Source: Planctomycetota bacterium (GTDB lineage: Bacteria; Planctomycetota; Phycisphaerae; Phycisphaerales; SM1A02). From it: 64,000 nucleotides of DNA. The first letter of the stretch is position 1, and each line of letters starts with the position of its first letter. The notes below the pieces were generated by a model that made no database searches, was not told where the DNA came from, and saw only the letters and a program-made list of their open reading frames with translations. The position numbers were made by a program, and so were the translations under genes. Shown piece by piece: positions 1 through 64,000 of the stretch. The stretch lies in assembly GCA_022574595.1 (NCBI GenBank), contig JACZRS010000010.1:62001-126000 (forward strand), written 5' to 3'.

Positions 1-1
1 G

Positions 2-175
2 GAATTGGAACTTCTCTTTGATAGATGGATGACATATAGGCAGGACCATCTTCTGAAGATGCTGCAAGAAGCGTCTCAAGACATTGCGTTTTCCCGAGAT
101 GAGATTGATTCTCTGGTTGCGGCTGCGCCTTTATCTGCTCAGGAAGCTGTGCGTCTAGTCACCACAAAACGTTGA
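2..175 (+). CDS. C-terminal end of an unidentified protein (partial)
   Basis: An open frame enters from the window edge and ends at TGA 173-175, giving about 57 residues that are rich in Leu, Gln and charged residues and predicted helical. I do not recognise the family. The frame ends just after a run of four A (166-169), and the next frame stays open to 380, so the true C terminus may be longer if this is a frameshift. The gene lies upstream of, and on the same strand as, a small coiled-coil gene. Confidence 0.5.
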   Translation, partial: ELELLFDRWMTYRQDHLLKMLQEASQDIAFSRDEIDSLVAAAPLSAQEAVRLVTTKR

Positions 176-380
176 TTTAAAGCAACATCCTGAGTTTTCG
201 ATAGATCGGTCTGTGCGGGCAAGTCCGAGATTATCCCATTTATATTTTGAAAAACTGAATTCGTCCACTTTCGCTAAAAGCATTCCAGAAGTGGCGCAGT
301 GGTTGTTTGTAATTGATAGAGCCTTGCTATCAAGGCGCTTAATGAACAACCAGGGCAATAGATGCTTAGGTCCACTGTAG
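159..380 (+). other. Open frame overlapping the end of the first gene; possible frameshifted extension
   Basis: This frame is open from 159 to TAG 378-380 and reads like coding sequence (mixed hydrophobic and charged residues, for example FEKLNSSTFAKSIPEVAQWL). It has no ATG near its beginning; the first plausible start would be GTG at 213. It could be the continuation of the first gene after a one-base slip in AAAA (166-169), or a separate small gene. It ends 11 bases before the next gene's start, which fits an operon. No function can be given. Confidence 0.25.
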
Positions 381-391
381 TGGAGAAAAAG

Positions 392-718
392 ATGGACGAG
401 CAAGCGTTTCGCAACAAATTTGATGAGTTGATGTCTAGGCTAAAGGCACTTCCTGAGCCTGACCGGATGAGGCTAAACAAACTAGCGGAGGACGCCAAGA
501 AGCGACGACAGCGAATCCAAACGTCAGTTAGTGAATTACAGGACTCGCTGGATCATTTGCGCTTGAGTGTGAAATATCTGGTATTTGATCTTGAAGCTAC
601 ACGTAGGGAGAACTCCTATTTGCGAAAGCTTTTAGAGCAGGCCAATCGAAATGATTCGTCGCCACCTGATAAGAACAATGAAGATTATTTCGGTGATGAG
701 ATATCTGGGGCTGATTAA
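392..718 (+). CDS. Small coiled-coil protein of unknown function
   Basis: The 108-residue protein starts at ATG 392, chosen because GGAGA lies about 7 bases upstream; an in-frame ATG at 362 lacks such a site. It begins MDEQAFRNKFDELM and is almost entirely charged helix with heptad-like spacing of Leu and Val to about residue 90, then a short acidic, polar tail. There is no signal peptide, membrane segment or cysteine. It looks like a cytoplasmic coiled-coil adaptor, but no family is recognised. It probably belongs with the gene or genes upstream. About 370 bases without a convincing gene follow before the Rrf2 regulator. Confidence 0.6.
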   Translation: MDEQAFRNKFDELMSRLKALPEPDRMRLNKLAEDAKKRRQRIQTSVSELQDSLDHLRLSVKYLVFDLEATRRENSYLRKLLEQANRNDSSPPDKNNEDYFGDEISGAD

Positions 719-1003
719 GCCATAAATTGATTTATCTCCTGTTCGGTGCGAAAGCACAAAGAGTGGTGCTGATATTTCGCTAACTTCGATGTGCAGCCGA
801 TCCAGGCTTTAGTTAGCGAAACAACACCGCAATAGCGACAAGCTGGATAAAACTGGCTTGTAGCTTTCTATTGACGAATTTGCCCTCTTTTCACATCAGG
901 AATGGTGCTGATGGGCTAGAAGTCAAAGATTGCCCGTCCAGTTGCAATTGGGCACAAATGAGCAAATCTGAGTATAATGCGGAAATATTAGAGGTTCAGC
1001 TAC

Positions 1004-1032
1004 TTGATATAGTACATAGTAAGTGCTATAAG
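1004..1032 (+). promoter_or_regulatory. Promoter of the Rrf2-suf operon with overlapping palindromic operator
   Basis: TTGATA (1004-1009) and TATAAG (1027-1032) are separated by 17 bases, a good sigma-70-type promoter. An imperfect palindrome, TATAGTAC (1008-1015), 7 bases, GTGCTATA (1023-1030), covers the spacer and the -10 box. Rrf2 regulators bind palindromes of this kind and often repress their own operon, so this is a likely self-regulatory site for the adjacent regulator. The rest of 719-1093 shows nothing convincing. Confidence 0.55.
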
Positions 1033-1093
1033 AATAAGAGACCTATTGGGTGCTTTTTTCAGTAACCCAGCCGCCATGATAGCGAGGTGATCT

Positions 1094-1621
1094 ATGCTCT
1101 TAATTACAAGAAAAACCGACTACGCATTACTAGCACTTGCCAGCTTGGCTAATTTAGAACCTCAAGGAACTAGTGCACGTGAATTGTCCGAAAGGCTGCA
1201 TTTACCGCTGCCTGTTTTGCGAAACATCCTCAAGCAGCTTGCCCGATCTGGTGTACTAAAGTCAACACGCGGCACTAAGGGTGGGTATCGCCTGGCGAAG
1301 CCACCTAGTGAGATTAGTTTAGCTGAGCTTGTAGAGGCAATAGAAGGTCCATTGCGCCTTACGCGCTGTTGTCCTACTCCTGAGAATGAATCTGAGCAAG
1401 AGTGTAAGCTGGAAGAGACCTGCATCATCCAGATGAACGTTCGCAAAGTTCACGCGCGACTTATGGAGTTTCTTGGCGAAGTTAAGCTGGCAGAAATTGC
1501 TGCACCTTTAGAAGAAGATCCAAGTGGCGAAGGGGTGGTTGTAACTTGTGCCAGAGATATCAATACCAGCGTTACGAATGCCAGCACCAAGAACCGGGAG
1601 CAACTTACCGATGCCACTTGA
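1094..1621 (+). CDS. Rrf2-family transcriptional regulator of the suf operon (IscR/SufR-like)
   Basis: The 175-residue protein has the N-terminal winged helix typical of Rrf2 proteins ([16 protein letters not shown] at the start; recognition region around residues 28-66 with the GTKGGYRLA wing). Cysteines at about 92/93, 104 and 110 match the three-cysteine cluster that binds Fe-S in IscR-like members, so it probably senses Fe-S status. A GAGGTG site precedes ATG 1094. It is the first gene of the suf operon and overlaps the sufB start by 11 bases. The C-terminal 45 residues are longer than usual and polar. Autoregulation through the palindrome at 1008-1030 is inferred. Confidence 0.88.
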
Positions 1622-3110
1622 ACAGTCAACTAAAAACATGATCCAATCAAATGAACAACCGGCCAGCGAGTCGGAGCTCACCATCGATCAATGGCAAAGC
1701 CAGGAATATAAGTACGGCTTTACCACGGATATCGAGTCGGAAACATTTCCGCCCGGCCTTGATGAAGATGTAATTCATAAGATATCGGCAATTAAGAATG
1801 AGCCGGATTGGTTGCTTCAGTGGCGCTTAAAGGCTTATCGTCATTGGTTAACAATGACGGAGCCCAAATGGCATAACATTCACTATACGCCGATTGACTA
1901 TCAAAAGATTTCTTATTATTCAGCTCCTAAGAGTGATAAGGATCGCCCCAAGAGCCTTGATGAAGTTGATCCCATTCTCCTTGAAACCTACGAAAAGTTA
2001 GGTATACCATTGCAGGAGCGTGCGATATTAGCTGGGGTTGCGGTAGATGCAGTATTTGATAGCGTATCCGTTGCCACTACTTTCAAAGCCAAGCTGGCAG
2101 AGGTAGGTGTAATTTTCTGCCCGTTTTCAGAAGCAGTTACCGAGCATCCTGAGTTAGTTAAGAAGTATTTGGGATCGGTGGTGCCATACTCGGATAACTT
2201 CTTCGCTACGCTTAACTCTGCGGTCTTTACTGATGGTTCGTTTGTCTACATACCAAAGGGTGTTAAGTGCCCAATGGAGCTGTCAACATATTTTCGTATT
2301 AATGCAGCTTCTACGGGACAGTTTGAGCGGACTCTTATCATTGCCGATGCTGGTAGTGAGGTCAGCTACCTGGAGGGTTGTACTGCTCCGATGCGTGATG
2401 AACATCAATTGCATGCTGCGGTAGTCGAGTTGGTCGCGTTTGACGATGCGAGGATTAAGTATTCGACTGTGCAGAACTGGTATCCCGGCGATAAGGACGG
2501 CAAGGGTGGTATCTTCAATTTCGTCACTAAACGGGGCAAGTGTGCGGGAAGAAGTTCACATATTTCGTGGACGCAGGTTGAAACCGGTTCAGCAATTACT
2601 TGGAAATATCCCAGCTGCATATTGCTGGGTGATAATTCTGTTGGTGAGTTTTATTCAGTGGCGCTGACTAACAACCATCAACAGGCAGATACGGGCACCA
2701 AGATGATCCATATTGGTAAAAACACCAGAAGCACGGTGATTTCCAAGGGAATATCAGCTGGCTTTGGGCAAAATACTTACCGTGGGTTAATTAAAATCAA
2801 CAAGGGTGCGGAAAACGCCAGAAACTATACTCAATGTGATTCAATGCTCATCGGTGATAAATGCGGAGCCCACACATTTCCTTATATAGAAGTAAAGAAC
2901 AGCACCGCACAAATGGAACATGAAGCTTCGACCTCTAAGATCGGCGAAGATCAAATGTTCTATTGCAATCAACGTGGTATAAATACTGAAGACGCTGTCT
3001 CTATGATCGTCAACGGTTTCTGCAAAAAGGTCTTCCGCCAACTTCCAATGGAGTTTGCAGTTGAAGCGCAGAAGCTGCTTGAAGTCAGCTTGGAAGGTAG
3101 TGTCGGCTAA
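1611..3110 (+). CDS. sufB: SufB, Fe-S cluster scaffold subunit
   Basis: SufB of the SufBCD scaffold complex, on which Fe-S clusters are built in the cytoplasm. The start is taken at ATG 1611 (499 residues), preceded by GGGAG; the frame is open further upstream, but that part overlaps the Rrf2 gene. Family features are clear along the whole length, including the [10 protein letters not shown] start region, the [20 protein letters not shown] stretch, the beta-helical core and the C-terminal [20 protein letters not shown] block. Length is normal for bacterial SufB. sufC follows after a gap of about 85 bases. Confidence 0.96.
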
Positions 3111-3195
3111 ATATTTTAGTAATTGATACCGTTCGGTTTACCGGTGGATGGTAATGCCGCGTAGTTTTAAAAATGAAAAGGACCCATGGATCCAA

Positions 3196-3957
3196 ATGCT
3201 CGAGATTAAAAATTTACACGCGTGCGTCGAAGACAATGAAATACTTAAAGGCGTCAATCTCACCATCAAAGCTGGTGAGGTGCATTCGATAATGGGCCCC
3301 AACGGCTCGGGCAAAAGCACGCTGGCGCAAGTATTAGCTGGACGTGATACATATGAAGTAACCCAAGGTGAAATCCTTTTTAAGGGTAAAAACATTCTTG
3401 ACATGGAGCCGAATGAACGCGCATGTGAAGGAATGTTCTTGGCGTTTCAATATCCAGTTGAGATTCCGGGCGTTGGAACTGCTTATTTTCTAAGAGCTGC
3501 TCTTAATGCTGTTCGCAAACATCGCGGGCAGGAGGAGCTTGATGCAGCTGATTTTCTTGAGTATGTAAAAGACAAAATGTCAGTTGTTGATATGGATGCC
3601 AAACTCTTGCAGCGCTCTGTAAACGAAGGGTTCTCAGGCGGCGAAAAGAAACGAAGTGAAATTTTCCAGATGGCGGTACTGGAACCGAGCATGGCCATAT
3701 TGGATGAAACAGATTCGGGTCTTGATATTGATGCGCTGAAAATCGTAGCAGATGGCGTGAATTCAATGAGAAACCCGGAGCGAAGTTTCTTAGTTATTAC
3801 ACATTATCAGCGATTGCTTAATTACATAGTGCCTGATTATGTACATGTTTTGATTGATGGCCGAATCGTCCGCTCCGGCGGTAAGGAACTGGCGCTTGAG
3901 CTGGAAGAAAAGGGCTATAGCCATATAAATGCCCCAATGGCAGGATCAACTGCTTAG
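3196..3957 (+). CDS. sufC: SufC, Fe-S assembly ATPase
   Basis: ABC-type ATPase that powers the SufBCD scaffold. Walker A is GPNGSGKST (from about residue 34, Lys40), the signature is FSGGEKKRSE and Walker B is AILDETDSGLD; the H-loop is in VITHYQR. The start is taken at ATG 3196, which gives the family's usual MLEIKNLHA beginning and about 253 residues. An in-frame ATG at 3148 would add 16 untypical residues. Neither start has an ideal ribosome binding site. It lies between sufB and sufD on the same strand. Confidence 0.95.
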   Translation: MLEIKNLHACVEDNEILKGVNLTIKAGEVHSIMGPNGSGKSTLAQVLAGRDTYEVTQGEILFKGKNILDMEPNERACEGMFLAFQYPVEIPGVGTAYFLRAALNAVRKHRGQEELDAADFLEYVKDKMSVVDMDAKLLQRSVNEGFSGGEKKRSEIFQMAVLEPSMAILDETDSGLDIDALKIVADGVNSMRNPERSFLVITHYQRLLNYIVPDYVHVLIDGRIVRSGGKELALELEEKGYSHINAPMAGSTA

Positions 3958-3978
3958 CAATATTTGGAAACAGTATTA

Positions 3979-5343
3979 ATGATTGAACTGATGCAAGAGC
4001 AAGATACCTATAGCGCCGTGTTTGCAAGGATGGAAACTGAGACGCTGGATGGCGGGCCGGAGGCGCTTTTATCGTTGCGCAAAGATGCTATGCAGCATTT
4101 TGAGGAACTTGGCTTTCCAACCACCAAGGATGAACAGTGGCTTTATACCAATGTTTCGGCGATCGCTAAAACGACATTTTGCCCCGCAACTAGGCCCGAT
4201 GTCGCTGTTGATGCTGCAACTTTAGAGCGTGAAAGCTTTGCCGGCTGCGGTTTTCATCGACTGGTCTTTGTTAACGGTTTCTTTGCTAGCGAATTATCTG
4301 ATACTACGGAATTAGATGACAAAGTCACAGTAATAAGTTTGACAGATGCGCTGAAACAGCAGCCTGATACTGTGATGGCTCATTTAGCCCAATATGCAGA
4401 CTACAAAACCCACGCATTCGCTGCACTTAATACTGCGTTCATGGAAGACGGTGCGTTTATCCATGTGCCAAAGGGTGTAGTAGTAGATAAGCCGATTCAA
4501 TTGCTGTTTATTACAGTGCCCAATAATGAAACAAGTAATGAGCCAATTGTTGTTCATCCGCGCGTGCTGATAATTACGGGAGAATCAAGCCAGGTCACGG
4601 TCCTTGAAAGTTACGTTGGCTTAGGTGAGCAGGTTTACTTCACCAATGCCGTAACTGAAATTGCCTTAGGTGAAAACGCAGTAATCGATCACTACAAAGT
4701 GCAGCGAGAATCTACAAAAGCGTATCACATAGCAACGATGCAGCTTAATCAACAAAGAGCAAGCAACGGTGCATCGCATGTTACTTCACTAGGTGGCGAT
4801 ATCGTCCGCAACAACATTAATGTTGTTCTTGATGGTGAAGGATGCAATTGCAATCTTAGCGGACTATATATTCCCCGGGGTAAGCAGCACGTTGATAACC
4901 ATCTGCTTGTAGATCACGCAAAGGCGCATTGCGATAGCCGCGAGTTTTTCAAGGGCATACTTGATGATGATGCTCACGCGGTATTTACGGGCAAAATAAT
5001 CGTTCGCAAAGATGCACAAAAAACCGATGGCAAACAAACCAACAGAAACCTGCTGCTATCAGATAGCGCAAGGGTTGACACCAATCCGCAGCTGGAAATC
5101 TTTGCCAATGATGTGAAATGCACTCACGGAGCTACCATAGGCCAGCTTGATGATGATGCACTTTTTTATCTAAAAACCAGAGGTATCGAAACCGAGGCTG
5201 CAAGGAGCCTTCTTATCTATGCATTTGCAAGCGAAATTCTTGATGAAATTAAAATCGAAGCGGTTCGTGAACAGGTTAACAACATTCTTCTGGATAGATT
5301 GCCCCAAGGGGACCGGTTCCGGGGCTTTAAAGGTCTGCAATGA
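3979..5343 (+). CDS. sufD: SufD, Fe-S assembly scaffold subunit
   Basis: SufD, the SufB-related partner in the SufBC2D complex, about 454 residues. The N-terminal helical part (SLRKDAMQHFEELGFPTTKD, then EQWLYTNV) is typical, followed by the beta-helix with AFIHVPKGVVVDKPIQLLF and the C-terminal block CTHGATIGQLDDDALFYLKT with RGIETEAARSLL. The start is ATG 3979; the frame is also open from TTG 3964, but GGAAA is better placed for the ATG. Its stop overlaps the sufS start (ATGA). Confidence 0.95.
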   Translation: MIELMQEQDTYSAVFARMETETLDGGPEALLSLRKDAMQHFEELGFPTTKDEQWLYTNVSAIAKTTFCPATRPDVAVDAATLERESFAGCGFHRLVFVNGFFASELSDTTELDDKVTVISLTDALKQQPDTVMAHLAQYADYKTHAFAALNTAFMEDGAFIHVPKGVVVDKPIQLLFITVPNNETSNEPIVVHPRVLIITGESSQVTVLESYVGLGEQVYFTNAVTEIALGENAVIDHYKVQRESTKAYHIATMQLNQQRASNGASHVTSLGGDIVRNNINVVLDGEGCNCNLSGLYIPRGKQHVDNHLLVDHAKAHCDSREFFKGILDDDAHAVFTGKIIVRKDAQKTDGKQTNRNLLLSDSARVDTNPQLEIFANDVKCTHGATIGQLDDDALFYLKTRGIETEAARSLLIYAFASEILDEIKIEAVREQVNNILLDRLPQGDRFRGFKGLQ

Positions 5344-6599
5344 ACGTGCAAGCGGATACCATTGCACAAATGACCTCTACATCATTTGATCCAAATCGCA
5401 TTATCAAGGATTTTCCAATCCTTAGGCGCAAAGTGCATGGCAAGCGATTGGTGTATCTAGACAATGCTGCTACCTCCCAAAAACCGCAGTCAGTAATCAA
5501 CACGGTAAGCCGGCATTACCAACAAACAAATGCAAACATTCATCGTGGTATACATACCTTAAGTGTTGAATCAACTAATGCGTATGAAGCGGCGCGGGGT
5601 AATGTGCAGCGATTTATAAATGCATCTAGGCCGGAAGAGATTATCTTTGTACGAGGTGCTACAGAAGCAATAAATCTCGTAGCTCAAACTTATGGAAGAT
5701 CAACACTAAAAAAGGGTGATGAGATTTTGATCTCAACCATGGAGCATCACTCGAATATCGTGCCCTGGCAGATTCTATGCGAACAAACAGGTGCGATTCT
5801 TCGCGTTGCACCAATCAATGATGCGGGGGAGTTGATGTTCAGCGAGTATGAACAAATGCTCAGCCAACGCACGAAGATTGTTGCTATAACGCATATTTCA
5901 AATGCACTTGGGACGATCAATCCAATACGAAAAATTACTGAAGCTGCCCACAAACATGGGGCAATTGTCCTGGTAGATGGCGCACAAGCTGCTCCGCACA
6001 TGCCCATTGATGTACAGGATATTAGCTGCGATTTCTACGCAATCACCGGCCACAAAATGTTTGGCCCGGTGGGGATAGGCGCTCTATATGGTCGCCATGA
6101 AATGTTGAATCAGATGCCGCCTTACCAAGGTGGCGGTGAGATGATTCTTTCAGTGACTTTCGAGAAGACAACGTATAACCATGTGCCGCACAAGTTTGAA
6201 GCAGGGACGCCTAATATCGTAGGGGCAATTGGGTTTGGTTCGGCGATTGACTACTTGAATGCGATTGGTATGGAAAATATCGCAGCTTATGAGCAAGAGC
6301 TGCTTGCCTACGCTACAGCAGCTTTGCAAGAGATTGATCAGGTGCAATTGATTGGAACTGCTCAAGACAAAGCTGCGATTTTGTCGTTTACCGTTGGTGA
6401 TATTCACCCTCATGATGTGGGAACGGTTCTCGATCAAGAGGGTGTCGCGGTTCGCACCGGCAATCACTGCGCACAACCAGCGGTTGAGAGATTTGGGCAT
6501 AGCGCTACGGTCCGAGCTTCACTTGCGCTATACAATACTAAAGAAGACATCGACGCTTTAACGTCTGCAATTCGCAAGACTATAGAACTGCTCGGCTAA
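5340..6599 (+). CDS. sufS: SufS, cysteine desulfurase
   Basis: PLP-dependent group II cysteine desulfurase (419 residues) that removes sulfur from cysteine and passes it to SufU. Landmarks are YLDNAATSQKP near the N terminus, THISNALG, the PLP lysine in ITGHKMFGP (Lys239) and the active cysteine in RTGNHCAQP (Cys377). Length is normal. Its ATG overlaps the sufD stop and its own stop overlaps the sufU ATG, so translation is coupled through three genes. The N-terminal 18 residues extend slightly beyond the usual family start. Confidence 0.96.
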   Translation: MNVQADTIAQMTSTSFDPNRIIKDFPILRRKVHGKRLVYLDNAATSQKPQSVINTVSRHYQQTNANIHRGIHTLSVESTNAYEAARGNVQRFINASRPEEIIFVRGATEAINLVAQTYGRSTLKKGDEILISTMEHHSNIVPWQILCEQTGAILRVAPINDAGELMFSEYEQMLSQRTKIVAITHISNALGTINPIRKITEAAHKHGAIVLVDGAQAAPHMPIDVQDISCDFYAITGHKMFGPVGIGALYGRHEMLNQMPPYQGGGEMILSVTFEKTTYNHVPHKFEAGTPNIVGAIGFGSAIDYLNAIGMENIAAYEQELLAYATAALQEIDQVQLIGTAQDKAAILSFTVGDIHPHDVGTVLDQEGVAVRTGNHCAQPAVERFGHSATVRASLALYNTKEDIDALTSAIRKTIELLG

Positions 6600-7054
6600 T
6601 GAATGAATTACAGGATCTATATCAAGAATTAATACTGGATCACAACCGCTCGCCACGCAATCTTCGCCGAATCGAAGACGCGAACCATAAAGCAGCTGGT
6701 TACAATCCATTATGCGGCGACCGTGTAACGGTTTATCTATCGCTGAATGATGACATAGTTGAGGATATTTCGTTTGAAGGTTCTGGCTGCGCCATATCTA
6801 CCGCAGCAGCATCCTTAATGACACAGGCTATTAAGGGAAAACGTGTAGAAGAGGCTGAAGCACTATTTGAAAAATTCCGTAGCCTGGTAATGGACGATGC
6901 GGAATATGATGAAGATAAAGGGCCAGCGTTAGGCAAACTTCTTGCCTTGGAGGGTGTAAAACAATTTCCCGCAAGGGTTAAATGCGCCACATTAGTTTGG
7001 CATACACTTAAAGCTGCACTTGATAGTACTGATAAACCGGTTACGACGGAATAA
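6599..7054 (+). CDS. sufU: SufU, zinc-dependent sulfurtransferase for SufS
   Basis: SufU-type protein of 151 residues (IscU-like fold) that accepts persulfide sulfur from SufS and hands it to SufBCD. The ligand set is visible: Cys39 and Asp41 in NPLCGDRV, Cys64 in GSGCAIS and Cys129 in RVKCATL. The insertion between the second and third cysteines (about residues 85-120) distinguishes SufU from the IscU scaffold. It starts within the sufS stop (TAATG). Confidence 0.93.
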   Translation: MNELQDLYQELILDHNRSPRNLRRIEDANHKAAGYNPLCGDRVTVYLSLNDDIVEDISFEGSGCAISTAAASLMTQAIKGKRVEEAEALFEKFRSLVMDDAEYDEDKGPALGKLLALEGVKQFPARVKCATLVWHTLKAALDSTDKPVTTE

Positions 7055-7057
7055 ACT

Positions 7058-7393
7058 GTGCAAGATTCACCTTTTGATAGTCTAAATGCCAAGGCAACCG
7101 AAGCGTTGATCGTTGAAGTTCTTAAAACGATTTACGATCCGGAGTTGCCGGTGAGTATTTATGAGCTAGGGTTGATTTATTCAGTTAATGTTGATGTGGA
7201 TGGTGTTGCGGTAATTGAAATGACTTTGACAACACCTGCTTGTCCAGTTGCAGAAACCTTGCCGCCTGAGGTTAAGCAAAAAGTCGAATCTCTTGATGGT
7301 GTAACCGAAGCGCGGGTTGACCTGGTTTGGGATCCGCCGTGGACACCCGATCGTATGAGCGACGCAGCAAAGTTAGATGCAGGATTGTTTTAA
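7058..7393 (+). CDS. sufT: SufT, MIP18/DUF59-family Fe-S maturation protein
   Basis: MIP18-family (DUF59) protein of 111 residues starting at GTG 7058, three bases after sufU. It carries the DPELPVSIYELGLIY motif and the conserved cysteine in TTPACPVAE, as in SufT proteins that help mature Fe-S targets. It is the last gene of the suf operon; a hairpin follows 38 bases after its stop. Confidence 0.9.
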   Translation: MQDSPFDSLNAKATEALIVEVLKTIYDPELPVSIYELGLIYSVNVDVDGVAVIEMTLTTPACPVAETLPPEVKQKVESLDGVTEARVDLVWDPPWTPDRMSDAAKLDAGLF

Positions 7394-7431
7394 GCGTTAA
7401 AAAACTTGCACAAATGTAAGTTCAATATAAG

Positions 7432-7459
7432 CCGGACCTGAGGCTTTGCGAAGGTCCGG
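7432..7459 (+). terminator. Hairpin after the suf operon
   Basis: CCGGACCT (7432-7439) and AGGTCCGG (7452-7459) form a perfect 8-bp stem with a 12-base loop. No T run follows, so it may stabilise the 3' end or be part of the repeat-rich spacer rather than act as a simple intrinsic terminator. Confidence 0.4.
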
Positions 7460-7560
7460 GTATGAAGGACCAGGCATGCCGGATGCGCCATGAGCCATTA
7501 GCGACCGGCTTTGCCGGGGACGAGCGGGTTATTGCGCAGCAACCTTCAATAAAGTTTGTA

Positions 7561-7611
7561 CCCGGGTGAAACCCAGGGCTAATGAACAATGAATCCTGGT
7601 GAAACCTGGGG
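7561..7611. repeat. Two tandem near-copies of a GGTGAAACC-centred palindromic motif
   Basis: CCCGGGTGAAACCCAGGG (7561-7578) is a near-palindrome around GAA. A related unit, CCTGGTGAAACCTGGGG, follows at 7595-7611. The surrounding spacer (7394-7744) is rich in short GC-rich inverted repeats (another is CCGG-CTTTG-CCGG near 7515) and has no convincing gene. This looks like a degraded dispersed intergenic repeat; copies elsewhere in the genome cannot be checked here. Confidence 0.4.
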
Positions 7612-7744
7612 TTGACGTTCGCCGTGTGAGGCATTACTCTTGGGTTAGGTTGCGAATCCTTGATTGATTTATCCGGCTTGGGTAAGATCGCCAGCTTTTA
7701 GTGATCGAAAGGTGTTCCGCAAAACGACTCCAACGCTTTCACAT

Positions 7745-8947
7745 ATGAAAAAACGCGTGACTGCTAACCCGAACATCCGTAAGCACTGGACCGAGTCGAT
7801 TTGCAAGCCCGAGGACATTCGAAATGGGTGGATCATCTGGGCGGTCCTGGTTGCGATCTTCGTCGTTGTAGTGTCAATGCCCGGCTTTGAACGGACCGTG
7901 ACGCCTAGCTACGCAATTGCGGCCCAGGCGTGGTGGAATTCACAGGATCCGTACGCAACAAGAGTGGAGTTTTTCTACCTGCCGCATTCGGCGATCGCCT
8001 TCACCCCGTTTGCCTATATTCCGTTCCATGTCAGTGAAGCGCTTTGGAGAATCGTTACCATTGTGGCGCTGGCGCTCGGCGTACGCAGTATGGCAAGGGT
8101 ATTACGTGATAGTGTTGGTGTCGATTCTTTCTTTATTCTGAGTATTACGACAATTGCGCTGGCGTGGGACGGCGCTCGCAACGGCCAGACCAATCTGCCT
8201 CTGACCGCGGTCATGATCTGGTTTGCTATCAGCCTCATGCGCGGGCGATACTGGTGGGCGGTCGTCTGGTCGTGCGTCGGCATGTTGCTGAAGCCATACA
8301 TGATCGTTCCGGTACTCCTGGCGATCCCGCTATATCCCTCGTTTGCGTGGCGCTTTCTGATCGGTGTCAGCGGATTTGTGGCATTGCCGTTCATGTTTCA
8401 AAAGCCTGGTTACGTTATAGATACATATCAGTCGTTCTGGCGCATGATCGTAGAGCAGACTCATCCGCCCGCTGAGGGAACTCTCTTTTCGGATATCTTC
8501 CGAACGGCGTATGTTTTCGGGTTGCATCTTTCGGATGGGGTGCAACTACTGCTTCGTGCGGCGGCTGCGGTTCTGACATTGGGATTCACGTTCGTCGCGC
8601 AGAAGCGTTGGGGCGCAGCCCGGAGCGCGCTCATTATTTATGGCTCGTCCGCCTTATACCTCACGATGTTCAGCCCGCGCATAGAGAACAATACGTACGT
8701 TCTCATTGGCCCACTCATCGGATGGATGGCGGTTGAACTGTGGCGATCCCGATCTCCCTGGAATTGGTTCGGATGGGGAACGCTGGCGGTGCTCAGTGTC
8801 ATGATCGGTCAACGCGAGATCTCCCATCTGATCCGCCCGGAGCAGGACGCCATCTGGATGCGGCCGCTCTGCGCACTCGCACTGGCCCTAATGAGCGTAG
8901 TGATGGTTGTGCGGGATGTTCGCGCGAGAGCGCCCGGCGGAAGCTGA
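7745..8947 (+). CDS. Membrane glycosyltransferase of the GT87 type (DUF2029)
   Basis: Polytopic membrane protein of about 400 residues with roughly ten hydrophobic segments. The start is taken at ATG 7745 (MKKRVTANPN); the frame is open upstream from 7664 with less protein-like sequence, and no good ribosome binding site is seen. Features fit GT87 polyprenol-linked mannosyltransferases: an early extracytoplasmic loop with acidic and aromatic residues (AWWNSQDPYATR, then EFFYLPHS), AWDGARNGQTN, and KPYMIVPVLLAIPLY. Such enzymes add sugars to lipid carriers outside the cytoplasmic membrane. Codon and base use are visibly more GC-rich than the neighbours, suggesting acquisition. The substrate is unknown. 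Confidence 0.65.
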   Translation: MKKRVTANPNIRKHWTESICKPEDIRNGWIIWAVLVAIFVVVVSMPGFERTVTPSYAIAAQAWWNSQDPYATRVEFFYLPHSAIAFTPFAYIPFHVSEALWRIVTIVALALGVRSMARVLRDSVGVDSFFILSITTIALAWDGARNGQTNLPLTAVMIWFAISLMRGRYWWAVVWSCVGMLLKPYMIVPVLLAIPLYPSFAWRFLIGVSGFVALPFMFQKPGYVIDTYQSFWRMIVEQTHPPAEGTLFSDIFRTAYVFGLHLSDGVQLLLRAAAAVLTLGFTFVAQKRWGAARSALIIYGSSALYLTMFSPRIENNTYVLIGPLIGWMAVELWRSRSPWNWFGWGTLAVLSVMIGQREISHLIRPEQDAIWMRPLCALALALMSVVMVVRDVRARAPGGS

Positions 8948-9293
8948 CACGCCGACTCTGTCCTGAACTTCAGAGGCTTGTGTCAGGCGATCAGCGAGTT
9001 GATACTCCGCAAGCCCTGTGTGCCGCAGTCAGCCCGTTTTGTAAGAGACTTGTGCGCGATCCAGATCGGTTGCAGCCGCTGAATCCTGCGCTTTTGCTGG
9101 TAGTGCCAAAGTACTAATAACGAGTCATACAGCTGCAATAATGGACAATTTATTGGCTATTTTTCGCTTAATTATATACATCCTGGTACTCCTCCTGGAT
9201 TGGCTAAATCGTTGAATTAGAGGATCTAAGCGGGACAATAGCGAAAAGGCTTAATCTGGGGACGATGTGGATAAAGTTATCCTAAAAAAAGCC
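8948..9293. other. Long gap without a supported gene
   Basis: The first part (8948-9120) keeps the GC-rich composition of the preceding glycosyltransferase gene and may be part of the same acquired segment. From 9120 the sequence becomes AT-rich. A 24-codon hydrophobic frame (ATG 9141 to TGA 9215) is present but has no ribosome binding site. No RNA gene is recognisable. Confidence 0.4.
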
Positions 9294-9326
9294 TTCTGCA
9301 TTTCACAAGATTGTGCTACAATCTTG
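9294..9326 (+). promoter_or_regulatory. Possible promoter with operator-like palindrome upstream of the eRF1-like gene
   Basis: CAAGATTG (9306-9313), 5 bases, CAATCTTG (9319-9326) is a perfect 8-5-8 inverted repeat. It overlaps a -10-like TACAAT (9317-9322), with a weak -35-like TTCTGC 17 bases upstream (9294-9299). It would leave a leader of nearly 200 bases before the gene at 9523. It could instead be an RNA hairpin. Confidence 0.35.
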
Positions 9327-9522
9327 CCATGCGGTCATCGACCATCTCTGGTGCCGTGGGGAGGCGCTGGAGTAGTTGCAATTTCAACAAATCGTCTAAA
9401 CAGATGGCAGGTTTGCGCCAGCTTTTTTTAATGCGCCCATCGCATCTTTGTGTTAACACTGCGTGCACGTTTGCGCTGCTTGTAACAAACTTGCCAAACA
9501 TAAATACATGGAGGGATTCATA

Positions 9523-10053
9523 ATGCCTAGACGGATCGGGGTCTGGATTGATCACGCACAAGCTCATCTTGTCGCCTTAGCCAACGGATCACCACCTCAA
9601 ATCGTAACCATTGCATCAGAAATCGAACACAAACACAAGGCAATGCCTAGAACTGGCCGTGTAGCGCCTGGGCATTTAAGTGGCTCGCCGAGTAAGCGCT
9701 ATGACAAGCGCCGAGAGGAGGAAAAACGCCGATTCTATAACCAGGTTGTAAAGGCCCTTACTGGTGCGGAAGAAATTGTTGTAATGGGGCCGGGTATAGC
9801 TAAAGGAGAATTGCAAAAAGAAATTAAACGGGACGTGAGGCTAAGGGAGCTTGTTAGCTCAGTTGAGCCAGCAGATAAGAAAATGACCACGGCGCAGCTA
9901 GTAGCAAAAGTAAAAAAATCCTTTGATGAAAGTCCCTTGCGCGGTTTTCCCAGGCGGGGTTCAATAAGCCACATACCCCATGAGCTGGACCGAATTAGAC
10001 TGCGGGGTAGTCGAAATGATCGCGCAGAGAATGGGTTTTTGTCAGATTTTTAG
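9523..10053 (+). CDS. eRF1-like 'translational machinery' family protein
   Basis: The 176-residue soluble protein starts at ATG 9523, preceded by GGAGG at 8 bases; the frame is open upstream without a comparable site. It begins RIGVWIDHAQAHLVAL, followed by a polar, basic stretch, then FYNQVVKAL, EIVVMGPGIAKGELQKEIKR and ADKKMTTAQLVAKVKKSF. This pattern resembles the small bacterial family annotated as translational machinery protein, related to a central eRF1/RNase-fold domain. The exact role is unknown, but ribosome-associated or host-attachment-like functions are proposed for relatives. The C-terminal 35 residues are basic and low in order. Confidence 0.5.
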   Translation: MPRRIGVWIDHAQAHLVALANGSPPQIVTIASEIEHKHKAMPRTGRVAPGHLSGSPSKRYDKRREEEKRRFYNQVVKALTGAEEIVVMGPGIAKGELQKEIKRDVRLRELVSSVEPADKKMTTAQLVAKVKKSFDESPLRGFPRRGSISHIPHELDRIRLRGSRNDRAENGFLSDF

Positions 10054-10078
10054 TAGGAGATACATAATAAGCAAGCTA

Positions 10079-10109
10079 AGTGATAGCCTTTAAGTAGCAA
10101 ATTATCACT
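10079..10109. terminator. Weak hairpin between convergent genes
   Basis: AGTGATA (10079-10085) and TATCACT (10103-10109) form a 7-bp stem between the end of the eRF1-like gene and the end of the convergent esterase gene, overlapping the last bases of the latter. There is no strong T run on either strand, so the call is tentative. Confidence 0.25.
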
Positions 10110-12630
10110 GGCCAGTTGATATCACAAAGTCTCCTGAGCCAACCGTCCAATCTGCACCAAAGAATCCCGCAGCTTTGATGGCGTCTATACCTTTGCTAAG
10201 AATCTCCGGGCTGAAAACTACACAATCAGGATAGCCTACACCCGAGACGAAATAAGTCAGCCGGTCTGTTAGGCGCATTCCCTCAATACCTGATCCACTA
10301 ACCACACCCACCAGTGCGATATCACTATTTGGGCGCGGGTAGGTAAATACACAGCTTAGATCATTTGCTTGCCAATGATTATCTCCAACGCTAATTGAGT
10401 TAGTACTTACCTGTACTGGACTATTACTTAGTAGTGCATCCCAAGCTTGGTTGGTATCTGCATTGCCATAAAGAATTATGCTGCGATTTGGCTGCGCATT
10501 TGGTTCGAATTCAACATCCGCTACGACATCGATAGATGCATTACCGCGATACCAGAATGTCTCCGCATCGAATCGCGTTTTGGCAAGCGCCCATGTATTT
10601 TCTTCATCATTTCCCGTAGTTCCATAAACAAACATAACGTGATTATCGAATGCAGATTTGAAAGGTCCGTAGCGGTGTGGACCTTTTTCAGAAGCTGGTA
10701 GTAGGGTGTCTGTCACTTGCCACTGGTTATTTTCATCCTTAACTAATAGCAGTTTCTGCTTATCGCTGGGCCAGGGGATTTCATTTATATGCTGTCCGTC
10801 TAAAAGGACAGTGAGAAATTCTGCTGGTTGTAACTGCTGCAAATCAAGTGTTAGCCGAGCAATATTAATTGTAGTGCCAACGAAGCGTCGTTTTCCAGGA
10901 TCAACACGAATCTCAGCGGTGCTTGGCTGCATTGAGTGTTGCTGCTGGTTGATTTGGAGCCAATGCGATCGCGATGAAATACCAGGATTCATAGTCGTAA
11001 AGTTCACAAAGCGAACTGCATCAGGGTTAGGCAAACGATGTCGTGCAAAGAAATCAAACATCGGCGCCCAATCAACACAATCCGTACCGGGTTCATCAGA
11101 TGAATTCCACCAATGGCCGGCCCCCGGCTGCTCGTGATAAACCACATCGCTATGAAACTGCTTTAGATGTTCGAAAATTTGCTTTGCTTGCTCTGCGGGT
11201 ACGTTGTTATCTGCTGAGCCGTGCAGAATGTATATGCCGTGCTGCAAGTAATTGTGTGATAAGGCCAGAGTATCACTTGAGCTGGTTGCGCGATTAAGAA
11301 TCCTTTCTATCGGATTATCTTGTTCATAGCGATGTGCGCCTGTGTATGACCAGAAGCTGATCCAACCCGCACTTGGCGCTATTGCAGCAAATTTATCAGG
11401 GAATGTTGCGCCTACCTGCCAAGCGCCGTGACCGCCCATGGAGTGTCCGGTCAGGTAGATTTTGCTTGGATCGGGCTTTAATAGATTTACTGCGTGATTT
11501 AAGACTTCCATTGTGTCAATTCTGCCCCAATCTTCCCAGTCAAATCCGAAGGGCCTGCGATTGGTTGGGGCAACGATATGTGTCCAGGGTTTTGCTGCAT
11601 AAGAATTCGCTTGTCCGGTCGCTTGAACTCCTGCACCATGCAAAGTTAATACAAGGCCGGGCGCAGATGGATTTTCGGTAATGGATTCTAAAGCAGGGCG
11701 GATTGCGTAATACTGCACAGAGCCATCAACATCACTAATAAATGTCCGCTTGTGAGATGTGGTTGATTCAACAATGCGCAATGTAAAAGTTGTAGAATCG
11801 ATAATAGTAGTAGGGGAGTAAGGTGAGCTAAGATTAATAGTAAGCTCAACATCACCTGCCTCAATAAAGGGCATATCTCCTTTAATTGGAAATGGAATTT
11901 TGCGCGTCGCTAAAGGTAGTATTGGGCCAGTAGTAACTTCACCTTCAATTGTGCTGTTAGAAGATGCAATTGATAAATTGAGAGAATCTATGGGCTGGTT
12001 AGAAGCGTTAACGACTATTAATGCCCCGACAGTATCTACTACTTCGCCAATAATAAAATCAGGCATGGTGCGATCACGATCTTCAAAGTGAATCGGTGAC
12101 TTGATTCCTACAAGCTGAGCGCGCAGACTTCCGCGCCTACAACTAAATAGAAATTCATTACTGCCTTTGTGTAAATTTACTGGTAAGCGCGTCCAGCCGG
12201 TTCCGTAGGGATCGCCAGTTCGCGGCTCACCATTCACATAAACCATGCTGTGCCCACTTGCCGCCAGGATCATGATTCGATCTTTAGGTATATCTGCGGT
12301 TAGAAATACATAACCGCTACGAAGCGCAGGCCCACCGAATGAGCCTTTTTCGTTTGCTGTGATTGGAATCCATTTCTTAGTCGAGCCATCTGGTAGGGTT
12401 ACTTCATCGCCTGCTTGTGGAGCAATAAACTCACCTCTAACTATCTGCAATTCAATAGCATCGGTATGAAACGCAACCCGACCGGAGCGCCCGACTCGTT
12501 CAATTGCAAAGCCCTCTAGAAGTTCAATAACGGCTGGTTCGTCAAGCGGTTCAACCTGAGCAATGGCAGGCGTGCTGGTACAGCCTACTAGAATGGATGA
12601 GAAACCTAGTAGCAGAATCATTTTTCGCAT
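10105..12630 (-). CDS. Large esterase lipoprotein of the alpha/beta-hydrolase fold
   Basis: The 841-residue protein starts at ATG 12630, with GGAGG 8 bases upstream on its strand. It begins with a signal peptide and lipobox (LLLGFSSILVGC), so it should be lipid-anchored in the envelope. An N-terminal beta-rich region of about 330 residues precedes a prolyl-oligopeptidase/PHB-depolymerase-like hydrolase domain with the nucleophile in TGHSMGGHGAW (Ser397). A likely acid lies in LHGSADNNVP and a likely histidine in PGAGHWW. A further beta-rich C-terminal region follows. It probably cleaves esters of polymeric or sugar substrates. It is divergent from the blaI-M56 pair, and a BlaI-like palindrome lies about 145 bases upstream of its start. 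Confidence 0.7.
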   Translation of the reverse strand: MRKMILLLGFSSILVGCTSTPAIAQVEPLDEPAVIELLEGFAIERVGRSGRVAFHTDAIELQIVRGEFIAPQAGDEVTLPDGSTKKWIPITANEKGSFGGPALRSGYVFLTADIPKDRIMILAASGHSMVYVNGEPRTGDPYGTGWTRLPVNLHKGSNEFLFSCRRGSLRAQLVGIKSPIHFEDRDRTMPDFIIGEVVDTVGALIVVNASNQPIDSLNLSIASSNSTIEGEVTTGPILPLATRKIPFPIKGDMPFIEAGDVELTINLSSPYSPTTIIDSTTFTLRIVESTTSHKRTFISDVDGSVQYYAIRPALESITENPSAPGLVLTLHGAGVQATGQANSYAAKPWTHIVAPTNRRPFGFDWEDWGRIDTMEVLNHAVNLLKPDPSKIYLTGHSMGGHGAWQVGATFPDKFAAIAPSAGWISFWSYTGAHRYEQDNPIERILNRATSSSDTLALSHNYLQHGIYILHGSADNNVPAEQAKQIFEHLKQFHSDVVYHEQPGAGHWWNSSDEPGTDCVDWAPMFDFFARHRLPNPDAVRFVNFTTMNPGISSRSHWLQINQQQHSMQPSTAEIRVDPGKRRFVGTTINIARLTLDLQQLQPAEFLTVLLDGQHINEIPWPSDKQKLLLVKDENNQWQVTDTLLPASEKGPHRYGPFKSAFDNHVMFVYGTTGNDEENTWALAKTRFDAETFWYRGNASIDVVADVEFEPNAQPNRSIILYGNADTNQAWDALLSNSPVQVSTNSISVGDNHWQANDLSCVFTYPRPNSDIALVGVVSGSGIEGMRLTDRLTYFVSGVGYPDCVVFSPEILSKGIDAIKAAGFFGADWTVGSGDFVISTGQ

Positions 12631-12774
12631 AGCAACGCCTCCGTAAAGATAGGTAAGGCTTAAAGAATAGCTTCTCATGGCCAAGAGTTATTTTTAGGGT
12701 GATACTCAGCTAACACAAATTCCGCGTATTAAGTTATGAATAGCCAAATTTTAAGCAACTCGAAAGAACACAGA

Positions 12775-12788
12775 ACTACTTGTGTAGT
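12775..12788. promoter_or_regulatory. BlaI-type palindrome, esterase side
   Basis: ACTAC-TTGT-GTAGT is a perfect 5-bp-arm palindrome that shares the ACnnnnGT core and GTAG arms of the two boxes at the blaI promoter. Its position between the divergent genes suggests that BlaI may also act on the esterase gene, though no strong promoter was found for that gene. Confidence 0.45.
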
Positions 12789-12919
12789 AATTACATAGAA
12801 GAATCGTTCATTATATGGCAGCTAAGGGTTTTTCAATCATCTGAGACTTTAGAGAAGCTCATCGGTATAAAGGTAAAAGCTTAGAAGAAATACCTATTGT
12901 GATTTTCCCAAGAAAAGGA

Positions 12920-12967
12920 TTGACAGCCTACGACTTGTGTAGTAGAGTGCTACGACTGTTGTAGTAG
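12920..12967 (+). promoter_or_regulatory. blaI promoter with two tandem BlaI operator boxes
   Basis: TTGACA (12920-12925), 17 bases, TAGAGT (12943-12948) form the promoter. Two nearly identical 18-base boxes, CTACGACTTGTGTAGTAG (12928-12945) and CTACGACTGTTGTAGTAG (12950-12967), lie 22 bases apart in the spacer, the -10 and the start region. Both are near-palindromes of the form CTACnACnnnnGTnGTAG, matching the TACA/TGTA-type operators of BlaI/MecI repressors. Repression by BlaI until the M56 sensor is triggered is the expected logic. Confidence 0.7.
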
Positions 12968-12997
12968 GTTTTCAAAAAACGCCCCTGAGATAGCACT

Positions 12998-13405
12998 ATG
13001 CCCCCATACGAGACAACTGACATTCCCGCAGCTGAGTTAGAAGTTCTGCAAGCATTGTGGGATAAGAGTCCAGCTACGGTTCGTGATGTGCTAAATGAAC
13101 TTCATAACCTAGGGCGGCAGTTGGCGTACACCACAGTCTTGACCTTCCTGACTCGTTTAGAGCAAAAAGGCTTTGTAAAAAGTGATAAATCAGGCATAGC
13201 GTATGTGTATAGCCCCAAAGTATCGCGCGACAAGGTATCTCGATCACGATTAGAAGAAGTGCTCGAATCTTTTTACGATGGCGCGCCCGGGCCGTTGGTT
13301 CTGCAATTGATGAGGGAAGGGAAGTTTACAAAGACTGAAATTGGCGAATTGCAACAGCTAATTGATGATTTGGATGCAAAGAATAAACGCCGCAAACGTT
13401 CTTAA
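12998..13405 (+). CDS. blaI: BlaI/MecI-family transcriptional repressor
   Basis: The 135-residue repressor has the family's winged helix (AAELEVLQALWDKSPATVRD, then TVLTFLTRLEQKGFV) and a C-terminal dimerisation helix region. BlaI-type proteins bind palindromic operators as dimers and are removed by proteolysis after the partner membrane peptidase is activated. The partner M56 gene begins 11 bases downstream. No beta-lactamase gene is nearby, so the regulated process is probably envelope stress or another signal. The cleavage site is not evident. Confidence 0.88.
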   Translation: MPPYETTDIPAAELEVLQALWDKSPATVRDVLNELHNLGRQLAYTTVLTFLTRLEQKGFVKSDKSGIAYVYSPKVSRDKVSRSRLEEVLESFYDGAPGPLVLQLMREGKFTKTEIGELQQLIDDLDAKNKRRKRS

Positions 13406-13416
13406 GGGGAACGAAG

Positions 13417-16400
13417 TTGGATAATTTTCCAGTAGAAATGTTATGGAGAGGTGCAATTGCGGTAATACCTATCGCAATACTAGTTGCAGTGATCTGCAGA
13501 TTTGCGCCCTGTAAAGCCTCTACCCGGCATATGTTGTGGTTGATCGTATTGATGCTTTTTGCAGCCGTACCGGTCCTGCCACGTGTGCCGGTTCCTCAGT
13601 TTTCCAGCGTAGTTTCATCGTTGCAGGGATATTTTATAACAGAGGCCGATTTACATGAAATTGCAGAAGTTGATTTACCAAAGATAAAGAAGCAGCAGGA
13701 GACTGATGTTGTTGCGCCTGATAATGCCATAGCGTTTGAAAAAGTTAAATTGCCGAGCAAGGAAAACGGTTTAAGCGCATCTAGTAATAAGATTGAATTA
13801 TTAGCAACTAGGCCCATATTAGAAGCAATAGAAAATAATGCAGAGAAAGTTGATACAAAAGCTGAAACAAAAGATAGTTCACAGGTACAAGTATTTGTAA
13901 GTGAGAAAATGCCGGACCAGAACCAGGCCCCGGGTGACCCGCAATTGGGCGCCCCTATCCTCCCAGCGATAGCCCCCACGTCGCTAAAGCCCAAATCCCC
14001 CGGGGTCGGCTGGTCCACTTCTAAAATTGTCGATGAACCTGCTGCGGTAAATGTAACTCCACTAGAACTAGCAGTAGCACCGAAGCTTGAAAAAATAGAT
14101 GAACCAGTTAAAAGGTCAGCGTTTGCTACAGCTACAATAGCGCAGTGGAATCGATGGACCGCTTATTTTTCTGATATTCGAAATGCCATAATGGGATTGC
14201 CGCCGCTGCCTGCCTTTTTGTGGATTGGTGGTGCAATCATATTGCTGCTTGTATCAGCGACTAAAGTTGCAAGATCAAATCGACTTATAAAAAATTCGCG
14301 CTTAGCGCCCCCATCTGTAGTGAATATGGTTGCAGCCGCTGCTGGGCAATTAGAGCTAAAGCGCGCACCGCTCACCTTGATTACAGATCAACCGATTTCA
14401 CCCATGCTATGGTGTGGCCGGCGAGTTTATTTGATTCTGCCTCGGGAGCTATGGGCTCAGCTTGATGATGTGGGACGAAAGGCTGTGATTTATCACGAAT
14501 TAGCCCACCTGCATCGGCGTGACCATTGGGTGTGTTGGTTTGAAATGATAATTGGATGGTTGTATTGGTGGAATCCGGTGGTGTGGTGGGTAAGAAAGCG
14601 GATTCGAGAAGAAGCGGACCTTTGCTGTGACGCTTGGGTTACTGTGCTAATGCCAACAAGCCGGCGTGAGTACGCGCAGGCTCTATTAGATGCAAGAAAA
14701 TGTACAAGTATTTCACAGATCGCTGGGCCCTGTATGGGACTCGGCGTATCTACCAAACGAGCAAAGCGATTTGCCAGGAGATTAACCATGGTTATGACTG
14801 AACATGCTGCACCGCGACTTTCCGTACGCGGTCTAACTTTAGCTTTGGCGCTGGCGGTGGGTGGATGCATCGTAACGCCGTTGTGGGCTTGTCCTCCTTC
14901 TGAAAGTGCAGCTAAAAAAGAGAGAGTAAATATAAAGTTTGCGCTCAAGGAGCATCTGGATAAGAAACTTCATCAAAACTCCGAAGCACAATCTGATGAG
15001 CATGGCACAACTTTTGAAAAGTTCATGCAATCGCGTGGTGGTGAAAATGTCAAGCAACGTATCGAGCAGCTTCAGCATCAGATTAAGCAACTAAAGAAAG
15101 AGCTAGCTAATATTCATAAGGCTCCGCACGCAGACCATGCCAATCCATTTCATCCAGAGCTACATGCTCCCAAACATGATGCGCCACATGCTCAATTAGA
15201 TTTGGGTCCAAACCACCGCTTTGAAGAGCTAAAGCTTCCAAAAGCGCCAAGGCCGCCAAGACTTCCAAAGGCTCCAAGAGCTTTGAAGGCACTGAAGGCA
15301 CCTGGCATTGCTGTAGCGCCACGGATTCATGTACTAGAAGGCGACTTCCCCGCAGCAGTAATCGCACAAGGCGGTCCTGGGCGCATCGCGTTTGCACCAG
15401 CGCAATCTGATTGCAATAAAGTGTTTACTAAAAAATACAAACTTTCAGCAGGCATACTAAAAGATTTAACTGCACTAATGGTTCGTTCAGATGTGCCCAT
15501 CATTGTTTCACCCCATGATGATTACATTGAGGTGCATGCCAACCAGGCGCAGCACATGATCTTCAGTGCCTTTACGAAAATGATTGGTAGTGATAAAGAG
15601 CGAAAAGTGGAATACGAGCTATCTGCTGGCAAGCTTGAAGCACTGACCAAACTCATGTCGCGCAGCGATGTGCCGATCATCATTGAGCCAGATGATGATG
15701 AAATCACCGTTCACGGCAACGCATTAGAACAAGCGATTTTTGGTGCGTTTGTAAAAATGATTAGCCAAAGAAGTAAAGTGACTACAGTCGGATCTGCTTC
15801 ACGATTTGGTTATGTGGACGGACGCGCAGGTGATTGGGCAGTGCTTGCGGAGGAACTTCGCGGCGCAGCTGGAAAACTTCGCTATGCCCAGGAAGGTGAA
15901 TGGGCAGCCATTGCTGAAAAAATGCAAGAAAAAGCCAGCAAGGTGTTCAGAGAAAACAGCGGTAATTGGGCAGTTGCTGTTCAGCGCTATCAGGAAGCAG
16001 CTGAAAAAGCCTATAGCGGCCAAATGAAAAAATGGGCCGAAGCTGCCAAAATCTATGAACTCAAAGCTGGCAAGGTCTATCAAGGTGATTTGAAAAAGAT
16101 CTTGGGATCGCTTGAAGGCCAAATTAAACTTTCAACTGAACACGCAACAAGAATGGCTACGGAAGCCATGAGAGTCGCTGAAATGGCTGAAATGCTCGAA
16201 GGTGAAATCGAAGAGATAGTTGAAGCGGCTCTTGAAGAAATTGAAGATGATAATGATTCAAAGGGCAGCAAGAATCAGCGAAAATCAATTGAGCGAATGA
16301 TAAAGAAGCTCATAAAGCAGATAAAAGCTCTTAAACTGGAAGCAGAGGCTATTGAAGCAGAAGCTGAAGTGATTGAAGAGGAAGCTGAGCTTTTAAGAGA

Positions 16401-16476
16401 GCAAGCTGAGCAAGTTGAGGAAACGCTTACCCAAGCAAAGGAAACTGAAGAAATTGTAGCATCCAACGGCCGTTAA
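13417..16476 (+). CDS. BlaR1/MecR1-like M56 membrane metallopeptidase with a novel long C-terminal extension
   Basis: The 1019-residue protein starts at TTG 13417, 7 bases after AGGGGA. Residues 1-60 carry two membrane helices. A long polar linker (about 75-230) and another helix (about 267-285) lead to the M56 zinc peptidase motif HELAH (His360, Glu361, His364) and the downstream REEADLCCDAW block. A further hydrophobic segment lies near residue 470. The usual penicillin-binding sensor domain is absent. Instead there are His/Pro/Lys-rich segments (about 565-640), two 60-residue tandem repeats (about 670-788, core RSDVPII), a series of about 28-residue W-A-helical repeats (about 800-890) and a glutamate/alanine-rich coiled coil to the end. 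It is co-transcribed with blaI. The signal sensed is unknown. Confidence 0.8.
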   Translation: MDNFPVEMLWRGAIAVIPIAILVAVICRFAPCKASTRHMLWLIVLMLFAAVPVLPRVPVPQFSSVVSSLQGYFITEADLHEIAEVDLPKIKKQQETDVVAPDNAIAFEKVKLPSKENGLSASSNKIELLATRPILEAIENNAEKVDTKAETKDSSQVQVFVSEKMPDQNQAPGDPQLGAPILPAIAPTSLKPKSPGVGWSTSKIVDEPAAVNVTPLELAVAPKLEKIDEPVKRSAFATATIAQWNRWTAYFSDIRNAIMGLPPLPAFLWIGGAIILLLVSATKVARSNRLIKNSRLAPPSVVNMVAAAAGQLELKRAPLTLITDQPISPMLWCGRRVYLILPRELWAQLDDVGRKAVIYHELAHLHRRDHWVCWFEMIIGWLYWWNPVVWWVRKRIREEADLCCDAWVTVLMPTSRREYAQALLDARKCTSISQIAGPCMGLGVSTKRAKRFARRLTMVMTEHAAPRLSVRGLTLALALAVGGCIVTPLWACPPSESAAKKERVNIKFALKEHLDKKLHQNSEAQSDEHGTTFEKFMQSRGGENVKQRIEQLQHQIKQLKKELANIHKAPHADHANPFHPELHAPKHDAPHAQLDLGPNHRFEELKLPKAPRPPRLPKAPRALKALKAPGIAVAPRIHVLEGDFPAAVIAQGGPGRIAFAPAQSDCNKVFTKKYKLSAGILKDLTALMVRSDVPIIVSPHDDYIEVHANQAQHMIFSAFTKMIGSDKERKVEYELSAGKLEALTKLMSRSDVPIIIEPDDDEITVHGNALEQAIFGAFVKMISQRSKVTTVGSASRFGYVDGRAGDWAVLAEELRGAAGKLRYAQEGEWAAIAEKMQEKASKVFRENSGNWAVAVQRYQEAAEKAYSGQMKKWAEAAKIYELKAGKVYQGDLKKILGSLEGQIKLSTEHATRMATEAMRVAEMAEMLEGEIEEIVEAALEEIEDDNDSKGSKNQRKSIERMIKKLIKQIKALKLEAEAIEAEAEVIEEEAELLREQAEQVEETLTQAKETEEIVASNGR

Positions 16477-16516
16477 CTGCCGTTACTGAAGATGCAAATG
16501 GACCCGTAGCGCTGAG

Positions 16517-16565
16517 GTGGGGCGGAACGAGTAGCAATAAAATTGTGCTGAACGTTCTGCTCCAC
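16517..16565 (+). terminator. Hairpin after the M56 gene
   Basis: A 13-base arm GTGGGGCGGAACG (16517-16529) pairs with CGTTCTGCTCCAC (16553-16565) with two non-Watson-Crick positions and a 23-base loop, followed by the T-rich TTTATTTA. This is a plausible terminator for blaI-M56. Confidence 0.5.
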
Positions 16566-16594
16566 TTTATTTAAGTAGTAAGGTACAATGTAAT

Positions 16595-16624
16595 TTGGTT
16601 TAACTAATGAGTTAATAGTATAAC
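16595..16624 (+). promoter_or_regulatory. Possible promoter of the TPR-ExbB-ExbD cluster
   Basis: TTGGTT (16595-16600) and TATAAC (16619-16624) are 18 bases apart, about 50 bases upstream of the TPR gene start. The match is moderate and no operator was noticed. Confidence 0.4.
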
Positions 16625-16671
16625 AGGATAAGAAAATCTACTTCCGGGGAATAGGTAAGAAAGGTTTACCA

Positions 16672-19600
16672 ATGTCCTTTGGTAGGTTTCAAAATTTAGC
16701 GGCCGTCGTAACAATTATTTGTATTGCTTGTAGCACAAACCAAGCAAGCGCGCAAAGCTCAGATCTGCGTGATTACTTTAGTGCTTCGGGATTACTTCAG
16801 CGCGGTATGTACGACTTGGCCATAGTTGAATATCGCAAATTTCTTGATGCGCATCCCGAGCACGAAAAAGCTACTACCGCACGTTACGGATTGGGTGTAG
16901 CTCACTACCGCCTTGAGCAATATGAGCATGCGATATCGCAGTTATCTCAAATTAGCGATGAGATTGATTTCGCTTACGCTGCTGAAACGCTGACTTTGCT
17001 AGGCCAATCACATTTAGCCCTAAGGCAGTTTGCAGACGCTACTGCTTCATTTGGCAAAGTCGTTGCAAATCTTGCGGAACATGATCTTGCAGATGATGCA
17101 GCTGCACTTCAAGCTGAATCCTTGTATCGCGACGGAAAGTATGAGCGAGTAAAAGAGCCTGGCTCTATGCTTATAAGTCGTTGGCCGAAGAGTCTGCATC
17201 GCGAAAGGGCGGAGTTATTCTGGGGGCTATCGGATATGGCTCGCAAGGATTATCCCGAAGCGGCTGCACGCTTTAAGGGAATGTCGCAACGTTTTACTGG
17301 AGGCAAACATGCAGATCAGGTTGCACTATTACTAGGTCAATGTCTGCACCGATCTAACGCAATCACAGATGCAGCAAAGCAATATAAAACTGTTATTGCT
17401 AAGGCTCGACGAGAGTATTTACCCGAAGCTCTCTACGGCCTGGCAATGATTCAACATGGCCAAAGGAAACTTGATTCCGCAGGCGAGCTTCTTGATAGAT
17501 TGCTTTTGGAGTTTAGTCCCCATGATTTGGATTCAGCAGCTAAATTGTTGCGAGGTCGAGTTTGGTTTGACAAGGAAGAATATCAAAAAGCTTACGATTT
17601 ATTTGCCCAAGTCCAAAGAGTCAAGAGTGAGCATCAAGACGATGCAGCATATTGGCTGGCAAAGTGTGAACTTCGCAGGGATAAGCCAGGCATTGCTGCT
17701 AATAAATTAAAAGATGCAATTGCCGCTTATCCCAAGAGTGATTTGCTTGCGGAGATGATTTACGATCGCGCGGTTGCGCTTCTTAGAATAGCTCAACCCG
17801 ATGAAGCGATGAACGCACTTGGAATGTTCCGTAACACTTTTCCGGAGCATAAACTTTCTGCTAACGCATTGCATTTGATGGCCGCAACAGAGCATCAGCA
17901 GCGCCGCTACGATTCGAGTTTGCAGCTATGTGCGCAGTTCGCAACAAAGTACAGCAATCATCAGCTTGCAGCTTCGATTGCGTTTCTAAAAGCTGAAAAT
18001 CTATTCCTTTCAAAGGATTATGAGCGGGCAGCAAATGCTTACGAGTCTTTTAATGCAGCTTATCCGGATGATGGGCAATCTACTAAAGCAACATTTAGAT
18101 TGGGGATGAGCCAATATCATCGTAGCTTATTTAAAGAAGCAGATGAAATTTTAACGCCGCTAGCTAAGGGATCTGAAACACCTGTTGAATTTGCTAAAGC
18201 GCTACTTGCTGTTGGTGATATACATTTTCAGCAAGGCCGTTGGGAAAAAGCCCAGCAATACTTAGGTGATTACATATCCTTAGGTTCTGATCTGGTATCG
18301 GTTGATGATGCTCTGCTGAAACTGAGTTTATCTCAAGCGCGACTGGAAGATTATAAGTCAGCTCTGAACACTTTAGATGAGCTGTTACGGGGTCACCCAG
18401 ATAGCCCGCACTATGTGCAGGGTGTATTTGAACGCGGGCAGGTTCTAGTAGCTCTTAAGCATCCCGAGCAAGCCCAGCAGGCATTTGAACAATTACTTTC
18501 TGAAGCTGGTGATTCACGATTTGCGGTTCATGCTTTAAATCATCTGGGAGCAATAGCTTCTCAACGAGGATCGTTTAAGGATGCAGCTGAGTATTACAAA
18601 CAAGCAGTTGCATTAGATCCTGGCGATGAGCTAAAAGCTGAAGCTCTTTTTCAACAGGGACAAGCTTTGGTTTCCGCAAAGAAGTACCAGCAAGCAGCAA
18701 ATGTGTTTGCGGATGTTATTTCAGCGTACCCTTCTCATTCGCGCTTACCACAATCTGCTGCGCTTAGAGCAATATCTCTTGCAAGGCAAGGCAAGTTTGA
18801 AATAGCACTTGCAGAAATACTAAAAATAGAAAAAGAACATGGCTCTAAAATTAAAAAGAGCTTGCTGACTGCTGTGTGGTATGAAAAAGCCTGGTGCCTT
18901 CGAGAACTTGATCGCAGCAACGAAGCCCAGCAGGTTTATCTTACGATTTTAAATTCAGGTAAAGACCAAAGACTTATAGATCATGCACTGCTGGAGCTTG
19001 CGGAACTTGAATCCCAGGATGAACAGTATGCAGTAGCAGCTGGACGACTGAAGACACTCCGCGAAAAAGCAGTCCAAACAAACAAGGTTGCTGCGGACCT
19101 TTTAGAGCGCGCAACTTATCGCCTTGGTGTATGTGAATTTCGCCTTGACAACTTTCCGCAAGCAATACAAATATTTGAAGAATTCTTGGATACCTTTACT
19201 GAAAGTGATCTTGTAGCTAGCTCAAGTCTGCTTTGTGGCGAAGCACTTTTTAAGACTGGCTCTTATGAAATGGCAGCAAAGCATCTAACACATGTTGTTG
19301 ATTATTACAGCGGCGATGATACTTTCGGGCCAAGCTTGCTGCGGCTGGGCGAATGTCTGGCGATCTTGCAAAGATGGAAAAAGAGCGAAGAAATATTTCG
19401 CATATATCTAAATGCGTTTAACGATTCTGATCTTTGGTATCAAGCTCAGTTTGGGACTGCGTGGGCTTTGGAAAATCAACAGAAACTTGAGCAGGCGATT
19501 GTCTCGTATCGGCCTGTAATAGATCGCCATCAAGGGCCGACTGCTGCGCGCGCCCAGTTTCAAACCGGTGAATGTCTATTTGCTCTTAAACGCTTGGATG

Positions 19601-19824
19601 AAGCTGTTAGTGAACTGTTAAAGGTTGACATTCTCTACGCCTATCCGCAGTGGAGCGCAGCTGCTTTATATGAAGCTGGTCGCTGTTTCCAAGAATTAGG
19701 TAACCCAACCAACGCGCGTAAGCAATTTGAACTAGTCCGCACAAAGCACAAAGATTCGAAATGGGCGCAGCTTGCAGAAGCTCGCTTAACGGAATTATCC
19801 CAAGCCAGCTTGCCCGGCGATTGA
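16672..19824 (+). CDS. Secreted 1050-residue TPR-repeat protein (YbgF/BamD-like)
   Basis: A signal peptide (to about residue 27, ending NQASAQS) is followed by TPR-type helical repeats along the whole length. Many units show the LGxxxYxxxxYxxAxxxFxxx pattern, for example ARYGLGVAHYRLEQYEHAIS and ALFQQGQALVSAKKYQQAAN. Such proteins scaffold other proteins in the periplasm. The closest analogue is YbgF/CpoB, which sits beside Tol-Pal genes. It is the first gene of a four-gene cluster with exbB, exbD and a giant protein, 48 bases from exbB, so it is likely part of the same envelope machine. Confidence 0.8.
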   Translation: MSFGRFQNLAAVVTIICIACSTNQASAQSSDLRDYFSASGLLQRGMYDLAIVEYRKFLDAHPEHEKATTARYGLGVAHYRLEQYEHAISQLSQISDEIDFAYAAETLTLLGQSHLALRQFADATASFGKVVANLAEHDLADDAAALQAESLYRDGKYERVKEPGSMLISRWPKSLHRERAELFWGLSDMARKDYPEAAARFKGMSQRFTGGKHADQVALLLGQCLHRSNAITDAAKQYKTVIAKARREYLPEALYGLAMIQHGQRKLDSAGELLDRLLLEFSPHDLDSAAKLLRGRVWFDKEEYQKAYDLFAQVQRVKSEHQDDAAYWLAKCELRRDKPGIAANKLKDAIAAYPKSDLLAEMIYDRAVALLRIAQPDEAMNALGMFRNTFPEHKLSANALHLMAATEHQQRRYDSSLQLCAQFATKYSNHQLAASIAFLKAENLFLSKDYERAANAYESFNAAYPDDGQSTKATFRLGMSQYHRSLFKEADEILTPLAKGSETPVEFAKALLAVGDIHFQQGRWEKAQQYLGDYISLGSDLVSVDDALLKLSLSQARLEDYKSALNTLDELLRGHPDSPHYVQGVFERGQVLVALKHPEQAQQAFEQLLSEAGDSRFAVHALNHLGAIASQRGSFKDAAEYYKQAVALDPGDELKAEALFQQGQALVSAKKYQQAANVFADVISAYPSHSRLPQSAALRAISLARQGKFEIALAEILKIEKEHGSKIKKSLLTAVWYEKAWCLRELDRSNEAQQVYLTILNSGKDQRLIDHALLELAELESQDEQYAVAAGRLKTLREKAVQTNKVAADLLERATYRLGVCEFRLDNFPQAIQIFEEFLDTFTESDLVASSSLLCGEALFKTGSYEMAAKHLTHVVDYYSGDDTFGPSLLRLGECLAILQRWKKSEEIFRIYLNAFNDSDLWYQAQFGTAWALENQQKLEQAIVSYRPVIDRHQGPTAARAQFQTGECLFALKRLDEAVSELLKVDILYAYPQWSAAALYEAGRCFQELGNPTNARKQFELVRTKHKDSKWAQLAEARLTELSQASLPGD

Positions 19825-19872
19825 GGATCAGTAGAAAATAACTGTGCAATTAAATCACAGGGAGTCAGATCT

Positions 19873-20670
19873 GTGTTAACAACAATTATTGGTTTAAGCA
19901 GTTTAGTCTTAGCGCAAAGCCAGGATGCCACATCAACTTCACAAGAGCTTGTTGTTGCCAATCTTTGGGATTTCGTAGAAAAAGGTGGCGTGATGATGAT
20001 CCCAATTGGGATCTGCTCCTTTATAGCTATGGCTGTCTTTATCGAACGCCTGGTTAGCTTAAGACGTGAAAATATCATCCCCAAGGCATTTTTAGTTGGG
20101 CTTAAAAAAATCCTTAAGAAGGATCCAACAAATAAAACTTCTGCAATCAAATATTGCAAGAAGAATAAAAGCCCCGTTGCAAATGTTTTTGCTTCGGGAA
20201 TAAAAAGCCTTAATGGGTCAATTGAAAGTATGCAGCAGCATATTGATGATGCAGGCGCGCGCGAAGTGGTAAAGTTGAGACGTTTTGTTCGTGTGCTATC
20301 AGTAATAGCCTCGATCGCACCGCTTCTGGGATTACTCGGCACAATCTTTGGAATGATTCGCGCATTTCAAACTGTTGCGATCAGCCCAGATGCGCTTGGA
20401 AAAACTGAACTGTTAGCCGAGGGGATTTACGAAGCCATGATCACCACCGCAGCGGGGCTTTGCGTTGCTATACCGGTCCTAATCGCATACCACTTGATCT
20501 CATCCAAGATTGATAAATTGGTTGCGGATATTGATCAGATGACGGTTGATTTCCTGGAGGAATTAGCAGATGGCGGATTTGGTGCTACTCAAAAAGAATC
20601 GCAGACTGAAATTGCTAGTACTGATGAATCGGTAATTGATGAATCAAAAGTTCAAGTTGCGGCAACCTAA
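19873..20670 (+). CDS. exbB: ExbB/TolQ/MotA-family proton channel protein
   Basis: The 265-residue inner-membrane protein starts at GTG 19873 after a GGGAG site. A short hydrophobic N terminus precedes the first core helix (GVMMIPIGICSFIAMAVFIERL), a cytoplasmic loop, and two helices with the family motifs IASIAPLLGLLGTIFGMI and EAMITTAAGLCVAIPVLIAY. ExbB/TolQ forms a pentamer that uses the proton gradient together with ExbD/TolR to drive a TonB/TolA-like partner. The partner is proposed to be the giant protein two genes downstream. Confidence 0.92.
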   Translation: MLTTIIGLSSLVLAQSQDATSTSQELVVANLWDFVEKGGVMMIPIGICSFIAMAVFIERLVSLRRENIIPKAFLVGLKKILKKDPTNKTSAIKYCKKNKSPVANVFASGIKSLNGSIESMQQHIDDAGAREVVKLRRFVRVLSVIASIAPLLGLLGTIFGMIRAFQTVAISPDALGKTELLAEGIYEAMITTAAGLCVAIPVLIAYHLISSKIDKLVADIDQMTVDFLEELADGGFGATQKESQTEIASTDESVIDESKVQVAAT

Positions 20671-20685
20671 TCGGAGTGCATAGTC

Positions 20686-21102
20686 ATGATTAAGTCACAT
20701 GATCCAGAAGCAGCAGCAACTATCGAGCTGACACCGATTATAGACATGGTGTTTTTGCTTTTGATATTTTTTTTAGTTGCCACGACCTTTCACCAAACTG
20801 AACGAGAGATGCAAATTGCGCTTCCCGTATCAAGTTCAGCCGGTCCTATTAGCGCAGCAATGCGCGAAATCATTATTAATGTTCAGGATGATGGGCAAAT
20901 TATCGTAAGTGGCAGCGTTATTGAACCGGATGATCTTAAAGCCATGATTCAGCAAGCGGTAGCACTTAATCCCGAACAAAAAGTTACTGTGCGTGGCGAT
21001 CGCAACGCGGCGTACGGCCATATTGCCCTGGTACTTGATATCTGTAAAGGAAGTGGTGTGTCTGAACCTTATCTTGATTCGGTGCCCACTGATGCAGGAT
21101 GA
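20686..21102 (+). CDS. exbD: ExbD/TolR-family protein
   Basis: The 138-residue protein has one N-terminal membrane helix (ELTPIIDMVFLLLIFFLVAT) that contains the conserved proton-carrying aspartate in the PIIDMVF motif, followed by the periplasmic ExbD/TolR domain (VTVRGDRNAAYGHIALVLDI). It is the stator partner of the preceding ExbB and lies 15 bases after it. Confidence 0.93.
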   Translation: MIKSHDPEAAATIELTPIIDMVFLLLIFFLVATTFHQTEREMQIALPVSSSAGPISAAMREIIINVQDDGQIIVSGSVIEPDDLKAMIQQAVALNPEQKVTVRGDRNAAYGHIALVLDICKGSGVSEPYLDSVPTDAG

Positions 21103-21134
21103 AGTTAATCGTGCCTAAGGTGATCAATTAGCGA

Positions 21135-24100
21135 ATGAAACGGATCACGAAAATATGGTTAGTGGGTGGGATAAGCGCTGTTATATTAAGCGGCGTGGGG
21201 GCTATTGCCTGGCATCTTCGCACACAAAGTTCTATTTTCTACACAGATGCCGATGCCATTCGAAGACCAATCGATGAAGTTAAACCGCGCGACATTCTTT
21301 GGCGGCCTGCGGTTAAACTATCAGATGAAATAAATTCGTCAGCGGATGAAAAAGATCCGGCGGTTGGCGCTGGCGCAATGACAATTTACTTCGCACGAGC
21401 TAATGCTCAATCCAATGCGGATATTTATTATGCAAGTAAGACTGCGAACGGCTGGACTACTCCCAAAGCTCTATTAGATATCAATACTGATGCGGATGAA
21501 CGTGGGCCTGCTTTGAGTGCTGATGGTAGTTCGCTTTACTTTTACAGTGACAGGGCAGGTGGGTTTGGTGGATACGATCTTTGGGTGGCAAGTCGTGGTG
21601 ATAGCGGTTGGCTTGAGCCGATCAATCTTGGTGAGGAAGTAAACTCTGCCTATAACGATTATGGCCCATGCCTTACGCCTGATGGATCGCGCGTTTATTT
21701 CACATCCAATCGGCCCAAACTTGGTGCTACTGATGCTCCATCTGATGATGCGTGGCTAACTGAGATTAAAGCGGATTATGAGAATCGTGATTATGATTTA
21801 TATTCAGCTGCAATTGATGCAACTCAATATGGACCTGCAAGAGTAGTTGATAAACTCAACACTTCGGCCAATGAAAGCGCGCCGGCAATCAGCCCCGCAG
21901 GTGATTTTATTTATTTTACATCGGATCGAACGGGTGGCTCAGGTGGATTTGATATTTATCGAGCGCGCATATTGCCTGATGGGCTTGCAGATCCAACTAA
22001 CCTGGGCGATACACTTAACACGGAATTTGATGAGTTAAGCCCCGAATTAACACTACGCGGCTTCGGCATATATTTTAGTTCAGCACGCAATAACCATAGT
22101 TTCGACATTTACTATGCAGAGTCGCGCGAGGTGTTTGCCCAAACCGAAACCTATCGCGCTTCTGTGGATTGGGCATCACTCTGGCCTTATTTGCTGGGGA
22201 TGTTGTTGGGTTTGCTGGGTGTATTGCTGTCACTCTTGCTATTGCAAGCTGCGCAGCGATTGCAATATAAACGACTAAATCTTATTGCGCGGTGTTTGCT
22301 TGCATCATTATTGGTTCACATGTGCTTGATGTTGCTTTTAAGTGCCTGGGGAGTTGGGTCAGCTATATCTGATATGTTAAAGCAAGGCCAGGCTGTGCAG
22401 GTTGCTCTCGTATCAAATGCTTCTGGTAGTGATCTGGCCGCTCAGCTTAGAGGCGAACTAACCAAGTTAGAAGTCTCCGAATCAAGTGAGCAATCACAAA
22501 GAAGCGAAACGCCAGCGGTAGAGGCTGAAATTTCACCTGCTGAAACTTCGTTTGATGTTGCACGGCTAGAGATACAAGAAGAGTTAACACCTCTTGAGGT
22601 AAATGTTGATAAAAATGAAGCTGAGCCAAGCGAAACCGAATTGTCTCAGGAAGTTGCAGTTAATAATATTGAAAAACCAAGTCCAAGCACTGCATCTTTG
22701 AATGTTGAGATTGTGCGCGTGGATAAAACAGAGGCGCAGCAAGGCGAAGCCCCCTCGCACGAAACTAGTACGACTCCGCAAGAGGCTCGAAATCAAACTG
22801 CGGTTGTTGAGGCAACAAGATCACAATCTGCGACCTTTACTCCGGAAACTGCTGCAATATCTCTATCACAAATGTCGCAGGAACCCACAGCTGTTATTGC
22901 CAGGGCAGTGGATAACACGAGGCCACAGTTGCCACAAGCGCTAGTAAATACACCTCTTGATAGTGAAAGTGCAGCTCTTGATATTAATGGACCTGTTTCC
23001 GATTATGCGCCGGTAGATCGTAATGAAGAAGCCCCGCGCAAGGTGGAGGCTGCATCGGGTATTTTTCCACGTCAAGATTCTAATGCGCTGGCGAGTATTG
23101 ATGAGGCTTTACCTTCATCAGTTGTTGTGGCTCCAGCTAGCGCAACCTACCAATCTGTTGGCGAAAGCTTTGCAGTAGAAATTGCAAACGAAGCTATAGT
23201 TGCGATGTCACCAACTGATCTAAAACCCGCTGATGCTGAGTTTGCTGACAGTGTTGTATCTGTAATTGTTGATGTGCCTGAAGAATATTCAATTGAGCAA
23301 GTTGCGGAATCAACTTTGCAGGCAACTAATGCAGAGCCGCTGGGTTCGAGAACAGATGCACAGTTACCTTTGGCAAATGCGTCAACAAATAATAGTAGCG
23401 TAGCCATCACGCCTCTAAATACTGATTCATCGAATGAGACAACAAAGAGCTTTGCAAGTGCTGCACTGGAAGATACATCATCTCCAAACATTGCTCAAAG
23501 TTCAGATTTAGCGCAGCTTGCAATTACGATTGATGGTGTTGGTTCGATTGATGTAATGTTGCCTGAGGTATCTGAGCAAAGTGCTGTGGCAACTACTAAG
23601 CCTGTAGATTCTGCGCTACTTGCTGAGAATACTTTATCGAGTAAGGGTGAGATAAATGATACTGTCAATTATGGCTCTATTAGTGAGTCGGTTGTTTTAG
23701 TAGCTCCAGCCGTTGTGGAAAATCAAAGTGATTCACAAACAAGTATCGCCAAGTTGAAGGTAGTTGATGCGGCTACTCAAAAATCACAACAACCAAGCGA
23801 TGTAATTCACCTTGATGAGGCTCTGTTTGACATCGCACCTATTGCAACGGATATCGCACTACTGGAAGAAGCGAATACTGACTTGCAAATAGTGGAAAAT
23901 AAACCTTACTTGCTTGCAGCGTTGCAAACACCCCAAACTGCTGCAGCTCAACTTCAGTTGGAGGTTGATGAGCATATCGCAGCACCAATAACCATCTACG
24001 ATTCACCCTCGCCTGTCTTACTTTATGAAGCTAGTTTGCTCAAAGATGTATACGCAGAGCAAATTGATGCAGAGTTGATGCTCGATCCATTGTCGCTTAG

Positions 24101-25904
24101 TGAACTGACAACAGCGCCATTGTTAGCAATAGACTCGATTGACATTGACATAAAACTTCCATTGCGACAAGCAGCTGCACCTGATATTTACAAGCAACGA
24201 GCTACGGAGCAACGTGAAGAACTGATTGAGCGCATGGGAGGATCGCAGGAAACAGAGCAAGCGGTAACCGCAGCGCTGGATTGGCTTGCCCGGCATCAAA
24301 GCCAAGATGGCCGTTGGGATGGCAGCGATTTTGATGATAATTGCAATGAATGTGAGGGGCGCACAAAGGTCGAAGTTGATATCGCGCTTACAGGCTTAGC
24401 GCTATTAGCATTTCTAGGTGCAGATAATACGCACTTTAACCAAGGCCCATATCAGGAAACGGTTGATCGCGGCATAAACTGGCTATTAAAACAACAACGC
24501 ACAAGCGGCGATCTCATTGGCGATGAGTCGATGTACAGTCACGGCATGGCCAGCATAGCTCTAACCGAAGCGTTCGGCATGACGGGGGATCCGAGACTAC
24601 TTGAGCCGGTTACTAAGGCAATTAGCTTTATTTATGCGGCTAGAAATACGCGAATTGGAGGTTGGCGCTACGCGCCCGGCCAAGTCGGTGATACTTCAGT
24701 TCTAGGCTGGCAAATGATGGCTTTAACCAGCGCCAAGAGAAGCGGCCTTGATGTTCCTGACGGAGCGTTTGATGTAGCAGCTAATTGGCTTAAGCTTGTT
24801 TCAAGAGTGGATCAGCCGGGGCGTTATTCGTATCAGCCAGAGCGTGAAGTGACGCCGGCCATGACGGCTGAGGCTATGTTTGTGCAGCAGCTTCTGGGTA
24901 AACCGCGAACTGATGTGAAGATGCAATTCTCAGCTGATTATTTGCTGGAAAATCTGCCAAATTGGGAAAATGATCTGAATACCTATTACTGGTATTACGC
25001 AACACTTGCTCTATATCAACATCAAGGCGATGCATGGGATAATTGGAATGATCGGATGAAGGATCAGCTTGTAGCCCACCAAAGAACTGATGGGCTCGCA
25101 GCAGGCAGTTGGGATCCAGATGGGCCTTGGGCGGATGTTGGTGGTCGTGTGTATCAGACGGCGATTTGTGCGTTGACATTAGAAGTTTATTACCGCTATC
25201 TGCCACGCTTTTTAAGTGCGGAAACTGCTCACGTTCCTAATATGATTCGCGGAAAAGTTACTGATGCACGAACAGGAGCAGTACTTGCGGGGGCTGTGAT
25301 TCGCATTGATCTAAGCGCTGATTTGCCTTTAACAGTTGTGACAAATGAAGCCGGTCGATATGTACTGGTAACTCCGCAGCTGCCTGATTTTGTTGCGCTC
25401 TCAGCTTCACATGAAGGATATTTGCCAGAAGCGAGTAATGTTGCATCAAGTGAACTAAAACGATCAACCGTAACACGTGATTTTCAATTAAAACCATTGC
25501 AAAATGATATTATTGCCATTGAAGCTGTGCCTGAGGTTCATCATTTGGGTAACGACCTATTTGATGGCCGAATCAACAGTCTGTTTCAAAAGAAAAGTGA
25601 GGGATTAGTTTTTACAGCTGAGTTTGTACTAACCGCAAACCAGATACCACCTTTTGTAAATCATGCTGAAATTGTGCTGATGGTCAAAGGCGTTCAAGTT
25701 GGCAATGAGCTAAGGATCAATGGCAATTTGCTTGAAGCTCGACTGAATCGCTCGCCGCGCGATGGAAGTTTCAGCGAGTTTGTTGCAGAATTTCCTGCTT
25801 CGTGGTTACTTGAGGGCATAAATACGTTGCAAATCAAATCAGTACGCGGCAGCGATCTTGATGACTTTGAGTTTGTAAATATACAAATCCGCTTAGGCCA
25901 ATAG
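21135..25904 (+). CDS. Giant envelope protein: TolB-like propeller, TonB-like helix, squalene-cyclase-fold domain
   Basis: The 1589-residue protein begins with a membrane helix (about 6-26), then PD40/TolB-like beta-propeller repeats (about 60-330; repeated YFxSDRxGGxGGxDLW-type motifs). Two further helices follow (about 350-410). The second contains S391-L-L-V-H395, the SxxxH pattern of TonB and TolA helices. A low-complexity acidic linker (about 430-1030) would span the periplasm. After it comes an alpha/alpha-toroid domain like prenyltransferase/squalene oxidase repeats (about 1035-1360; WLARHQSQDGRWDG, then WLLKQQRTSGDLIGD). A carboxypeptidase-regulatory-like beta domain (about 1366-1450) and a final beta-sandwich complete it. 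Lying just after exbB-exbD, it is a good candidate for the energised partner. The last 63 bases recur in diverged form at 28151. Confidence 0.75.
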   Translation: MKRITKIWLVGGISAVILSGVGAIAWHLRTQSSIFYTDADAIRRPIDEVKPRDILWRPAVKLSDEINSSADEKDPAVGAGAMTIYFARANAQSNADIYYASKTANGWTTPKALLDINTDADERGPALSADGSSLYFYSDRAGGFGGYDLWVASRGDSGWLEPINLGEEVNSAYNDYGPCLTPDGSRVYFTSNRPKLGATDAPSDDAWLTEIKADYENRDYDLYSAAIDATQYGPARVVDKLNTSANESAPAISPAGDFIYFTSDRTGGSGGFDIYRARILPDGLADPTNLGDTLNTEFDELSPELTLRGFGIYFSSARNNHSFDIYYAESREVFAQTETYRASVDWASLWPYLLGMLLGLLGVLLSLLLLQAAQRLQYKRLNLIARCLLASLLVHMCLMLLLSAWGVGSAISDMLKQGQAVQVALVSNASGSDLAAQLRGELTKLEVSESSEQSQRSETPAVEAEISPAETSFDVARLEIQEELTPLEVNVDKNEAEPSETELSQEVAVNNIEKPSPSTASLNVEIVRVDKTEAQQGEAPSHETSTTPQEARNQTAVVEATRSQSATFTPETAAISLSQMSQEPTAVIARAVDNTRPQLPQALVNTPLDSESAALDINGPVSDYAPVDRNEEAPRKVEAASGIFPRQDSNALASIDEALPSSVVVAPASATYQSVGESFAVEIANEAIVAMSPTDLKPADAEFADSVVSVIVDVPEEYSIEQVAESTLQATNAEPLGSRTDAQLPLANASTNNSSVAITPLNTDSSNETTKSFASAALEDTSSPNIAQSSDLAQLAITIDGVGSIDVMLPEVSEQSAVATTKPVDSALLAENTLSSKGEINDTVNYGSISESVVLVAPAVVENQSDSQTSIAKLKVVDAATQKSQQPSDVIHLDEALFDIAPIATDIALLEEANTDLQIVENKPYLLAALQTPQTAAAQLQLEVDEHIAAPITIYDSPSPVLLYEASLLKDVYAEQIDAELMLDPLSLSELTTAPLLAIDSIDIDIKLPLRQAAAPDIYKQRATEQREELIERMGGSQETEQAVTAALDWLARHQSQDGRWDGSDFDDNCNECEGRTKVEVDIALTGLALLAFLGADNTHFNQGPYQETVDRGINWLLKQQRTSGDLIGDESMYSHGMASIALTEAFGMTGDPRLLEPVTKAISFIYAARNTRIGGWRYAPGQVGDTSVLGWQMMALTSAKRSGLDVPDGAFDVAANWLKLVSRVDQPGRYSYQPEREVTPAMTAEAMFVQQLLGKPRTDVKMQFSADYLLENLPNWENDLNTYYWYYATLALYQHQGDAWDNWNDRMKDQLVAHQRTDGLAAGSWDPDGPWADVGGRVYQTAICALTLEVYYRYLPRFLSAETAHVPNMIRGKVTDARTGAVLAGAVIRIDLSADLPLTVVTNEAGRYVLVTPQLPDFVALSASHEGYLPEASNVASSELKRSTVTRDFQLKPLQNDIIAIEAVPEVHHLGNDLFDGRINSLFQKKSEGLVFTAEFVLTANQIPPFVNHAEIVLMVKGVQVGNELRINGNLLEARLNRSPRDGSFSEFVAEFPASWLLEGINTLQIKSVRGSDLDDFEFVNIQIRLGQ
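25842..25904 (+). repeat. Left copy of the duplicated 63-base gene end
   Basis: The last 21 codons of the giant gene, VRGSDLDDFEFVNIQIRLGQ plus stop, match 28151-28213 at 51 of 63 bases and 18 of 20 residues. Similarity begins abruptly at the GTA/GTG codon. Most differences are synonymous. The two copies frame a three-gene island. Confidence 0.85.
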
Positions 25905-25923
25905 CGTATAAGAAACGATTGCT

Positions 25924-26058
25924 AAGGAGTTTCCAGGCAAGAAAATAAAGTAGCCAATCCCCTCCTAGTATCTTCGTCGGCCGTGAACGGTACTCGATGG
26001 TCTTCTTACCACGAAGTATCAACTCAGCATAGGGTTGGCGGATAGACAAGGCTCGCAT
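25924..26058 (-). pseudogene. Truncated ASCH-domain gene (N-terminal remnant)
   Basis: Reading leftward from ATG 26058, the first 30 residues (RALSIRQPYAELILRGKKTI, then EYRSRPTKI) are the typical start of ASCH-domain proteins, which have a PUA-like RNA-binding fold. After about 45 residues the similarity ends and the frame runs into the antisense of the giant gene's 3' end. The rest of the domain is missing, so this is a broken copy at the left edge of the accessory island. Confidence 0.65.
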
Positions 26059-26146
26059 ATACTGTCTATCGACTGAATCGAGGACAACCTACGCATCCTA
26101 CAATATTGACATGAATAGCAACAACAGCAAGGCGATGGAGGACAGG

Positions 26147-26917
26147 ATGATAGAACGCACTTTATATTACCAAGCGGGTTTCTTTTCTCCAGATGCCTAT
26201 CTGGAGGCGACTCCAGAGATCATCCGTCGTTTGTTGGAGGCCTTTGACTACAAGGACTTCATACCAACAACTGTACCGGAAATTGTTATTGGCTCACCTC
26301 AACAGGGGTTGATGGCTGTTGGTCCATTCTCACCCAAGATGAGGATAAATGTAACTACTCCAAATCAGGAGTGGACTCTTGCATTTCAGCCAGATCGCGT
26401 GTCACTGAAGAAGATGGAAGTAATTGGAGGTGCTATAGGAGAACCAGAGGACTTCCAGAACGATGCTATAGAAATGTTCGCACGACTAGAAAAAGCGAAA
26501 GTTTTCTCGTTCTCCGGAAGTCGGCTGACGTATAACACTCGGGGATTGCTTCCTGAAATGAAAGACGAACAGCTTACTAAGGTAAATACACGCATTCTTC
26601 GACTTCCAAGCTTTTATCAGGAGCATCCTCCGTGCGAGTGGGCGACTCGCAATGTTGCACACTTTGATTTGAAATTTGGTCCCAAGACTGAATGCTGCAA
26701 CGTTATTACAGATATCAATAGAGTCCAAGGTAGGTCGTCTATTGACGGTGGCGAAGCCAAACTGGTCGACAGGATCGAAACAAGATTTGAGATTAATACG
26801 CACCAGGATCGCCAAGAAATTAGATTTTGTCACAATGACATAAGTACATTCCTAGAATCAGCCATTAAGATTTGCAACAAGCTTAGTCACCAATCGGAAA
26901 AGGTCTTGTATGGATAA
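26147..26917 (+). CDS. Island gene 1: hypothetical protein, possibly TIGR04255-like
   Basis: The 256-residue soluble protein starts at ATG 26147, with GGAGG 5 bases upstream; in-frame ATGs at 26111 and 26135 are less well placed. It has alternating beta and helical character with no signal peptide or membrane helix. A segment around INRVQGRSSIDG and the strand-rich middle (GPFSPKMRINVTTPNQEWTL) recall the sporadically distributed TIGR04255 family, but this is a weak impression. It overlaps the next gene by 8 bases. No catalytic motif is evident. Confidence 0.6.
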   Translation: MIERTLYYQAGFFSPDAYLEATPEIIRRLLEAFDYKDFIPTTVPEIVIGSPQQGLMAVGPFSPKMRINVTTPNQEWTLAFQPDRVSLKKMEVIGGAIGEPEDFQNDAIEMFARLEKAKVFSFSGSRLTYNTRGLLPEMKDEQLTKVNTRILRLPSFYQEHPPCEWATRNVAHFDLKFGPKTECCNVITDINRVQGRSSIDGGEAKLVDRIETRFEINTHQDRQEIRFCHNDISTFLESAIKICNKLSHQSEKVLYG

Positions 26918-27518
26918 GAAATCTGTCATCGATGTGCCGGTTACGCTGAGATCCGATAGCAAGCTCCGCCCAGCGGCTCCACAGGTTGATCCGCCAACGG
27001 CATCAACTTCCGAGCTCGAGACGCTTAGTGCGGATTCGGCAGTTCTCGCTGACGCTTGCAATATCCAAGGTGATTGTCGTGACCAATTTCTTAGTAGATT
27101 TCTCATGCTGATTCACGAAAATGATTTTGAATTCGGTTACAGCAACGCAGCAGATCGTTATGTTCGCGAGTCTTTAGTCCTTTATGGGACCTTCGCTCGG
27201 GAATGGATAAGCGAACTGTTTGTTCAGAACTACTGTAATCCGTTTGTACTAGGGGCGATACTTCGGGTCATAGCTCATTTCGAATATGCGCAGATGTATC
27301 CTCAGGGAATGACTATGGCAGCAGCAGGTGTCGCTCACGACGATATATCAGTCAAAGAATGTGGAGTACGGTGTTTTGAGAATTGGGGCCATATTGATGG
27401 CCGGATGCTGCTTATGAGATTCGAATTTTCGGAGGCTTGGCTTAACGAATACCGAATTCAAGTGATCAATGACTTGGAAAGGGCCGTCACAAATGCCACT
27501 ACTTGTCCGCAAGATTGA
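26910..27518 (+). CDS. Island gene 2: hypothetical protein
   Basis: The 202-residue protein starts at ATG 26910 inside the end of island gene 1. The first 45 residues are polar and Pro/Ser-rich and look disordered. The remainder is helical (REWISELFVQNYCNPFVLGA, then ILRVIAHFEYAQMYPQGMTM) and contains a stretch about change in activity or repeats (AAAGVAHDDISVKECGVRCF) that resembles HEAT-like helices. No family was recognised. It overlaps the third gene by about 26 bases if that gene starts at 27493. Confidence 0.6.
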   Translation: MDKKSVIDVPVTLRSDSKLRPAAPQVDPPTASTSELETLSADSAVLADACNIQGDCRDQFLSRFLMLIHENDFEFGYSNAADRYVRESLVLYGTFAREWISELFVQNYCNPFVLGAILRVIAHFEYAQMYPQGMTMAAAGVAHDDISVKECGVRCFENWGHIDGRMLLMRFEFSEAWLNEYRIQVINDLERAVTNATTCPQD

Positions 27519-27990
27519 TTTCGCGAAATGGAATCAGAGGAAAATCCTCGACGGTGAATCCCCGTCCGCAGATGCAATTACTAGGTGTACAAAGACAGCA
27601 GGTAATACGCTCTCAGTCTGGTTGATAGAAAACGAGGATGAGTTAAACGACGCGGTTCTAGCAATCGTTACGGCCAATGATCATCTCGAAACGATTGATA
27701 TTCTGTCTATTGAACTCGACTTGCTTCTGAATCAAGGCATTATCTTGATCGAGAAACTTGGATTGACGCTTTACACTGACTTCGCTGATAGACACAGGGA
27801 TATCTCAGAACTCAACTATGACACTCTAGGGAAAGTGGCTCATGTAATAGTAGAGTCGATTAGGCAGAAACGGCGAAAGCGGTTCAGCAAGAAGGATCTC
27901 ATCAACCTGTTGACGGAAGCAGTGCGATTAAACAAGATTGAATGGGCTGGACTCAAACCCGATGTTCAGAAATACATCTTACTGAGCTAA
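27493..27990 (+). CDS. Island gene 3: hypothetical protein
   Basis: The 165-residue protein is read from ATG 27493 (MPLLVRKIDFAKWNQRKI); an in-frame ATG at 27469 would add eight residues. The N-terminal half is mixed alpha/beta (NTLSVWLIENEDELNDAVLA, then IVTANDHLETIDILSIE). The C-terminal half is basic and helical (VESIRQKRRKRFSKKDLINL). I have an impression of small proteins of this kind encoded beside similar partners in scattered bacteria, but cannot name a family. It is the last gene of the island operon. Confidence 0.6.
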   Translation: MPLLVRKIDFAKWNQRKILDGESPSADAITRCTKTAGNTLSVWLIENEDELNDAVLAIVTANDHLETIDILSIELDLLLNQGIILIEKLGLTLYTDFADRHRDISELNYDTLGKVAHVIVESIRQKRRKRFSKKDLINLLTEAVRLNKIEWAGLKPDVQKYILLS

Positions 27991-28041
27991 AAGTATTGCT
28001 AAGCAAACGCCTCTTTCTGCGGGAATATTCGGCTAGGGAAG

Positions 28042-28130
28042 AAAAGGGGATAAGTACATTATTTGTGCTGTCATGCACAAGGGCAATATGCGATCAACCG
28101 GTGGGACTATAATTGTACTTATCCCCTTTT
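28042..28130. mobile_element. 89-bp element with 17-bp perfect terminal inverted repeats (MITE- or REP-like)
   Basis: AAAAGGGGATAAGTACA (28042-28058) is mirrored exactly by TGTACTTATCCCCTTTT (28114-28130), with a 55-base interior that contains a second palindrome, TTGTGC (28063-28068) / GCACAA (28075-28080). Perfect 17-bp ends with an internal hairpin suggest a miniature transposable or REP-like element. It could also act as a strong bidirectional terminator. Two TTTTTCGATCC-like direct repeats follow at 28126-28149. Confidence 0.6.
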
Positions 28131-28150
28131 TCGATCCTTTTTCGATCCTT

Positions 28151-28213
28151 GTGCGCGGTAGTGATCTTGATGATTTTGAGTTTGTAAACGTGCAAATTCG
28201 CTTAGCTCAGTAA
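28151..28213 (+). pseudogene. Right copy of the giant gene's last 63 bases (remnant)
   Basis: The segment encodes VRGSDLDDFEFVNVQIRLAQ plus TAA and is 81 percent identical by base to the end of the giant gene at 25842-25904. Nothing upstream of 28151 resembles that gene. It is either the end of a deleted paralogue or the original gene end displaced by insertion of the island. Confidence 0.75.
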
Positions 28214-28239
28214 TGAATACCTGTCGCAGTAGTGAATAA

Positions 28240-30246
28240 TTAAAACGGAACAATGGGGGAGCGATCCAGGACACCAATGCGCAGTCGCGTTGGATGTTTT
28301 TCGGATCTATATACGCGAATCGTGGCTTTGGTAAAGTCGCTTTCATCTGCAAAGAAAATGTTGTCTACGTATTTCTGTGGATTGCGATCCACCAGCGGGA
28401 ACCATGTGCTTTGGATCTGCACCATGATACGGTGACCTTTTTTGAACGTATGTAATACGTCCAGCAGTTCCAACTTTATGCTTGTAGGCTCGTTGGGAAT
28501 GAATGGCTCTGGATGCTCGTAGCTATTTCGAAATCGGCCGCGAATGACTTCGCTACGAACCATCATTTGATATCCACCCATGCGCATACCTTGCTGTGTG
28601 AAATCGGAGTCCTTGGCATCGCCGGGGAATACATCGATTAGTTTTACGATCCAATCTCCTGATGAACCTGATGTTGAGACCCAAAGGTCAGCCAGCATTG
28701 GCCCGGCCAGTGTGATGTCTTGCTCAAGTATTTCTGTTTGATACGCAAGTACATCTGGCCGACGAGCTGCGAAGCGCTGGTCATCTGTCATATAGTTTCG
28801 CGTCATGCCTCCATTTATATCTTCCGTAAACGGAACGGGTTTATCAGGATCGCTTATGTATTCATCGAAACCTTGGCTTTGCTTGGGCGCAGAGAACGAA
28901 AGCCCAAGATCACTTTGCATATAGAGATACTTGGTCGAGACTTGTTGTGGAGGCCAATGATCGAATTTCCGCCATTGGTTTATGCCAGTTTCAAATACAT
29001 ACGCTTCGGGAAGGTCTAATTCACCTTGGCCTTTTAAGTGATAATTAAAAAACGGTAGTTGTATATTTTCTTGGAAAAATAGCGAATGTTTCTCGCCAAA
29101 ATCTACGTTTCCGAGATGATCTCCATCGGTGCGATTCCACCCACCATGTCGCCAAGGCCCCATTACAAGGGAGTTGGCAACTGATGGGTTGTTCTTCTCG
29201 GTTTCTTGATAGATTTTTAGTGGGCCATAGAGGTCTTCCGCATCGAACCATCCACCAACGGTTAGAACAGCCGGCGGCACATTATTTAGATGTGGCAGGA
29301 TATTCTGAGCTTGCCAGAATTCATCATAATTCGGGTGCTGAACCATCTTGTCCCAGAAATCAATTTCACCATGTAGATATTTCTTGTTGGCGTTCTTCAG
29401 CGGCCCCATATCCATATAAAACTGGTAACCATCTGGTGTAGGAAAATCAAAGCTTCGCCCTTTTGGGGTAGTAGTTGGCTCAGGTCTGGCGTGGCCGAAG
29501 CTTGATATGAATCTGAAGCCGTGAGGCAGGAAAAATGCCCCGTGATGATGAAAATCATCAAAAAACCAATCCGCGATAGGAGCTTGTGGTGATACAGCTT
29601 TAAGAGCAGGATGGGCCTCGATCATGCCTGCTGCTACATAAAATCCTGGATAGGAAACACCCCACATTCCTACTTTTGCATTATTATTGGAGATATTTTT
29701 AATTAGCCAATCAATAGCGTCAAAAGTGTCGGAGCTTTCATCAATTTCGTAAGGGCGTTGTTTGGTTTCGAGATGAGGTCTCATGTTTACAAAATCGCCT
29801 TCAGACAAGTACTTGCCTCTAACATCTTGATAAACAAAGATATACCCCTCCTTCTGAAAATGCTTGGAAGGACCAAGTGAGCTTCGGTATTTGTCTTCAC
29901 CGTAAGGCCTAATGCTGTAAGGGGTCCTAAACATCAAAATTGGATAGGTTTGAGTCTTATCCTTTGGCTCGTAAATGGAAGTGAAGAGCTTCACACCATC
30001 GCGCATCCGAATCAGGACATCCCTCTTGGTATAGTGCGTTTGCACAGTGTCCGGTTCATCAGGAGCAATCTGGGGCGTATCAGTAGTGGTGAATTGAGGC
30101 GAAGATTGAGTCGTCTGGACACTAAAAATACCTTGTGTGGAAGATCCCTGCTTGTAACAGGATGCTGATACAAGTAAGACTGTTATTAATAGCACATAAA
30201 CAGTCTTTTGGTTGAAAAATAGTCTATTTCTACATCCAAGCGTCAT
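28240..30246 (-). CDS. Secreted X-Pro dipeptidyl-peptidase/CocE-type hydrolase (S15 family)
   Basis: The 668-residue protein has an N-terminal signal sequence that may be a lipoprotein type (VLLITVLLVSASC near residues 17-29). The CocE/NonD hydrolase domain follows: RMRDGVKLFTSIYEP, FRTPYSIRPYG, the nucleophile elbow GMWGVSYPGFYVA, and WRHGGWNRTDGDHLG near the catalytic histidine. The C-terminal jelly-roll domain typical of S15 enzymes ends near RIGVLDRSPIVPF. It probably acts outside the cytoplasm on peptides or acyl esters. It is read convergently with the island and divergently from the M3 peptidase. Confidence 0.85.
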   Translation of the reverse strand: MTLGCRNRLFFNQKTVYVLLITVLLVSASCYKQGSSTQGIFSVQTTQSSPQFTTTDTPQIAPDEPDTVQTHYTKRDVLIRMRDGVKLFTSIYEPKDKTQTYPILMFRTPYSIRPYGEDKYRSSLGPSKHFQKEGYIFVYQDVRGKYLSEGDFVNMRPHLETKQRPYEIDESSDTFDAIDWLIKNISNNNAKVGMWGVSYPGFYVAAGMIEAHPALKAVSPQAPIADWFFDDFHHHGAFFLPHGFRFISSFGHARPEPTTTPKGRSFDFPTPDGYQFYMDMGPLKNANKKYLHGEIDFWDKMVQHPNYDEFWQAQNILPHLNNVPPAVLTVGGWFDAEDLYGPLKIYQETEKNNPSVANSLVMGPWRHGGWNRTDGDHLGNVDFGEKHSLFFQENIQLPFFNYHLKGQGELDLPEAYVFETGINQWRKFDHWPPQQVSTKYLYMQSDLGLSFSAPKQSQGFDEYISDPDKPVPFTEDINGGMTRNYMTDDQRFAARRPDVLAYQTEILEQDITLAGPMLADLWVSTSGSSGDWIVKLIDVFPGDAKDSDFTQQGMRMGGYQMMVRSEVIRGRFRNSYEHPEPFIPNEPTSIKLELLDVLHTFKKGHRIMVQIQSTWFPLVDRNPQKYVDNIFFADESDFTKATIRVYRSEKHPTRLRIGVLDRSPIVPF

Positions 30247-30606
30247 GATGTTGGGCTCCTGTTGGGTTGTCGGGCCTATATAATTGCCTTGCCGGTACTA
30301 TTTTATTTTCGCTCCGCACAACCCACCACCGGCAGGAATAGTCCGAGAGGTATAAGGGTTCACCTGCAGTTTGCAAGCCTTCATTTTGGCATAATGTTAA
30401 ATGTTTTTCAAAATAATTGCCTATGGGTTTTTCAATTTAGCAAAATTTATGTATGCTATTCAATCGCTAGGTGGATCAGAGGCGAGTTGAAGATTTTGGA
30501 ATTTAGCGTCTGTGATGTAATGACGCATGCTAGAGGTAGGCGTTTGTGATGAATCACTCGCTATTTTGTGAGGTTATTGAAAGTGAATTGTTTAAGAAAG
30601 TTTAAT
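30247..30606. other. Divergent gap between two peptidase genes
   Basis: About 360 bases hold the starts of two divergent genes. No convincing promoter, operator or RNA could be identified. A weak ribosome-site-like AAGAAAG precedes the plus-strand start at 30607. Confidence 0.3.
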
Positions 30607-32631
30607 ATGCGTTTTATAATTGCAGTTGCCGTTATGATGTGCTTGAGCGTGTCAACTGCGTTTGGCGATGACTATGAAAATTCGCCAGTCGCGGATGCGC
30701 TTAATCGAGCAGATAAAATGGTGCAGGCTATTGTTGACATTCCTGATCGAAAAAGGAATTTCAATAATACAGTAGGCGCAATAGATGATATTATGGCACA
30801 ACTGGAACTGGACACCAACATGATCCAATTCCTGTCCTATGTGTCTATGGATGAGCAAGAACGCGCAGATGGGCGGAAGGCAACGGAAGATGTTAGTAGT
30901 TGGCTCATCGATGTATCGCAACGCGAAGATTTGTATAAAGCTGTCAAGGCTTACACGAATACGAATCCAAAGTTAAAAGGTGAGCAAAAGCGTCTTCTAA
31001 AATTTACACTTCGTGACTACAAAAGATCTGGAATGGATCTTTCAGTTGAGGACCGAGATCATCTAGCGGATTTGCAAAAAGAAATCTCCCGCCTCAGCAT
31101 AGAGTTTGATCAGAATATTAATGAAGATGAAACCGAAATTCCATTACATCGTGATGAACTTGAAGGTATGTCAGAAGAGTATTTCACGATGCTCGATAAA
31201 AAGCTTAATCGAAACGGGGAGATTTACATCATCGGAATGTCATATCCCGAGTTTAAGCCGATTCAGGATAATTGCACAAATGAGCAAACTCGCAAGAAAG
31301 TATGGCTTTCTTATAAAAGGCGAGGTGGAAAGAAGAACGTTGCCGTGATTGAGCAAATCCTAAAGCTGCGTCACGAAGCCGCTAAATTGCTGGGATATAA
31401 GAGCCCTGCGGACTATGAAACAGAAGTTCGCATGACCAAGAATTCGGCTACGGTTATGGAGTTTTATGATGAATTAAGGCCTTTGGTTCGCAAAAAGGCA
31501 AAGCAGGATTATAAAGAATTTGTAGCAGCCAAACGAAGTCACACGGGTAACCGCGAAGCTGTGCTAGCTCCTTGGGATTTGTCTTTTTATCAAAACTATT
31601 TAAAGAAAACCAAGTATGCTGTGGACTCAGAGATGGTTCGCCAATACTTCCCAATAGATAAGGTTATTGGAGGTCTGTTTAGTATTACTCAGTCTTTGTA
31701 TGGAATTGAGTATGTTGAAATAACAGATGATGTGCGAGATAGGGGTGAAAAGCTTTGGCATGAAGATGTCATGGTGTTTGAAGTCTTTGATACCGATAGT
31801 GGCGAAATGCTTGGCACGTTCTATCTTGATCTACATCCCAGGGACAATAAATATGGGCATGCAGCGCAGTGGGGGCTGGAACAGCACAAGGTGTGGTCTG
31901 ATGGCTCTGTAACAAAGCCTGTGGCAGCGCTTGTTTGCAATTTTTCCGAACCTATTGGAGATAAGCCTGCATTAATGACTCACGATGAAGTAGAGACTTT
32001 TTTCCATGAGTTCGGCCATTGCCTTCATACTATTTTAAGTGAAACTACATACTGGCGGTTTGCGGGAACATCGGTTGAACGTGATTTCGTCGAAGCACCC
32101 TCGCAGATGTTTGAAAACTGGATATGGGATGCTTATATATTGGCTACTTTTTCTAGGCATTACCAAACCAACGAGGTAATACCGGCTGAATTAGTCCAGG
32201 GAATGATAAAAGCACGCCATCTCGGGTCTGGAATGTTGGCGGAACATCAGTTTTATTACGGTCTGGTTGATATGACGTATCACACGGTTGCTCCGGGGGA
32301 AGCTGGGTATACGACTGAGCTTGGTCTGGATATGTTCAGCGAAATTGAGCTTTATGAACGACAGCCGGGCACGCATTTTCAGGCCGCTTTTGGGCACTTA
32401 ACAGGTTATCAGGCAGGGTATTACGGCTATCAGTGGTCCCTGGTCTACGCTTCAGACATGTTCCAGAGATTTAAAGAGCTAGGCATGTTGGATTATGAGG
32501 CAGGGCGATATTACCGCGAAAAGATACTGGCTCGAGGCGGAACTATTGATGGATTAGAATTAGTTCGCGATTATTTGGGACGTGAACCGGATTTATCTGC
32601 GTATCTCGCCCACTTGGGATTGAAAGATTGA
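30607..32631 (+). CDS. Secreted M3-family zinc oligopeptidase
   Basis: The 674-residue protein is read from ATG 30607, giving a clean signal peptide (MRFIIAVAVMMCLSVSTAFG); the frame is also open from GTG 30568. The M3 thimet oligopeptidase zinc motif is HEFGH (His467, Glu468, His471) in THDEVETFFHEFGHCLHTIL, with the downstream region ERDFVEAPSQMFENWIW supplying the third ligand. The N-terminal helical half (KEISRLSIEFDQNINED) and C-terminal GHLTGYQAGYYGYQWSLVYA are typical. It should cleave medium-length peptides in the periplasm, which is unusual because most M3 enzymes are cytoplasmic. Confidence 0.92.
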   Translation: MRFIIAVAVMMCLSVSTAFGDDYENSPVADALNRADKMVQAIVDIPDRKRNFNNTVGAIDDIMAQLELDTNMIQFLSYVSMDEQERADGRKATEDVSSWLIDVSQREDLYKAVKAYTNTNPKLKGEQKRLLKFTLRDYKRSGMDLSVEDRDHLADLQKEISRLSIEFDQNINEDETEIPLHRDELEGMSEEYFTMLDKKLNRNGEIYIIGMSYPEFKPIQDNCTNEQTRKKVWLSYKRRGGKKNVAVIEQILKLRHEAAKLLGYKSPADYETEVRMTKNSATVMEFYDELRPLVRKKAKQDYKEFVAAKRSHTGNREAVLAPWDLSFYQNYLKKTKYAVDSEMVRQYFPIDKVIGGLFSITQSLYGIEYVEITDDVRDRGEKLWHEDVMVFEVFDTDSGEMLGTFYLDLHPRDNKYGHAAQWGLEQHKVWSDGSVTKPVAALVCNFSEPIGDKPALMTHDEVETFFHEFGHCLHTILSETTYWRFAGTSVERDFVEAPSQMFENWIWDAYILATFSRHYQTNEVIPAELVQGMIKARHLGSGMLAEHQFYYGLVDMTYHTVAPGEAGYTTELGLDMFSEIELYERQPGTHFQAAFGHLTGYQAGYYGYQWSLVYASDMFQRFKELGMLDYEAGRYYREKILARGGTIDGLELVRDYLGREPDLSAYLAHLGLKD

Positions 32632-32892
32632 TCAAAGTATGGTATATTATTCACCCCGTTTGTTGGCAAGTAATGTAAATGGTACCTGGATTGGATTCTT
32701 AAGCGGAAGAAATTCTTTAACAGCATTTGCCCTTAGCAATATGTTGACTATAATCGGCAAAACGGGGGAACTAAGACGGGGGTATTCTTTAATATTCGAA
32801 GGGTATGGTGGGGGACTTTCGAATTTAGAGGGAAGTGCTTTGGATCGTAACCAGCACTTTTTAGTAACCGAAAATGCCTATTGGAGAAGAAA

Positions 32893-33555
32893 ATGGCAAA
32901 CAAAAGTACCAAATTATCAGGTAATCAGATTTTAAAGTGGGCAGATGCTCATCACAGGCGCACCAAGAAATGGCCGACCGCGACGTCGGGTAATGTGCGC
33001 GGCGCTTCTGGAGAAACATGGTCGGCAATCAATGCGGCTCTACGAACAGGTAGCCGCGGATTGACGGGCAGAACATCCTTGCCGCAATTACTCGATAAAA
33101 AACGGGGCGTACGAAATCGCCTGGCTCAACCAACTCTGCCTACGAAGAAAATCCTTACATGGGCCGATGCTCATAAAAGGAAAACCAAGAAGTGGCCAAA
33201 TCGCGAATCAGGTAACGTGATTGGCGTTCCTGGTGAAAATTGGTCGGCAATTCATGAAGCTTTGCGACACGGTCGTCGTGGGCATAAGAAAGGCGGCTCA
33301 CTGGCTAAATTCCTGTCAAAGAATCGTGATCGTCCATACCGTAAAAAGGGTGGACCTCTGGCGGTCAAGCAGATTCTTACATGGGCAAAATCGCATCATA
33401 CGAGAACTGGATATTGGCCAACAAAGGATACTGGCAAAATCACCGGTACCGCCAACGAACGTTGGGGCACTATCGATGCTGCACTAAAGGGTGGGTTCCG
33501 CAAAATGCGTGGCGGTTCATCCTTGGCTAAGTTGCTTGATAAGAACTTCGACTAA
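32893..33555 (+). CDS. Three-copy repeat-domain protein of unknown function
   Basis: The 220-residue basic protein starts at ATG 32893 after GGAGA. It is built of three tandem repeats of about 70 residues (about 8-72, 82-146 and 152-216). Each follows the plan ILTWADAHxxRTxxWP, then SGxVxGxxGExWSAIxxALRxG, then RGxxGGSSLAKLL. The positive charge, conserved Trp and helix-rich pattern suggest a nucleic-acid-binding unit like a small helical domain, but this is inference. I associate this repeat with planctomycete genomes. There is no signal peptide. A strong terminator follows. Confidence 0.65.
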   Translation: MANKSTKLSGNQILKWADAHHRRTKKWPTATSGNVRGASGETWSAINAALRTGSRGLTGRTSLPQLLDKKRGVRNRLAQPTLPTKKILTWADAHKRKTKKWPNRESGNVIGVPGENWSAIHEALRHGRRGHKKGGSLAKFLSKNRDRPYRKKGGPLAVKQILTWAKSHHTRTGYWPTKDTGKITGTANERWGTIDAALKGGFRKMRGGSSLAKLLDKNFD

Positions 33556-33583
33556 ATAGATTCTTATTTCTCAGGATTTAGAG

Positions 33584-33623
33584 CGCTTCGCTGACCATTG
33601 GGGTTCAGCGAAGCGTTTTTTTT
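33584..33623 (+). terminator. Intrinsic terminator after the triple-repeat gene
   Basis: CGCTTCGCTGA (33584-33594) pairs perfectly with TCAGCGAAGCG (33605-33615) over a 10-base loop and is followed by eight T (33616-33623). This is a textbook rho-independent terminator about 30 bases after the stop codon. Confidence 0.93.
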
Positions 33624-33710
33624 AATTTTTTCTCCAGATGTCGGTTTGATTGTGCTATGGAATATTTTCTGGTTGATCTATGTCATAAATTGCATGCGAA
33701 TCGGCCTTCT

Positions 33711-33786
33711 AATGTCAAAAACCGCTGTTTTAATTAAAACTTGACATTTTGAAGCTCTCTGGGGAATATATCCCCCCGGGGGGGAT
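33711..33786 (+). promoter_or_regulatory. csoR promoter with G/C-tract operator and nested palindromes
   Basis: TTGACA (33741-33746) with an A/T-rich -10 region near 33764-33770 (GAATATA) forms a probable promoter. AT-CCCCCC-GGGGGGG-AT (33770-33786) lies directly after it and matches the G/C-tract palindromes bound by CsoR/RcnR repressors. Upstream, AATGTCAA (33711-33718) pairs with TTGACATT (33741-33748) around a perfect palindrome GTTTTAATTAAAAC (33727-33740), which may be a second regulator site. Confidence 0.6.
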
Positions 33787-33808
33787 GTTTGTGTAGCGGA
33801 GATACTTT

Positions 33809-34111
33809 ATGACCAAGACAGCTAAGACAAAGAACGCATACTTAAGTGATGAGACCATCAAGACACTCTCTGATGGTTTGAGCCGAATCGAGGGGCACGT
33901 TGGGGCGGTAAAGCGGATGATTCAGGAAAGGCGTTGTTGCGATGAAATTCTCACACAAACTGCTGCAGTAAAGGCAGCATTGAATCGAATCACGATTACG
34001 CTCGTAGAAAAAGAATTACTTACCTGCTTGACAGGTTGCGGTCAGTTTGAGGCTGAGGAGCGTATGGACGCAGCCATGAAGGCTCTCGGGTCCATGCTCA
34101 AGCACGGTTGA
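33809..34111 (+). CDS. CsoR/RcnR-family metal-sensing repressor with a variant metal site
   Basis: The 100-residue all-helical repressor has the family core RIEGHVGAVKRMI (from residue 26), ERRCCDEILTQTAAVKAAL and the last helix with LLTCLTGC. Copper CsoR proteins use Cys-His-Cys. Here the aligned positions are Cys44, Glu69 and Cys73, so the histidine is replaced by glutamate, with extra cysteines at 43 and 77. The sensed metal may therefore not be copper(I). It leads the cassette and probably represses it through the G/C-tract operator just upstream. Confidence 0.85.
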   Translation: MTKTAKTKNAYLSDETIKTLSDGLSRIEGHVGAVKRMIQERRCCDEILTQTAAVKAALNRITITLVEKELLTCLTGCGQFEAEERMDAAMKALGSMLKHG

Positions 34112-34133
34112 GATCGAAAAGGGAATAAGCCCC

Positions 34134-35342
34134 ATGACCAACACCAACGCAACATCTACTACTCAAGAAGTATATTGTCCTGAATGTAGCACCAAGGGGA
34201 AAAAAGTGGAGCGGATAACACTCGAGTCGCTTCTCAATACCGATGCTGTCTTCCAGATCAGCGAAGAGCAGTACCGCTTTTGCGATGCGATCGATTGCGA
34301 GACGGTCTATTTCGGCGACAACGGTATAACGTTCTCAAAAAGAGATCTCACAGTGCGCGTAGGAGTCAAAGAGCGTACTGCGCCACGTCATGTCTGCTAC
34401 TGCTTTGATCACACGATCGAGGAGATCGACGCGGAAGTTCAGGAGACCGGCCAAAGCACGGTTCTCGACGACATCAAGGCTCGCATGAAGACCGCGTGCT
34501 GGTGCGAGACGAAGAATCCGCAGGGATCCTGCTGCCTGGGCACGGTGGACAAGTACGTAAAGCAAGCGATGGCCGAGTATGGGAATAGCCTCGGCGCAAA
34601 TGCACTTAGAGACGAACAGGCGGACTGCTGCGCCGTAGAAGCGCATGAGCACTCACTAAATGAATCAGAGGAAATAGTCATGCAGGATTGCTGTTCAACT
34701 ACGGATACAAGTGTTGACACCAAAGACAAAGGTCAGCGGACTGGGGTGCTTGCAGTGGCAGGGTCGGTTTTGTCCGCTCTTGCCGCCTCAGCTTGCTGCT
34801 GGATTCCGCTCCTACTCATTGCGTTTGGCGTGTCAGTAGGCGGTGTATCCGCATGGTTAGAGCAGTATCGCTGGTTATTCCTAGGGCTTACCGCGATTCT
34901 TCTTGGCACCGGTTTCTACTTCGTTTACTTCCGCAAGCCACAATGTGCTCCGGGAACTGCCTGTGCAATGCCCAATCCAAGGTTTCTGCGATTCAATCGC
35001 GTCATGCTGTGGGTGGCCACGGCGGTCGTCATAGCTACAGCGGCATTCCCGAAGTATGTCGTTTATTTGATACCAGAAGACGAGCCGGCGCAGATCACCA
35101 TTCCAGCCAACCAAGTGGCCACTGCGTCACTGGGCATCGCGGGTATGTCGTGCGAGGCCTGCGCTGTTCACCTCAAGAATGCATTGGTGAAGGTACCAGG
35201 TGTTCTCGATGTGTGGGTGTCTTATGCCGACAGCAACGCGACCATCAGCTTCGACGATACGATGCCACCTTCAGTTACCGATCTAGCAAGCGCTGTCACA
35301 GGAGCTGGCTTTAAATCTGACATAAGTGCAATAAGCCGATAG
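34134..35342 (+). CDS. Fusion: CopZ_N zinc/Fe-S domain, MerT membrane transporter, HMA domain
   Basis: The 402-residue protein joins three modules. Residues 8-160 resemble the N-terminal domain of the CopZ copper chaperone, which binds zinc and a [2Fe-2S] cluster (VYCPECSTKGKKVERITLES, YRFCDAIDCETVYFG, CYCFDH, CWCETKNPQGSCCLG). Residues about 200-315 are a MerT-like mercuric transporter with three membrane helices, the first carrying the Cys-Cys pair (AASACCWIPLLL), plus a CAPGTAC loop. Residues about 335-400 form a MerP/HMA domain with GMSCEAC. An internal ATG at 34680, preceded by GAGGA, could start the MerT-HMA part alone. It follows csoR by 22 bases. Confidence 0.82.
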   Translation: MTNTNATSTTQEVYCPECSTKGKKVERITLESLLNTDAVFQISEEQYRFCDAIDCETVYFGDNGITFSKRDLTVRVGVKERTAPRHVCYCFDHTIEEIDAEVQETGQSTVLDDIKARMKTACWCETKNPQGSCCLGTVDKYVKQAMAEYGNSLGANALRDEQADCCAVEAHEHSLNESEEIVMQDCCSTTDTSVDTKDKGQRTGVLAVAGSVLSALAASACCWIPLLLIAFGVSVGGVSAWLEQYRWLFLGLTAILLGTGFYFVYFRKPQCAPGTACAMPNPRFLRFNRVMLWVATAVVIATAAFPKYVVYLIPEDEPAQITIPANQVATASLGIAGMSCEACAVHLKNALVKVPGVLDVWVSYADSNATISFDDTMPPSVTDLASAVTGAGFKSDISAISR

Positions 35343-35395
35343 GAAAAAGCATGCTCCAATCATCCTACCAACTACCGCTCCAAAGGAGTGGACAC

Positions 35396-35773
35396 ATGAA
35401 CACACTCATCTGTCGAACGTGTGGCTGTTCCTTGGTCAGACTTGGAATCTCCCCTGCTGCGACGACCATGCATGAACATCAAGGCGAACACTATCCCTTT
35501 TGTTGCACCGCGTGTGCCGAGGTGTTCAGGACAGATCCCGAACGATACCTCGTGGAAACGAGTGATCTGATTGTCTGTCCGACCTGTTTGGCTGAGAAAC
35601 CAATCGAATCGGCTGTGACTATGACCATTGACGGTCAGGAAGTCCACTTGTGTCGTTGCCCGTACTGCGTTGAAGTGTTCAAAAAGAACCCCGAGTTTTA
35701 CATACAACGCCTCGAAGGCATTATCCCTAACGACGGTGTACTTGACCATGAGGGATGTTGTGTTCGGCCTTGA
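35396..35773 (+). CDS. Cysteine-rich double TRASH/YHS-like metal-binding protein
   Basis: The 125-residue protein starts at ATG 35396 with AAGGAG upstream. It has two similar zinc-ribbon-like halves: CRTCGC...FCCTACAEVFRTDPERYL and CPTCLAEKP...CRCPYCVEVFKKNPEFYI. The CxxC/CxxC...F...P..Y pattern is that of TRASH or YHS domains found in heavy-metal proteins. It has no membrane helix or signal peptide. Its place between the CopZ-MerT fusion and the thioredoxin-HMA fusion points to metal binding or delivery. Confidence 0.75.
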   Translation: MNTLICRTCGCSLVRLGISPAATTMHEHQGEHYPFCCTACAEVFRTDPERYLVETSDLIVCPTCLAEKPIESAVTMTIDGQEVHLCRCPYCVEVFKKNPEFYIQRLEGIIPNDGVLDHEGCCVRP

Positions 35774-35825
35774 CATTATACATCATGATCTAGACCGTTT
35801 TGCGGTCAGATTCAGGAGCCAAACC

Positions 35826-37118
35826 ATGTTAAGAACATTTGTACCTATTGGTCTCATGACCTGCTGCTTGTATTCAAGCGATACATTTGGACAAACGCCT
35901 GATGCAGATCGCTCCAATCAAACAAATCCTATTTCACTTGCTGATTCTCTTGTTCCGCTGATCGATCATTTTAATAGTGGTAAAGGCAAATCACGTTTTG
36001 TCGCACTCTTATCTTCAACATGCCCAGCCTGTGTATTTGGTGCAAAGGCAATCAAGGCATCTGTCTTAGACGCTTATCCCGATGCGGACATACAAGTCAG
36101 TATCGTATGGATCGATATGTTGCCCCGCGACAATGAACAAGCTGCAATCAAATCATCATTCATCTTTGACGATTCGAGAGTGCAACAGTTCTATGATCCG
36201 AATCGCAAGTCTGGTTACGCCATAGGCAAGGATTTGCTCAACGAAAATGTCGGTCCGGCATGGGATATCTATCTGTACTACAAAGCTGAGGCCGAATGGA
36301 AAAGCAAGCCTCCTAAGCCGATTGATTGGATGCACCAACTGGGTGGCGGACGGCGTGCAGATGCTTCGCGATTTACACCTGGGCAAGCCTTGGTTAAAGC
36401 GCTAAGCAATGCTACGGCAAAGATTCTGAAGGTAACTCCTGTCGAAACAGTAATAGCAGTTGAATCACAGGAAGGTGAATTGCCCAATGAAGGAAGCAAC
36501 ATCAATGGCCGCGTTTTTAGAATCAAAGGAATGGGTTGCCAGAAATGCGCCAACTTAATTGGGAGTACTCTTTCCAAACTTAAAGGTGTTACAGAAGCTG
36601 GGGCGAGTTTTGAGCAGGGTCTGGCCTGGGTTGGGTTTGGCGAAAACAATACTATTGATGACATTAAACTAATTAAAGCTATCACCGATATTGGCTTTGA
36701 AGCAAGTGTTGTTGAAAACGCCATTATTCGGACAGGGGAATCGTCAAAGGCCAATGCCAGAAAGCGCGAGACTAATATGACGCAGGTTAGTAAAGACAAT
36801 CAAGCTAACCTTCAGCTACTTGTATTTCCTGGCTGTCCCAATAGTCCAGAACTGCATACAAGGTTAACCAAAGCACTTGCCGACCTTGGAGTTAAACTCG
36901 AAATAAAACTAATCGATTTACAACAGCTGGACAAGGCTGATCTGCGATTGCGTTATGGTGCGCCCACAATCCTGATCAATGGGCTTGATTTGATGGGTGA
37001 TGATCCTGCTGCTCAGGGTGCTTTGCAATGCCGAATATATCCCGATGGAGACCTTCCCAGTGTGGCGGATCTCGTCAAACAGCTGCAGATACATACCAAA
37101 TTGCCGCGGGAAAACTGA
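35826..37118 (+). CDS. Secreted thioredoxin-HMA-thioredoxin-like fusion protein
   Basis: The 430-residue protein starts at ATG 35826, 7 bases after AGGAG; the frame is open from 35628 but that part overlaps the previous gene. A signal peptide (to about residue 23) is followed by a thioredoxin-like domain with a CPAC centre (Cys66, Cys69). An HMA heavy-metal domain follows (about 227-295; GMGCQKC, Cys238 and Cys241). A second thioredoxin-like domain (about 328-425) has LLVFPGCPNSPELH and the cis-proline-like YGAPTILINGLDL. The set suggests periplasmic thiol-based capture or reduction of a metal such as copper or mercury. No mercuric reductase or P-type ATPase is present nearby. Confidence 0.7.
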   Translation: MLRTFVPIGLMTCCLYSSDTFGQTPDADRSNQTNPISLADSLVPLIDHFNSGKGKSRFVALLSSTCPACVFGAKAIKASVLDAYPDADIQVSIVWIDMLPRDNEQAAIKSSFIFDDSRVQQFYDPNRKSGYAIGKDLLNENVGPAWDIYLYYKAEAEWKSKPPKPIDWMHQLGGGRRADASRFTPGQALVKALSNATAKILKVTPVETVIAVESQEGELPNEGSNINGRVFRIKGMGCQKCANLIGSTLSKLKGVTEAGASFEQGLAWVGFGENNTIDDIKLIKAITDIGFEASVVENAIIRTGESSKANARKRETNMTQVSKDNQANLQLLVFPGCPNSPELHTRLTKALADLGVKLEIKLIDLQQLDKADLRLRYGAPTILINGLDLMGDDPAAQGALQCRIYPDGDLPSVADLVKQLQIHTKLPREN

Positions 37119-37230
37119 CTTATTACAGCCTTGGATTGGCGTTTGGCCGACCTTCTCCTATACACTTAGTACTTCGCTCAAGGCTATCTATTTTGGATGC
37201 GTCTTCGTAGCGTAGCTTTTAGGGCGGAGC

Positions 37231-39891
37231 ATGATCCAGCAAGGCGATCAATCTCAACCTATTACTGGCGAAACAGTTGTCACAACATTGTTGCTGACTG
37301 ACCTTGTTGATTCGACCAAACTCGTTGAACAGTTAGGCGACGCCAAGGCTGCGGAGATTTTCGTTCGTAATGATCGAGTAGCACGCGATCTACTTAAACA
37401 ATATAACGGCAAAGAAATCGACAAGACGGACGGCTTCTTATTTCTATTCGTTCGCCCAATTGACGCGGTTCTTTATTCAATTGCATATCACCATGCGCTT
37501 AAGGGCTTATCCGAGCAAACAAGCATTAAACTTTCAGCCAGAGCGGGGATTCATTTGGGTGAGGTAATTTTACACCGCAACAGCCCCGATGATGTTTCCC
37601 GAGGTGCTAAGCCGATTGAGGTTGAAGGGATCGCTAAACCTTTAGCTGCGCGCATCATGTCACTTGCACAAGGTGGACAAACATTAATCACCCAGGCTGC
37701 ATTTGATCTGGCCAGGCGTGGTGTTGTTGGTAGTGATGCAGCTCCAGAAGGCACTGCATGGGTGGCTCACGGTCTATACATGTTAAAAGGTGTTGATGAA
37801 CCAGTAGAAATATTTGAAGCCGGCGTGAAAGGTGTGGCACCACTAAGCGCACCGCCAGATACTGAAAAAGCTAAAAGATCAGTCGCTGCTGGAGATGAAG
37901 AAACACTAGGTTGGAGGCCGGCAATGGGATTGGATATCCCTCACAGAACAGGTTGGAGACTGGAACGTAAAATTGGCGAGGGAGGATTTGGAGAAGTTTG
38001 GCTGGCAGTTCATAAGCGAACTAAGAATCGCAGAGTATTTAAGTTCTGCTTTGATGCGGATCGTCTTCGCTCATTAAAGAGAGAGTTGACGCTCTTTCGA
38101 CTGTTGCGCGATGCTCTGGGTGATCGCAAAGACATTGCGCGGCTATATGAGGTTCAACTTGAAGAGCCGCCATTCTTTTTGGAAAGTGAATTCACTCCTA
38201 GTGGAAGCTTGATAGATTGGGCTGAGTCGCAAGGCGGAATCAATAATGTCCCAATTGAGACGCGTTTGGATATGGTAGCCCGAACCGCCAGAGCGGTAGC
38301 TGCTGCCCATTCAGTTGGAATCCTTCACAAAGACATAAAGCCCGGTAACATACTTGTGTACGAAGATGAGAGCGGCCAACCGCGACCACGCCTGGCGGAT
38401 TTCGGTATTGGAACATTGACAGATCGGGATCAATTGACCGGTCGCAACATTACCATGGCCGGGTTTACTTCCGATCTGGGTTCGGATGATTCTTCTCTGG
38501 CGACAACACGCATGTACTCACCGCCGGAGCTGTTAGCAGGTAGACCGTTTACCGTGCTAGGGGATATCTACGCGGTGGGCGTTTTTATGTATCAGATGGT
38601 GGTGGGGGATCTCGATAGGCCGTTGGCACAGGGTTGGGAGAGAGATGTCGCTGATAGTTGTCTGCGCGATGATATTGCTGTTTGTGTTGAGGGTGATGAA
38701 GAGCAGCGCATGGGAAGTGCGCAGGGATTGGCCAAGCGGCTTGAAACATTGCCTCAACGCCGACGCGCCGCCTGGCGCAAGCGCCTCTCTCGCATTGGTG
38801 CTGTGTCAGCTGTCGTACTAGCGGTTCTCCTGGTGATTACGGGATGGCTTTTACTCCATGAGCGCGACCTCCGTAGGCAGATCACGGCTCAATATCAAAG
38901 AGCCGAAGTTAAGTTAGCTGACAAATTGTGGCTTGATGGCGACTTTGAAAGCGCCGAGGTGCACTATCGGGTGGCGCTCAAGTACTACCGTCAGCAATTA
39001 GGCGATGAATCGCTGGAAGTGGCCGAAATCTTGAACAGCCTAGGGGCATGCCTGAGGCCTAGGGCAATGTTCACCGAGGCTGAGCAGAGTTACCGCCTGG
39101 CGCTCAACATTCGGCGTCGGCTGGCGATCGGCGAGAACGAGGTTTTGATTGCCCAGAGTCTTAACAGTCTGGCGTTATGTTATCTGGATCAGGATAGGTA
39201 TGCTAATGCTGAACCGCTTTTGCATGAATGTTTGGAATTGATGCAAAGGCTCGGTCTTGACGACGTTCAACCCTTCTACTATGCCCGAATCCTGGACAAG
39301 CTGGCTATGTGCCTGGCGGAACGGAAAGAGTTCGTAAGAGCCGAGCGACAATTCCTTGAGTCCCTGGCGCTGAAGGAGGCGGAGTTCGGTAACGAGCATT
39401 CATCGGTTGCCAAGACCCGCCACGCTCTCGCCCAGTTGATGTTCGACCAAGGTGATTTCGAGCAGGCGGAAGGATGGTGCCACGAGGCCCTTGAACTGCA
39501 AGTAACGTTGCTCCGCGAGCAGCACCCGGACATTGCCGACTCCTTGCATTTGCTCGGTGAGATTCACATAAAGCTCAGTGAGTTTGGAGAGGCCGAGATC
39601 CAACTGCGCAAGGCCCTTGCCATCCGGGAGAATGAATCTCCTCCGGTTCTGTCACGAATCGCCGAGACACAAAGCGCTCTGGGGGGGTGTCTAGTAGATT
39701 TGGGCCGTTATGAACAGGCGGAGCCGCTGCTTATCGACAGCTTGCCAATCCTGCGCGATCGCTGGGGGCAACAAAACCAGCGAACACAGGCAGTGGTTGC
39801 CAGTCTTATTGAACTATATCATGCCTGGGGCAAGCCCCAGCGTGCCGAACCGTATCGTGCGATGCAGCAGCAAGGAGCCGGATCACCCTGA
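37231..39891 (+). CDS. Fusion: class III nucleotide cyclase, Ser/Thr kinase, membrane helix, TPR repeats
   Basis: The 886-residue protein has an N-terminal class III cyclase domain (about 15-200). Both metal aspartates are visible (Asp24 in LLTDLVDST and Asp67 in DKTDGFL), along with AGIHLGEV. A Hanks-type kinase domain follows (about 240-510): glycine loop GEGGFGEVW (249-257), Lys271 in RVFKFCF, HKDIKPGN (366-373; HKD instead of HRD) and DFG (390-392). One membrane helix (about 521-541) leads to extracellular or periplasmic TPR repeats (about 556-880; repeated AExxYRxALxIRRRL-type units). Both enzymes would lie in the cytoplasm with a TPR sensor outside. The 3' half is more GC-rich. Confidence 0.87.
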   Translation: MIQQGDQSQPITGETVVTTLLLTDLVDSTKLVEQLGDAKAAEIFVRNDRVARDLLKQYNGKEIDKTDGFLFLFVRPIDAVLYSIAYHHALKGLSEQTSIKLSARAGIHLGEVILHRNSPDDVSRGAKPIEVEGIAKPLAARIMSLAQGGQTLITQAAFDLARRGVVGSDAAPEGTAWVAHGLYMLKGVDEPVEIFEAGVKGVAPLSAPPDTEKAKRSVAAGDEETLGWRPAMGLDIPHRTGWRLERKIGEGGFGEVWLAVHKRTKNRRVFKFCFDADRLRSLKRELTLFRLLRDALGDRKDIARLYEVQLEEPPFFLESEFTPSGSLIDWAESQGGINNVPIETRLDMVARTARAVAAAHSVGILHKDIKPGNILVYEDESGQPRPRLADFGIGTLTDRDQLTGRNITMAGFTSDLGSDDSSLATTRMYSPPELLAGRPFTVLGDIYAVGVFMYQMVVGDLDRPLAQGWERDVADSCLRDDIAVCVEGDEEQRMGSAQGLAKRLETLPQRRRAAWRKRLSRIGAVSAVVLAVLLVITGWLLLHERDLRRQITAQYQRAEVKLADKLWLDGDFESAEVHYRVALKYYRQQLGDESLEVAEILNSLGACLRPRAMFTEAEQSYRLALNIRRRLAIGENEVLIAQSLNSLALCYLDQDRYANAEPLLHECLELMQRLGLDDVQPFYYARILDKLAMCLAERKEFVRAERQFLESLALKEAEFGNEHSSVAKTRHALAQLMFDQGDFEQAEGWCHEALELQVTLLREQHPDIADSLHLLGEIHIKLSEFGEAEIQLRKALAIRENESPPVLSRIAETQSALGGCLVDLGRYEQAEPLLIDSLPILRDRWGQQNQRTQAVVASLIELYHAWGKPQRAEPYRAMQQQGAGSP

Positions 39892-39966
39892 CGATTCTGG
39901 TCCGCTACAAGCCAGCGCGTTCGTACCGCACTCACGGACGTGAGCTTGCCGGTCACAACAACGGGT

Positions 39967-40698
39967 CTAGCGCCGGCGGCGCTTCCGATTCCCAAGCACT
40001 GCCAATCCCAGCAGACAAATCGTACCTGGTGCAGGAATGTCCGAAAACTCCACTCCGCGGAGGGAGATTCGATAATCACCGACAAACAGCTCGCCATCGC
40101 CGGACCATCCATCGATCGCGCCCAAGCCGCCAAAGCCGTCCGGTCCGGATATTTCGGTCCGCGTATCCAGGTCAAAGATATTGAGTCCAGCACTTTGCGG
40201 CACGTTATTAAAGCGTGTGATGGCTAAGTAGTAGAGACCTGGTGTGACCACACCTGCATGCCCGTCATCTGTTATGGGCGTGAGTAACGACTGTAATGAC
40301 CCGGTGTTAGGATGATCATTGTTTCCGACTATCCCAAAGGCATCGTCTGCCATGACGCCAGGTTGAAAAAGCCAAAGCATCGTGTCGAATGTGGCGAACG
40401 CGTTGCCGAGTTCTCCATCCATTTCATCGGTGGTAGCTCTAAACATCGCTGGATCGACAATATTGATTATGAACATATCCTCAAAATCTATAAGTTCACC
40501 AGAGCTGATGGTACCTCCAAGGTTTCCGTTGATGAATGAAAGCGTGCCCATGCCCATGGTGGGTTGGGCAAAGGCGGGGAGATTGCCCGCATCCATCATT
40601 TCCTCCCACTTCGGTCCGGCGGGGGGATGGGCCAAGGCAACAGTTGAGCCAATGGCCATCGTTACAATGACGACAAATAGCGTTCGAACTCTCTTCAT
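39967..40698 (-). CDS. Secreted PEP-CTERM-like surface protein
   Basis: The 243-residue protein starts at ATG 40698, 7 bases after AGGAG on its strand. It has a signal peptide (to about residue 23, ending VALAHPP) and a beta-rich, Asp/Gly-rich middle. The C terminus has a PEP-CTERM-like tripartite tail: IPAPG, a short hydrophobic stretch and an Arg-rich end (NRKRRRR). Such tails direct sorting to the envelope by exosortase-like enzymes. The hydrophobic part is short. A function is not evident. It runs convergently with the kinase gene. Confidence 0.75.
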   Translation of the reverse strand: MKRVRTLFVVIVTMAIGSTVALAHPPAGPKWEEMMDAGNLPAFAQPTMGMGTLSFINGNLGGTISSGELIDFEDMFIINIVDPAMFRATTDEMDGELGNAFATFDTMLWLFQPGVMADDAFGIVGNNDHPNTGSLQSLLTPITDDGHAGVVTPGLYYLAITRFNNVPQSAGLNIFDLDTRTEISGPDGFGGLGAIDGWSGDGELFVGDYRISLRGVEFSDIPAPGTICLLGLAVLGNRKRRRR

Positions 40699-40962
40699 GA
40701 TACTTCTCCTCACATCCAGACCTAGGCTGGCCCACAGGCCGATTTAACCCAGAATCCTTCTCGTGAAGCTAACAGCTTTGGGGAGTAGAGTAAAGAAAAA
40801 TAAAACGATTTGGATTGCATTTCCCTAGTTATCTTGCCCAATCTCACTCAGTATGCCTATTTAGGCCGATATTGGTGGGATCAACAGGTAGATTTTTTTG
40901 CCTATTGCTAGGAACGAGTCTTTGGTAGCGTCTTGCGGTATGCTTCCAGCCACCTCGCCGGT

Positions 40963-40983
40963 TTGAGAGATTCGTCCTCTCAA
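40963..40983 (+). promoter_or_regulatory. Hairpin in the divergent gap upstream of the MBL-fold gene
   Basis: TTGAGAG (40963-40969) and CTCTCAA (40977-40983) form a perfect 7-bp arm palindrome about 30 bases before the start at 41013. It could be an operator or a leader hairpin. The rest of the gap 40699-41012 shows no clear promoter. Confidence 0.3.
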
Positions 40984-41012
40984 CGGTAGCTGAGACGAAC
41001 AAGGACAAAGCG

Positions 41013-41753
41013 ATGCAGGTGCTAATTCTCGGTGTTGGTGACGCCTTTACCAAACGGCATTTCAATACCAGCGCACTAATTGAGCATGGCGAGCGGTATT
41101 TACTCCTTGATTGCCCTACACCTATTAACCGTGTACTTCATGATGTAACTTCAATTAATGACTGGACAGTCGGGCTTGAATCAATTGATGACATTATCAT
41201 TACACATTTGCACGGCGATCATTGCAGCGGGCTTGAGGCATTTGGATTTTGGCGTTACTTCTATTCTAAGAGTAACAATAAATCTTCATTACCTTGCATA
41301 CACACAAGTAAGTTAGCAGCTGATCGACTTTGGGAGCGATTTGCGCCTGCGATGGATCGTGCCAATTCCGATAGTCCAGCTACTCTAAGTGATTATTATG
41401 ATCTAAAGATACTAACGCCTGGTGCAGAATCTCAAGTATGTGGTTTAAGTATTAAATGTCGTTTCACCGGTCACCCGATTCCGACTGTTGGTTTACTAAT
41501 TAGCGATGGCTCGGCAACTCTGGGGTGGTCTAGCGACACCCCTTACGATGAAGAACATATAAAGTGGCTTAGCGCAGCGGATGTAATTGTGCATGAATCG
41601 GGTCCAGCTCCATCTCATACACCGATCGAGGATCTAAATGCGCTTCCCGATGAACTGCGCGCAAAGATGAGATTGATCCACCTGGCGGACGACTTTGATT
41701 ATTCATCCACGGATATTAAGCCTTTGCAAGAAGGTGAAGTGATCGAATTTTGA
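41013..41753 (+). CDS. MBL-fold metallohydrolase (RNase Z-like superfamily)
   Basis: The 246-residue protein starts at ATG 41013 after AAGGA. It has the metallo-beta-lactamase-fold zinc motif THLHGDH (His65, His67, Asp69, His70), the early strand LILGVGDAFTKRHFNTSALI, a GHPIPTVGLLISDG segment, WSSDTPYDE with a metal-ligand aspartate, and VIVHESG. The organisation resembles RNase Z-like and related hydrolases rather than beta-lactamases. It lacks a signal peptide and should act in the cytoplasm. The substrate is unknown; RNA or phosphodiester processing is possible. Confidence 0.8.
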   Translation: MQVLILGVGDAFTKRHFNTSALIEHGERYLLLDCPTPINRVLHDVTSINDWTVGLESIDDIIITHLHGDHCSGLEAFGFWRYFYSKSNNKSSLPCIHTSKLAADRLWERFAPAMDRANSDSPATLSDYYDLKILTPGAESQVCGLSIKCRFTGHPIPTVGLLISDGSATLGWSSDTPYDEEHIKWLSAADVIVHESGPAPSHTPIEDLNALPDELRAKMRLIHLADDFDYSSTDIKPLQEGEVIEF

Positions 41754-41773
41754 AGATTGTAACAACAGCTCCA

Positions 41774-42187
41774 TTATGTTGATTGGGAATTGCTGTTTCG
41801 ACTCCAAACTGGAGGCACGAAGATAAACGTAGTGATAACCAGGGCTGCGAAGAGTACATAAATTACGGTAAAGACCCAAGGATTAAATTCATAAAAGATA
41901 ACATCCCTGAGCAATCTTCCAACGAAAGAAATGTCTTCTTGAGATACTTGACCAGCATGTCTTCGAAGTGCATTCTCCCAAACGGTGAGTGGGCACGCTA
42001 TGCCAAAGACTGTTTCAGATGCAACTGCAATTATTGCTAATACATGTACAGCCCGAAATTTCAGATTTCGTATCCATTGCCATTTCTTAACTGCACCGAT
42101 CACTATTGCGATTTCACCACCAATAATAAACGTTATGAACATTATGTGAATGAAAACCAACAGATCAGCGAGTAAGCCGTACAGCAT
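41774..42187 (-). CDS. DUF2784-family membrane protein
   Basis: The 137-residue protein has four hydrophobic helices (first: LLADLLVFIHIMFITFIIGG) with the features of DUF2784: FIHxxF in helix 1, NxxFRxxH between helices 1 and 2 (here NLKFRAVHVLAI), CPLTVWENALRR and a final conserved helix. It is an inner-membrane protein of unknown function. It lies convergently with the MBL-fold gene, 20 bases apart. Confidence 0.82.
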   Translation of the reverse strand: MLYGLLADLLVFIHIMFITFIIGGEIAIVIGAVKKWQWIRNLKFRAVHVLAIIAVASETVFGIACPLTVWENALRRHAGQVSQEDISFVGRLLRDVIFYEFNPWVFTVIYVLFAALVITTFIFVPPVWSRNSNSQST

Positions 42188-42264
42188 GATCGACCCTTAT
42201 CTTCATAGGATCATAACTCTATCGGCACAGTAAGGCAGACGTTGATAGCAGCACAAAAACGATC

Positions 42265-42300
42265 GAACCCCCTGTATTGCGGCAGGCGATAAGGGGGTTC
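42265..42300. promoter_or_regulatory. Hairpin in front of a small membrane-peptide gene
   Basis: GAACCCCCT (42265-42273) and AGGGGGTTC (42292-42300) form a perfect 9-bp stem with an 18-base loop, ending 56 bases before the small gene at 42356. The short repeat GATCGAAC occurs before it (42261) and after it. It may be a terminator for an upstream transcript or a 5' leader structure. Confidence 0.45.
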
Positions 42301-42355
42301 AAGATCGAACCTTCGGATATGGCAATTACCATATACAAAGGTAAGGAGGATAAAG

Positions 42356-42529
42356 ATGAATCTCAAAAAGATCATCTATCGACTATTAATTGCAATTTTA
42401 CTAAACTTGGCAGGAAAATCAATACAAATTATTCATAAAATAGCAAAAAAAGGCCTAATATGTAAAGATAGAGACGGTTCTAAACCGCCTCTACCGGAGT
42501 TGAAGGCGAACAGCGCCGCTCCAACATAA
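42356..42529 (+). CDS. 57-residue putative membrane peptide
   Basis: A short frame from ATG 42356 to TAA 42527-42529 is preceded by an excellent ribosome binding site (AAGGAGGAT, 4-5 bases before the start). The product begins MNLKKIIYRLLIAILLNLAG: two lysines, then a hydrophobic segment of about 15 residues. A basic amphipathic stretch follows (HKIAKKGLICK), then a polar Pro-containing tail. It resembles a single-pass membrane or toxin-like peptide. It is flanked by two hairpins and stands alone between convergent and divergent neighbours. No family was recognised. Confidence 0.55.
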   Translation: MNLKKIIYRLLIAILLNLAGKSIQIIHKIAKKGLICKDRDGSKPPLPELKANSAAPT

Positions 42530-42549
42530 ATGGGTGGTTGCCGTGTTTA

Positions 42550-42585
42550 TGTTGCGTATTTATGTGGAAAAGCCCATACGCAACA
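42550..42585 (+). terminator. Hairpin after the small membrane-peptide gene
   Basis: TGTTGCGTAT (42550-42559) pairs perfectly with ATACGCAACA (42576-42585) over a 16-base loop, 20 bases after the small gene's stop, followed by TTCTATAT. It is a plausible terminator without a full T run. Confidence 0.5.
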
Positions 42586-42684
42586 TTCTATATGAGGATA
42601 GAAATAGCCATCTAAATACACTGAATGTGAGAAAAGGTAATTTCGGCAACATTACAAGCTAGTTAGATGTAACTTACGCTCAAC

Positions 42685-43821
42685 CTAGTAGCGCTTTAGT
42701 AAGAAGTAGAACAATTGGCCATTTGATTTGAGGTTGCCCGCGATATCCCCAGCCTGTTTGCCAACGCCCATATAGATGTCGGCACGGCCTGGCCCCTTGA
42801 TGGCACCACCAGTATCTTGATTCAGCATCAAACGCACATAACGAGAAGGCTCGCCCCTTGCATTCTCAATACTAGTGTCAACCAGAAATATCCCAGCTTG
42901 TGGAAACACACTATTGTCCATGGCCAGTGAAGCATGCGGGGTAAGTGCGACTCCAATTGAACCCTTTGGCCAATCGCTGTCACGACTTTCTTTAAAAAAA
43001 ACATACCGATCATTTTCAAGCATTTTCTCCAGGACTAACTTAGGTGAGCGACCGTAGATTTCCCTTATCTTCTGCATGCTCATTTCATCAGGTTTGGAAA
43101 GTCCAGCTGAGATTAACAATTTGCCTAAGCTCGTGTATTGATGTTTGTTTGTAGTGGTGTAGCTGATGAACAAATTTGAGCCATCTTCCAAGAGCAGCTT
43201 TGCAGAACCATTTACCTGAATTAGATATACGCTTAGCGGATCTTCTAACCAGGCAATTTCGTAACCATCTAATAGTTTGCTGGACTCTATTTCGTATCGA
43301 GTTGGCGACTGCGAGTCTCTATATTCATAGAAATTTTCTGGTAAAGAGTAAAGTGGATAGTTGAATTGTTCACTTTGAGTTGAGCTGGCTAAGTATTGTG
43401 GCGCGAAGTAACCAGTAAATAAGACAGTGCCTCGCCCATCATTGCCTACTGATTGGTAAATATTAAATTGCAACATGATGCTAGTTGCAAATTCTTTGGC
43501 ATCGGTTGATTGCAAAAGTGTGTTGCGGAATGTGACCAGGCTTTGCCTTGCTTGCTGATGTGTTAATAAGGCAAAGGGCGGATTATATTTAAACGTGTTT
43601 GTTGAAGTTTCAAACCATACCAGGCTTTGGTCAATTGATCTAAGCAGACCTTGGCTTTTGTTTCTAAACGCCTCTTCTAAATATGGTCGTTGCGAAGCGT
43701 CAGTAATTAGTGTCAGGTTTTGTATATGCAAGGATTCCTGGCAGCCACAAATACCAGCAAGTATCATTACAAGCAGAAGTCTTAAGCTACTGATTAATAT
43801 GTTAATTTGCTTGGTACGCAA
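42685..43821 (-). CDS. mltA: MltA-type lytic murein transglycosylase
   Basis: The 378-residue protein has an N-terminal hydrophobic signal with a possible lipobox (ending AGICGC). The MltA domain and C-terminal 3D domain are clear: FTGYFAPQYLAS, YEIAWLEDPLSVYLIQVNGS, GVALTPHASLAMD and the 3D-type end MLNQDTGGAIKGPGRADIYM with GVGKQAGDIAG, which contains the catalytic aspartate region. MltA cleaves peptidoglycan glycan strands with formation of 1,6-anhydro ends. Its start overlaps the end of the upstream amidohydrolase gene by 20 bases. Its presence implies a peptidoglycan wall. Confidence 0.92.
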   Translation of the reverse strand: MRTKQINILISSLRLLLVMILAGICGCQESLHIQNLTLITDASQRPYLEEAFRNKSQGLLRSIDQSLVWFETSTNTFKYNPPFALLTHQQARQSLVTFRNTLLQSTDAKEFATSIMLQFNIYQSVGNDGRGTVLFTGYFAPQYLASSTQSEQFNYPLYSLPENFYEYRDSQSPTRYEIESSKLLDGYEIAWLEDPLSVYLIQVNGSAKLLLEDGSNLFISYTTTNKHQYTSLGKLLISAGLSKPDEMSMQKIREIYGRSPKLVLEKMLENDRYVFFKESRDSDWPKGSIGVALTPHASLAMDNSVFPQAGIFLVDTSIENARGEPSRYVRLMLNQDTGGAIKGPGRADIYMGVGKQAGDIAGNLKSNGQLFYFLLKRY

Positions 43822-45526
43822 TCTTGCCGCCGACGATTGTCATTTGCACTTTTGTTTGTGGGATTTGCGATTCTTCAATACTTAAAATGTCATGAGACAA
43901 TACAACAATATCTGCTAACTTTCCGGGGGTTAGTGTTCCCTTGATATCTTCTTCAAAGGCTGCATAGGCTGTGTTGATTGTGTACGATCGTAGAGCTTCC
44001 ATGCGCGACATTCGTTGCTTTGGATAGAAAACCGAATCATCTTTGAGACGTCTTGAGACAGTTGCATAATAAGAAGCGATAGGGGAGACATCTTCAACGG
44101 GGGTATCTGTGCCGTTGGTTACGACTGCTCCTGATTGCATTAATTTCTGCCAAACATAAGCGCCTTCTTCTGCACGTTTGTGTCCAAGTCGCGCAATTAC
44201 CCATGGCGCATCGGAAGTGCAGTGTATTGCCTGCATTGAGGCAATTACGCCTAGCTCCGCAAAGCGTGGGATGTCCATGGCATTTAGATGTTGAGCATGT
44301 TCAATCCGCCAACGGCGATCGGTCTTTGAAGGGTTAGAGCTAAAAGCTGCTTGGAATATATTAAGTACTTCTCGATTTGCGCGATCTCCTATTGCGTGTA
44401 CGCAGAATTGAAGATCGTTCTCGAGCGCAATAAGAGCTGTTTCTGAAACACTTTCTATCGTGGCTGTTGCGAGACCGGTACTTTCTTTGCTATCCGTATA
44501 AGGCTCAAGTAACCAGGCCCCGCGTGAACCCAGCGCACCATCTATCGATCGCTTGATTCCACCAACTGTCAAATAGTTATTACCTATGCGCTTTATAGAA
44601 GAATAATCGTTAATGCGTGCCTTGAGCTTTTCGTTCGGTTCTCGGATCATTACCCACAATCTGAGATCAAGTACACCACTTTCCGCAAGCTGCTTGAAAA
44701 TATCTATTACATCAAAGGATGAACCTGCATCCTGAAACGAAGTAATACCCTTTGATAGACATTCCTTTGTTGCAAGTTCTATGGCGAGGCGAATTCGAGC
44801 TGTTTGTTGCGTAGGGGAAGTAGAGGAAGTCTGTGCGCGAGATATCAAACCCGAAGCTCGTTCACGAAAGATGCCAATTGGTTGACCACTATCATCGCGA
44901 AGTATCTCTCCGCCATCTGGATCAGTAGTTGATGCGCTAATCTCAGCAAGGTCCATAGCTTTTTTATTGGCAAAGCTCGCATGTCCGCTTGCGTGCGTAA
45001 GTGAAACAGGATTATCAGGTGAAATTGCACTTATTCCATGATGGGTTGGAAAACCTTCGAAATTATCCTCAGGCACCTTGTCCCATTTTTCTTGATGCCA
45101 ACCGCGACCGATGATCCATTCGCCTGGCTTAGAATTGCTTACGGCTTGGGCAACCATTGCAATAACTTCATCCCAATTGCGAACAGCCATCAGGTCGAGA
45201 TTCATCTTCGATTCGCCAAGCCCAACAAAATGGCCGTGCCCTTCGATAAACCCCGGTATTGCGAGCTTACCTTTAAGATCAATAACCCGAGTTGTCTCAC
45301 CAATATATTTTGCCAGCGATGCTCCAGTTCCCACATCAAGAATGCGATCTCCCGCAATAGCGATGGCTTGAACCTCACCAATATTCTCATCAACGGTAAC
45401 TACTCGGCCGTTTACAAGAATCAAATCCGCAGTTTGCCTGGCTGGCTTATCATCCGACTGACCGAGGCAAGGCAAAGTCATGGCCAGCACACACACAAGG
45501 CTAGATGTCAGCATCTGGATTTTCAT
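43802..45526 (-). CDS. Secreted amidohydrolase of the YtcJ type
   Basis: The 574-residue protein is read from ATG 45526, with AGGAG 7 bases upstream. A signal peptide (to about residue 23, ending LPCLGQS) is followed by the amidohydrolase-3 fold: LILVNGRVVTVDENIG, AIPGFIEGHGHFVGLG (metal HxH), GRGWHQEKW, the VHAIGDRAN motif, RIEHAQHL, and the C-terminal GTLTPGKLADIVVLSHD. YtcJ-type enzymes hydrolyse amide or related bonds, and the natural substrate is mostly unknown. It is co-transcribed with mltA downstream. Confidence 0.88.
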   Translation of the reverse strand: MKIQMLTSSLVCVLAMTLPCLGQSDDKPARQTADLILVNGRVVTVDENIGEVQAIAIAGDRILDVGTGASLAKYIGETTRVIDLKGKLAIPGFIEGHGHFVGLGESKMNLDLMAVRNWDEVIAMVAQAVSNSKPGEWIIGRGWHQEKWDKVPEDNFEGFPTHHGISAISPDNPVSLTHASGHASFANKKAMDLAEISASTTDPDGGEILRDDSGQPIGIFRERASGLISRAQTSSTSPTQQTARIRLAIELATKECLSKGITSFQDAGSSFDVIDIFKQLAESGVLDLRLWVMIREPNEKLKARINDYSSIKRIGNNYLTVGGIKRSIDGALGSRGAWLLEPYTDSKESTGLATATIESVSETALIALENDLQFCVHAIGDRANREVLNIFQAAFSSNPSKTDRRWRIEHAQHLNAMDIPRFAELGVIASMQAIHCTSDAPWVIARLGHKRAEEGAYVWQKLMQSGAVVTNGTDTPVEDVSPIASYYATVSRRLKDDSVFYPKQRMSRMEALRSYTINTAYAAFEEDIKGTLTPGKLADIVVLSHDILSIEESQIPQTKVQMTIVGGKIAYQAN

Positions 45527-45589
45527 CAATAACTCCTATGTTTAGTGTCAATAGTCTATCAGAATGGGCATAAATCAGCACATTGCATG

Positions 45590-45622
45590 TGCAATATCTA
45601 AGCTAGTGTCTGTGATATTGCA
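45590..45622. promoter_or_regulatory. Palindrome in the divergent gap before gatE
   Basis: TGCAATATC (45590-45598) and GATATTGCA (45614-45622) form perfect 9-bp arms around 15 bases, with GGTTTTT just after. A smaller palindrome GCACAT-TGC-ATGTGC overlaps the left arm. Because the gap holds the starts of two divergent genes, this is more likely an operator than a terminator. Confidence 0.4.
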
Positions 45623-45722
45623 AGGTTTTTCTCGATGTTACGGTTAACTGCTGTACGTGAGTTTATGTCACGAAATTAGCCCCTAGCACTATACAAACTG
45701 ACGGCTATTATTGGGGCTACTA

Positions 45723-47720
45723 ATGGATGCCCTACCACTAAAACCCTTCCAAGAGATGACCAGTGAGGACTATGCCGAAATCGGCCTCATGTGTGGGCTT
45801 GAGGTGCATCAGCAACTGCTGACGGATACTAAGCTATTTTGTCGCTGCCCAGCAGGTCACTACAGCTCTGACTATGACGCTGAGGTGCTTCGGCATATGA
45901 GGCCGACGCTTTCAGAAATGGGCGAATATGATGGTACCGCTTTGATGGAAAAGAAGACGCGGAAGAATATCACCTACCGCATCCATCACGCGACAGTTTG
46001 CACCTATGAATTTGACGATACGCCCCCGTTTCTGATCAACGATCAAGCGGTTGATATAGCGCTGGAGCTATCGCATCTACTGCGACTTAATCTTGTTAAC
46101 GAACTGCATATAGCACGCAAGCAATACCTAGACGGCTCTATCCCGACAGGTTTTCAGCGAACCACCATCCTCGGAGTTGACGGCTGGATTCCCTTTAAGG
46201 AACGCCGTATAGATATTCGCCAACTAGGCCTGGAAGAGGATTCATGCCGCGAAGTATCAGATCACGGGCATGAGCGAACTTACTTAACTGACCGTTTGGG
46301 TATGCCTTTAATTGAAGTGGTTACCGAACCAAATATGTTTACACCTCAAGAGACCGCCGAAGTTTGTGATCTAATTCGCAAGATTTGTCGCAGCACTCAA
46401 AAAGTCAGGCGTGGTTATGGCGCAACGCGCCAAGATGTAAATGTCAGCGTTCGAGGTGGCACGCGCATTGAGATAAAAGGTGTGCCACAAATCTGGCGTA
46501 TCCCACATTTAATATATAACGAAGCTAGTCGTCAAGTTGCGCTTTTGCGTATTAAGGATGTGTTAAACGCTAGAGGAATAACACATGAATCAATTAATAC
46601 TCCTGCTATGGATGTGACATCAATAGTTGCCAAGACAACTTGGGCACCGATCAAAACAGCTTTGGACTTAGGATTGAAGGTTCGATGTGTGTTGTTGTCA
46701 GGCTTTGCAGGGATTCTTAATACCACTACACAGGAACACACTACCTTCGCCAAGGAATTTTCTGACCGCGTTCGTGTGATTGCTTGCTTATCGCAATTAC
46801 CCAATATTGTGCACAGTGATGCTGCAGCCGAATCGCTTTGGCCGCAGGATTGGCTTAAGATTCGCAAGCGTATGAAGGCAACAGAAAACGATGCACTGAT
46901 ACTGGTTTGGGGTAATGATCAGGACCTTGATACAGCTTGCGAGGAGATTTTAATTCGCGCAAGAGAAGCAACCGTGGGCGTGCCAAGCGATACTCGTCAA
47001 CCACTAAAGGATGGCACAAACGGTTTTGAACGAGTTCTTCCGGGTGCGGATCGCATGTATCCTGACACTGATTTGCCTCCGATTGAAATTACCGCTGATC
47101 GTGTTGCAAGAACAAAAGCATTGATGCCGGAGTTTGTTTGGGAAACTGAAGCTCGCTTTAGAGAATGGGGAAATGGGGGAGGGATGGCTGAGGAGGATGT
47201 GCAGCGATTATGTATTTCACCTCGAGCAATTTTTATTACTCGCTGCATGATTGATTTAAAACTAAGCGGAAAACTATTGGGCACAATTTGTGGGCAGTGG
47301 ATGAGAGCGTTATCACGCAAGAATCTTGATACACGGCGCTTTACTGATGAGGCGCTGCTTGAAATATTTAGTGCATATATAGCAAAGCGGATGGCTCGTG
47401 AAGGAATACCTTGGCTAATTGAACGAATGCTAAGAATCCACGAGCCTGAGCATATTAAAGCCAGTGATGTTGCTTTATTACTTGATGAAATAGACATGAA
47501 GCCGGCAACTGATGAGCAATTAAGCGCACATCTTGATCGCGTTCTTTATCAGGTGCAGGAAGAGAACTTCCCAACCGCAGAAAAACGTGTTCGCTACATG
47601 ATGGGTGAACTGATGGAAGACCTTGTCGGGCGTGTAGATGGAATGCTATTATTAAAACTTGTTAATGATAGAGTCAGCCAATCAAAATCAGCTCCATCGC
47701 AGGAGCCAATGGAAACATGA
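45723..47720 (+). CDS. gatE: Archaeal-type glutamyl-tRNA(Gln) amidotransferase subunit E
   Basis: The 665-residue protein starts at ATG 45723; an in-frame TTG at 45711 is less likely. It aligns in order with archaeal GatE rather than GatB: IGLMCGLEVHQQLLTDTKLF with CRCP, RPTLSEMGEYD, FLINDQAVDIALELSHLL, RKQYLDGSIPTGFQRT, LEEDSCREV, DRLGMPLIEVVTEP and RQDVNVSVRGGTRIEIKGVP. The GAD insertion related to AspRS (about 285-420) has the VGVPSDTRQPLKDGTNGFER and RMYPDTDLPP segments, and the C-terminal tail domain follows. GatE is the kinase-like subunit that activates Glu-tRNA(Gln) for amidation. It is coupled to gatD by an ATGA overlap. Confidence 0.93.
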   Translation: MDALPLKPFQEMTSEDYAEIGLMCGLEVHQQLLTDTKLFCRCPAGHYSSDYDAEVLRHMRPTLSEMGEYDGTALMEKKTRKNITYRIHHATVCTYEFDDTPPFLINDQAVDIALELSHLLRLNLVNELHIARKQYLDGSIPTGFQRTTILGVDGWIPFKERRIDIRQLGLEEDSCREVSDHGHERTYLTDRLGMPLIEVVTEPNMFTPQETAEVCDLIRKICRSTQKVRRGYGATRQDVNVSVRGGTRIEIKGVPQIWRIPHLIYNEASRQVALLRIKDVLNARGITHESINTPAMDVTSIVAKTTWAPIKTALDLGLKVRCVLLSGFAGILNTTTQEHTTFAKEFSDRVRVIACLSQLPNIVHSDAAAESLWPQDWLKIRKRMKATENDALILVWGNDQDLDTACEEILIRAREATVGVPSDTRQPLKDGTNGFERVLPGADRMYPDTDLPPIEITADRVARTKALMPEFVWETEARFREWGNGGGMAEEDVQRLCISPRAIFITRCMIDLKLSGKLLGTICGQWMRALSRKNLDTRRFTDEALLEIFSAYIAKRMAREGIPWLIERMLRIHEPEHIKASDVALLLDEIDMKPATDEQLSAHLDRVLYQVQEENFPTAEKRVRYMMGELMEDLVGRVDGMLLLKLVNDRVSQSKSAPSQEPMET

Positions 47721-49114
47721 GTAATAACGCTGCAGAAAAAACTAACAATGGTTATCGTGGCCCCGGCTTGGCAGTTCTCGATAAGCATGGTGTTGGAGTG
47801 TGGAGTGATGTTGAGGTCAAGACCACAGGCGGGAAGTTCCGAGGTATTATTCTGCCGCGTTCAGAAACTTCTGATGATAAACATATCGTTTTGAAAATCT
47901 GTAGCGGATACAACATTGGTCTTGCAGCTGAAACCATAGAGCTAATGACCGAACATGGCAGCCGCAAAGCTAATTACCAGATAGCCGAACAGGAATTTCC
48001 AATAGAGCCGGGTAAGCCTAACGTCGTGCTGTTTGGGACAGGCGGAACTATTGCCAGCCGTTTGGATTACCGTAGTGGCGCAGTCATTCCTGCGTTCAGC
48101 CCGGGTGAGTTATATGGCTCGGTTCCGGAACTAGCTGATTATTGTAATTTGCGTACTGAAGAATTGTTTAGTGTATTTAGCGAAAATATGGGGCCTGAAC
48201 AATATGTCGAGTTAGCCAAGAATATTGCTCAAGCAATAGAATATGGTGCAGATGGAATTGTTGTTGGACACGGCACAGACACAATGCATCATACCGCTGC
48301 GATTCTCACCTTCATGGTGCAGAATCCACCAGTGCCAATCGTATTGGTCGGATCACAACGCTCCAGCGACCGCCCTAGTTCGGATGCTGCACTGAACCTT
48401 ATATGTGCCATAAAAACCGCAGCTGAAAGTGATATCGCGGAAGTCGTCGTATGCATGTTCGGCCCAACATCGGATCAATACTGTTTGATTCATAGGGGTA
48501 CGCGCGTTCGCAAAATGCATTCGAGTTACCGATCAACTTTCCGCACGCTTGGTGATGTTCCGCTGGCGATGATTGATCCAAAATCTATTACGATGTTTCG
48601 TGAGGAATATCGTAAGCGCGACCCTAAGCGCCAGATGATCATTAACACTAATTATTCTGATGAAGTGACATTGCTTTATTATTATCCGGGCATGAAACCG
48701 GACGTTTTAGAAGCGATGATCGAAACGGGGTATCGCGGAATTGTTATAGCTGGCACAGGGCTTGGGCATGTAAATAAACCAACTTATCGAGCACTTAAGC
48801 TGGCGCAAGAGCGCGGTGTGCATGTATATATGACAGTGCAAACGCTTTGGGGGTTTGCGGGAATGTATGTATATGAAACCGGCCGCGAGATGATGAAGCT
48901 TGGCGTGGTTCCGCTTGCTAATATGCTGCCGGAGGTTGCGTTTATGAAGTTGTCATGGGCGCTTGGTCAATCAGATGATCTCGAAGAAGTGAAGAGCATT
49001 ATGCTGAAAACTATTGGCGATGAAATAACACTGCGCGAGCCATATAACGGCTATTTGCTGTATCAAGGTGCGGTGCCGGAAGTTCAGGAATTTCTAAAGA
49101 GTATTAAGCGGTAA
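47717..49114 (+). CDS. gatD: Archaeal-type glutamyl-tRNA(Gln) amidotransferase subunit D
   Basis: The 465-residue protein has a small beta-barrel N-terminal domain (about 15-85; GVWSDVEVKTTGGKFRGIIL) and then an L-asparaginase-like amidase domain. Active-site residues known from archaeal GatD are present: Thr111 in GTGGTIAS, Thr187-Asp188 in GHGTDTMHHTA and Lys266 in RVRKMHSS. DYRSGAVIPAFSPGEL follows the first motif, as in GatD. Plain asparaginases lack the N-terminal domain, and the gatE partner settles the assignment. GatD supplies ammonia from glutamine for Gln-tRNA(Gln) formation. Start ATG 47717 overlaps the gatE stop. Confidence 0.93.
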   Translation: MSNNAAEKTNNGYRGPGLAVLDKHGVGVWSDVEVKTTGGKFRGIILPRSETSDDKHIVLKICSGYNIGLAAETIELMTEHGSRKANYQIAEQEFPIEPGKPNVVLFGTGGTIASRLDYRSGAVIPAFSPGELYGSVPELADYCNLRTEELFSVFSENMGPEQYVELAKNIAQAIEYGADGIVVGHGTDTMHHTAAILTFMVQNPPVPIVLVGSQRSSDRPSSDAALNLICAIKTAAESDIAEVVVCMFGPTSDQYCLIHRGTRVRKMHSSYRSTFRTLGDVPLAMIDPKSITMFREEYRKRDPKRQMIINTNYSDEVTLLYYYPGMKPDVLEAMIETGYRGIVIAGTGLGHVNKPTYRALKLAQERGVHVYMTVQTLWGFAGMYVYETGREMMKLGVVPLANMLPEVAFMKLSWALGQSDDLEEVKSIMLKTIGDEITLREPYNGYLLYQGAVPEVQEFLKSIKR

Positions 49115-49128
49115 TTATGAGGATTAAG

Positions 49129-50559
49129 ATGCAGAGTCACACACAACGTTCATTTATTAGTTTGTTAGCTTTAGGCGTTTTATTTGTAGTAGCTCAAGGT
49201 TGTGCTAGTCAATCTTTAGCGGATCAATATCGCGTTATATCTTACCGCATTATTGAATCTACGCTTGAGGAAAACGATGGCTATCAAAAGATGCAGGAGC
49301 TTTGTGATGGGATCGGACATCGCTTAAGTGGTTCTTCGCAACTTACGCAGGCAATCAATTGGGCAGCCGATGCCATGCGCGCTGATGGTCAGGATAATGT
49401 GCGCATAGAGCCGGTGATGGTTCCGCATTGGGTGCGTGGCAATGAATCCTTGTTAATGACTAAACCACGCGTTGCACCAGTTGTAATGCTCGGTTTGGGT
49501 AGATCTGTCGGAACGCCAGAAGAAGGCATAACTGCTGAAGTAGTTGTAGTTAGCGATGAAAAAGAATTGGAAGAATTAGGCAATGGGGCTAAGGGGAAGA
49601 TTGTTCTTTTTAATAACCCAATGCCTGCTTATGACCCACAACGTGGTGCGGGTTATGGAACAACTGTGCGTTTTCGATCTAGAGGTGCAACTCTTGCTGC
49701 TGCTCAAGGTGCAGTTGCGTGTTTGGTGCGATCAGTAACAGCTCATAGTTTGCGCTCACCACATACCGGTGCCATGAATTATGGGGATGCAAAAGTTAAA
49801 ATTCCAGCCGCGGCGATTTCAACTGAAGATGCTGCGATGCTTGCGCGCTTGCAAAGCCGAGGCGTACCCATTGAAGTAACACTTAAAATGCAGGCTAAAA
49901 CCCTCGAAGATGCACAATCAGGAAACGTAATCGGAGAAATTCGCGGCTCAGAAAGACCCGAAGAAATTATTGTAATCGGCGGACATATTGATTCGTGGGA
50001 TGTGGGCCAGGGCGCACATGATGATGGAACCGGTTGTGTAATGGCGATGGAAGCTATAAACGTTTTGAGAAAGTTAAATCTAAGACCACGCCGCACTATT
50101 CGAGTTGTGCTTTGGACCAATGAAGAGAACGGTTTAGCAGGCGCAAAGCAATACGCTGCGGACCATAAAGCGGAACTTAGAAATCATGTTGCAGCGATCG
50201 AATCAGATTCAGGTGGTTACAAACCACTTGGTTATTCCTTTGAATGTTCTGATGAAGCGAAGTTAAAAATAGCCGAGAAACAATTACGCGATATTGCAAA
50301 GTTACTAAAGCCAATGGGTGCTGGTCGAATCACTGTTGGAGGTTCCGGCGCAGATGTAGGACCAATGCGTGATGCTGGTGTCGTGTTAATGGGACATCGA
50401 GTTGAGGGTAAGATATACTTTGACTATCACCACACTCACGCTGATACACTTGATAAAGTTGATCCGCAAGAGTTTTCACAGAATATTGCAGTAATGGCGA
50501 CCATGGCGTATATCCTTGCGGATATGCCCAATCGTTTGGGTGAAGAAACATCTAAATAA
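49129..50559 (+). CDS. M28-family aminopeptidase lipoprotein with PA domain
   Basis: The 476-residue protein is read from ATG 49129, with GAGG 6 bases upstream; ATG 49117 is in frame but less well placed. The signal ends in a lipobox-like VVAQGCAS. A PA-type insertion (about 130-250) lies inside the M28 zinc peptidase fold. The metal and catalytic blocks are GGHIDSWDVGQGAHDDGTG, TNEENGLAGAK, ESDSGG and DYHHTHADTLDKVDP. It resembles plasma glutamate carboxypeptidase-type enzymes. It lies 14 bases after gatD, and its stop overlaps the rph start (TAATG). Confidence 0.9.
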   Translation: MQSHTQRSFISLLALGVLFVVAQGCASQSLADQYRVISYRIIESTLEENDGYQKMQELCDGIGHRLSGSSQLTQAINWAADAMRADGQDNVRIEPVMVPHWVRGNESLLMTKPRVAPVVMLGLGRSVGTPEEGITAEVVVVSDEKELEELGNGAKGKIVLFNNPMPAYDPQRGAGYGTTVRFRSRGATLAAAQGAVACLVRSVTAHSLRSPHTGAMNYGDAKVKIPAAAISTEDAAMLARLQSRGVPIEVTLKMQAKTLEDAQSGNVIGEIRGSERPEEIIVIGGHIDSWDVGQGAHDDGTGCVMAMEAINVLRKLNLRPRRTIRVVLWTNEENGLAGAKQYAADHKAELRNHVAAIESDSGGYKPLGYSFECSDEAKLKIAEKQLRDIAKLLKPMGAGRITVGGSGADVGPMRDAGVVLMGHRVEGKIYFDYHHTHADTLDKVDPQEFSQNIAVMATMAYILADMPNRLGEETSK

Positions 50560-51278
50560 TGTCTAATACCACACAACAAGAAACAATTCGGCCAACAACT
50601 ATCGAGCCTTATCCGACAGGTGCGGCTGGTAGCATTCTTATTACAGCAGGCAAAACCAAGGTGCTTTGCACGGCGAGTATTGCGGATGATGTGCCCGGTT
50701 GGCTTATAGATAAAGAAACCGGCAAGGCAACTCAAGGGTGGGTGACTGCGGAATATTCGATGCTGCCAGGCTCAACCCCACAGCGAAAAAAACGCGGGCC
50801 TGACAGTCGGGGGACTGAGATACAAAGGTTAATCGGCCGATCTTTGCGCGCAGCAGTTGATCTAAATAAAATGCCCGGTTTATCCATAACCTGTGATTGC
50901 GATGTTCTAGTAGCAGATGGCGGCACACGAACCGCATCAATCACCGGCGCATTTGTCGCATTATCACAAGCTTTACAAACAGATAAAGCCAAGGCACTAA
51001 TTTCAAGCGACCCCATCATCGGCCCAATTGCAGGCATAAGCGTAGGAATAATCGATGGCAAACCCCGACTTGACCTTGATTACATACTAGATGTCGCAGC
51101 CGAAGTTGATATGAACGTTGCAATGAACCATCTGGGCGAATTCGTGGAAGTCCAAGCAACCGGCGAAAAGGGAACAATCAGCCGCGAGCAGTTTGATGTA
51201 CTATTAGATCTAGCAACCAGTGGCATTAAGGAATTGATGGCATTGCAGCGGATGGCGCTGGAAGGAATTAGTAAGTAG
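50559..51278 (+). CDS. rph: RNase PH
   Basis: The 239-residue phosphorolytic 3'-5' exoribonuclease trims tRNA 3' ends. Family markers include RPTTIEPYPTGAAGSILITA, GWVTAEYSMLPGSTPQR, RGTEIQRLIGRSLRAAVDL with the phosphate-binding arginine, VLVADGGTRTASITGA and DLDYILDVAAEVDMNVAM with catalytic aspartates. It is the last gene of the gatE-gatD-M28-rph run, so two of its genes act on tRNA. Confidence 0.95.
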   Translation: MSNTTQQETIRPTTIEPYPTGAAGSILITAGKTKVLCTASIADDVPGWLIDKETGKATQGWVTAEYSMLPGSTPQRKKRGPDSRGTEIQRLIGRSLRAAVDLNKMPGLSITCDCDVLVADGGTRTASITGAFVALSQALQTDKAKALISSDPIIGPIAGISVGIIDGKPRLDLDYILDVAAEVDMNVAMNHLGEFVEVQATGEKGTISREQFDVLLDLATSGIKELMALQRMALEGISK

Positions 51279-51282
51279 GCAT

Positions 51283-51310
51283 CAGGAGTCAGGAGTCAGG
51301 ATTCAGGGGG
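51283..51310. repeat. Short tandem heptamer repeat
   Basis: CAGGAGT occurs at 51283-51289 and 51290-51296, then as CAGGATT at 51297-51303 and CAGGGGG at 51304-51310, just after the rph stop. The remaining gap to 51580 contains no gene or clear terminator. Confidence 0.6.
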
Positions 51311-51580
51311 GAAAGAGGGGGATCCCGTTTAGCGGGTGAAGCGCAGCGTCCCAAGAACGTCTCAAATTACTGCGCCCGCCCGATAAAACCCTTGCTGTCT
51401 GGTTCCTTTTTACGCAGCAATGTCACATCCAAATTGTGGTTATTGGGTTATTAAGCCCAAGCGTTGGTTTGCAAGTTTTAGGACATTAATGCGGCATAAC
51501 GATCTGTTCAGCAACATTACCAACCTGCCGATACCGATCCTTATATAGATATAAATTCGTGGTTAAAGGGGCGAGAATAG

Positions 51581-53425
51581 ATGAAGCCAGCGGATATTAT
51601 GAATAAGCCGTGGTGGCCAAGCAGTAAATTGCTGCGCGGTGAGTCTGTAATTGCAACTATCGGACTTGCACTTGCTGCGATTCTTTTAGCAGTGATGGGT
51701 GGTACTGCTTATTGGACTCTTAAAGTTCACCGCAGCACGCTGGAAGATAATCGTACAGAGCAAATCGAATCGGTCGGTTCTGTATTAGCGGAAACCATCG
51801 CTAGTTTAATGTCGGCAAATGAGCTTTCAGTAGCCCGCAAGTTACTAGCAGATTCAGCGCGAAGCTTTGACCTTGAACGATGTCGCGTTCTTCTTGCAGA
51901 TGGGCAAGTAGTAGCGAACGCAGATGCTTCGAGGGTTACAACAAGCGTACTGCCTGATAGTTGGGAAGGCAGTGAAGTCGCAGAGTCTCAGGTGCAAACT
52001 GATGATGGGTTTTTAAGTTTAAGCTATCCGCTTGTAATTTCCGGCAGAGGCAACGCACGGCTGGAAATAGCAGCCAGCATTAAAAGCGAATTATCACATT
52101 TTGCGGATGCACAGGCGGGAGTAGGGATTATTGGTGCGGTAGCTCTTATTGCCTTGCTGTTCGTCTATCGCCACATGAGATCACGCTTTGGCACCTTGGG
52201 CATGATTCGTGAAGCACTTCTTACATATATGGCTGAAGATGCAGATCCCTCAACGCTGGTGATTAAAGGTACAAAACGTGCAGAAGCGGAGGCTTGGAAT
52301 GCATTTGTCCAGGAAAATGCGCGTCTTAAAAAGCAAGTGCTTAGCCGGCATATAGAGGAGTTTATACAATCTCCGGCTAAGGAAGACAGCAAGCTTGATA
52401 TAGCGGTTGATGAGATGTGGCACGGATTAATACTTGTAGATAATCAGTGCAAGATCACTTACGTCAATGGTGCCGCAGCTGCGTACTTAAGCAAGCCAAT
52501 AAAGGAAATTCTGGGATATTCGTTTGCAGAAATCGCAGGCGATCCCAAGCTGGGGCAAGCACTTAATGAAGTAATATCCACGAGCGGCGGGAATCGCGTA
52601 GCTGTTGAACTTGATACACGAGATGATGGAGCCGGTGCAGTCTTGCGCTTTACCATGAGACCGCTAAGGCGTGGCGACAAAGGGGCTGCGGTTATTATTA
52701 TTGAAGATGTAACGCAGCAGCGCGTGGCAGATGAATCTCGAAGCGCATTTGTAACTCAAGTTACACATGAATTGCGAGCCCCGTTAACCAACATACGCCT
52801 TTGCGCTGAAACTGTTATTGATGATAATGAATCTGATCCACAAACACGCGAGCAATGTCTTAATGTGATAAACCAGGAGGCTATGCGTTTGGAGCGTGTG
52901 GTAAACGATATGTTATCTGTTGCGGAAATTGAAGCAGGTAGTATTGAGCTTAAACGCGATGAAGTGAAGATCGAAGCACTATTTGAAGAAATGAAAATAG
53001 ACTATGCAGCACAAGCGGATGCCAAAAACACTTCAATGGAGTTCAACCTTCCGCCCAAGTTGCCAAGTCTTCAAGGCGACCGAGAAAAATTAGCGTTAGC
53101 CCTACACAATCTACTAAGCAATGCCATCAAATATACAACAGATGGTGGTGCCATCACAATTAATGTGGATGTAGAGGACAACAAGATAGTAATGGATTTT
53201 ATCGACAACGGCATTGGTATAAGCGATGAGGATCTCAAGCGGATATTTGAGCGTTTCAGCCGAGCTAAGGATCCACGTGTAGCTAAGATCACAGGCTCGG
53301 GTCTGGGGCTTTCATTGGCGCGAGAAATTATCCGCCTACATGGTGGGGATATCAAAGTGCAATCGCAATTAGATAAGGGAAGCACATTCAGTGTTTCCCT
53401 ACCGGTGCAATCAAAGGCAGCTTAA
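51581..53425 (+). CDS. Membrane sensor histidine kinase with PAS domain
   Basis: The 614-residue kinase has one membrane helix near residues 25-48 and a second near 180-200. Between them is a periplasmic sensor of about 130 residues. A PAS domain (about 285-385; DNQCKITYVNGAAAAYLSKP) is followed by HisKA with the phosphorylated histidine in THELRAPLTN (His396) and an HATPase domain with NLLSNAIKYT, DNGIGISDED and GSGLGLSLA. No response regulator is adjacent. The STAS protein and pilus operon follow after 6 bases, suggesting control of pilus functions or signalling by a PilS-like sensor. Confidence 0.9.
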   Translation: MKPADIMNKPWWPSSKLLRGESVIATIGLALAAILLAVMGGTAYWTLKVHRSTLEDNRTEQIESVGSVLAETIASLMSANELSVARKLLADSARSFDLERCRVLLADGQVVANADASRVTTSVLPDSWEGSEVAESQVQTDDGFLSLSYPLVISGRGNARLEIAASIKSELSHFADAQAGVGIIGAVALIALLFVYRHMRSRFGTLGMIREALLTYMAEDADPSTLVIKGTKRAEAEAWNAFVQENARLKKQVLSRHIEEFIQSPAKEDSKLDIAVDEMWHGLILVDNQCKITYVNGAAAAYLSKPIKEILGYSFAEIAGDPKLGQALNEVISTSGGNRVAVELDTRDDGAGAVLRFTMRPLRRGDKGAAVIIIEDVTQQRVADESRSAFVTQVTHELRAPLTNIRLCAETVIDDNESDPQTREQCLNVINQEAMRLERVVNDMLSVAEIEAGSIELKRDEVKIEALFEEMKIDYAAQADAKNTSMEFNLPPKLPSLQGDREKLALALHNLLSNAIKYTTDGGAITINVDVEDNKIVMDFIDNGIGISDEDLKRIFERFSRAKDPRVAKITGSGLGLSLAREIIRLHGGDIKVQSQLDKGSTFSVSLPVQSKAA

Positions 53426-53431
53426 CATTTC

Positions 53432-53767
53432 ATGGAGATTGAAGAACACAATTATGGCGCGGTTGCGGTTATTAAGCCTATCGGTGCGTTAACTGTTGCA
53501 GACGCTGATAGCCTTAAAGCGCAAATGCTTGATGTAAGAACAAAGAGTTTGGGGCGAATTGTTCTTGATGTCACTGCTGTGCCATTTGTTGATAGCCGCG
53601 GGCTGGAAGTGTTGGTTGAAGTTGCTCGCGAGATGACACGAACAGGCCAAACTTTAAAGCTGGCTGGTCTAACGGAAGTATTAGATGAGGTGTTGAAATT
53701 AACCGGACTCAATTCATCATTTGAATACTTTGAGGATGTTAACGCTGCGGTGAGGAGCTTCCTGTGA
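53432..53767 (+). CDS. STAS-domain anti-sigma-factor-antagonist-like protein
   Basis: The 111-residue single STAS domain starts with IEEHNYGAVAVIKPIGALTV. The phosphorylatable serine region reads VPFVDSRGLEVLVE (Ser in DSRG), as in SpoIIAA/RsbV-like proteins. It probably switches partners by phosphorylation. It lies between a histidine kinase and pilB, and its stop overlaps the GTG start of pilB (GTGA), so it is translationally tied to pilus assembly. Confidence 0.88.
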   Translation: MEIEEHNYGAVAVIKPIGALTVADADSLKAQMLDVRTKSLGRIVLDVTAVPFVDSRGLEVLVEVAREMTRTGQTLKLAGLTEVLDEVLKLTGLNSSFEYFEDVNAAVRSFL

Positions 53768-55548
53768 GTGATTCACCAGAAAAATTGCGTGTTGGAGAGA
53801 TGCTGGTAACTCAAGGCGATCTTTCAGAAGATCAGCTTAAGAAAGCGCTTGCGCAGCAGCAAAATAGTGATCTGCGCCTCGGTGAACTGCTGGTTGCGGA
53901 TGGTATTATTACTGCGAATATTCTTGTTCAAACTCTAAGCAAGTTTCTGAAAGTTTGTGGCTGCACATTACGTCACGGCCTCTTAGATCCAGTTTTGCTT
54001 GAGATGATAGGTGAAGAGGAAGCATTGCGCCTGAAAGTCATACCTCTTTTTAAGGTGCATAATGAACTGACAGTTGCAATGGCAGAACCACAATCACTGC
54101 CTACGATTGATGCCTTGCGCCGATTGACAGATTGTAATATTCGGCCAGTCTTCGCCTTGGAAGGCAACATAATAGAGTATATAAAGCGTTATGCGGGCGG
54201 AAACGTCGACGTTGATGCGTTCCTTGCTACACTTACCGATTCAGATGTTGAGCTTGTCGAACGAGAAGCGACTGATGAAGTGCTTGCGACTGATCTTGAT
54301 CAGATGATTGCAGGCAGCCCGATTGTTAATCTTGTGAATATGGCTTTGCTGACTGCTGCTCAAGAGGGTGCAAGCGATGTACATGTAGAACCTGAGCGAA
54401 ACGGCACTCGTATTCGTTACCGCATTGACGGCCGATTACAAAATCTTATGAATCCGCCTTCGGGTATGCATGCTGCGATTGTTTCGCGTATCAAAGTCAT
54501 GGGTAAGATGGACGTTGCGGAAAAACGTCTTCCTCAAGAAGGGCGCATTCGAATTGTTGCTGCCAGGCGCGAGATCGACTTGCGCGTATCAAGTATGCCA
54601 ACATTACTTGGCGAAAAGATTGTGATTCGTATTCTCGATAAAGATAATCTCACGATCCGGTTGGAAGATCTCGGAATACGCCCTAATGCATTGGTAGATT
54701 TTAAGATGATATTAGATCAGCCTCACGGGCTTGGCCTTGTTACAGGTCCGACAGGTAGTGGAAAGACCACTACGCTCTATTCCGCGCTGGATCTACTCCG
54801 TAACCCCGAGACGAACATAGTTACAGTCGAAGATCCGGTTGAATATCAGCTTGATTTAATAAACCAAGTTCAGGTTCATGAAGCAGTTGGTTTGACCTTT
54901 GCGCGCGCCTTAAGAAGCATCCTCAGGCAAGACCCTGATATAATAATGATTGGTGAGATTCGTGATGAAGAGACAGCACGAGTCGCAGTTCAGGCTGCGT
55001 TGACGGGCCACCTTGTGCTTGCAACATTGCATACAAACGATGCTCCAGGCGCTATCGCACGTTTATTAGATATGGGACTCGAATCATATCTTCTTTCAAG
55101 TGCCATAAACGGAGTCATCGCGCAACGCCTTATACGTACTATCTGTAAAGCATGTGCAACTAAGTATTATCCAACCGAGCAAGTGTTGAAAGACTCGGGA
55201 ACAAGTGCAAAGCCAGGTACTGCATTTACAAAAGGTGCAGGCTGCCAGGAATGTCATAACAGTGGATTTAAGGGGCGAATCGGTATTTACGAAGTAATGC
55301 GTGTTTCTGGCGAATTACGCAAGCTGATTCATCATGCTGCACCTTCCCATGAATTGAGAGCGGTACTTAATAAAGAAGGTGTAATGAATCTCCGCGCCGA
55401 AGGCGTGGAACTGGCACTTAGAGGAAAAAGTAGTCTCGAAGAGGTTATTAGAGCAACACATCTCGATGATGAAGATGATTCAGCTAATGCATTGACGTCG
55501 ACTAATTCTAATAATGATGCGGATGAACAGATCAGAGGTGCAGCATGA
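53764..55548 (+). CDS. pilB: PilB/GspE-type assembly ATPase
   Basis: The 594-residue ATPase starts at GTG 53764. An MshEN-type N-terminal domain (LRVGEMLVTQGDLSEDQLKK) precedes the ATPase core: Walker A GPTGSGKTTT (from residue 328, Lys334), DPVEYQLD, IMIGEIRDEETA, LHTNDAPGAI. The zinc-binding tetracysteine site is CKAC...CQEC in the C-terminal part. It drives extension of a type IV pilus or type II secretion pseudopilus. Overlaps pilC by 4 bases. Confidence 0.94.
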   Translation: MSDSPEKLRVGEMLVTQGDLSEDQLKKALAQQQNSDLRLGELLVADGIITANILVQTLSKFLKVCGCTLRHGLLDPVLLEMIGEEEALRLKVIPLFKVHNELTVAMAEPQSLPTIDALRRLTDCNIRPVFALEGNIIEYIKRYAGGNVDVDAFLATLTDSDVELVEREATDEVLATDLDQMIAGSPIVNLVNMALLTAAQEGASDVHVEPERNGTRIRYRIDGRLQNLMNPPSGMHAAIVSRIKVMGKMDVAEKRLPQEGRIRIVAARREIDLRVSSMPTLLGEKIVIRILDKDNLTIRLEDLGIRPNALVDFKMILDQPHGLGLVTGPTGSGKTTTLYSALDLLRNPETNIVTVEDPVEYQLDLINQVQVHEAVGLTFARALRSILRQDPDIIMIGEIRDEETARVAVQAALTGHLVLATLHTNDAPGAIARLLDMGLESYLLSSAINGVIAQRLIRTICKACATKYYPTEQVLKDSGTSAKPGTAFTKGAGCQECHNSGFKGRIGIYEVMRVSGELRKLIHHAAPSHELRAVLNKEGVMNLRAEGVELALRGKSSLEEVIRATHLDDEDDSANALTSTNSNNDADEQIRGAA

Positions 55549-56741
55549 GTGTTGCCTTAAAAACAGCAGGTAATCAATTTGGCTCGCGCGATCAAAGCGC
55601 AGACACAGCAGGTGAATATGCAAATGAGCATAATTTACAAGATCCATTAAAAAGCGAAAATGAAAAACCCAAGCCAAGTACTGGTCGCAAACCAGGTCGA
55701 GGGCGGCGCTTAAAAGATCTCAGCATGTTTGCCCGCCAGCTTGCGGTACTTGTGCGTACAGGTACACCACTTGCCCAGGCGATGGATGCAATCCAAAAAG
55801 CAATATCTCCAGGTGCATGGTTCAATGTAATAGAAGATCTTCGCCGCAAAGTTGATGAAGGCAGTGCATTATCTGATGCTATGCTGCAACACAAAGATTA
55901 CTTTGACCCAGTATGCTCTAGCTTGATAGCTGCGGGAGAAGCATCTGGCGAACTGGATTCTATGTTAAGCAGGCTATCCGACCTGACACGCCAACAACTT
56001 CGCATACGCAGATCTGTTGGTGGAGCATTAGTATATCCAGCCTTGCTAATGACGATTGGTGTTGTTGTTGTAATTGTAATGATTGGCTTTGTATTGCCGC
56101 AATTCGCTGGACTGTTTGAAACACTGGATGCTCCACTTCCGCCATCTACACAAGTGCTTATGGCAATAAGTGGTTTTATTCGCGACAAGTGGTGGATGTT
56201 ACTGATAATTGGGGGAATCGCTTGCGTATCTGCTAAGTATGCAATTTCAACGGAAAAAGGCAGTAGAGCATTAGATAAAGTTCTAGTAAAACTTCCATAT
56301 GTAGGAACTTTTCTCCGCAATTTGATAACTGCGAGAATAGCCAGGCTCTTAGGCGTTCTTCTTGGAAGTCAAGTTCGTCTTCTGGAAGCACTACAACTAA
56401 CCAAGCAAGCGACTACAAATGCATGCTATAATGACTTGTTGCAAGAAGCAGAAGATGCAGTGTCTCAGGGCGAACCGCTTAGCCTGACTCTTGCACGCAG
56501 TTTTCTAATCAATCCATCTCTGTCTGAAGCAATTAAACACGGCGAGCAAAGCGGTCAGCTAGGCGTTGTGCTATTAGATATGTCTGAATTTATGGATGAG
56601 GAAAACGACATCGTAGTTAAGACGCTTGCGAGCATTCTTGAGCCTGTGATTCTTATCATCTTGGGAATTGTAGTTGGTTGTATTGCTATCAGCATGTTCT
56701 TGCCGCTATTTGATCTTACATCGTTAGCTCAGGGAGGTTAG
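55545..56741 (+). CDS. pilC: PilC/GspF-type inner-membrane assembly protein
   Basis: The 398-residue polytopic platform protein has two related halves, each with FARQLAVLVRTGTPLAQAM- or LLGVLLGSQVRLLEALQL-type helical domains and a membrane helix (LLMTIGVVVVIVMIGFVLPQ; LEPVILIILGIVVGCIAISM). The N-terminal 50 residues are polar and poorly conserved. It partners PilB in the inner membrane. Confidence 0.93.
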   Translation: MSVALKTAGNQFGSRDQSADTAGEYANEHNLQDPLKSENEKPKPSTGRKPGRGRRLKDLSMFARQLAVLVRTGTPLAQAMDAIQKAISPGAWFNVIEDLRRKVDEGSALSDAMLQHKDYFDPVCSSLIAAGEASGELDSMLSRLSDLTRQQLRIRRSVGGALVYPALLMTIGVVVVIVMIGFVLPQFAGLFETLDAPLPPSTQVLMAISGFIRDKWWMLLIIGGIACVSAKYAISTEKGSRALDKVLVKLPYVGTFLRNLITARIARLLGVLLGSQVRLLEALQLTKQATTNACYNDLLQEAEDAVSQGEPLSLTLARSFLINPSLSEAIKHGEQSGQLGVVLLDMSEFMDEENDIVVKTLASILEPVILIILGIVVGCIAISMFLPLFDLTSLAQGG

Positions 56742-56750
56742 GCGGAAAAT

Positions 56751-57809
56751 ATGTTATTAGGTCGGCGAATGTCAATTGGTATTGATTCAGATGGCCGCTT
56801 CATCAACGCCGTACAGTTGAGTCGCAGTCGTGGGCAACTGCAACTAGAAGCTGCAATTTCTATTACTCGTGCTGACAACACAATCCCACTAGATTCCGAG
56901 GAAATCAGTCGATTAACAAGTATCCTGCACCGACAGGGTTTTCAAGGTAATAGTGTTGTATTAGCACTTCCCAACGAAACGGTAATGACCAGCATATTTA
57001 AGATGCCAAATGCTGACAATCAAGAAAACGTTAACAAACGTGCACTATCGGAAATGGCTGCATCGCACCAATGTAGTGCATCAGCCATTGAAGCATCTTG
57101 GTGGAACTTGCCTGAAGCAAATACTGCACAAGCGCCTGGATATATTATGGCAGTAGCATGCCGATCTGAACTCGCCCATGCCGCGGTTAATTTATTTGAA
57201 GCAGCTGGCATGGTTGTTCGAGCAATTGACGTAAAGCCCTGTGCGTTAGCGCGTGCTTGTAGCCCACTTTTAGCAGGATCGGATGAGGTTACTGCAATTT
57301 TAAATATAGGTTGGGGTTTTGCGGAAATGGTTATCGTTCAAAATGAGATAGTCATATTCGAGCGAACATTAGTTGAAACAAACCTTAATCAGTTACATAT
57401 GTCCCTAATGGCAAAATATTCACTGGAAGCACCTGTCATAGATCAACTCATTGCCGAAATCGGTTGTCAGCTAAATGAAGGTGAAAATGCTGAAACTACT
57501 CAAACAGATTTGGCTGTAGCGCTTCGTAAACAAATAGCTGATTATGTTGATCGCTTATCTTCAGAGCTATCAGCTTCAATATCTTATGCTACACAGGAAT
57601 ATGATAGAAAACCGGTGACGAGACTTCTTGTTACCGGAGAAGGTTCGGTTATACCTGGAATTGCTGAACGCATGTCTTGCAAGTTGAAATTTAAAGTACA
57701 AATAGTAAGGCCCCTGGATGTTGTTGGGGGATCTGAGCAAACTGTAATTGATTGTAACCAGCCCAACATGCTTACTGCTGTGGGCTTAGCTAGCCACCCA
57801 GAGGGATGA
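56751..57809 (+). CDS. pilM: PilM-like actin-fold assembly protein
   Basis: The 352-residue protein has the actin/FtsA-like ATPase fold of PilM: SIGIDSDGRFINAVQLSRS at the N terminus, VVLALPNETVMTSIFKMP, AILNIGWGFAEMVIVQNEIV and LLVTGEGSVIPGIAERM. It is a cytoplasmic platform subunit that binds the PilN N terminus. It overlaps pilN by 4 bases. Confidence 0.85.
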   Translation: MLLGRRMSIGIDSDGRFINAVQLSRSRGQLQLEAAISITRADNTIPLDSEEISRLTSILHRQGFQGNSVVLALPNETVMTSIFKMPNADNQENVNKRALSEMAASHQCSASAIEASWWNLPEANTAQAPGYIMAVACRSELAHAAVNLFEAAGMVVRAIDVKPCALARACSPLLAGSDEVTAILNIGWGFAEMVIVQNEIVIFERTLVETNLNQLHMSLMAKYSLEAPVIDQLIAEIGCQLNEGENAETTQTDLAVALRKQIADYVDRLSSELSASISYATQEYDRKPVTRLLVTGEGSVIPGIAERMSCKLKFKVQIVRPLDVVGGSEQTVIDCNQPNMLTAVGLASHPEG

Positions 57810-58441
57810 TGACAAGGATATCGGTCAATCTGGTTCCTAAGCAGCGCCAAAAAGCAAGGTGCATGAATGCACGTCTGCAATTTTGGATGGGTTCGTGTGG
57901 TGGTTATGCGCTACTTTGGCTAAGCGCTTTTATCTTAATAAGGCTCCTTGGTATAGGTGGGCCAGACGCGTTAGGCTCTGATCTTGAGAAGATTACTAGC
58001 CGAGCAAAGGAAGTCGAATCTGACTTAGCCCAGCTTCGCAGTGATCTGGGGCGATCTAGTGCTGAACTTGCAGCATCACAGAAAATTGGTTCTCAGCCAG
58101 ATTGGAGCGTATTACTTTCTTTATTGTCAGCAACACTGGGCGATTCAATCGTTTTGCGAGATTGTCAGCTAATTACCGATCAGGCATCAGATTCTCCATC
58201 TGCTAAAGTAAGGGCATCTACTAAAAATTCAGATACAGACCTGGGTACTGTCCAATTGAAGATAGGCGGGCTGGGCTTAAGCCAACAGGCTGTTTCTGAG
58301 TATGTATTGCGGCTCGAACGATTGGAAGTATTTAGCCAAGTGAAATTAATAGAAACCAGGCGCGAACCATTTTTAGATGGCCAGGCAATTGCCTTTCATC
58401 TCCAATGCATTTTTAACAGCTCAGAGGCGTCAAATCCATGA
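57806..58441 (+). CDS. pilN: PilN-like inner-membrane assembly protein
   Basis: The 211-residue protein has a short cytoplasmic N terminus with the PilM-binding-type ISVNLVPKQRQ motif, one membrane helix (about 30-50), a coiled coil and a ferredoxin-like periplasmic domain (LGLSQQAVSEYVLRLERLEV). It sits between pilM and pilO with overlapping ends. Confidence 0.83.
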   Translation: MMTRISVNLVPKQRQKARCMNARLQFWMGSCGGYALLWLSAFILIRLLGIGGPDALGSDLEKITSRAKEVESDLAQLRSDLGRSSAELAASQKIGSQPDWSVLLSLLSATLGDSIVLRDCQLITDQASDSPSAKVRASTKNSDTDLGTVQLKIGGLGLSQQAVSEYVLRLERLEVFSQVKLIETRREPFLDGQAIAFHLQCIFNSSEASNP

Positions 58442-59013
58442 GCGCATCATCAATATCTAAATTCCAGAGATGGCATGTCGAAGCGGTGGGGGCAGGGCTA
58501 CTTGTATTGATAACTATTTTGGGTGTTGTATTAGTCATTAAACCTACATCTCGAGCCCTTGCTGCTAGCGAGGTAACGCAGAAGGAAATCATTGCACAGC
58601 AGACTACCGTCACACAGATGAGTGATGTACGACGTCAACTCAAGAACCAGCTAGTATCCATTCAAGAGAATCTGAAAAACACTTGGGTCCAACTTCAGCC
58701 TGTAAAATACCTTAATGCCCGAATGGCACAGATAGTGGATGTGGCAACAGGCAATAATCTGGTAATCGATGAATCCTGGTCTAGCGAAGCCGAAAGCGGC
58801 CTGGACTTTCAAACTGTGATTATCACACTATCTGGTACGGGAAGCTATCCTGACTCAGCTGCATTTCTACGATCCATCAATAACCAACTGCATGATGTTA
58901 GTGTTGTAGGATTCAAATTGTCCGGTAATCCGAATTCCCCAAGCGCCAACTCTAAATTTCGCTTCGAGTTTGTGTGGTATGCAGCTCCGATAGCTAATTC
59001 TGTCACAAAATAA
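58438..59013 (+). CDS. pilO: PilO-like inner-membrane assembly protein
   Basis: The 191-residue protein has one membrane helix near residues 16-37, a coiled coil (about 45-85) and a periplasmic alpha/beta domain (VIITLSGTGSYPDSAAFLRS). This architecture is that of PilO, the PilN partner. Start and stop overlap or adjoin neighbours in the assembly operon. Confidence 0.8.
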   Translation: MSASSISKFQRWHVEAVGAGLLVLITILGVVLVIKPTSRALAASEVTQKEIIAQQTTVTQMSDVRRQLKNQLVSIQENLKNTWVQLQPVKYLNARMAQIVDVATGNNLVIDESWSSEAESGLDFQTVIITLSGTGSYPDSAAFLRSINNQLHDVSVVGFKLSGNPNSPSANSKFRFEFVWYAAPIANSVTK

Positions 59014-59063
59014 AGCAGTTTTCACTTGCATCGGCCCTGGGTATATCGTTTATATATGCTGAC

Positions 59064-59645
59064 ATGGCTATATCTTCGAAACACAAAATATACGGTAGTG
59101 TACTGGGCGCAGGTCTTATTGCGCTGGTGACCGATAAAGCATTCCTGGCTCCGGCTGATGCAGCGGCCATTGATCCTGTTGTAGCGGAGTATGCAGCTAC
59201 CGAACAGGCTTCAGTGTTAGCTTCTGCGCGCGGTGAGCTTGTCCTGGTAGCTCCAGTAGCGAATACTGAAACTAATGCTAGCAAGTTCATGGGGCAGCTG
59301 AACCGTATTGCCGAAGCCCAGGATTTGGATCTTGATAATATCCAAGATGCATTTGATCCATCAAAAGCCTGGCATACAACAAGCGATGATAATGTTGTCA
59401 AAACCACCACCATTGGCGACGGCCCCAGCAGTCGATTCCTTAGAAATCATCGTCTATTAGCAGTTATGGGAAACGGTGAATCTGCTTCAGTGATCATCAA
59501 CGATAAGTGTCTATTTATCGGCCAAAAAATTGATGGATTCACATTAGTATCTGTCGTTGATCGCGTTGCAATGCTGGATTCCAATGGTTTACGCGTGCAG
59601 CTTGAACTGCCAGGTAATGATATGATACCATCGAAGCACAACTAG
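59064..59645 (+). CDS. PilP-like pilus assembly protein
   Basis: The 193-residue protein begins with a basic, weakly hydrophobic stretch. Its C-terminal domain (about 140-185) has the form LFIGQKIDGFTLVSVVDRVA, then VQLELPG, which resembles the homology-region domain of PilP/GspC that contacts the secretin. There is no lipobox, unlike proteobacterial PilP. It follows pilO by 50 bases. No secretin gene is in the window. Confidence 0.55.
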   Translation: MAISSKHKIYGSVLGAGLIALVTDKAFLAPADAAAIDPVVAEYAATEQASVLASARGELVLVAPVANTETNASKFMGQLNRIAEAQDLDLDNIQDAFDPSKAWHTTSDDNVVKTTTIGDGPSSRFLRNHRLLAVMGNGESASVIINDKCLFIGQKIDGFTLVSVVDRVAMLDSNGLRVQLELPGNDMIPSKHN

Positions 59646-59694
59646 GTTGCTAATTTTAATCTTATCGGATGCAAAATAGATTATTGCCTTTAAT

Positions 59695-59733
59695 TTGATA
59701 TCGACAAGTAACGTGTAACTTAACTGATATCAA
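59695..59733. promoter_or_regulatory. Inverted repeat upstream of the major pilin-like gene
   Basis: TTGATATC (59695-59702) and GATATCAA (59726-59733) are perfect 8-bp arms with a 23-base spacer in the gap before the pilin gene at 59812. A clear -35/-10 pair could not be placed. It may be a regulator site that lets the pilin be expressed separately from the assembly genes. Confidence 0.35.
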
Positions 59734-59811
59734 ATACTTGACGATATATATGTGGGGAAAGGTGGATACACCTACCCTTGTGAAATCAATTAATTGCAGC
59801 GGAGAATGAAG

Positions 59812-60291
59812 ATGGCTCTTCCAAAACGACGTATTAAAAATAGAGCATTCAGTCTTATTGAACTCATCATTGTCGTGGTGATCATTGGAATCATTGCGGC
59901 GATCGCAATTCCACGCATGAGTCGTGGTGCTGCGGGTGCTGCAGATTCATCTTTGATGGGCAGTTTGGCCGTCATGAGAAGTGGATTAGATATCTACGCT
60001 ACTGAGCATGGTGGCAAATTCCCAGTGTTTGCAACTTTCGTTGATCAAATGACGTTGTTCACGGACTATAATGGTGCGACTAATGTAGCCAAGGGTGGCG
60101 CGTTTATTTACGGTCCCTATTTGCGAAAAGTCCCTCCACTACCCGTTGGAGATGAGCGAGGCAGCACGGGAATAACAGATACTGCTGGTACAGCAGGTTC
60201 CGGCTGGGTATACAAAGATACGGCGGGCACAATCATTGCAAATACATTGCTCGAAGCTGATGAGGGCGGCAAGCCTTATAACACCTATTGA
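59812..60291 (+). CDS. Type IV pilin/GspG-like major pseudopilin
   Basis: The 159-residue prepilin starts at ATG 59812, 7 bases after GGAG; an in-frame ATG at 59806 is also possible. The prepilin motif is RA|FSLIELIIVVVIIGIIAA, with Ala at -1 instead of Gly and Glu at +5. A short globular domain (IYATEHGGKFPVFATFVDQM, then YGPYLRKVPPLP) resembles GspG major pseudopilins and planctomycete pilins. It is probably the main subunit of the fibre built by the adjacent assembly genes. Confidence 0.88.
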   Translation: MALPKRRIKNRAFSLIELIIVVVIIGIIAAIAIPRMSRGAAGAADSSLMGSLAVMRSGLDIYATEHGGKFPVFATFVDQMTLFTDYNGATNVAKGGAFIYGPYLRKVPPLPVGDERGSTGITDTAGTAGSGWVYKDTAGTIIANTLLEADEGGKPYNTY

Positions 60292-60390
60292 TTCTGCCAA
60301 TCTCCGATGTGGGCGCTTTTACTTAGCGTCATAAATGCTAGCGATCATGAGGCCCCAACCCAGGCGGATTATTAGGCAGGGAGCGGCGGC

Positions 60391-60852
60391 ATGATCAACA
60401 CACATTACCGCAGTTTTACACTTATTGATCTCATTATGGCCTTGGTAGTAATGGTTATTATTGCTGCGATCGCTGCTCCTCGTTACTACAATTCCTTATC
60501 TCGATATCGAGTTGAAGCAGCGGCTCGAAGAGTTGCTGCTGATTTTGCATTAACTCAGCGCATGGCTAGAAATACTAGCGCAAGCAAAACAATTCTCTTT
60601 GATAGTGCCAATAATAGATATCAGATATCCACACTGACTGACCTTGATAATTCAGGTGATCCATACATCGTGAATCTTCAAGATCCTCCGTATCAGGCTG
60701 AGCTAGGCTTAATTGATTTAGGAGGGGATTGGAAAGTTATATTTGATGGATTCGGCATACCCGATAGCGGTGGTTTTGTTGACGTGCAATTAGGTGATGT
60801 TCGCTATAAAGTCATACTCAACGCAGAAACTGGAGCAACGAGCATCGAATGA
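60391..60852 (+). CDS. Minor pilin/GspH-like pseudopilin with Asp at +5
   Basis: The 153-residue protein starts at ATG 60391 after GGGAG. The N-terminal motif is S|FTLIDLIMALVVMVIIAA: the usual Gly at -1 is Ser and the usual Glu at +5 is Asp. The helix continues with YRVEAAARRVAADFALTQ, as in GspH/FimT-type minor pilins, followed by a beta-rich C terminus. It overlaps the next pilin gene by 4 bases. Confidence 0.82.
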   Translation: MINTHYRSFTLIDLIMALVVMVIIAAIAAPRYYNSLSRYRVEAAARRVAADFALTQRMARNTSASKTILFDSANNRYQISTLTDLDNSGDPYIVNLQDPPYQAELGLIDLGGDWKVIFDGFGIPDSGGFVDVQLGDVRYKVILNAETGATSIE

Positions 60853-61907
60853 ACTTCACTCTTTCACCAATTAAATTATCTGCTATGGCCACACGAAGAA
60901 AGTGTGGATTTACGCTTCTGGAAATTGTTACTAGTTTAACCATTATGTCCGTACTTGTTGTCGCTATGGGATCTGCTCTGATTGTGGCATCTCGTGGCTT
61001 GCCCGATCCAAATTCGCCATTGGCGGAAAACATATCTTCCGCACGAATGATTGATCAGATTGCAGCTGAGCTGCAATATGCATTTACAGTAAATAATGCT
61101 TCAACAACAGGTATTGAATTTATCGTTGAACGTAATGGATCGCCTGTGACAATCAATTATTCTTGGTCTGGGCTAGCGGGAGATCCATTAGTGCGCCAAT
61201 ATGATGGTGGCACACCTGTAGATCTGTTTCCTAGCGTAACAGATTTTAATCTTAGTTATGACTTAGGTGCAGCGGTATTCATAACACTCCCAACAGAGGG
61301 AAGTGAAATTGAACTGGCGAAATACGCACCAATACTGTATTCAGGTCTAGATTATAAGATTAAAGAACTCAATTGGTTGGGGCAGTACTTCAAACCCATT
61401 CTTGAATTAGATGCAGTAAGTTGGCGCGTAACTCGTGTTGTCTTTCGCGCTAGGGAGCATGGACCTAACGATGGTCTGACGTTAGTACAAATACGCACTG
61501 TTGATGATGCTGAATTGCCAACATCGACAATAATCGAACAAAGTGTAATGATCGAAGCTGACCTTGGTGCGTCATACACCTGGAGACAGTTTGTATTTAA
61601 CAACGTTGCCAACATATCTCCTGGCCATGGACTATATCTTGTACTTCAATGGGTGCAAAGCAAGAATTCCGCTGTAGTTGAGTATGTTGCAGATCCCACT
61701 GGATTTGTTACGACTACAGATGGGGGCTTAAATTGGAGTTTTAACAGCGACAAATCGTTGATTTATTACATATACGGCAAAATAACTATGCCTGGCGAAC
61801 AAGCTTATCCCATTCGCTCAGTACAGATTGGGCTGGATACAGGACAAGTTGATACAACGCGTCTTCAAACAACTGCGCTATTACTAAATCAACCGACAAA
61901 GCCATAG
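60849..61907 (+). CDS. Large prepilin-like protein (GspJ-like)
   Basis: The 352-residue protein has a 19-residue leader and a standard prepilin site G|FTLLEIVTSLTIMSVLVVA, then a large beta-rich domain with many aromatic residues. It includes a possible carbohydrate-binding-like beta sandwich (about 210-320; DLGASYTWRQFVFNNVANIS). The first part resembles GspJ/PilW minor pilins. It lies in the pilin block with overlapping start. Confidence 0.78.
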   Translation: MNFTLSPIKLSAMATRRKCGFTLLEIVTSLTIMSVLVVAMGSALIVASRGLPDPNSPLAENISSARMIDQIAAELQYAFTVNNASTTGIEFIVERNGSPVTINYSWSGLAGDPLVRQYDGGTPVDLFPSVTDFNLSYDLGAAVFITLPTEGSEIELAKYAPILYSGLDYKIKELNWLGQYFKPILELDAVSWRVTRVVFRAREHGPNDGLTLVQIRTVDDAELPTSTIIEQSVMIEADLGASYTWRQFVFNNVANISPGHGLYLVLQWVQSKNSAVVEYVADPTGFVTTTDGGLNWSFNSDKSLIYYIYGKITMPGEQAYPIRSVQIGLDTGQVDTTRLQTTALLLNQPTKP

Positions 61908-61911
61908 CACC

Positions 61912-63099
61912 ATGAATCTTAAAAACAAACTTGTTAGTGTTCTGAGATTGAGGCGCAGGGGTATGCGATCATTTACCCTAGTCGAAGCAGTTATATCAAC
62001 TGTAATCGTAGGGATTATGTTTGTTGCTGCAATGAGCGTTCTAGGCGCTACTGCTGTTTCAAAACGAAGTACGCAGCAGCAGGCACTTGGGTATTCCTTA
62101 GCTCAAGATTTAATGAACGAGATTCTGATTCAACCTTATGAAGACCCAACACAAACAGCAGTATTCGGTCGAGAATCAGGCGAAGGTGGAGTCAATCGCA
62201 TAGATTTTGATGATGTCGATGACTATGAAAGTTGGTCAGCTACTCCGCCAGAAGATAAGAATGGTACTTCACTTACAGGATACGATCAATGGACGCGATC
62301 TGTTGATATCAGCTTTGTAAAACCCACCGATCTACAAACCGAATTACTCTCACGAACAGGCGTAAAACGTATTGCGGTTACAGTATCACGTGATGGCATA
62401 GTAGCAACGCAGCTCATTGCCATCCGCACTCACGCATGGCCAATGAATCGCAAGGACCCTGGGATTGTCGTCCTGTTTGTCGTAGATGATACTGCAAGTC
62501 TGACAAGCCAAGAGAAAGCTAAGCAATTACTCATGAAATCATGGGGATTCACGGTAATGCTTATGGGAGCAACAGAATCACAAGCTAATCTTGATGCAGC
62601 AACTGTTGATGCCAATGTAGCCTACATTTCACAAGATATTAATGATTCGGATTTAGATACAAAATTGCTCTACACATTAATAGGCGTAGTTAATGAGGAA
62701 GCGAACCTTGGGTCTGAGTTTGGCTTTGCCGATTCTTGGACCGATGGAAACTCAAACAATATCCAGATAGTGGATAATTCACATTACGTCACAAATGAGC
62801 TGAGTCATGGTACTCTCCAAATTCTCAACTCATCTCAGCCCGGTCACATGCTATCTTGGCCTTACGCTCCGGGCTTACAAACCCTAGGTCGAAGTTGGGA
62901 TGAAAGTGATAAATTATACCGCCGCTCCCTAGCAGTGATTGAGGTTGGCAGTGAGTTATATGGTGGAGAGTTTGCAACAGGCAGGCGCGTAAGATTGCCC
63001 TGGGGACTTCCAGGTTTTGATGTCGGCGAACTTAACAAGAATGGTTTAGACATAATGAGGCGGACTATCGAATGGGCAGCTAGTAAGGAGCAGCCATGA
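61912..63099 (+). CDS. Prepilin fused to an extracellular Rossmann-like domain
   Basis: The 395-residue protein has an N-terminal prepilin motif S|FTLVEAVISTVIVGIMFVA (Ser at -1, Glu at +5). A pilin-like region (to about 170) resembles PilV/GspI. It is followed by a domain starting GIVVLFVVDDTASLTSQEKA, with alternating strands and helices and ending in RVRLPWGLPGFDVGELNKNG, LDIMRRTIEWAA. This resembles a Rossmann/ThuA-like domain found in secreted adhesin-like proteins. It overlaps the next gene by 4 bases. The extra domain could display binding activity at a fibre tip. Confidence 0.75.
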   Translation: MNLKNKLVSVLRLRRRGMRSFTLVEAVISTVIVGIMFVAAMSVLGATAVSKRSTQQQALGYSLAQDLMNEILIQPYEDPTQTAVFGRESGEGGVNRIDFDDVDDYESWSATPPEDKNGTSLTGYDQWTRSVDISFVKPTDLQTELLSRTGVKRIAVTVSRDGIVATQLIAIRTHAWPMNRKDPGIVVLFVVDDTASLTSQEKAKQLLMKSWGFTVMLMGATESQANLDAATVDANVAYISQDINDSDLDTKLLYTLIGVVNEEANLGSEFGFADSWTDGNSNNIQIVDNSHYVTNELSHGTLQILNSSQPGHMLSWPYAPGLQTLGRSWDESDKLYRRSLAVIEVGSELYGGEFATGRRVRLPWGLPGFDVGELNKNGLDIMRRTIEWAASKEQP

Positions 63100-63563
63100 T
63101 TCGTAACAATACATGCTTCTATTATGGCGCCAGACGAGGATCATCCTATTTATTGATCCTTAGTGTATCCATGATAATTGCTTTGATTGGCTTATCAGGT
63201 CTTATCGCTGCGCGAATTGACCACAAAATTGCTACGACTACATCCGATGCAACTGAAGCTCGTTTTTACGCTCTTGCAGCTATTGAATTGGGAATATTTG
63301 CAATTGATGCGGACCCACTTAACTGGCGGATGGCGATTCATAACGGGGCACTACCTGTGGATATGCCAATTGGCAATGGATCATTATCGCTATTAATTGT
63401 TGATCCATTTGACAATGATTTGCTAAACGATTCTTCAGAGTCAATACTGATGACAGGAATTGGTGCTAAAGGGATCGCAAGACACAAGGTACAAGTCACA
63501 GTGGTCTTTACAGGTGGAGTAACCAGCTTTATGCCCGGCAGTTGGAAGCAGGTCGTCGACTAA
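63096..63563 (+). CDS. PilX/GspK-like minor pilin
   Basis: The 155-residue protein starts at ATG 63096, 6 bases after AAGGAG. A basic leader with GARRGSSYLLILSVSMIIAL is followed by the helix DATEARFYALAAIELGIFAI, which resembles the start of PilX/GspK minor pilins (RGSxLVxxLxxxxxLxxL, ARYxAxAGxE). It lacks the +5 glutamate, as is usual for GspK. It is the last gene of the pilus cluster and converges with an HD-GYP gene 10 bases away. Confidence 0.75.
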   Translation: MIRNNTCFYYGARRGSSYLLILSVSMIIALIGLSGLIAARIDHKIATTTSDATEARFYALAAIELGIFAIDADPLNWRMAIHNGALPVDMPIGNGSLSLLIVDPFDNDLLNDSSESILMTGIGAKGIARHKVQVTVVFTGGVTSFMPGSWKQVVD

Positions 63564-63573
63564 AATGATTTAT

Positions 63574-63999
63574 TTATGCGGCTTTATTATCTTGAGCCCT
63601 ATGCTGAGCGACAAGAGCATCATAGCTGCTTAGATCCATAGTCAAGAATATCTCTGCAAATGCAGGATCAAATTGTTTGCCTGTACAATTTGCAATCTCT
63701 TGAAGAACTTGATTCCTTGGCAGAGCTGATCGGTACCTTCGATCAGAACTCATGGCATCAAACGCATCAACAACAGCTAATAAACGACCCATGCGCGGGA
63801 TGTCTTCACCATCAAGCTTATGAGGATAACCATAGCCATCCCATCGTTCGTGGTGATAAAGTACGCCTGGTAATATATCTTCTAACGGCGCTATGTCCTT
63901 CAATATGTCGTAGCCGATTTGCGGGTGAAGCTTAATGATTTCATATTCTTCATCGGTAAGTTTTCCATCCTTACCCAATACAGCTTCCGGTACACCAAT
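63574..63999 (-). CDS. HD-GYP-domain phosphodiesterase, C-terminal part (partial)
   Basis: The frame runs from TAA at 63574 to the window edge without a start, giving about 142 residues. It begins GVPEAVLGKDGKLTDEEYEI and continues with IIKLHPQIGYDIL, LYHHERWDGYGYPHKLDGED, VVDAFDAMSSDRRYRSAL and QFDPAFAEIF. These are the standard blocks of HD-GYP domains that degrade cyclic di-GMP. The N-terminal sensor or receiver part lies outside the window. Cyclic di-GMP control of the adjacent pilus is plausible. Confidence 0.93.
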   Translation of the reverse strand: MGVPEAVLGKDGKLTDEEYEIIKLHPQIGYDILKDIAPLEDILPGVLYHHERWDGYGYPHKLDGEDIPRMGRLLAVVDAFDAMSSDRRYRSALPRNQVLQEIANCTGKQFDPAFAEIFLTMDLSSYDALVAQHRAQDNKAA

Positions 64000-64000
64000 C

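Follow-up and report, generated by a model that had tools for sequence, protein, structure and literature searches.

Two adjacent genes on the forward strand of the window (the whole stretch of 64,000 nucleotides that was analysed) encode the subunits of an archaeal-type GatDE amidotransferase: gatE (45723..47720, 665 aa from its ATG) encodes Glu-tRNA(Gln) amidotransferase subunit E, and gatD (47717..49114, 465 aa) the glutaminase subunit. The longest open frame of gatE begins at a TTG at 45711, and we place the start at the ATG at 45723, upstream of which a GGGG (45714..45717, picked out by eye) is a possible ribosome-binding sequence. The stop of gatE and the start of gatD overlap in an ATGA (47717..47720), through which the two genes are likely to be translationally coupled. 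The first-pass annotation had described a complete, coupled, archaeal-type pair in a bacterium, and both frames are indeed intact. The neighbouring genes in the window (MltA, an amidohydrolase, an M28 peptidase and RNase PH) have no visible link to glutamine.

The GatE protein scores above both of its equivalog cut-offs (NF003107, 513.9 bits against 456; TIGR00134, 426.4 against 319.55), and its best score with the GatB models, 151.3 bits, falls far under their cut-off of 338. The GatB/GatE catalytic domain (PF02934, 172.2 bits, cut-off 23.4) spans 45789..47102, or residues 27-464 when the frame is read from the TTG at 45711. A putative GAD-like insertion at 46653..46937 (residues 315-409), a region that aligns with archaeal GatE, scores below the PF02938 gathering cut-off (20.4 bits against 23.4), and the GatB_Yqey-like tail at 47283..47672 (residues 525-654) is likewise under its cut-off (PF02637, 23.1 bits against 27). 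The archaeal-style segment VPSDTRQPLKDGTN, already noticed in the first reading, lies at 46980..47021 (residues 424-437), and within its VPSDTRQ motif P425, T428 and R429 are invariant in all 31 planctomycete and all 3 archaeal rows of the alignment, with Lys at the position of R429 in 10 of 10 GatB rows. Like R429, the GatE-specific residues D141, S143, R150, G257, M449, Y450 and T453 are kept in every planctomycete and archaeal row (31/31 and 3/3) and differ in all 10 GatB rows. E31 and H33 (30 of the 30 planctomycete rows that cover them) and E175 and E176 (31 of 31), which we take from GatB structures to be catalytic residues binding metal or ATP, are also shared by the 3 archaeal and the 10 GatB rows without exception. 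The closest PDB sequence is 1zq1_C, followed by 2d6f, and the predicted fold (pLDDT 81.7, pTM 0.80) places 1zq1_C at the top (E = 3.3e-43) and then 2d6f, ahead of any GatB.

GatD also exceeds its two equivalog cut-offs (NF003217, 500.4 bits against 310; TIGR02153, 497.8 against 324), as well as that of the broader type I asparaginase subfamily (383.9 against 260.5), and its closest PDB sequences are 1zq1_A and 2d6f_A. The N-terminal barrel and the active-site set reported for it earlier are both borne out: the barrel (GatD_N, PF18195) is found at 47804..47941 (residues 30-75; 50.7 bits, cut-off 25.7), and the catalytic residues align with archaeal GatD. These are Thr111 (48047..48049), invariant in all 25 planctomycete rows that extend over it, and Thr187-Asp188 (48275..48280) and Lys266 (48512..48514), each invariant in 26 of 26; all are kept in 2 of 2 archaeal rows. 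The pair resembles the archaeal GatDE of Pyrococcus abyssi (1zq1) and of 2d6f, a complex with tRNA(Gln) that we take to be the Methanothermobacter enzyme, in having both subunits, in domain order and catalytic residues, in the fold of GatE, and in nearly full-length alignments (29-32% identity for GatE, 44-47% for GatD). GatE is homologous to GatB, the kinase/amidotransferase subunit of bacterial GatCAB, which performs the same step and is also encoded in the window's genome, but it lies outside GatB in the tree, carries the putative GAD-like insertion, and is partnered by an asparaginase-type GatD instead of GatA and GatC.

In the GatE/GatB tree that the first-pass annotation had proposed, which comprised 31 planctomycete, 10 GatB and three archaeal rows (fragments L105 and L117 were excluded, and the archaeal sample includes one frameshifted plasmid copy), GatE is separated from GatB by a branch with support of 100/100. 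The analysis was repeated with 27 planctomycete rows, the four dropped being a long row and three near-duplicates (L093, L106, L107 and L115), and GatE again fell outside GatB. The three archaeal GatE form their own clade, and the planctomycete rows all fall to the same side of a branch supported at 79/95, or at 92/95 in the repeat tree. The GatD and GatE trees have most tip groups in common, indicating that the subunits mostly travel together; a conflict is seen for G029, which groups with G014, G053, G073 and others for GatE (97/89) and with G146, G039 and G108 for GatD (97/91).

GatE is present in 22 of the 294 sampled Planctomycetota genomes. Twelve named loci of the phylum carry it too, of which at least one is shared with these 22, and none of 8 pattern matches for GatE in viral contigs was a relative. 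The pair might have proved to be already known and widespread in this lineage; it does recur, but it is not widespread, and our literature search gave no sign that it was known, with no report of a bacterial GatDE in the literature searched. In the part of a 2022 review that concerns this system (PMC9499178), GatDE is described as present today only in archaea, in agreement with the first reading.

Profile searches show that the window's genome encodes GlnRS, AsnRS, GluRS and a complete GatCAB alongside GatDE; GatCAB and GlnRS were among the enzymes that the first-pass annotation had proposed to look for. Since both GlnRS and AsnRS are encoded, neither the Gln nor the Asn indirect route is forced in this genome, and with GlnRS and GatCAB present GatDE is not required there. 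The GlnRS gene (G000:C31, E = 8.5e-218, a 566-residue frame) is on a different contig from gatE-gatD, and no YqeY domain was found in it. GlnRS is present in 11 of the 22 GatE-bearing genomes; none was detected in G012, G062 and G099 (97, 96 and 94% complete), each of which has GluRS, GatB, GatE and AsnRS. We considered GatDE as the sole source of Gln-tRNA(Gln) for six GatE-bearing genomes in which neither GlnRS nor GatB was found over cut-off (G014, G053, G073, G091, G124 and G249), and rejected it, as the gaps fit missing pieces of the assemblies. In G073 a match to the GatB tail (4984-5247) reaches almost to the end of its contig (base 5251), where a GatB gene has most likely been truncated, and G053 and G091 belong to its family; G124 is 88% complete, and its family mate G169 has GlnRS. 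GluRS, which is essential, was also not found in G014, G053 and G073, and in G249 only a 320-residue frame of GluQ-RS size was found, indicating that these four assemblies are without such genes. As a possible sign of tRNA discrimination we also looked at GluRS residue 358 (Thermus numbering). The GluRS of the window's genome has Arg at this position, but Arg is also found in PDB chain 2ja2, presumably the GluRS of Mycobacterium tuberculosis, which is not known to have GlnRS, and this residue was therefore dropped as a marker.

The identity elements of tRNA(Gln), another check proposed earlier, were read from the genes. Both tRNA-Gln genes of the window's genome are of the bacterial type, with U1-A72 and G73, and U1-A72 is found in 41 of 41 tRNA-Gln genes from 21 GatE-bearing genomes. 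The discriminator base does not mark the loss of GlnRS, being G, A and T in 12, 9 and 2 GlnRS-bearing cases and A and G in 10 and 8 GlnRS-less ones. According to the 2022 review (PMC9499178), archaeal GatDE contacts or uses A1-U72 of tRNA(Gln), so that tRNA recognition here must differ or be independent of that pair; the absence of A1-U72 bears on the substrate and not on membership in the GatDE family. The same review states that every known archaeal lineage is without GlnRS, and ties this absence to the co-evolution of GatDE with archaeal tRNA-Gln (PMC9499178). The planctomycete enzyme is unlike the archaeal one in its bacterial host, in the U1-A72 pair of its tRNA-Gln, in co-occurring with GlnRS in half of its genomes, and in forming a separate group in both trees. 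A bacterial GatDE beside GlnRS and a bacterial tRNA-Gln breaks two parts of the archaeal-only picture, and it makes the co-evolution idea testable through the reading of U1-A72 by planctomycete GatDE and the residues that have changed. Some GatE-bearing Planctomycetota would have as many as three routes to a single aminoacyl-tRNA.

We consider it probable that this is a genuine, working GatDE Glu-tRNA(Gln) amidotransferase, long established in parts of the Planctomycetota and adapted to bacterial tRNA-Gln. The activity, tRNA recognition and cellular role that we infer for it would be as follows. In a GatDE heterodimer with its ammonia channel, GatD would hydrolyze glutamine and hand the ammonia to GatE. 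Using its cradle and tail, GatE would bind tRNA(Gln) and, at the cost of ATP, activate the gamma-carboxylate of Glu-tRNA(Gln), which would then be amidated to give Gln-tRNA(Gln); for planctomycete GatE the substrate would have to be the bacterial U1-A72 tRNA(Gln). In GlnRS-less relatives GatDE would probably make Gln-tRNA(Gln) in parallel with GatCAB, and in GlnRS-bearing genomes, including that of the window, it would probably serve as a second path to Gln-tRNA(Gln), to which it would also convert stray Glu-tRNA(Gln).

A Deinococcus-type GlnRS, that is, one with an appended YqeY domain (PMC3927822), is the neighbour of gatE-gatD in three relatives (G072, G052 and G027), where the genes form a row glnS(YqeY)-gatE-gatD; in G072 a single 888-aa frame carries the GlnRS and GatB_Yqey domains. 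The GlnRS of the window's genome differs from this type, having no YqeY domain and lying on another contig. In G029, G033 and G062 a glutamine synthetase gene adjoins gatE or gatD on the strand of gatE, and overall GlnRS or glutamine synthetase is a neighbour in 6 of 20 gatE-gatD loci of relatives. We tentatively suggest, as a possibility somewhat against the odds, that planctomycete GatDE has evolved to read U1-A72 tRNA(Gln) and that, where GlnRS is present, the two are a charging-and-repair pair in which GlnRS supplies the bulk of the Gln-tRNA(Gln) and GatDE mends mistaken Glu-tRNA(Gln), the glnS(YqeY)-gatE-gatD row of one group being the trace of a GlnRS-GatDE assembly. If so, bacteria would have in this assembly an equivalent of the GluRS-GatDE transamidosome of archaea.

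Alternatively, GatDE could have been repurposed, its substrate now being a different tRNA, a small molecule or a peptide, or its main role that of a regulated glutaminase. The presence of GlnRS in the same cell, which sets these genomes apart from the archaeal lineages as that part of the review describes them (PMC9499178), and a first base pair of tRNA-Gln unlike the archaeal one would fit such a change, but we regard it as unlikely, because the catalytic and GatE-specific positions are unchanged, the neighbours in those 6 loci are tied to glutamine, and the pair also occurs in GlnRS-less genomes. It is a little less likely still that GatDE is a vestigial or redundant passenger, acquired long ago, that GlnRS and GatCAB have made superfluous and that is now being lost. 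Its patchy distribution (GatE was missing from the only other genome sampled from the window's family and from the 13 sampled from its order) and the GlnRS of 11 of the 22 genomes are in favor of this; however, every active-site residue tested is retained, and among the window's nearest relatives (L106-L108), whose genomes each have two strong enzymes of the GluRS/GlnRS type, dN/dS is 0.10-0.13 for GatE and 0.08-0.09 for GatD. If anything, GatB looks relaxed in the window's genome: its branch, at 1.33, is roughly double the length seen for most GatB rows, with few sampled sequences near it.

The first-pass annotation had offered a division of labour, with GatDE serving Gln-tRNA and GatCAB Asn-tRNA. 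GatDE and GatCAB side by side are the archaeal arrangement, and a complete GatCAB with GatDE in one genome mirrors it, but this reading is improbable and did not hold up, because the window's genome encodes both GlnRS and AsnRS, and AsnRS is over cut-off in 28 of the 33 GatE-bearing genomes tested, including the GlnRS-less G012, G062, G099 and G029. GatCAB may still synthesize asparagine on tRNA-Asn, by analogy with what is proposed for Bdellovibrio (PMC4206432). A recent archaeal transfer or archaeal contamination of the assembly is very improbable, despite the archaeal-only description in the part of the review cited (PMC9499178) and an estimated contamination of 3.12% for this planctomycete genome (GCA_022574595.1), because the GC content of gatE (0.464) and gatD (0.466) is that of the window (0.460), three named MAGs have an identical gene order around gatE-gatD, the planctomycete GatE rows stay on one side of their branch in both versions of the tree, and window GatE is only 29-32% identical to the three archaeal GatE.

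Planctomycete GatDE is old and patchy in distribution, evolves under purifying selection, and is neither contamination nor a recent arrival. Of the ancient transfer proposed earlier, the age within the phylum stands, given deep clades and host-like composition, and an archaeal source would be no more than possible on the three archaeal GatE sampled, which form a clade of their own. Between G052 and G072 the dN/dS of GatE is 0.30, indicating faster evolution.

The gatE (45723-47720) and gatD (47717-49114) genes, both on the forward strand, overlap by ATGA, and their products score over the curated equivalog cut-offs for GatE and GatD. The first-pass annotation had placed both subunits of an archaeal-type GatDE here, and this holds, with GatE and GatD scores far exceeding those of the GatB and asparaginase II models. 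GatD also passes the model for the wider type I asparaginase subfamily, an expected result given its catalytic part. The N-terminal barrel described earlier for GatD is recognized by Pfam, as is the GatB/GatE catalytic domain in GatE; GatE's GAD and YqeY-type regions give matches below the Pfam cut-off only. By sequence, the closest solved structures are archaeal GatE and archaeal GatD, and for GatE, the subunit compared through a predicted structure, archaeal GatE is also the closest by fold. The identity of both subunits and their conserved residues are established; GatD would act as a glutaminase and GatE as an amidotransferase. The GC content of the two genes is that of the window. Upstream, at 41013-41753, lies a metallo-beta-lactamase-fold protein scoring over the Pfam Apyc1 (anti-Pycsar) model (54.6 bits, cut-off 50).

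To place the pair, we built a GatE tree of 44 rows, comprising 31 planctomycete GatE, 10 planctomycete GatB and three archaeal GatE, one of which was pieced together from a frameshifted copy. The tree check proposed in the first-pass annotation leaves GatE outside GatB, with the two split at a branch support of 100/100. The three archaeal rows form a single clade (100/98), and a branch with all planctomycete GatE rows on one side is supported at 79/95, or at 92/95 with 27 rows, when one long and three near-duplicate rows are omitted. Branches within the planctomycetes reach the lengths seen between the three archaeal rows, indicating that the family is old in the phylum. The GatD tree separates 26 planctomycete rows at 99/100 from a single asparaginase and two archaeal rows; the archaeal rows are ungrouped (81/16), and the only outgroup has a very long branch, which makes the root unsure. 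The window's group is recovered in both trees, as are, among the sampled planctomycete genomes (G-numbers), the groupings of G169 with G124, G044 with G027, G052 and G072, G146 with G039 and G108, and G053 with G073. The placement of G029 conflicts between the trees, with starred support in each (97/89 for GatE, 97/91 for GatD). G108 falls with G039 (100/98) in both trees, and not with its own family members G027, G052 and G072, which suggests that GatDE genes have been exchanged inside the phylum. An unannotated gatE copy, split over two frames, was also seen on a haloarchaeal megaplasmid (locus L118, CP031304.1, Natrinema plasmid).

Selection among near relatives also supports GatDE. The dN/dS values (Nei-Gojobori) among the window's nearest relatives, loci L106-L108, are 0.10-0.13 for GatE and 0.08-0.09 for GatD, and the L114/L115 pair gives 0.08 for GatE. 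The G053/G073 pair gives 0.24 (GatE) and 0.20 (GatD), and the G052/G072 pair 0.30 and 0.13. The comparison of the window with L107 is saturated at synonymous sites.

Of 294 genomes sampled from the phylum, 22 carry GatE at E 1e-50 or better, and 20 of these exceed the cut-off; among genomes with completeness of 90% or more and contamination of 5% or less, the figure is 10/155. The window genome (G000) is the sole member of its class among the 22, and GatE was not found in the one other sampled member of its family nor in the 13 sampled members of its order. Scanning genome contigs with the window GatE, which detects close relatives only and has no bearing on other phyla, returned 12 loci at 38-73% identity, all Planctomycetota or Phycisphaerae; at least one genome enters both counts, since locus L117 has an exact 200-base stretch of a contig of G091, a genome from the window's phylum, which also identifies the window as planctomycete. 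According to part of a 2022 review, GatDE is found only in archaea (PMC9499178), and an excerpt of a 2014 survey of bacterial GlxRS reports GlnRS in 3/5 planctomycetes with GatDE unmentioned (PMC3927822). We found no report of bacterial GatDE among the matches listed from the open-access literature. Such proteins may already be annotated as GatD and GatE by public pipelines that use the same models.

Gene context provides further support, with neighbors linking gatE-gatD to glutamine in 6 of 20 relatives' loci. The gene immediately preceding gatE-gatD in G072 encodes a GlnRS that carries a GatB_Yqey domain, and the coordinates of the GlnRS, YqeY and GatE matches give the same row in G052 and G027. 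Glutamine synthetase is the immediate neighbor of gatE or gatD in G029, G033 and G062, encoded on the same strand as gatE (in G062, gatD is on the opposite strand); in L117 it is farther from the pair and was excluded from the count. The remaining neighbors, among 20 chosen genes scanned, show no theme, one of them (in G044) being an Asparaginase_2. Three named MAGs have the same MltA, amidohydrolase and M28 peptidase genes around the pair as the window.

The window genome also encodes the other routes to Gln-tRNA and Asn-tRNA: a GlnRS (724 bits, cut-off 425.8) adjoining GluRS on contig 31, an AsnRS (666 bits, cut-off 342.6), and GatCAB, with GatA and GatC together (contig 18) and GatB on a separate contig (23). 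A GluQ-RS-sized protein lies on contig 4, and one AspRS-sized and one LysRS-sized enzyme were named by eye. GlnRS, AsnRS and GatCAB occur together in 68/547 bacterial genera, according to part of a survey (PMC4206432), and the novelty of this set is the addition of GatDE. Among the 22 GatE-bearing genomes, GlnRS is found in 11 and GatB over the cut-off in 12; with 11 named relatives included, AsnRS is over the cut-off in 28/33. All 11 relatives carry two strong GluRS/GlnRS-type proteins, one of which is probably GlnRS, judging by size and score. The search found no GlnRS in G012, G062 or G099 (97, 96 and 94% complete), which carry a compact GluRS-type frame (436-454 residues), GatB and AsnRS, so Gln-tRNA should come via an amidotransferase, of which two are encoded. 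In the GatB family, G000 (L139, 1.33) and G052 (L140, 1.32), both also with GlnRS and GatDE, have long branches, and the G108 match (L138) is interrupted by one TAG, as if constraint on GatB were weaker in these genomes. The G000 GluRS (L028) has about 50 extra residues (289-338 of the frame), absent from five solved GluRS chains compared.

The tRNA types are bacterial in pattern at the first base pair. Two tRNA-Gln genes were read in the window genome (CTG and TTG), both with U1-A72 and G73, and T1-A72 is present in 41/41 tRNA-Gln genes read from 21 of the 22 GatE-bearing genomes, under a search model built on two U1-A72 genes and slightly biased towards that pair; the search of all 22 found no tRNA-Gln gene in G053. 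Forty-four model matches came without a locus, and 21 of these (the stronger, bar one) were read; the other 23, at 50 bits or less, are outside the 41. The discriminator (position 73) is G in 20 genes, A in 19 and T in the remaining 2. The 2022 review, in part, states that archaeal GatDE contacts the A1-U72 pair and the D-loop of tRNA-Gln, and that the discriminator is A73 in archaea and G73 in bacteria (PMC9499178). GatDE in these planctomycetes would recognize U1-A72 tRNA-Gln, and may be used as a second or repair route. The tRNA-Gln(TTG) genes with U73, described in the same part of the review as the eukaryotic discriminator (PMC9499178), are in L178 (G072) and L179 (G027), from genomes having the glnS(YqeY)-gatE-gatD row. 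Despite the AsnRS, no tRNA-Asn is present among the ARAGORN tRNA genes in 45 G000 loci scanned (L031-L075), for which a gap in the assembly or an interruption of the gene are possible reasons. One of these loci, L072 (G000:C27:46700-46986), has three tandem units at a spacing of about 108 bases, each with a 71-base tRNA-Pro-like sequence whose anticodon arm is altered, flanked by tRNA-Ser(GGA) and tRNA-Pro(GGG) genes.
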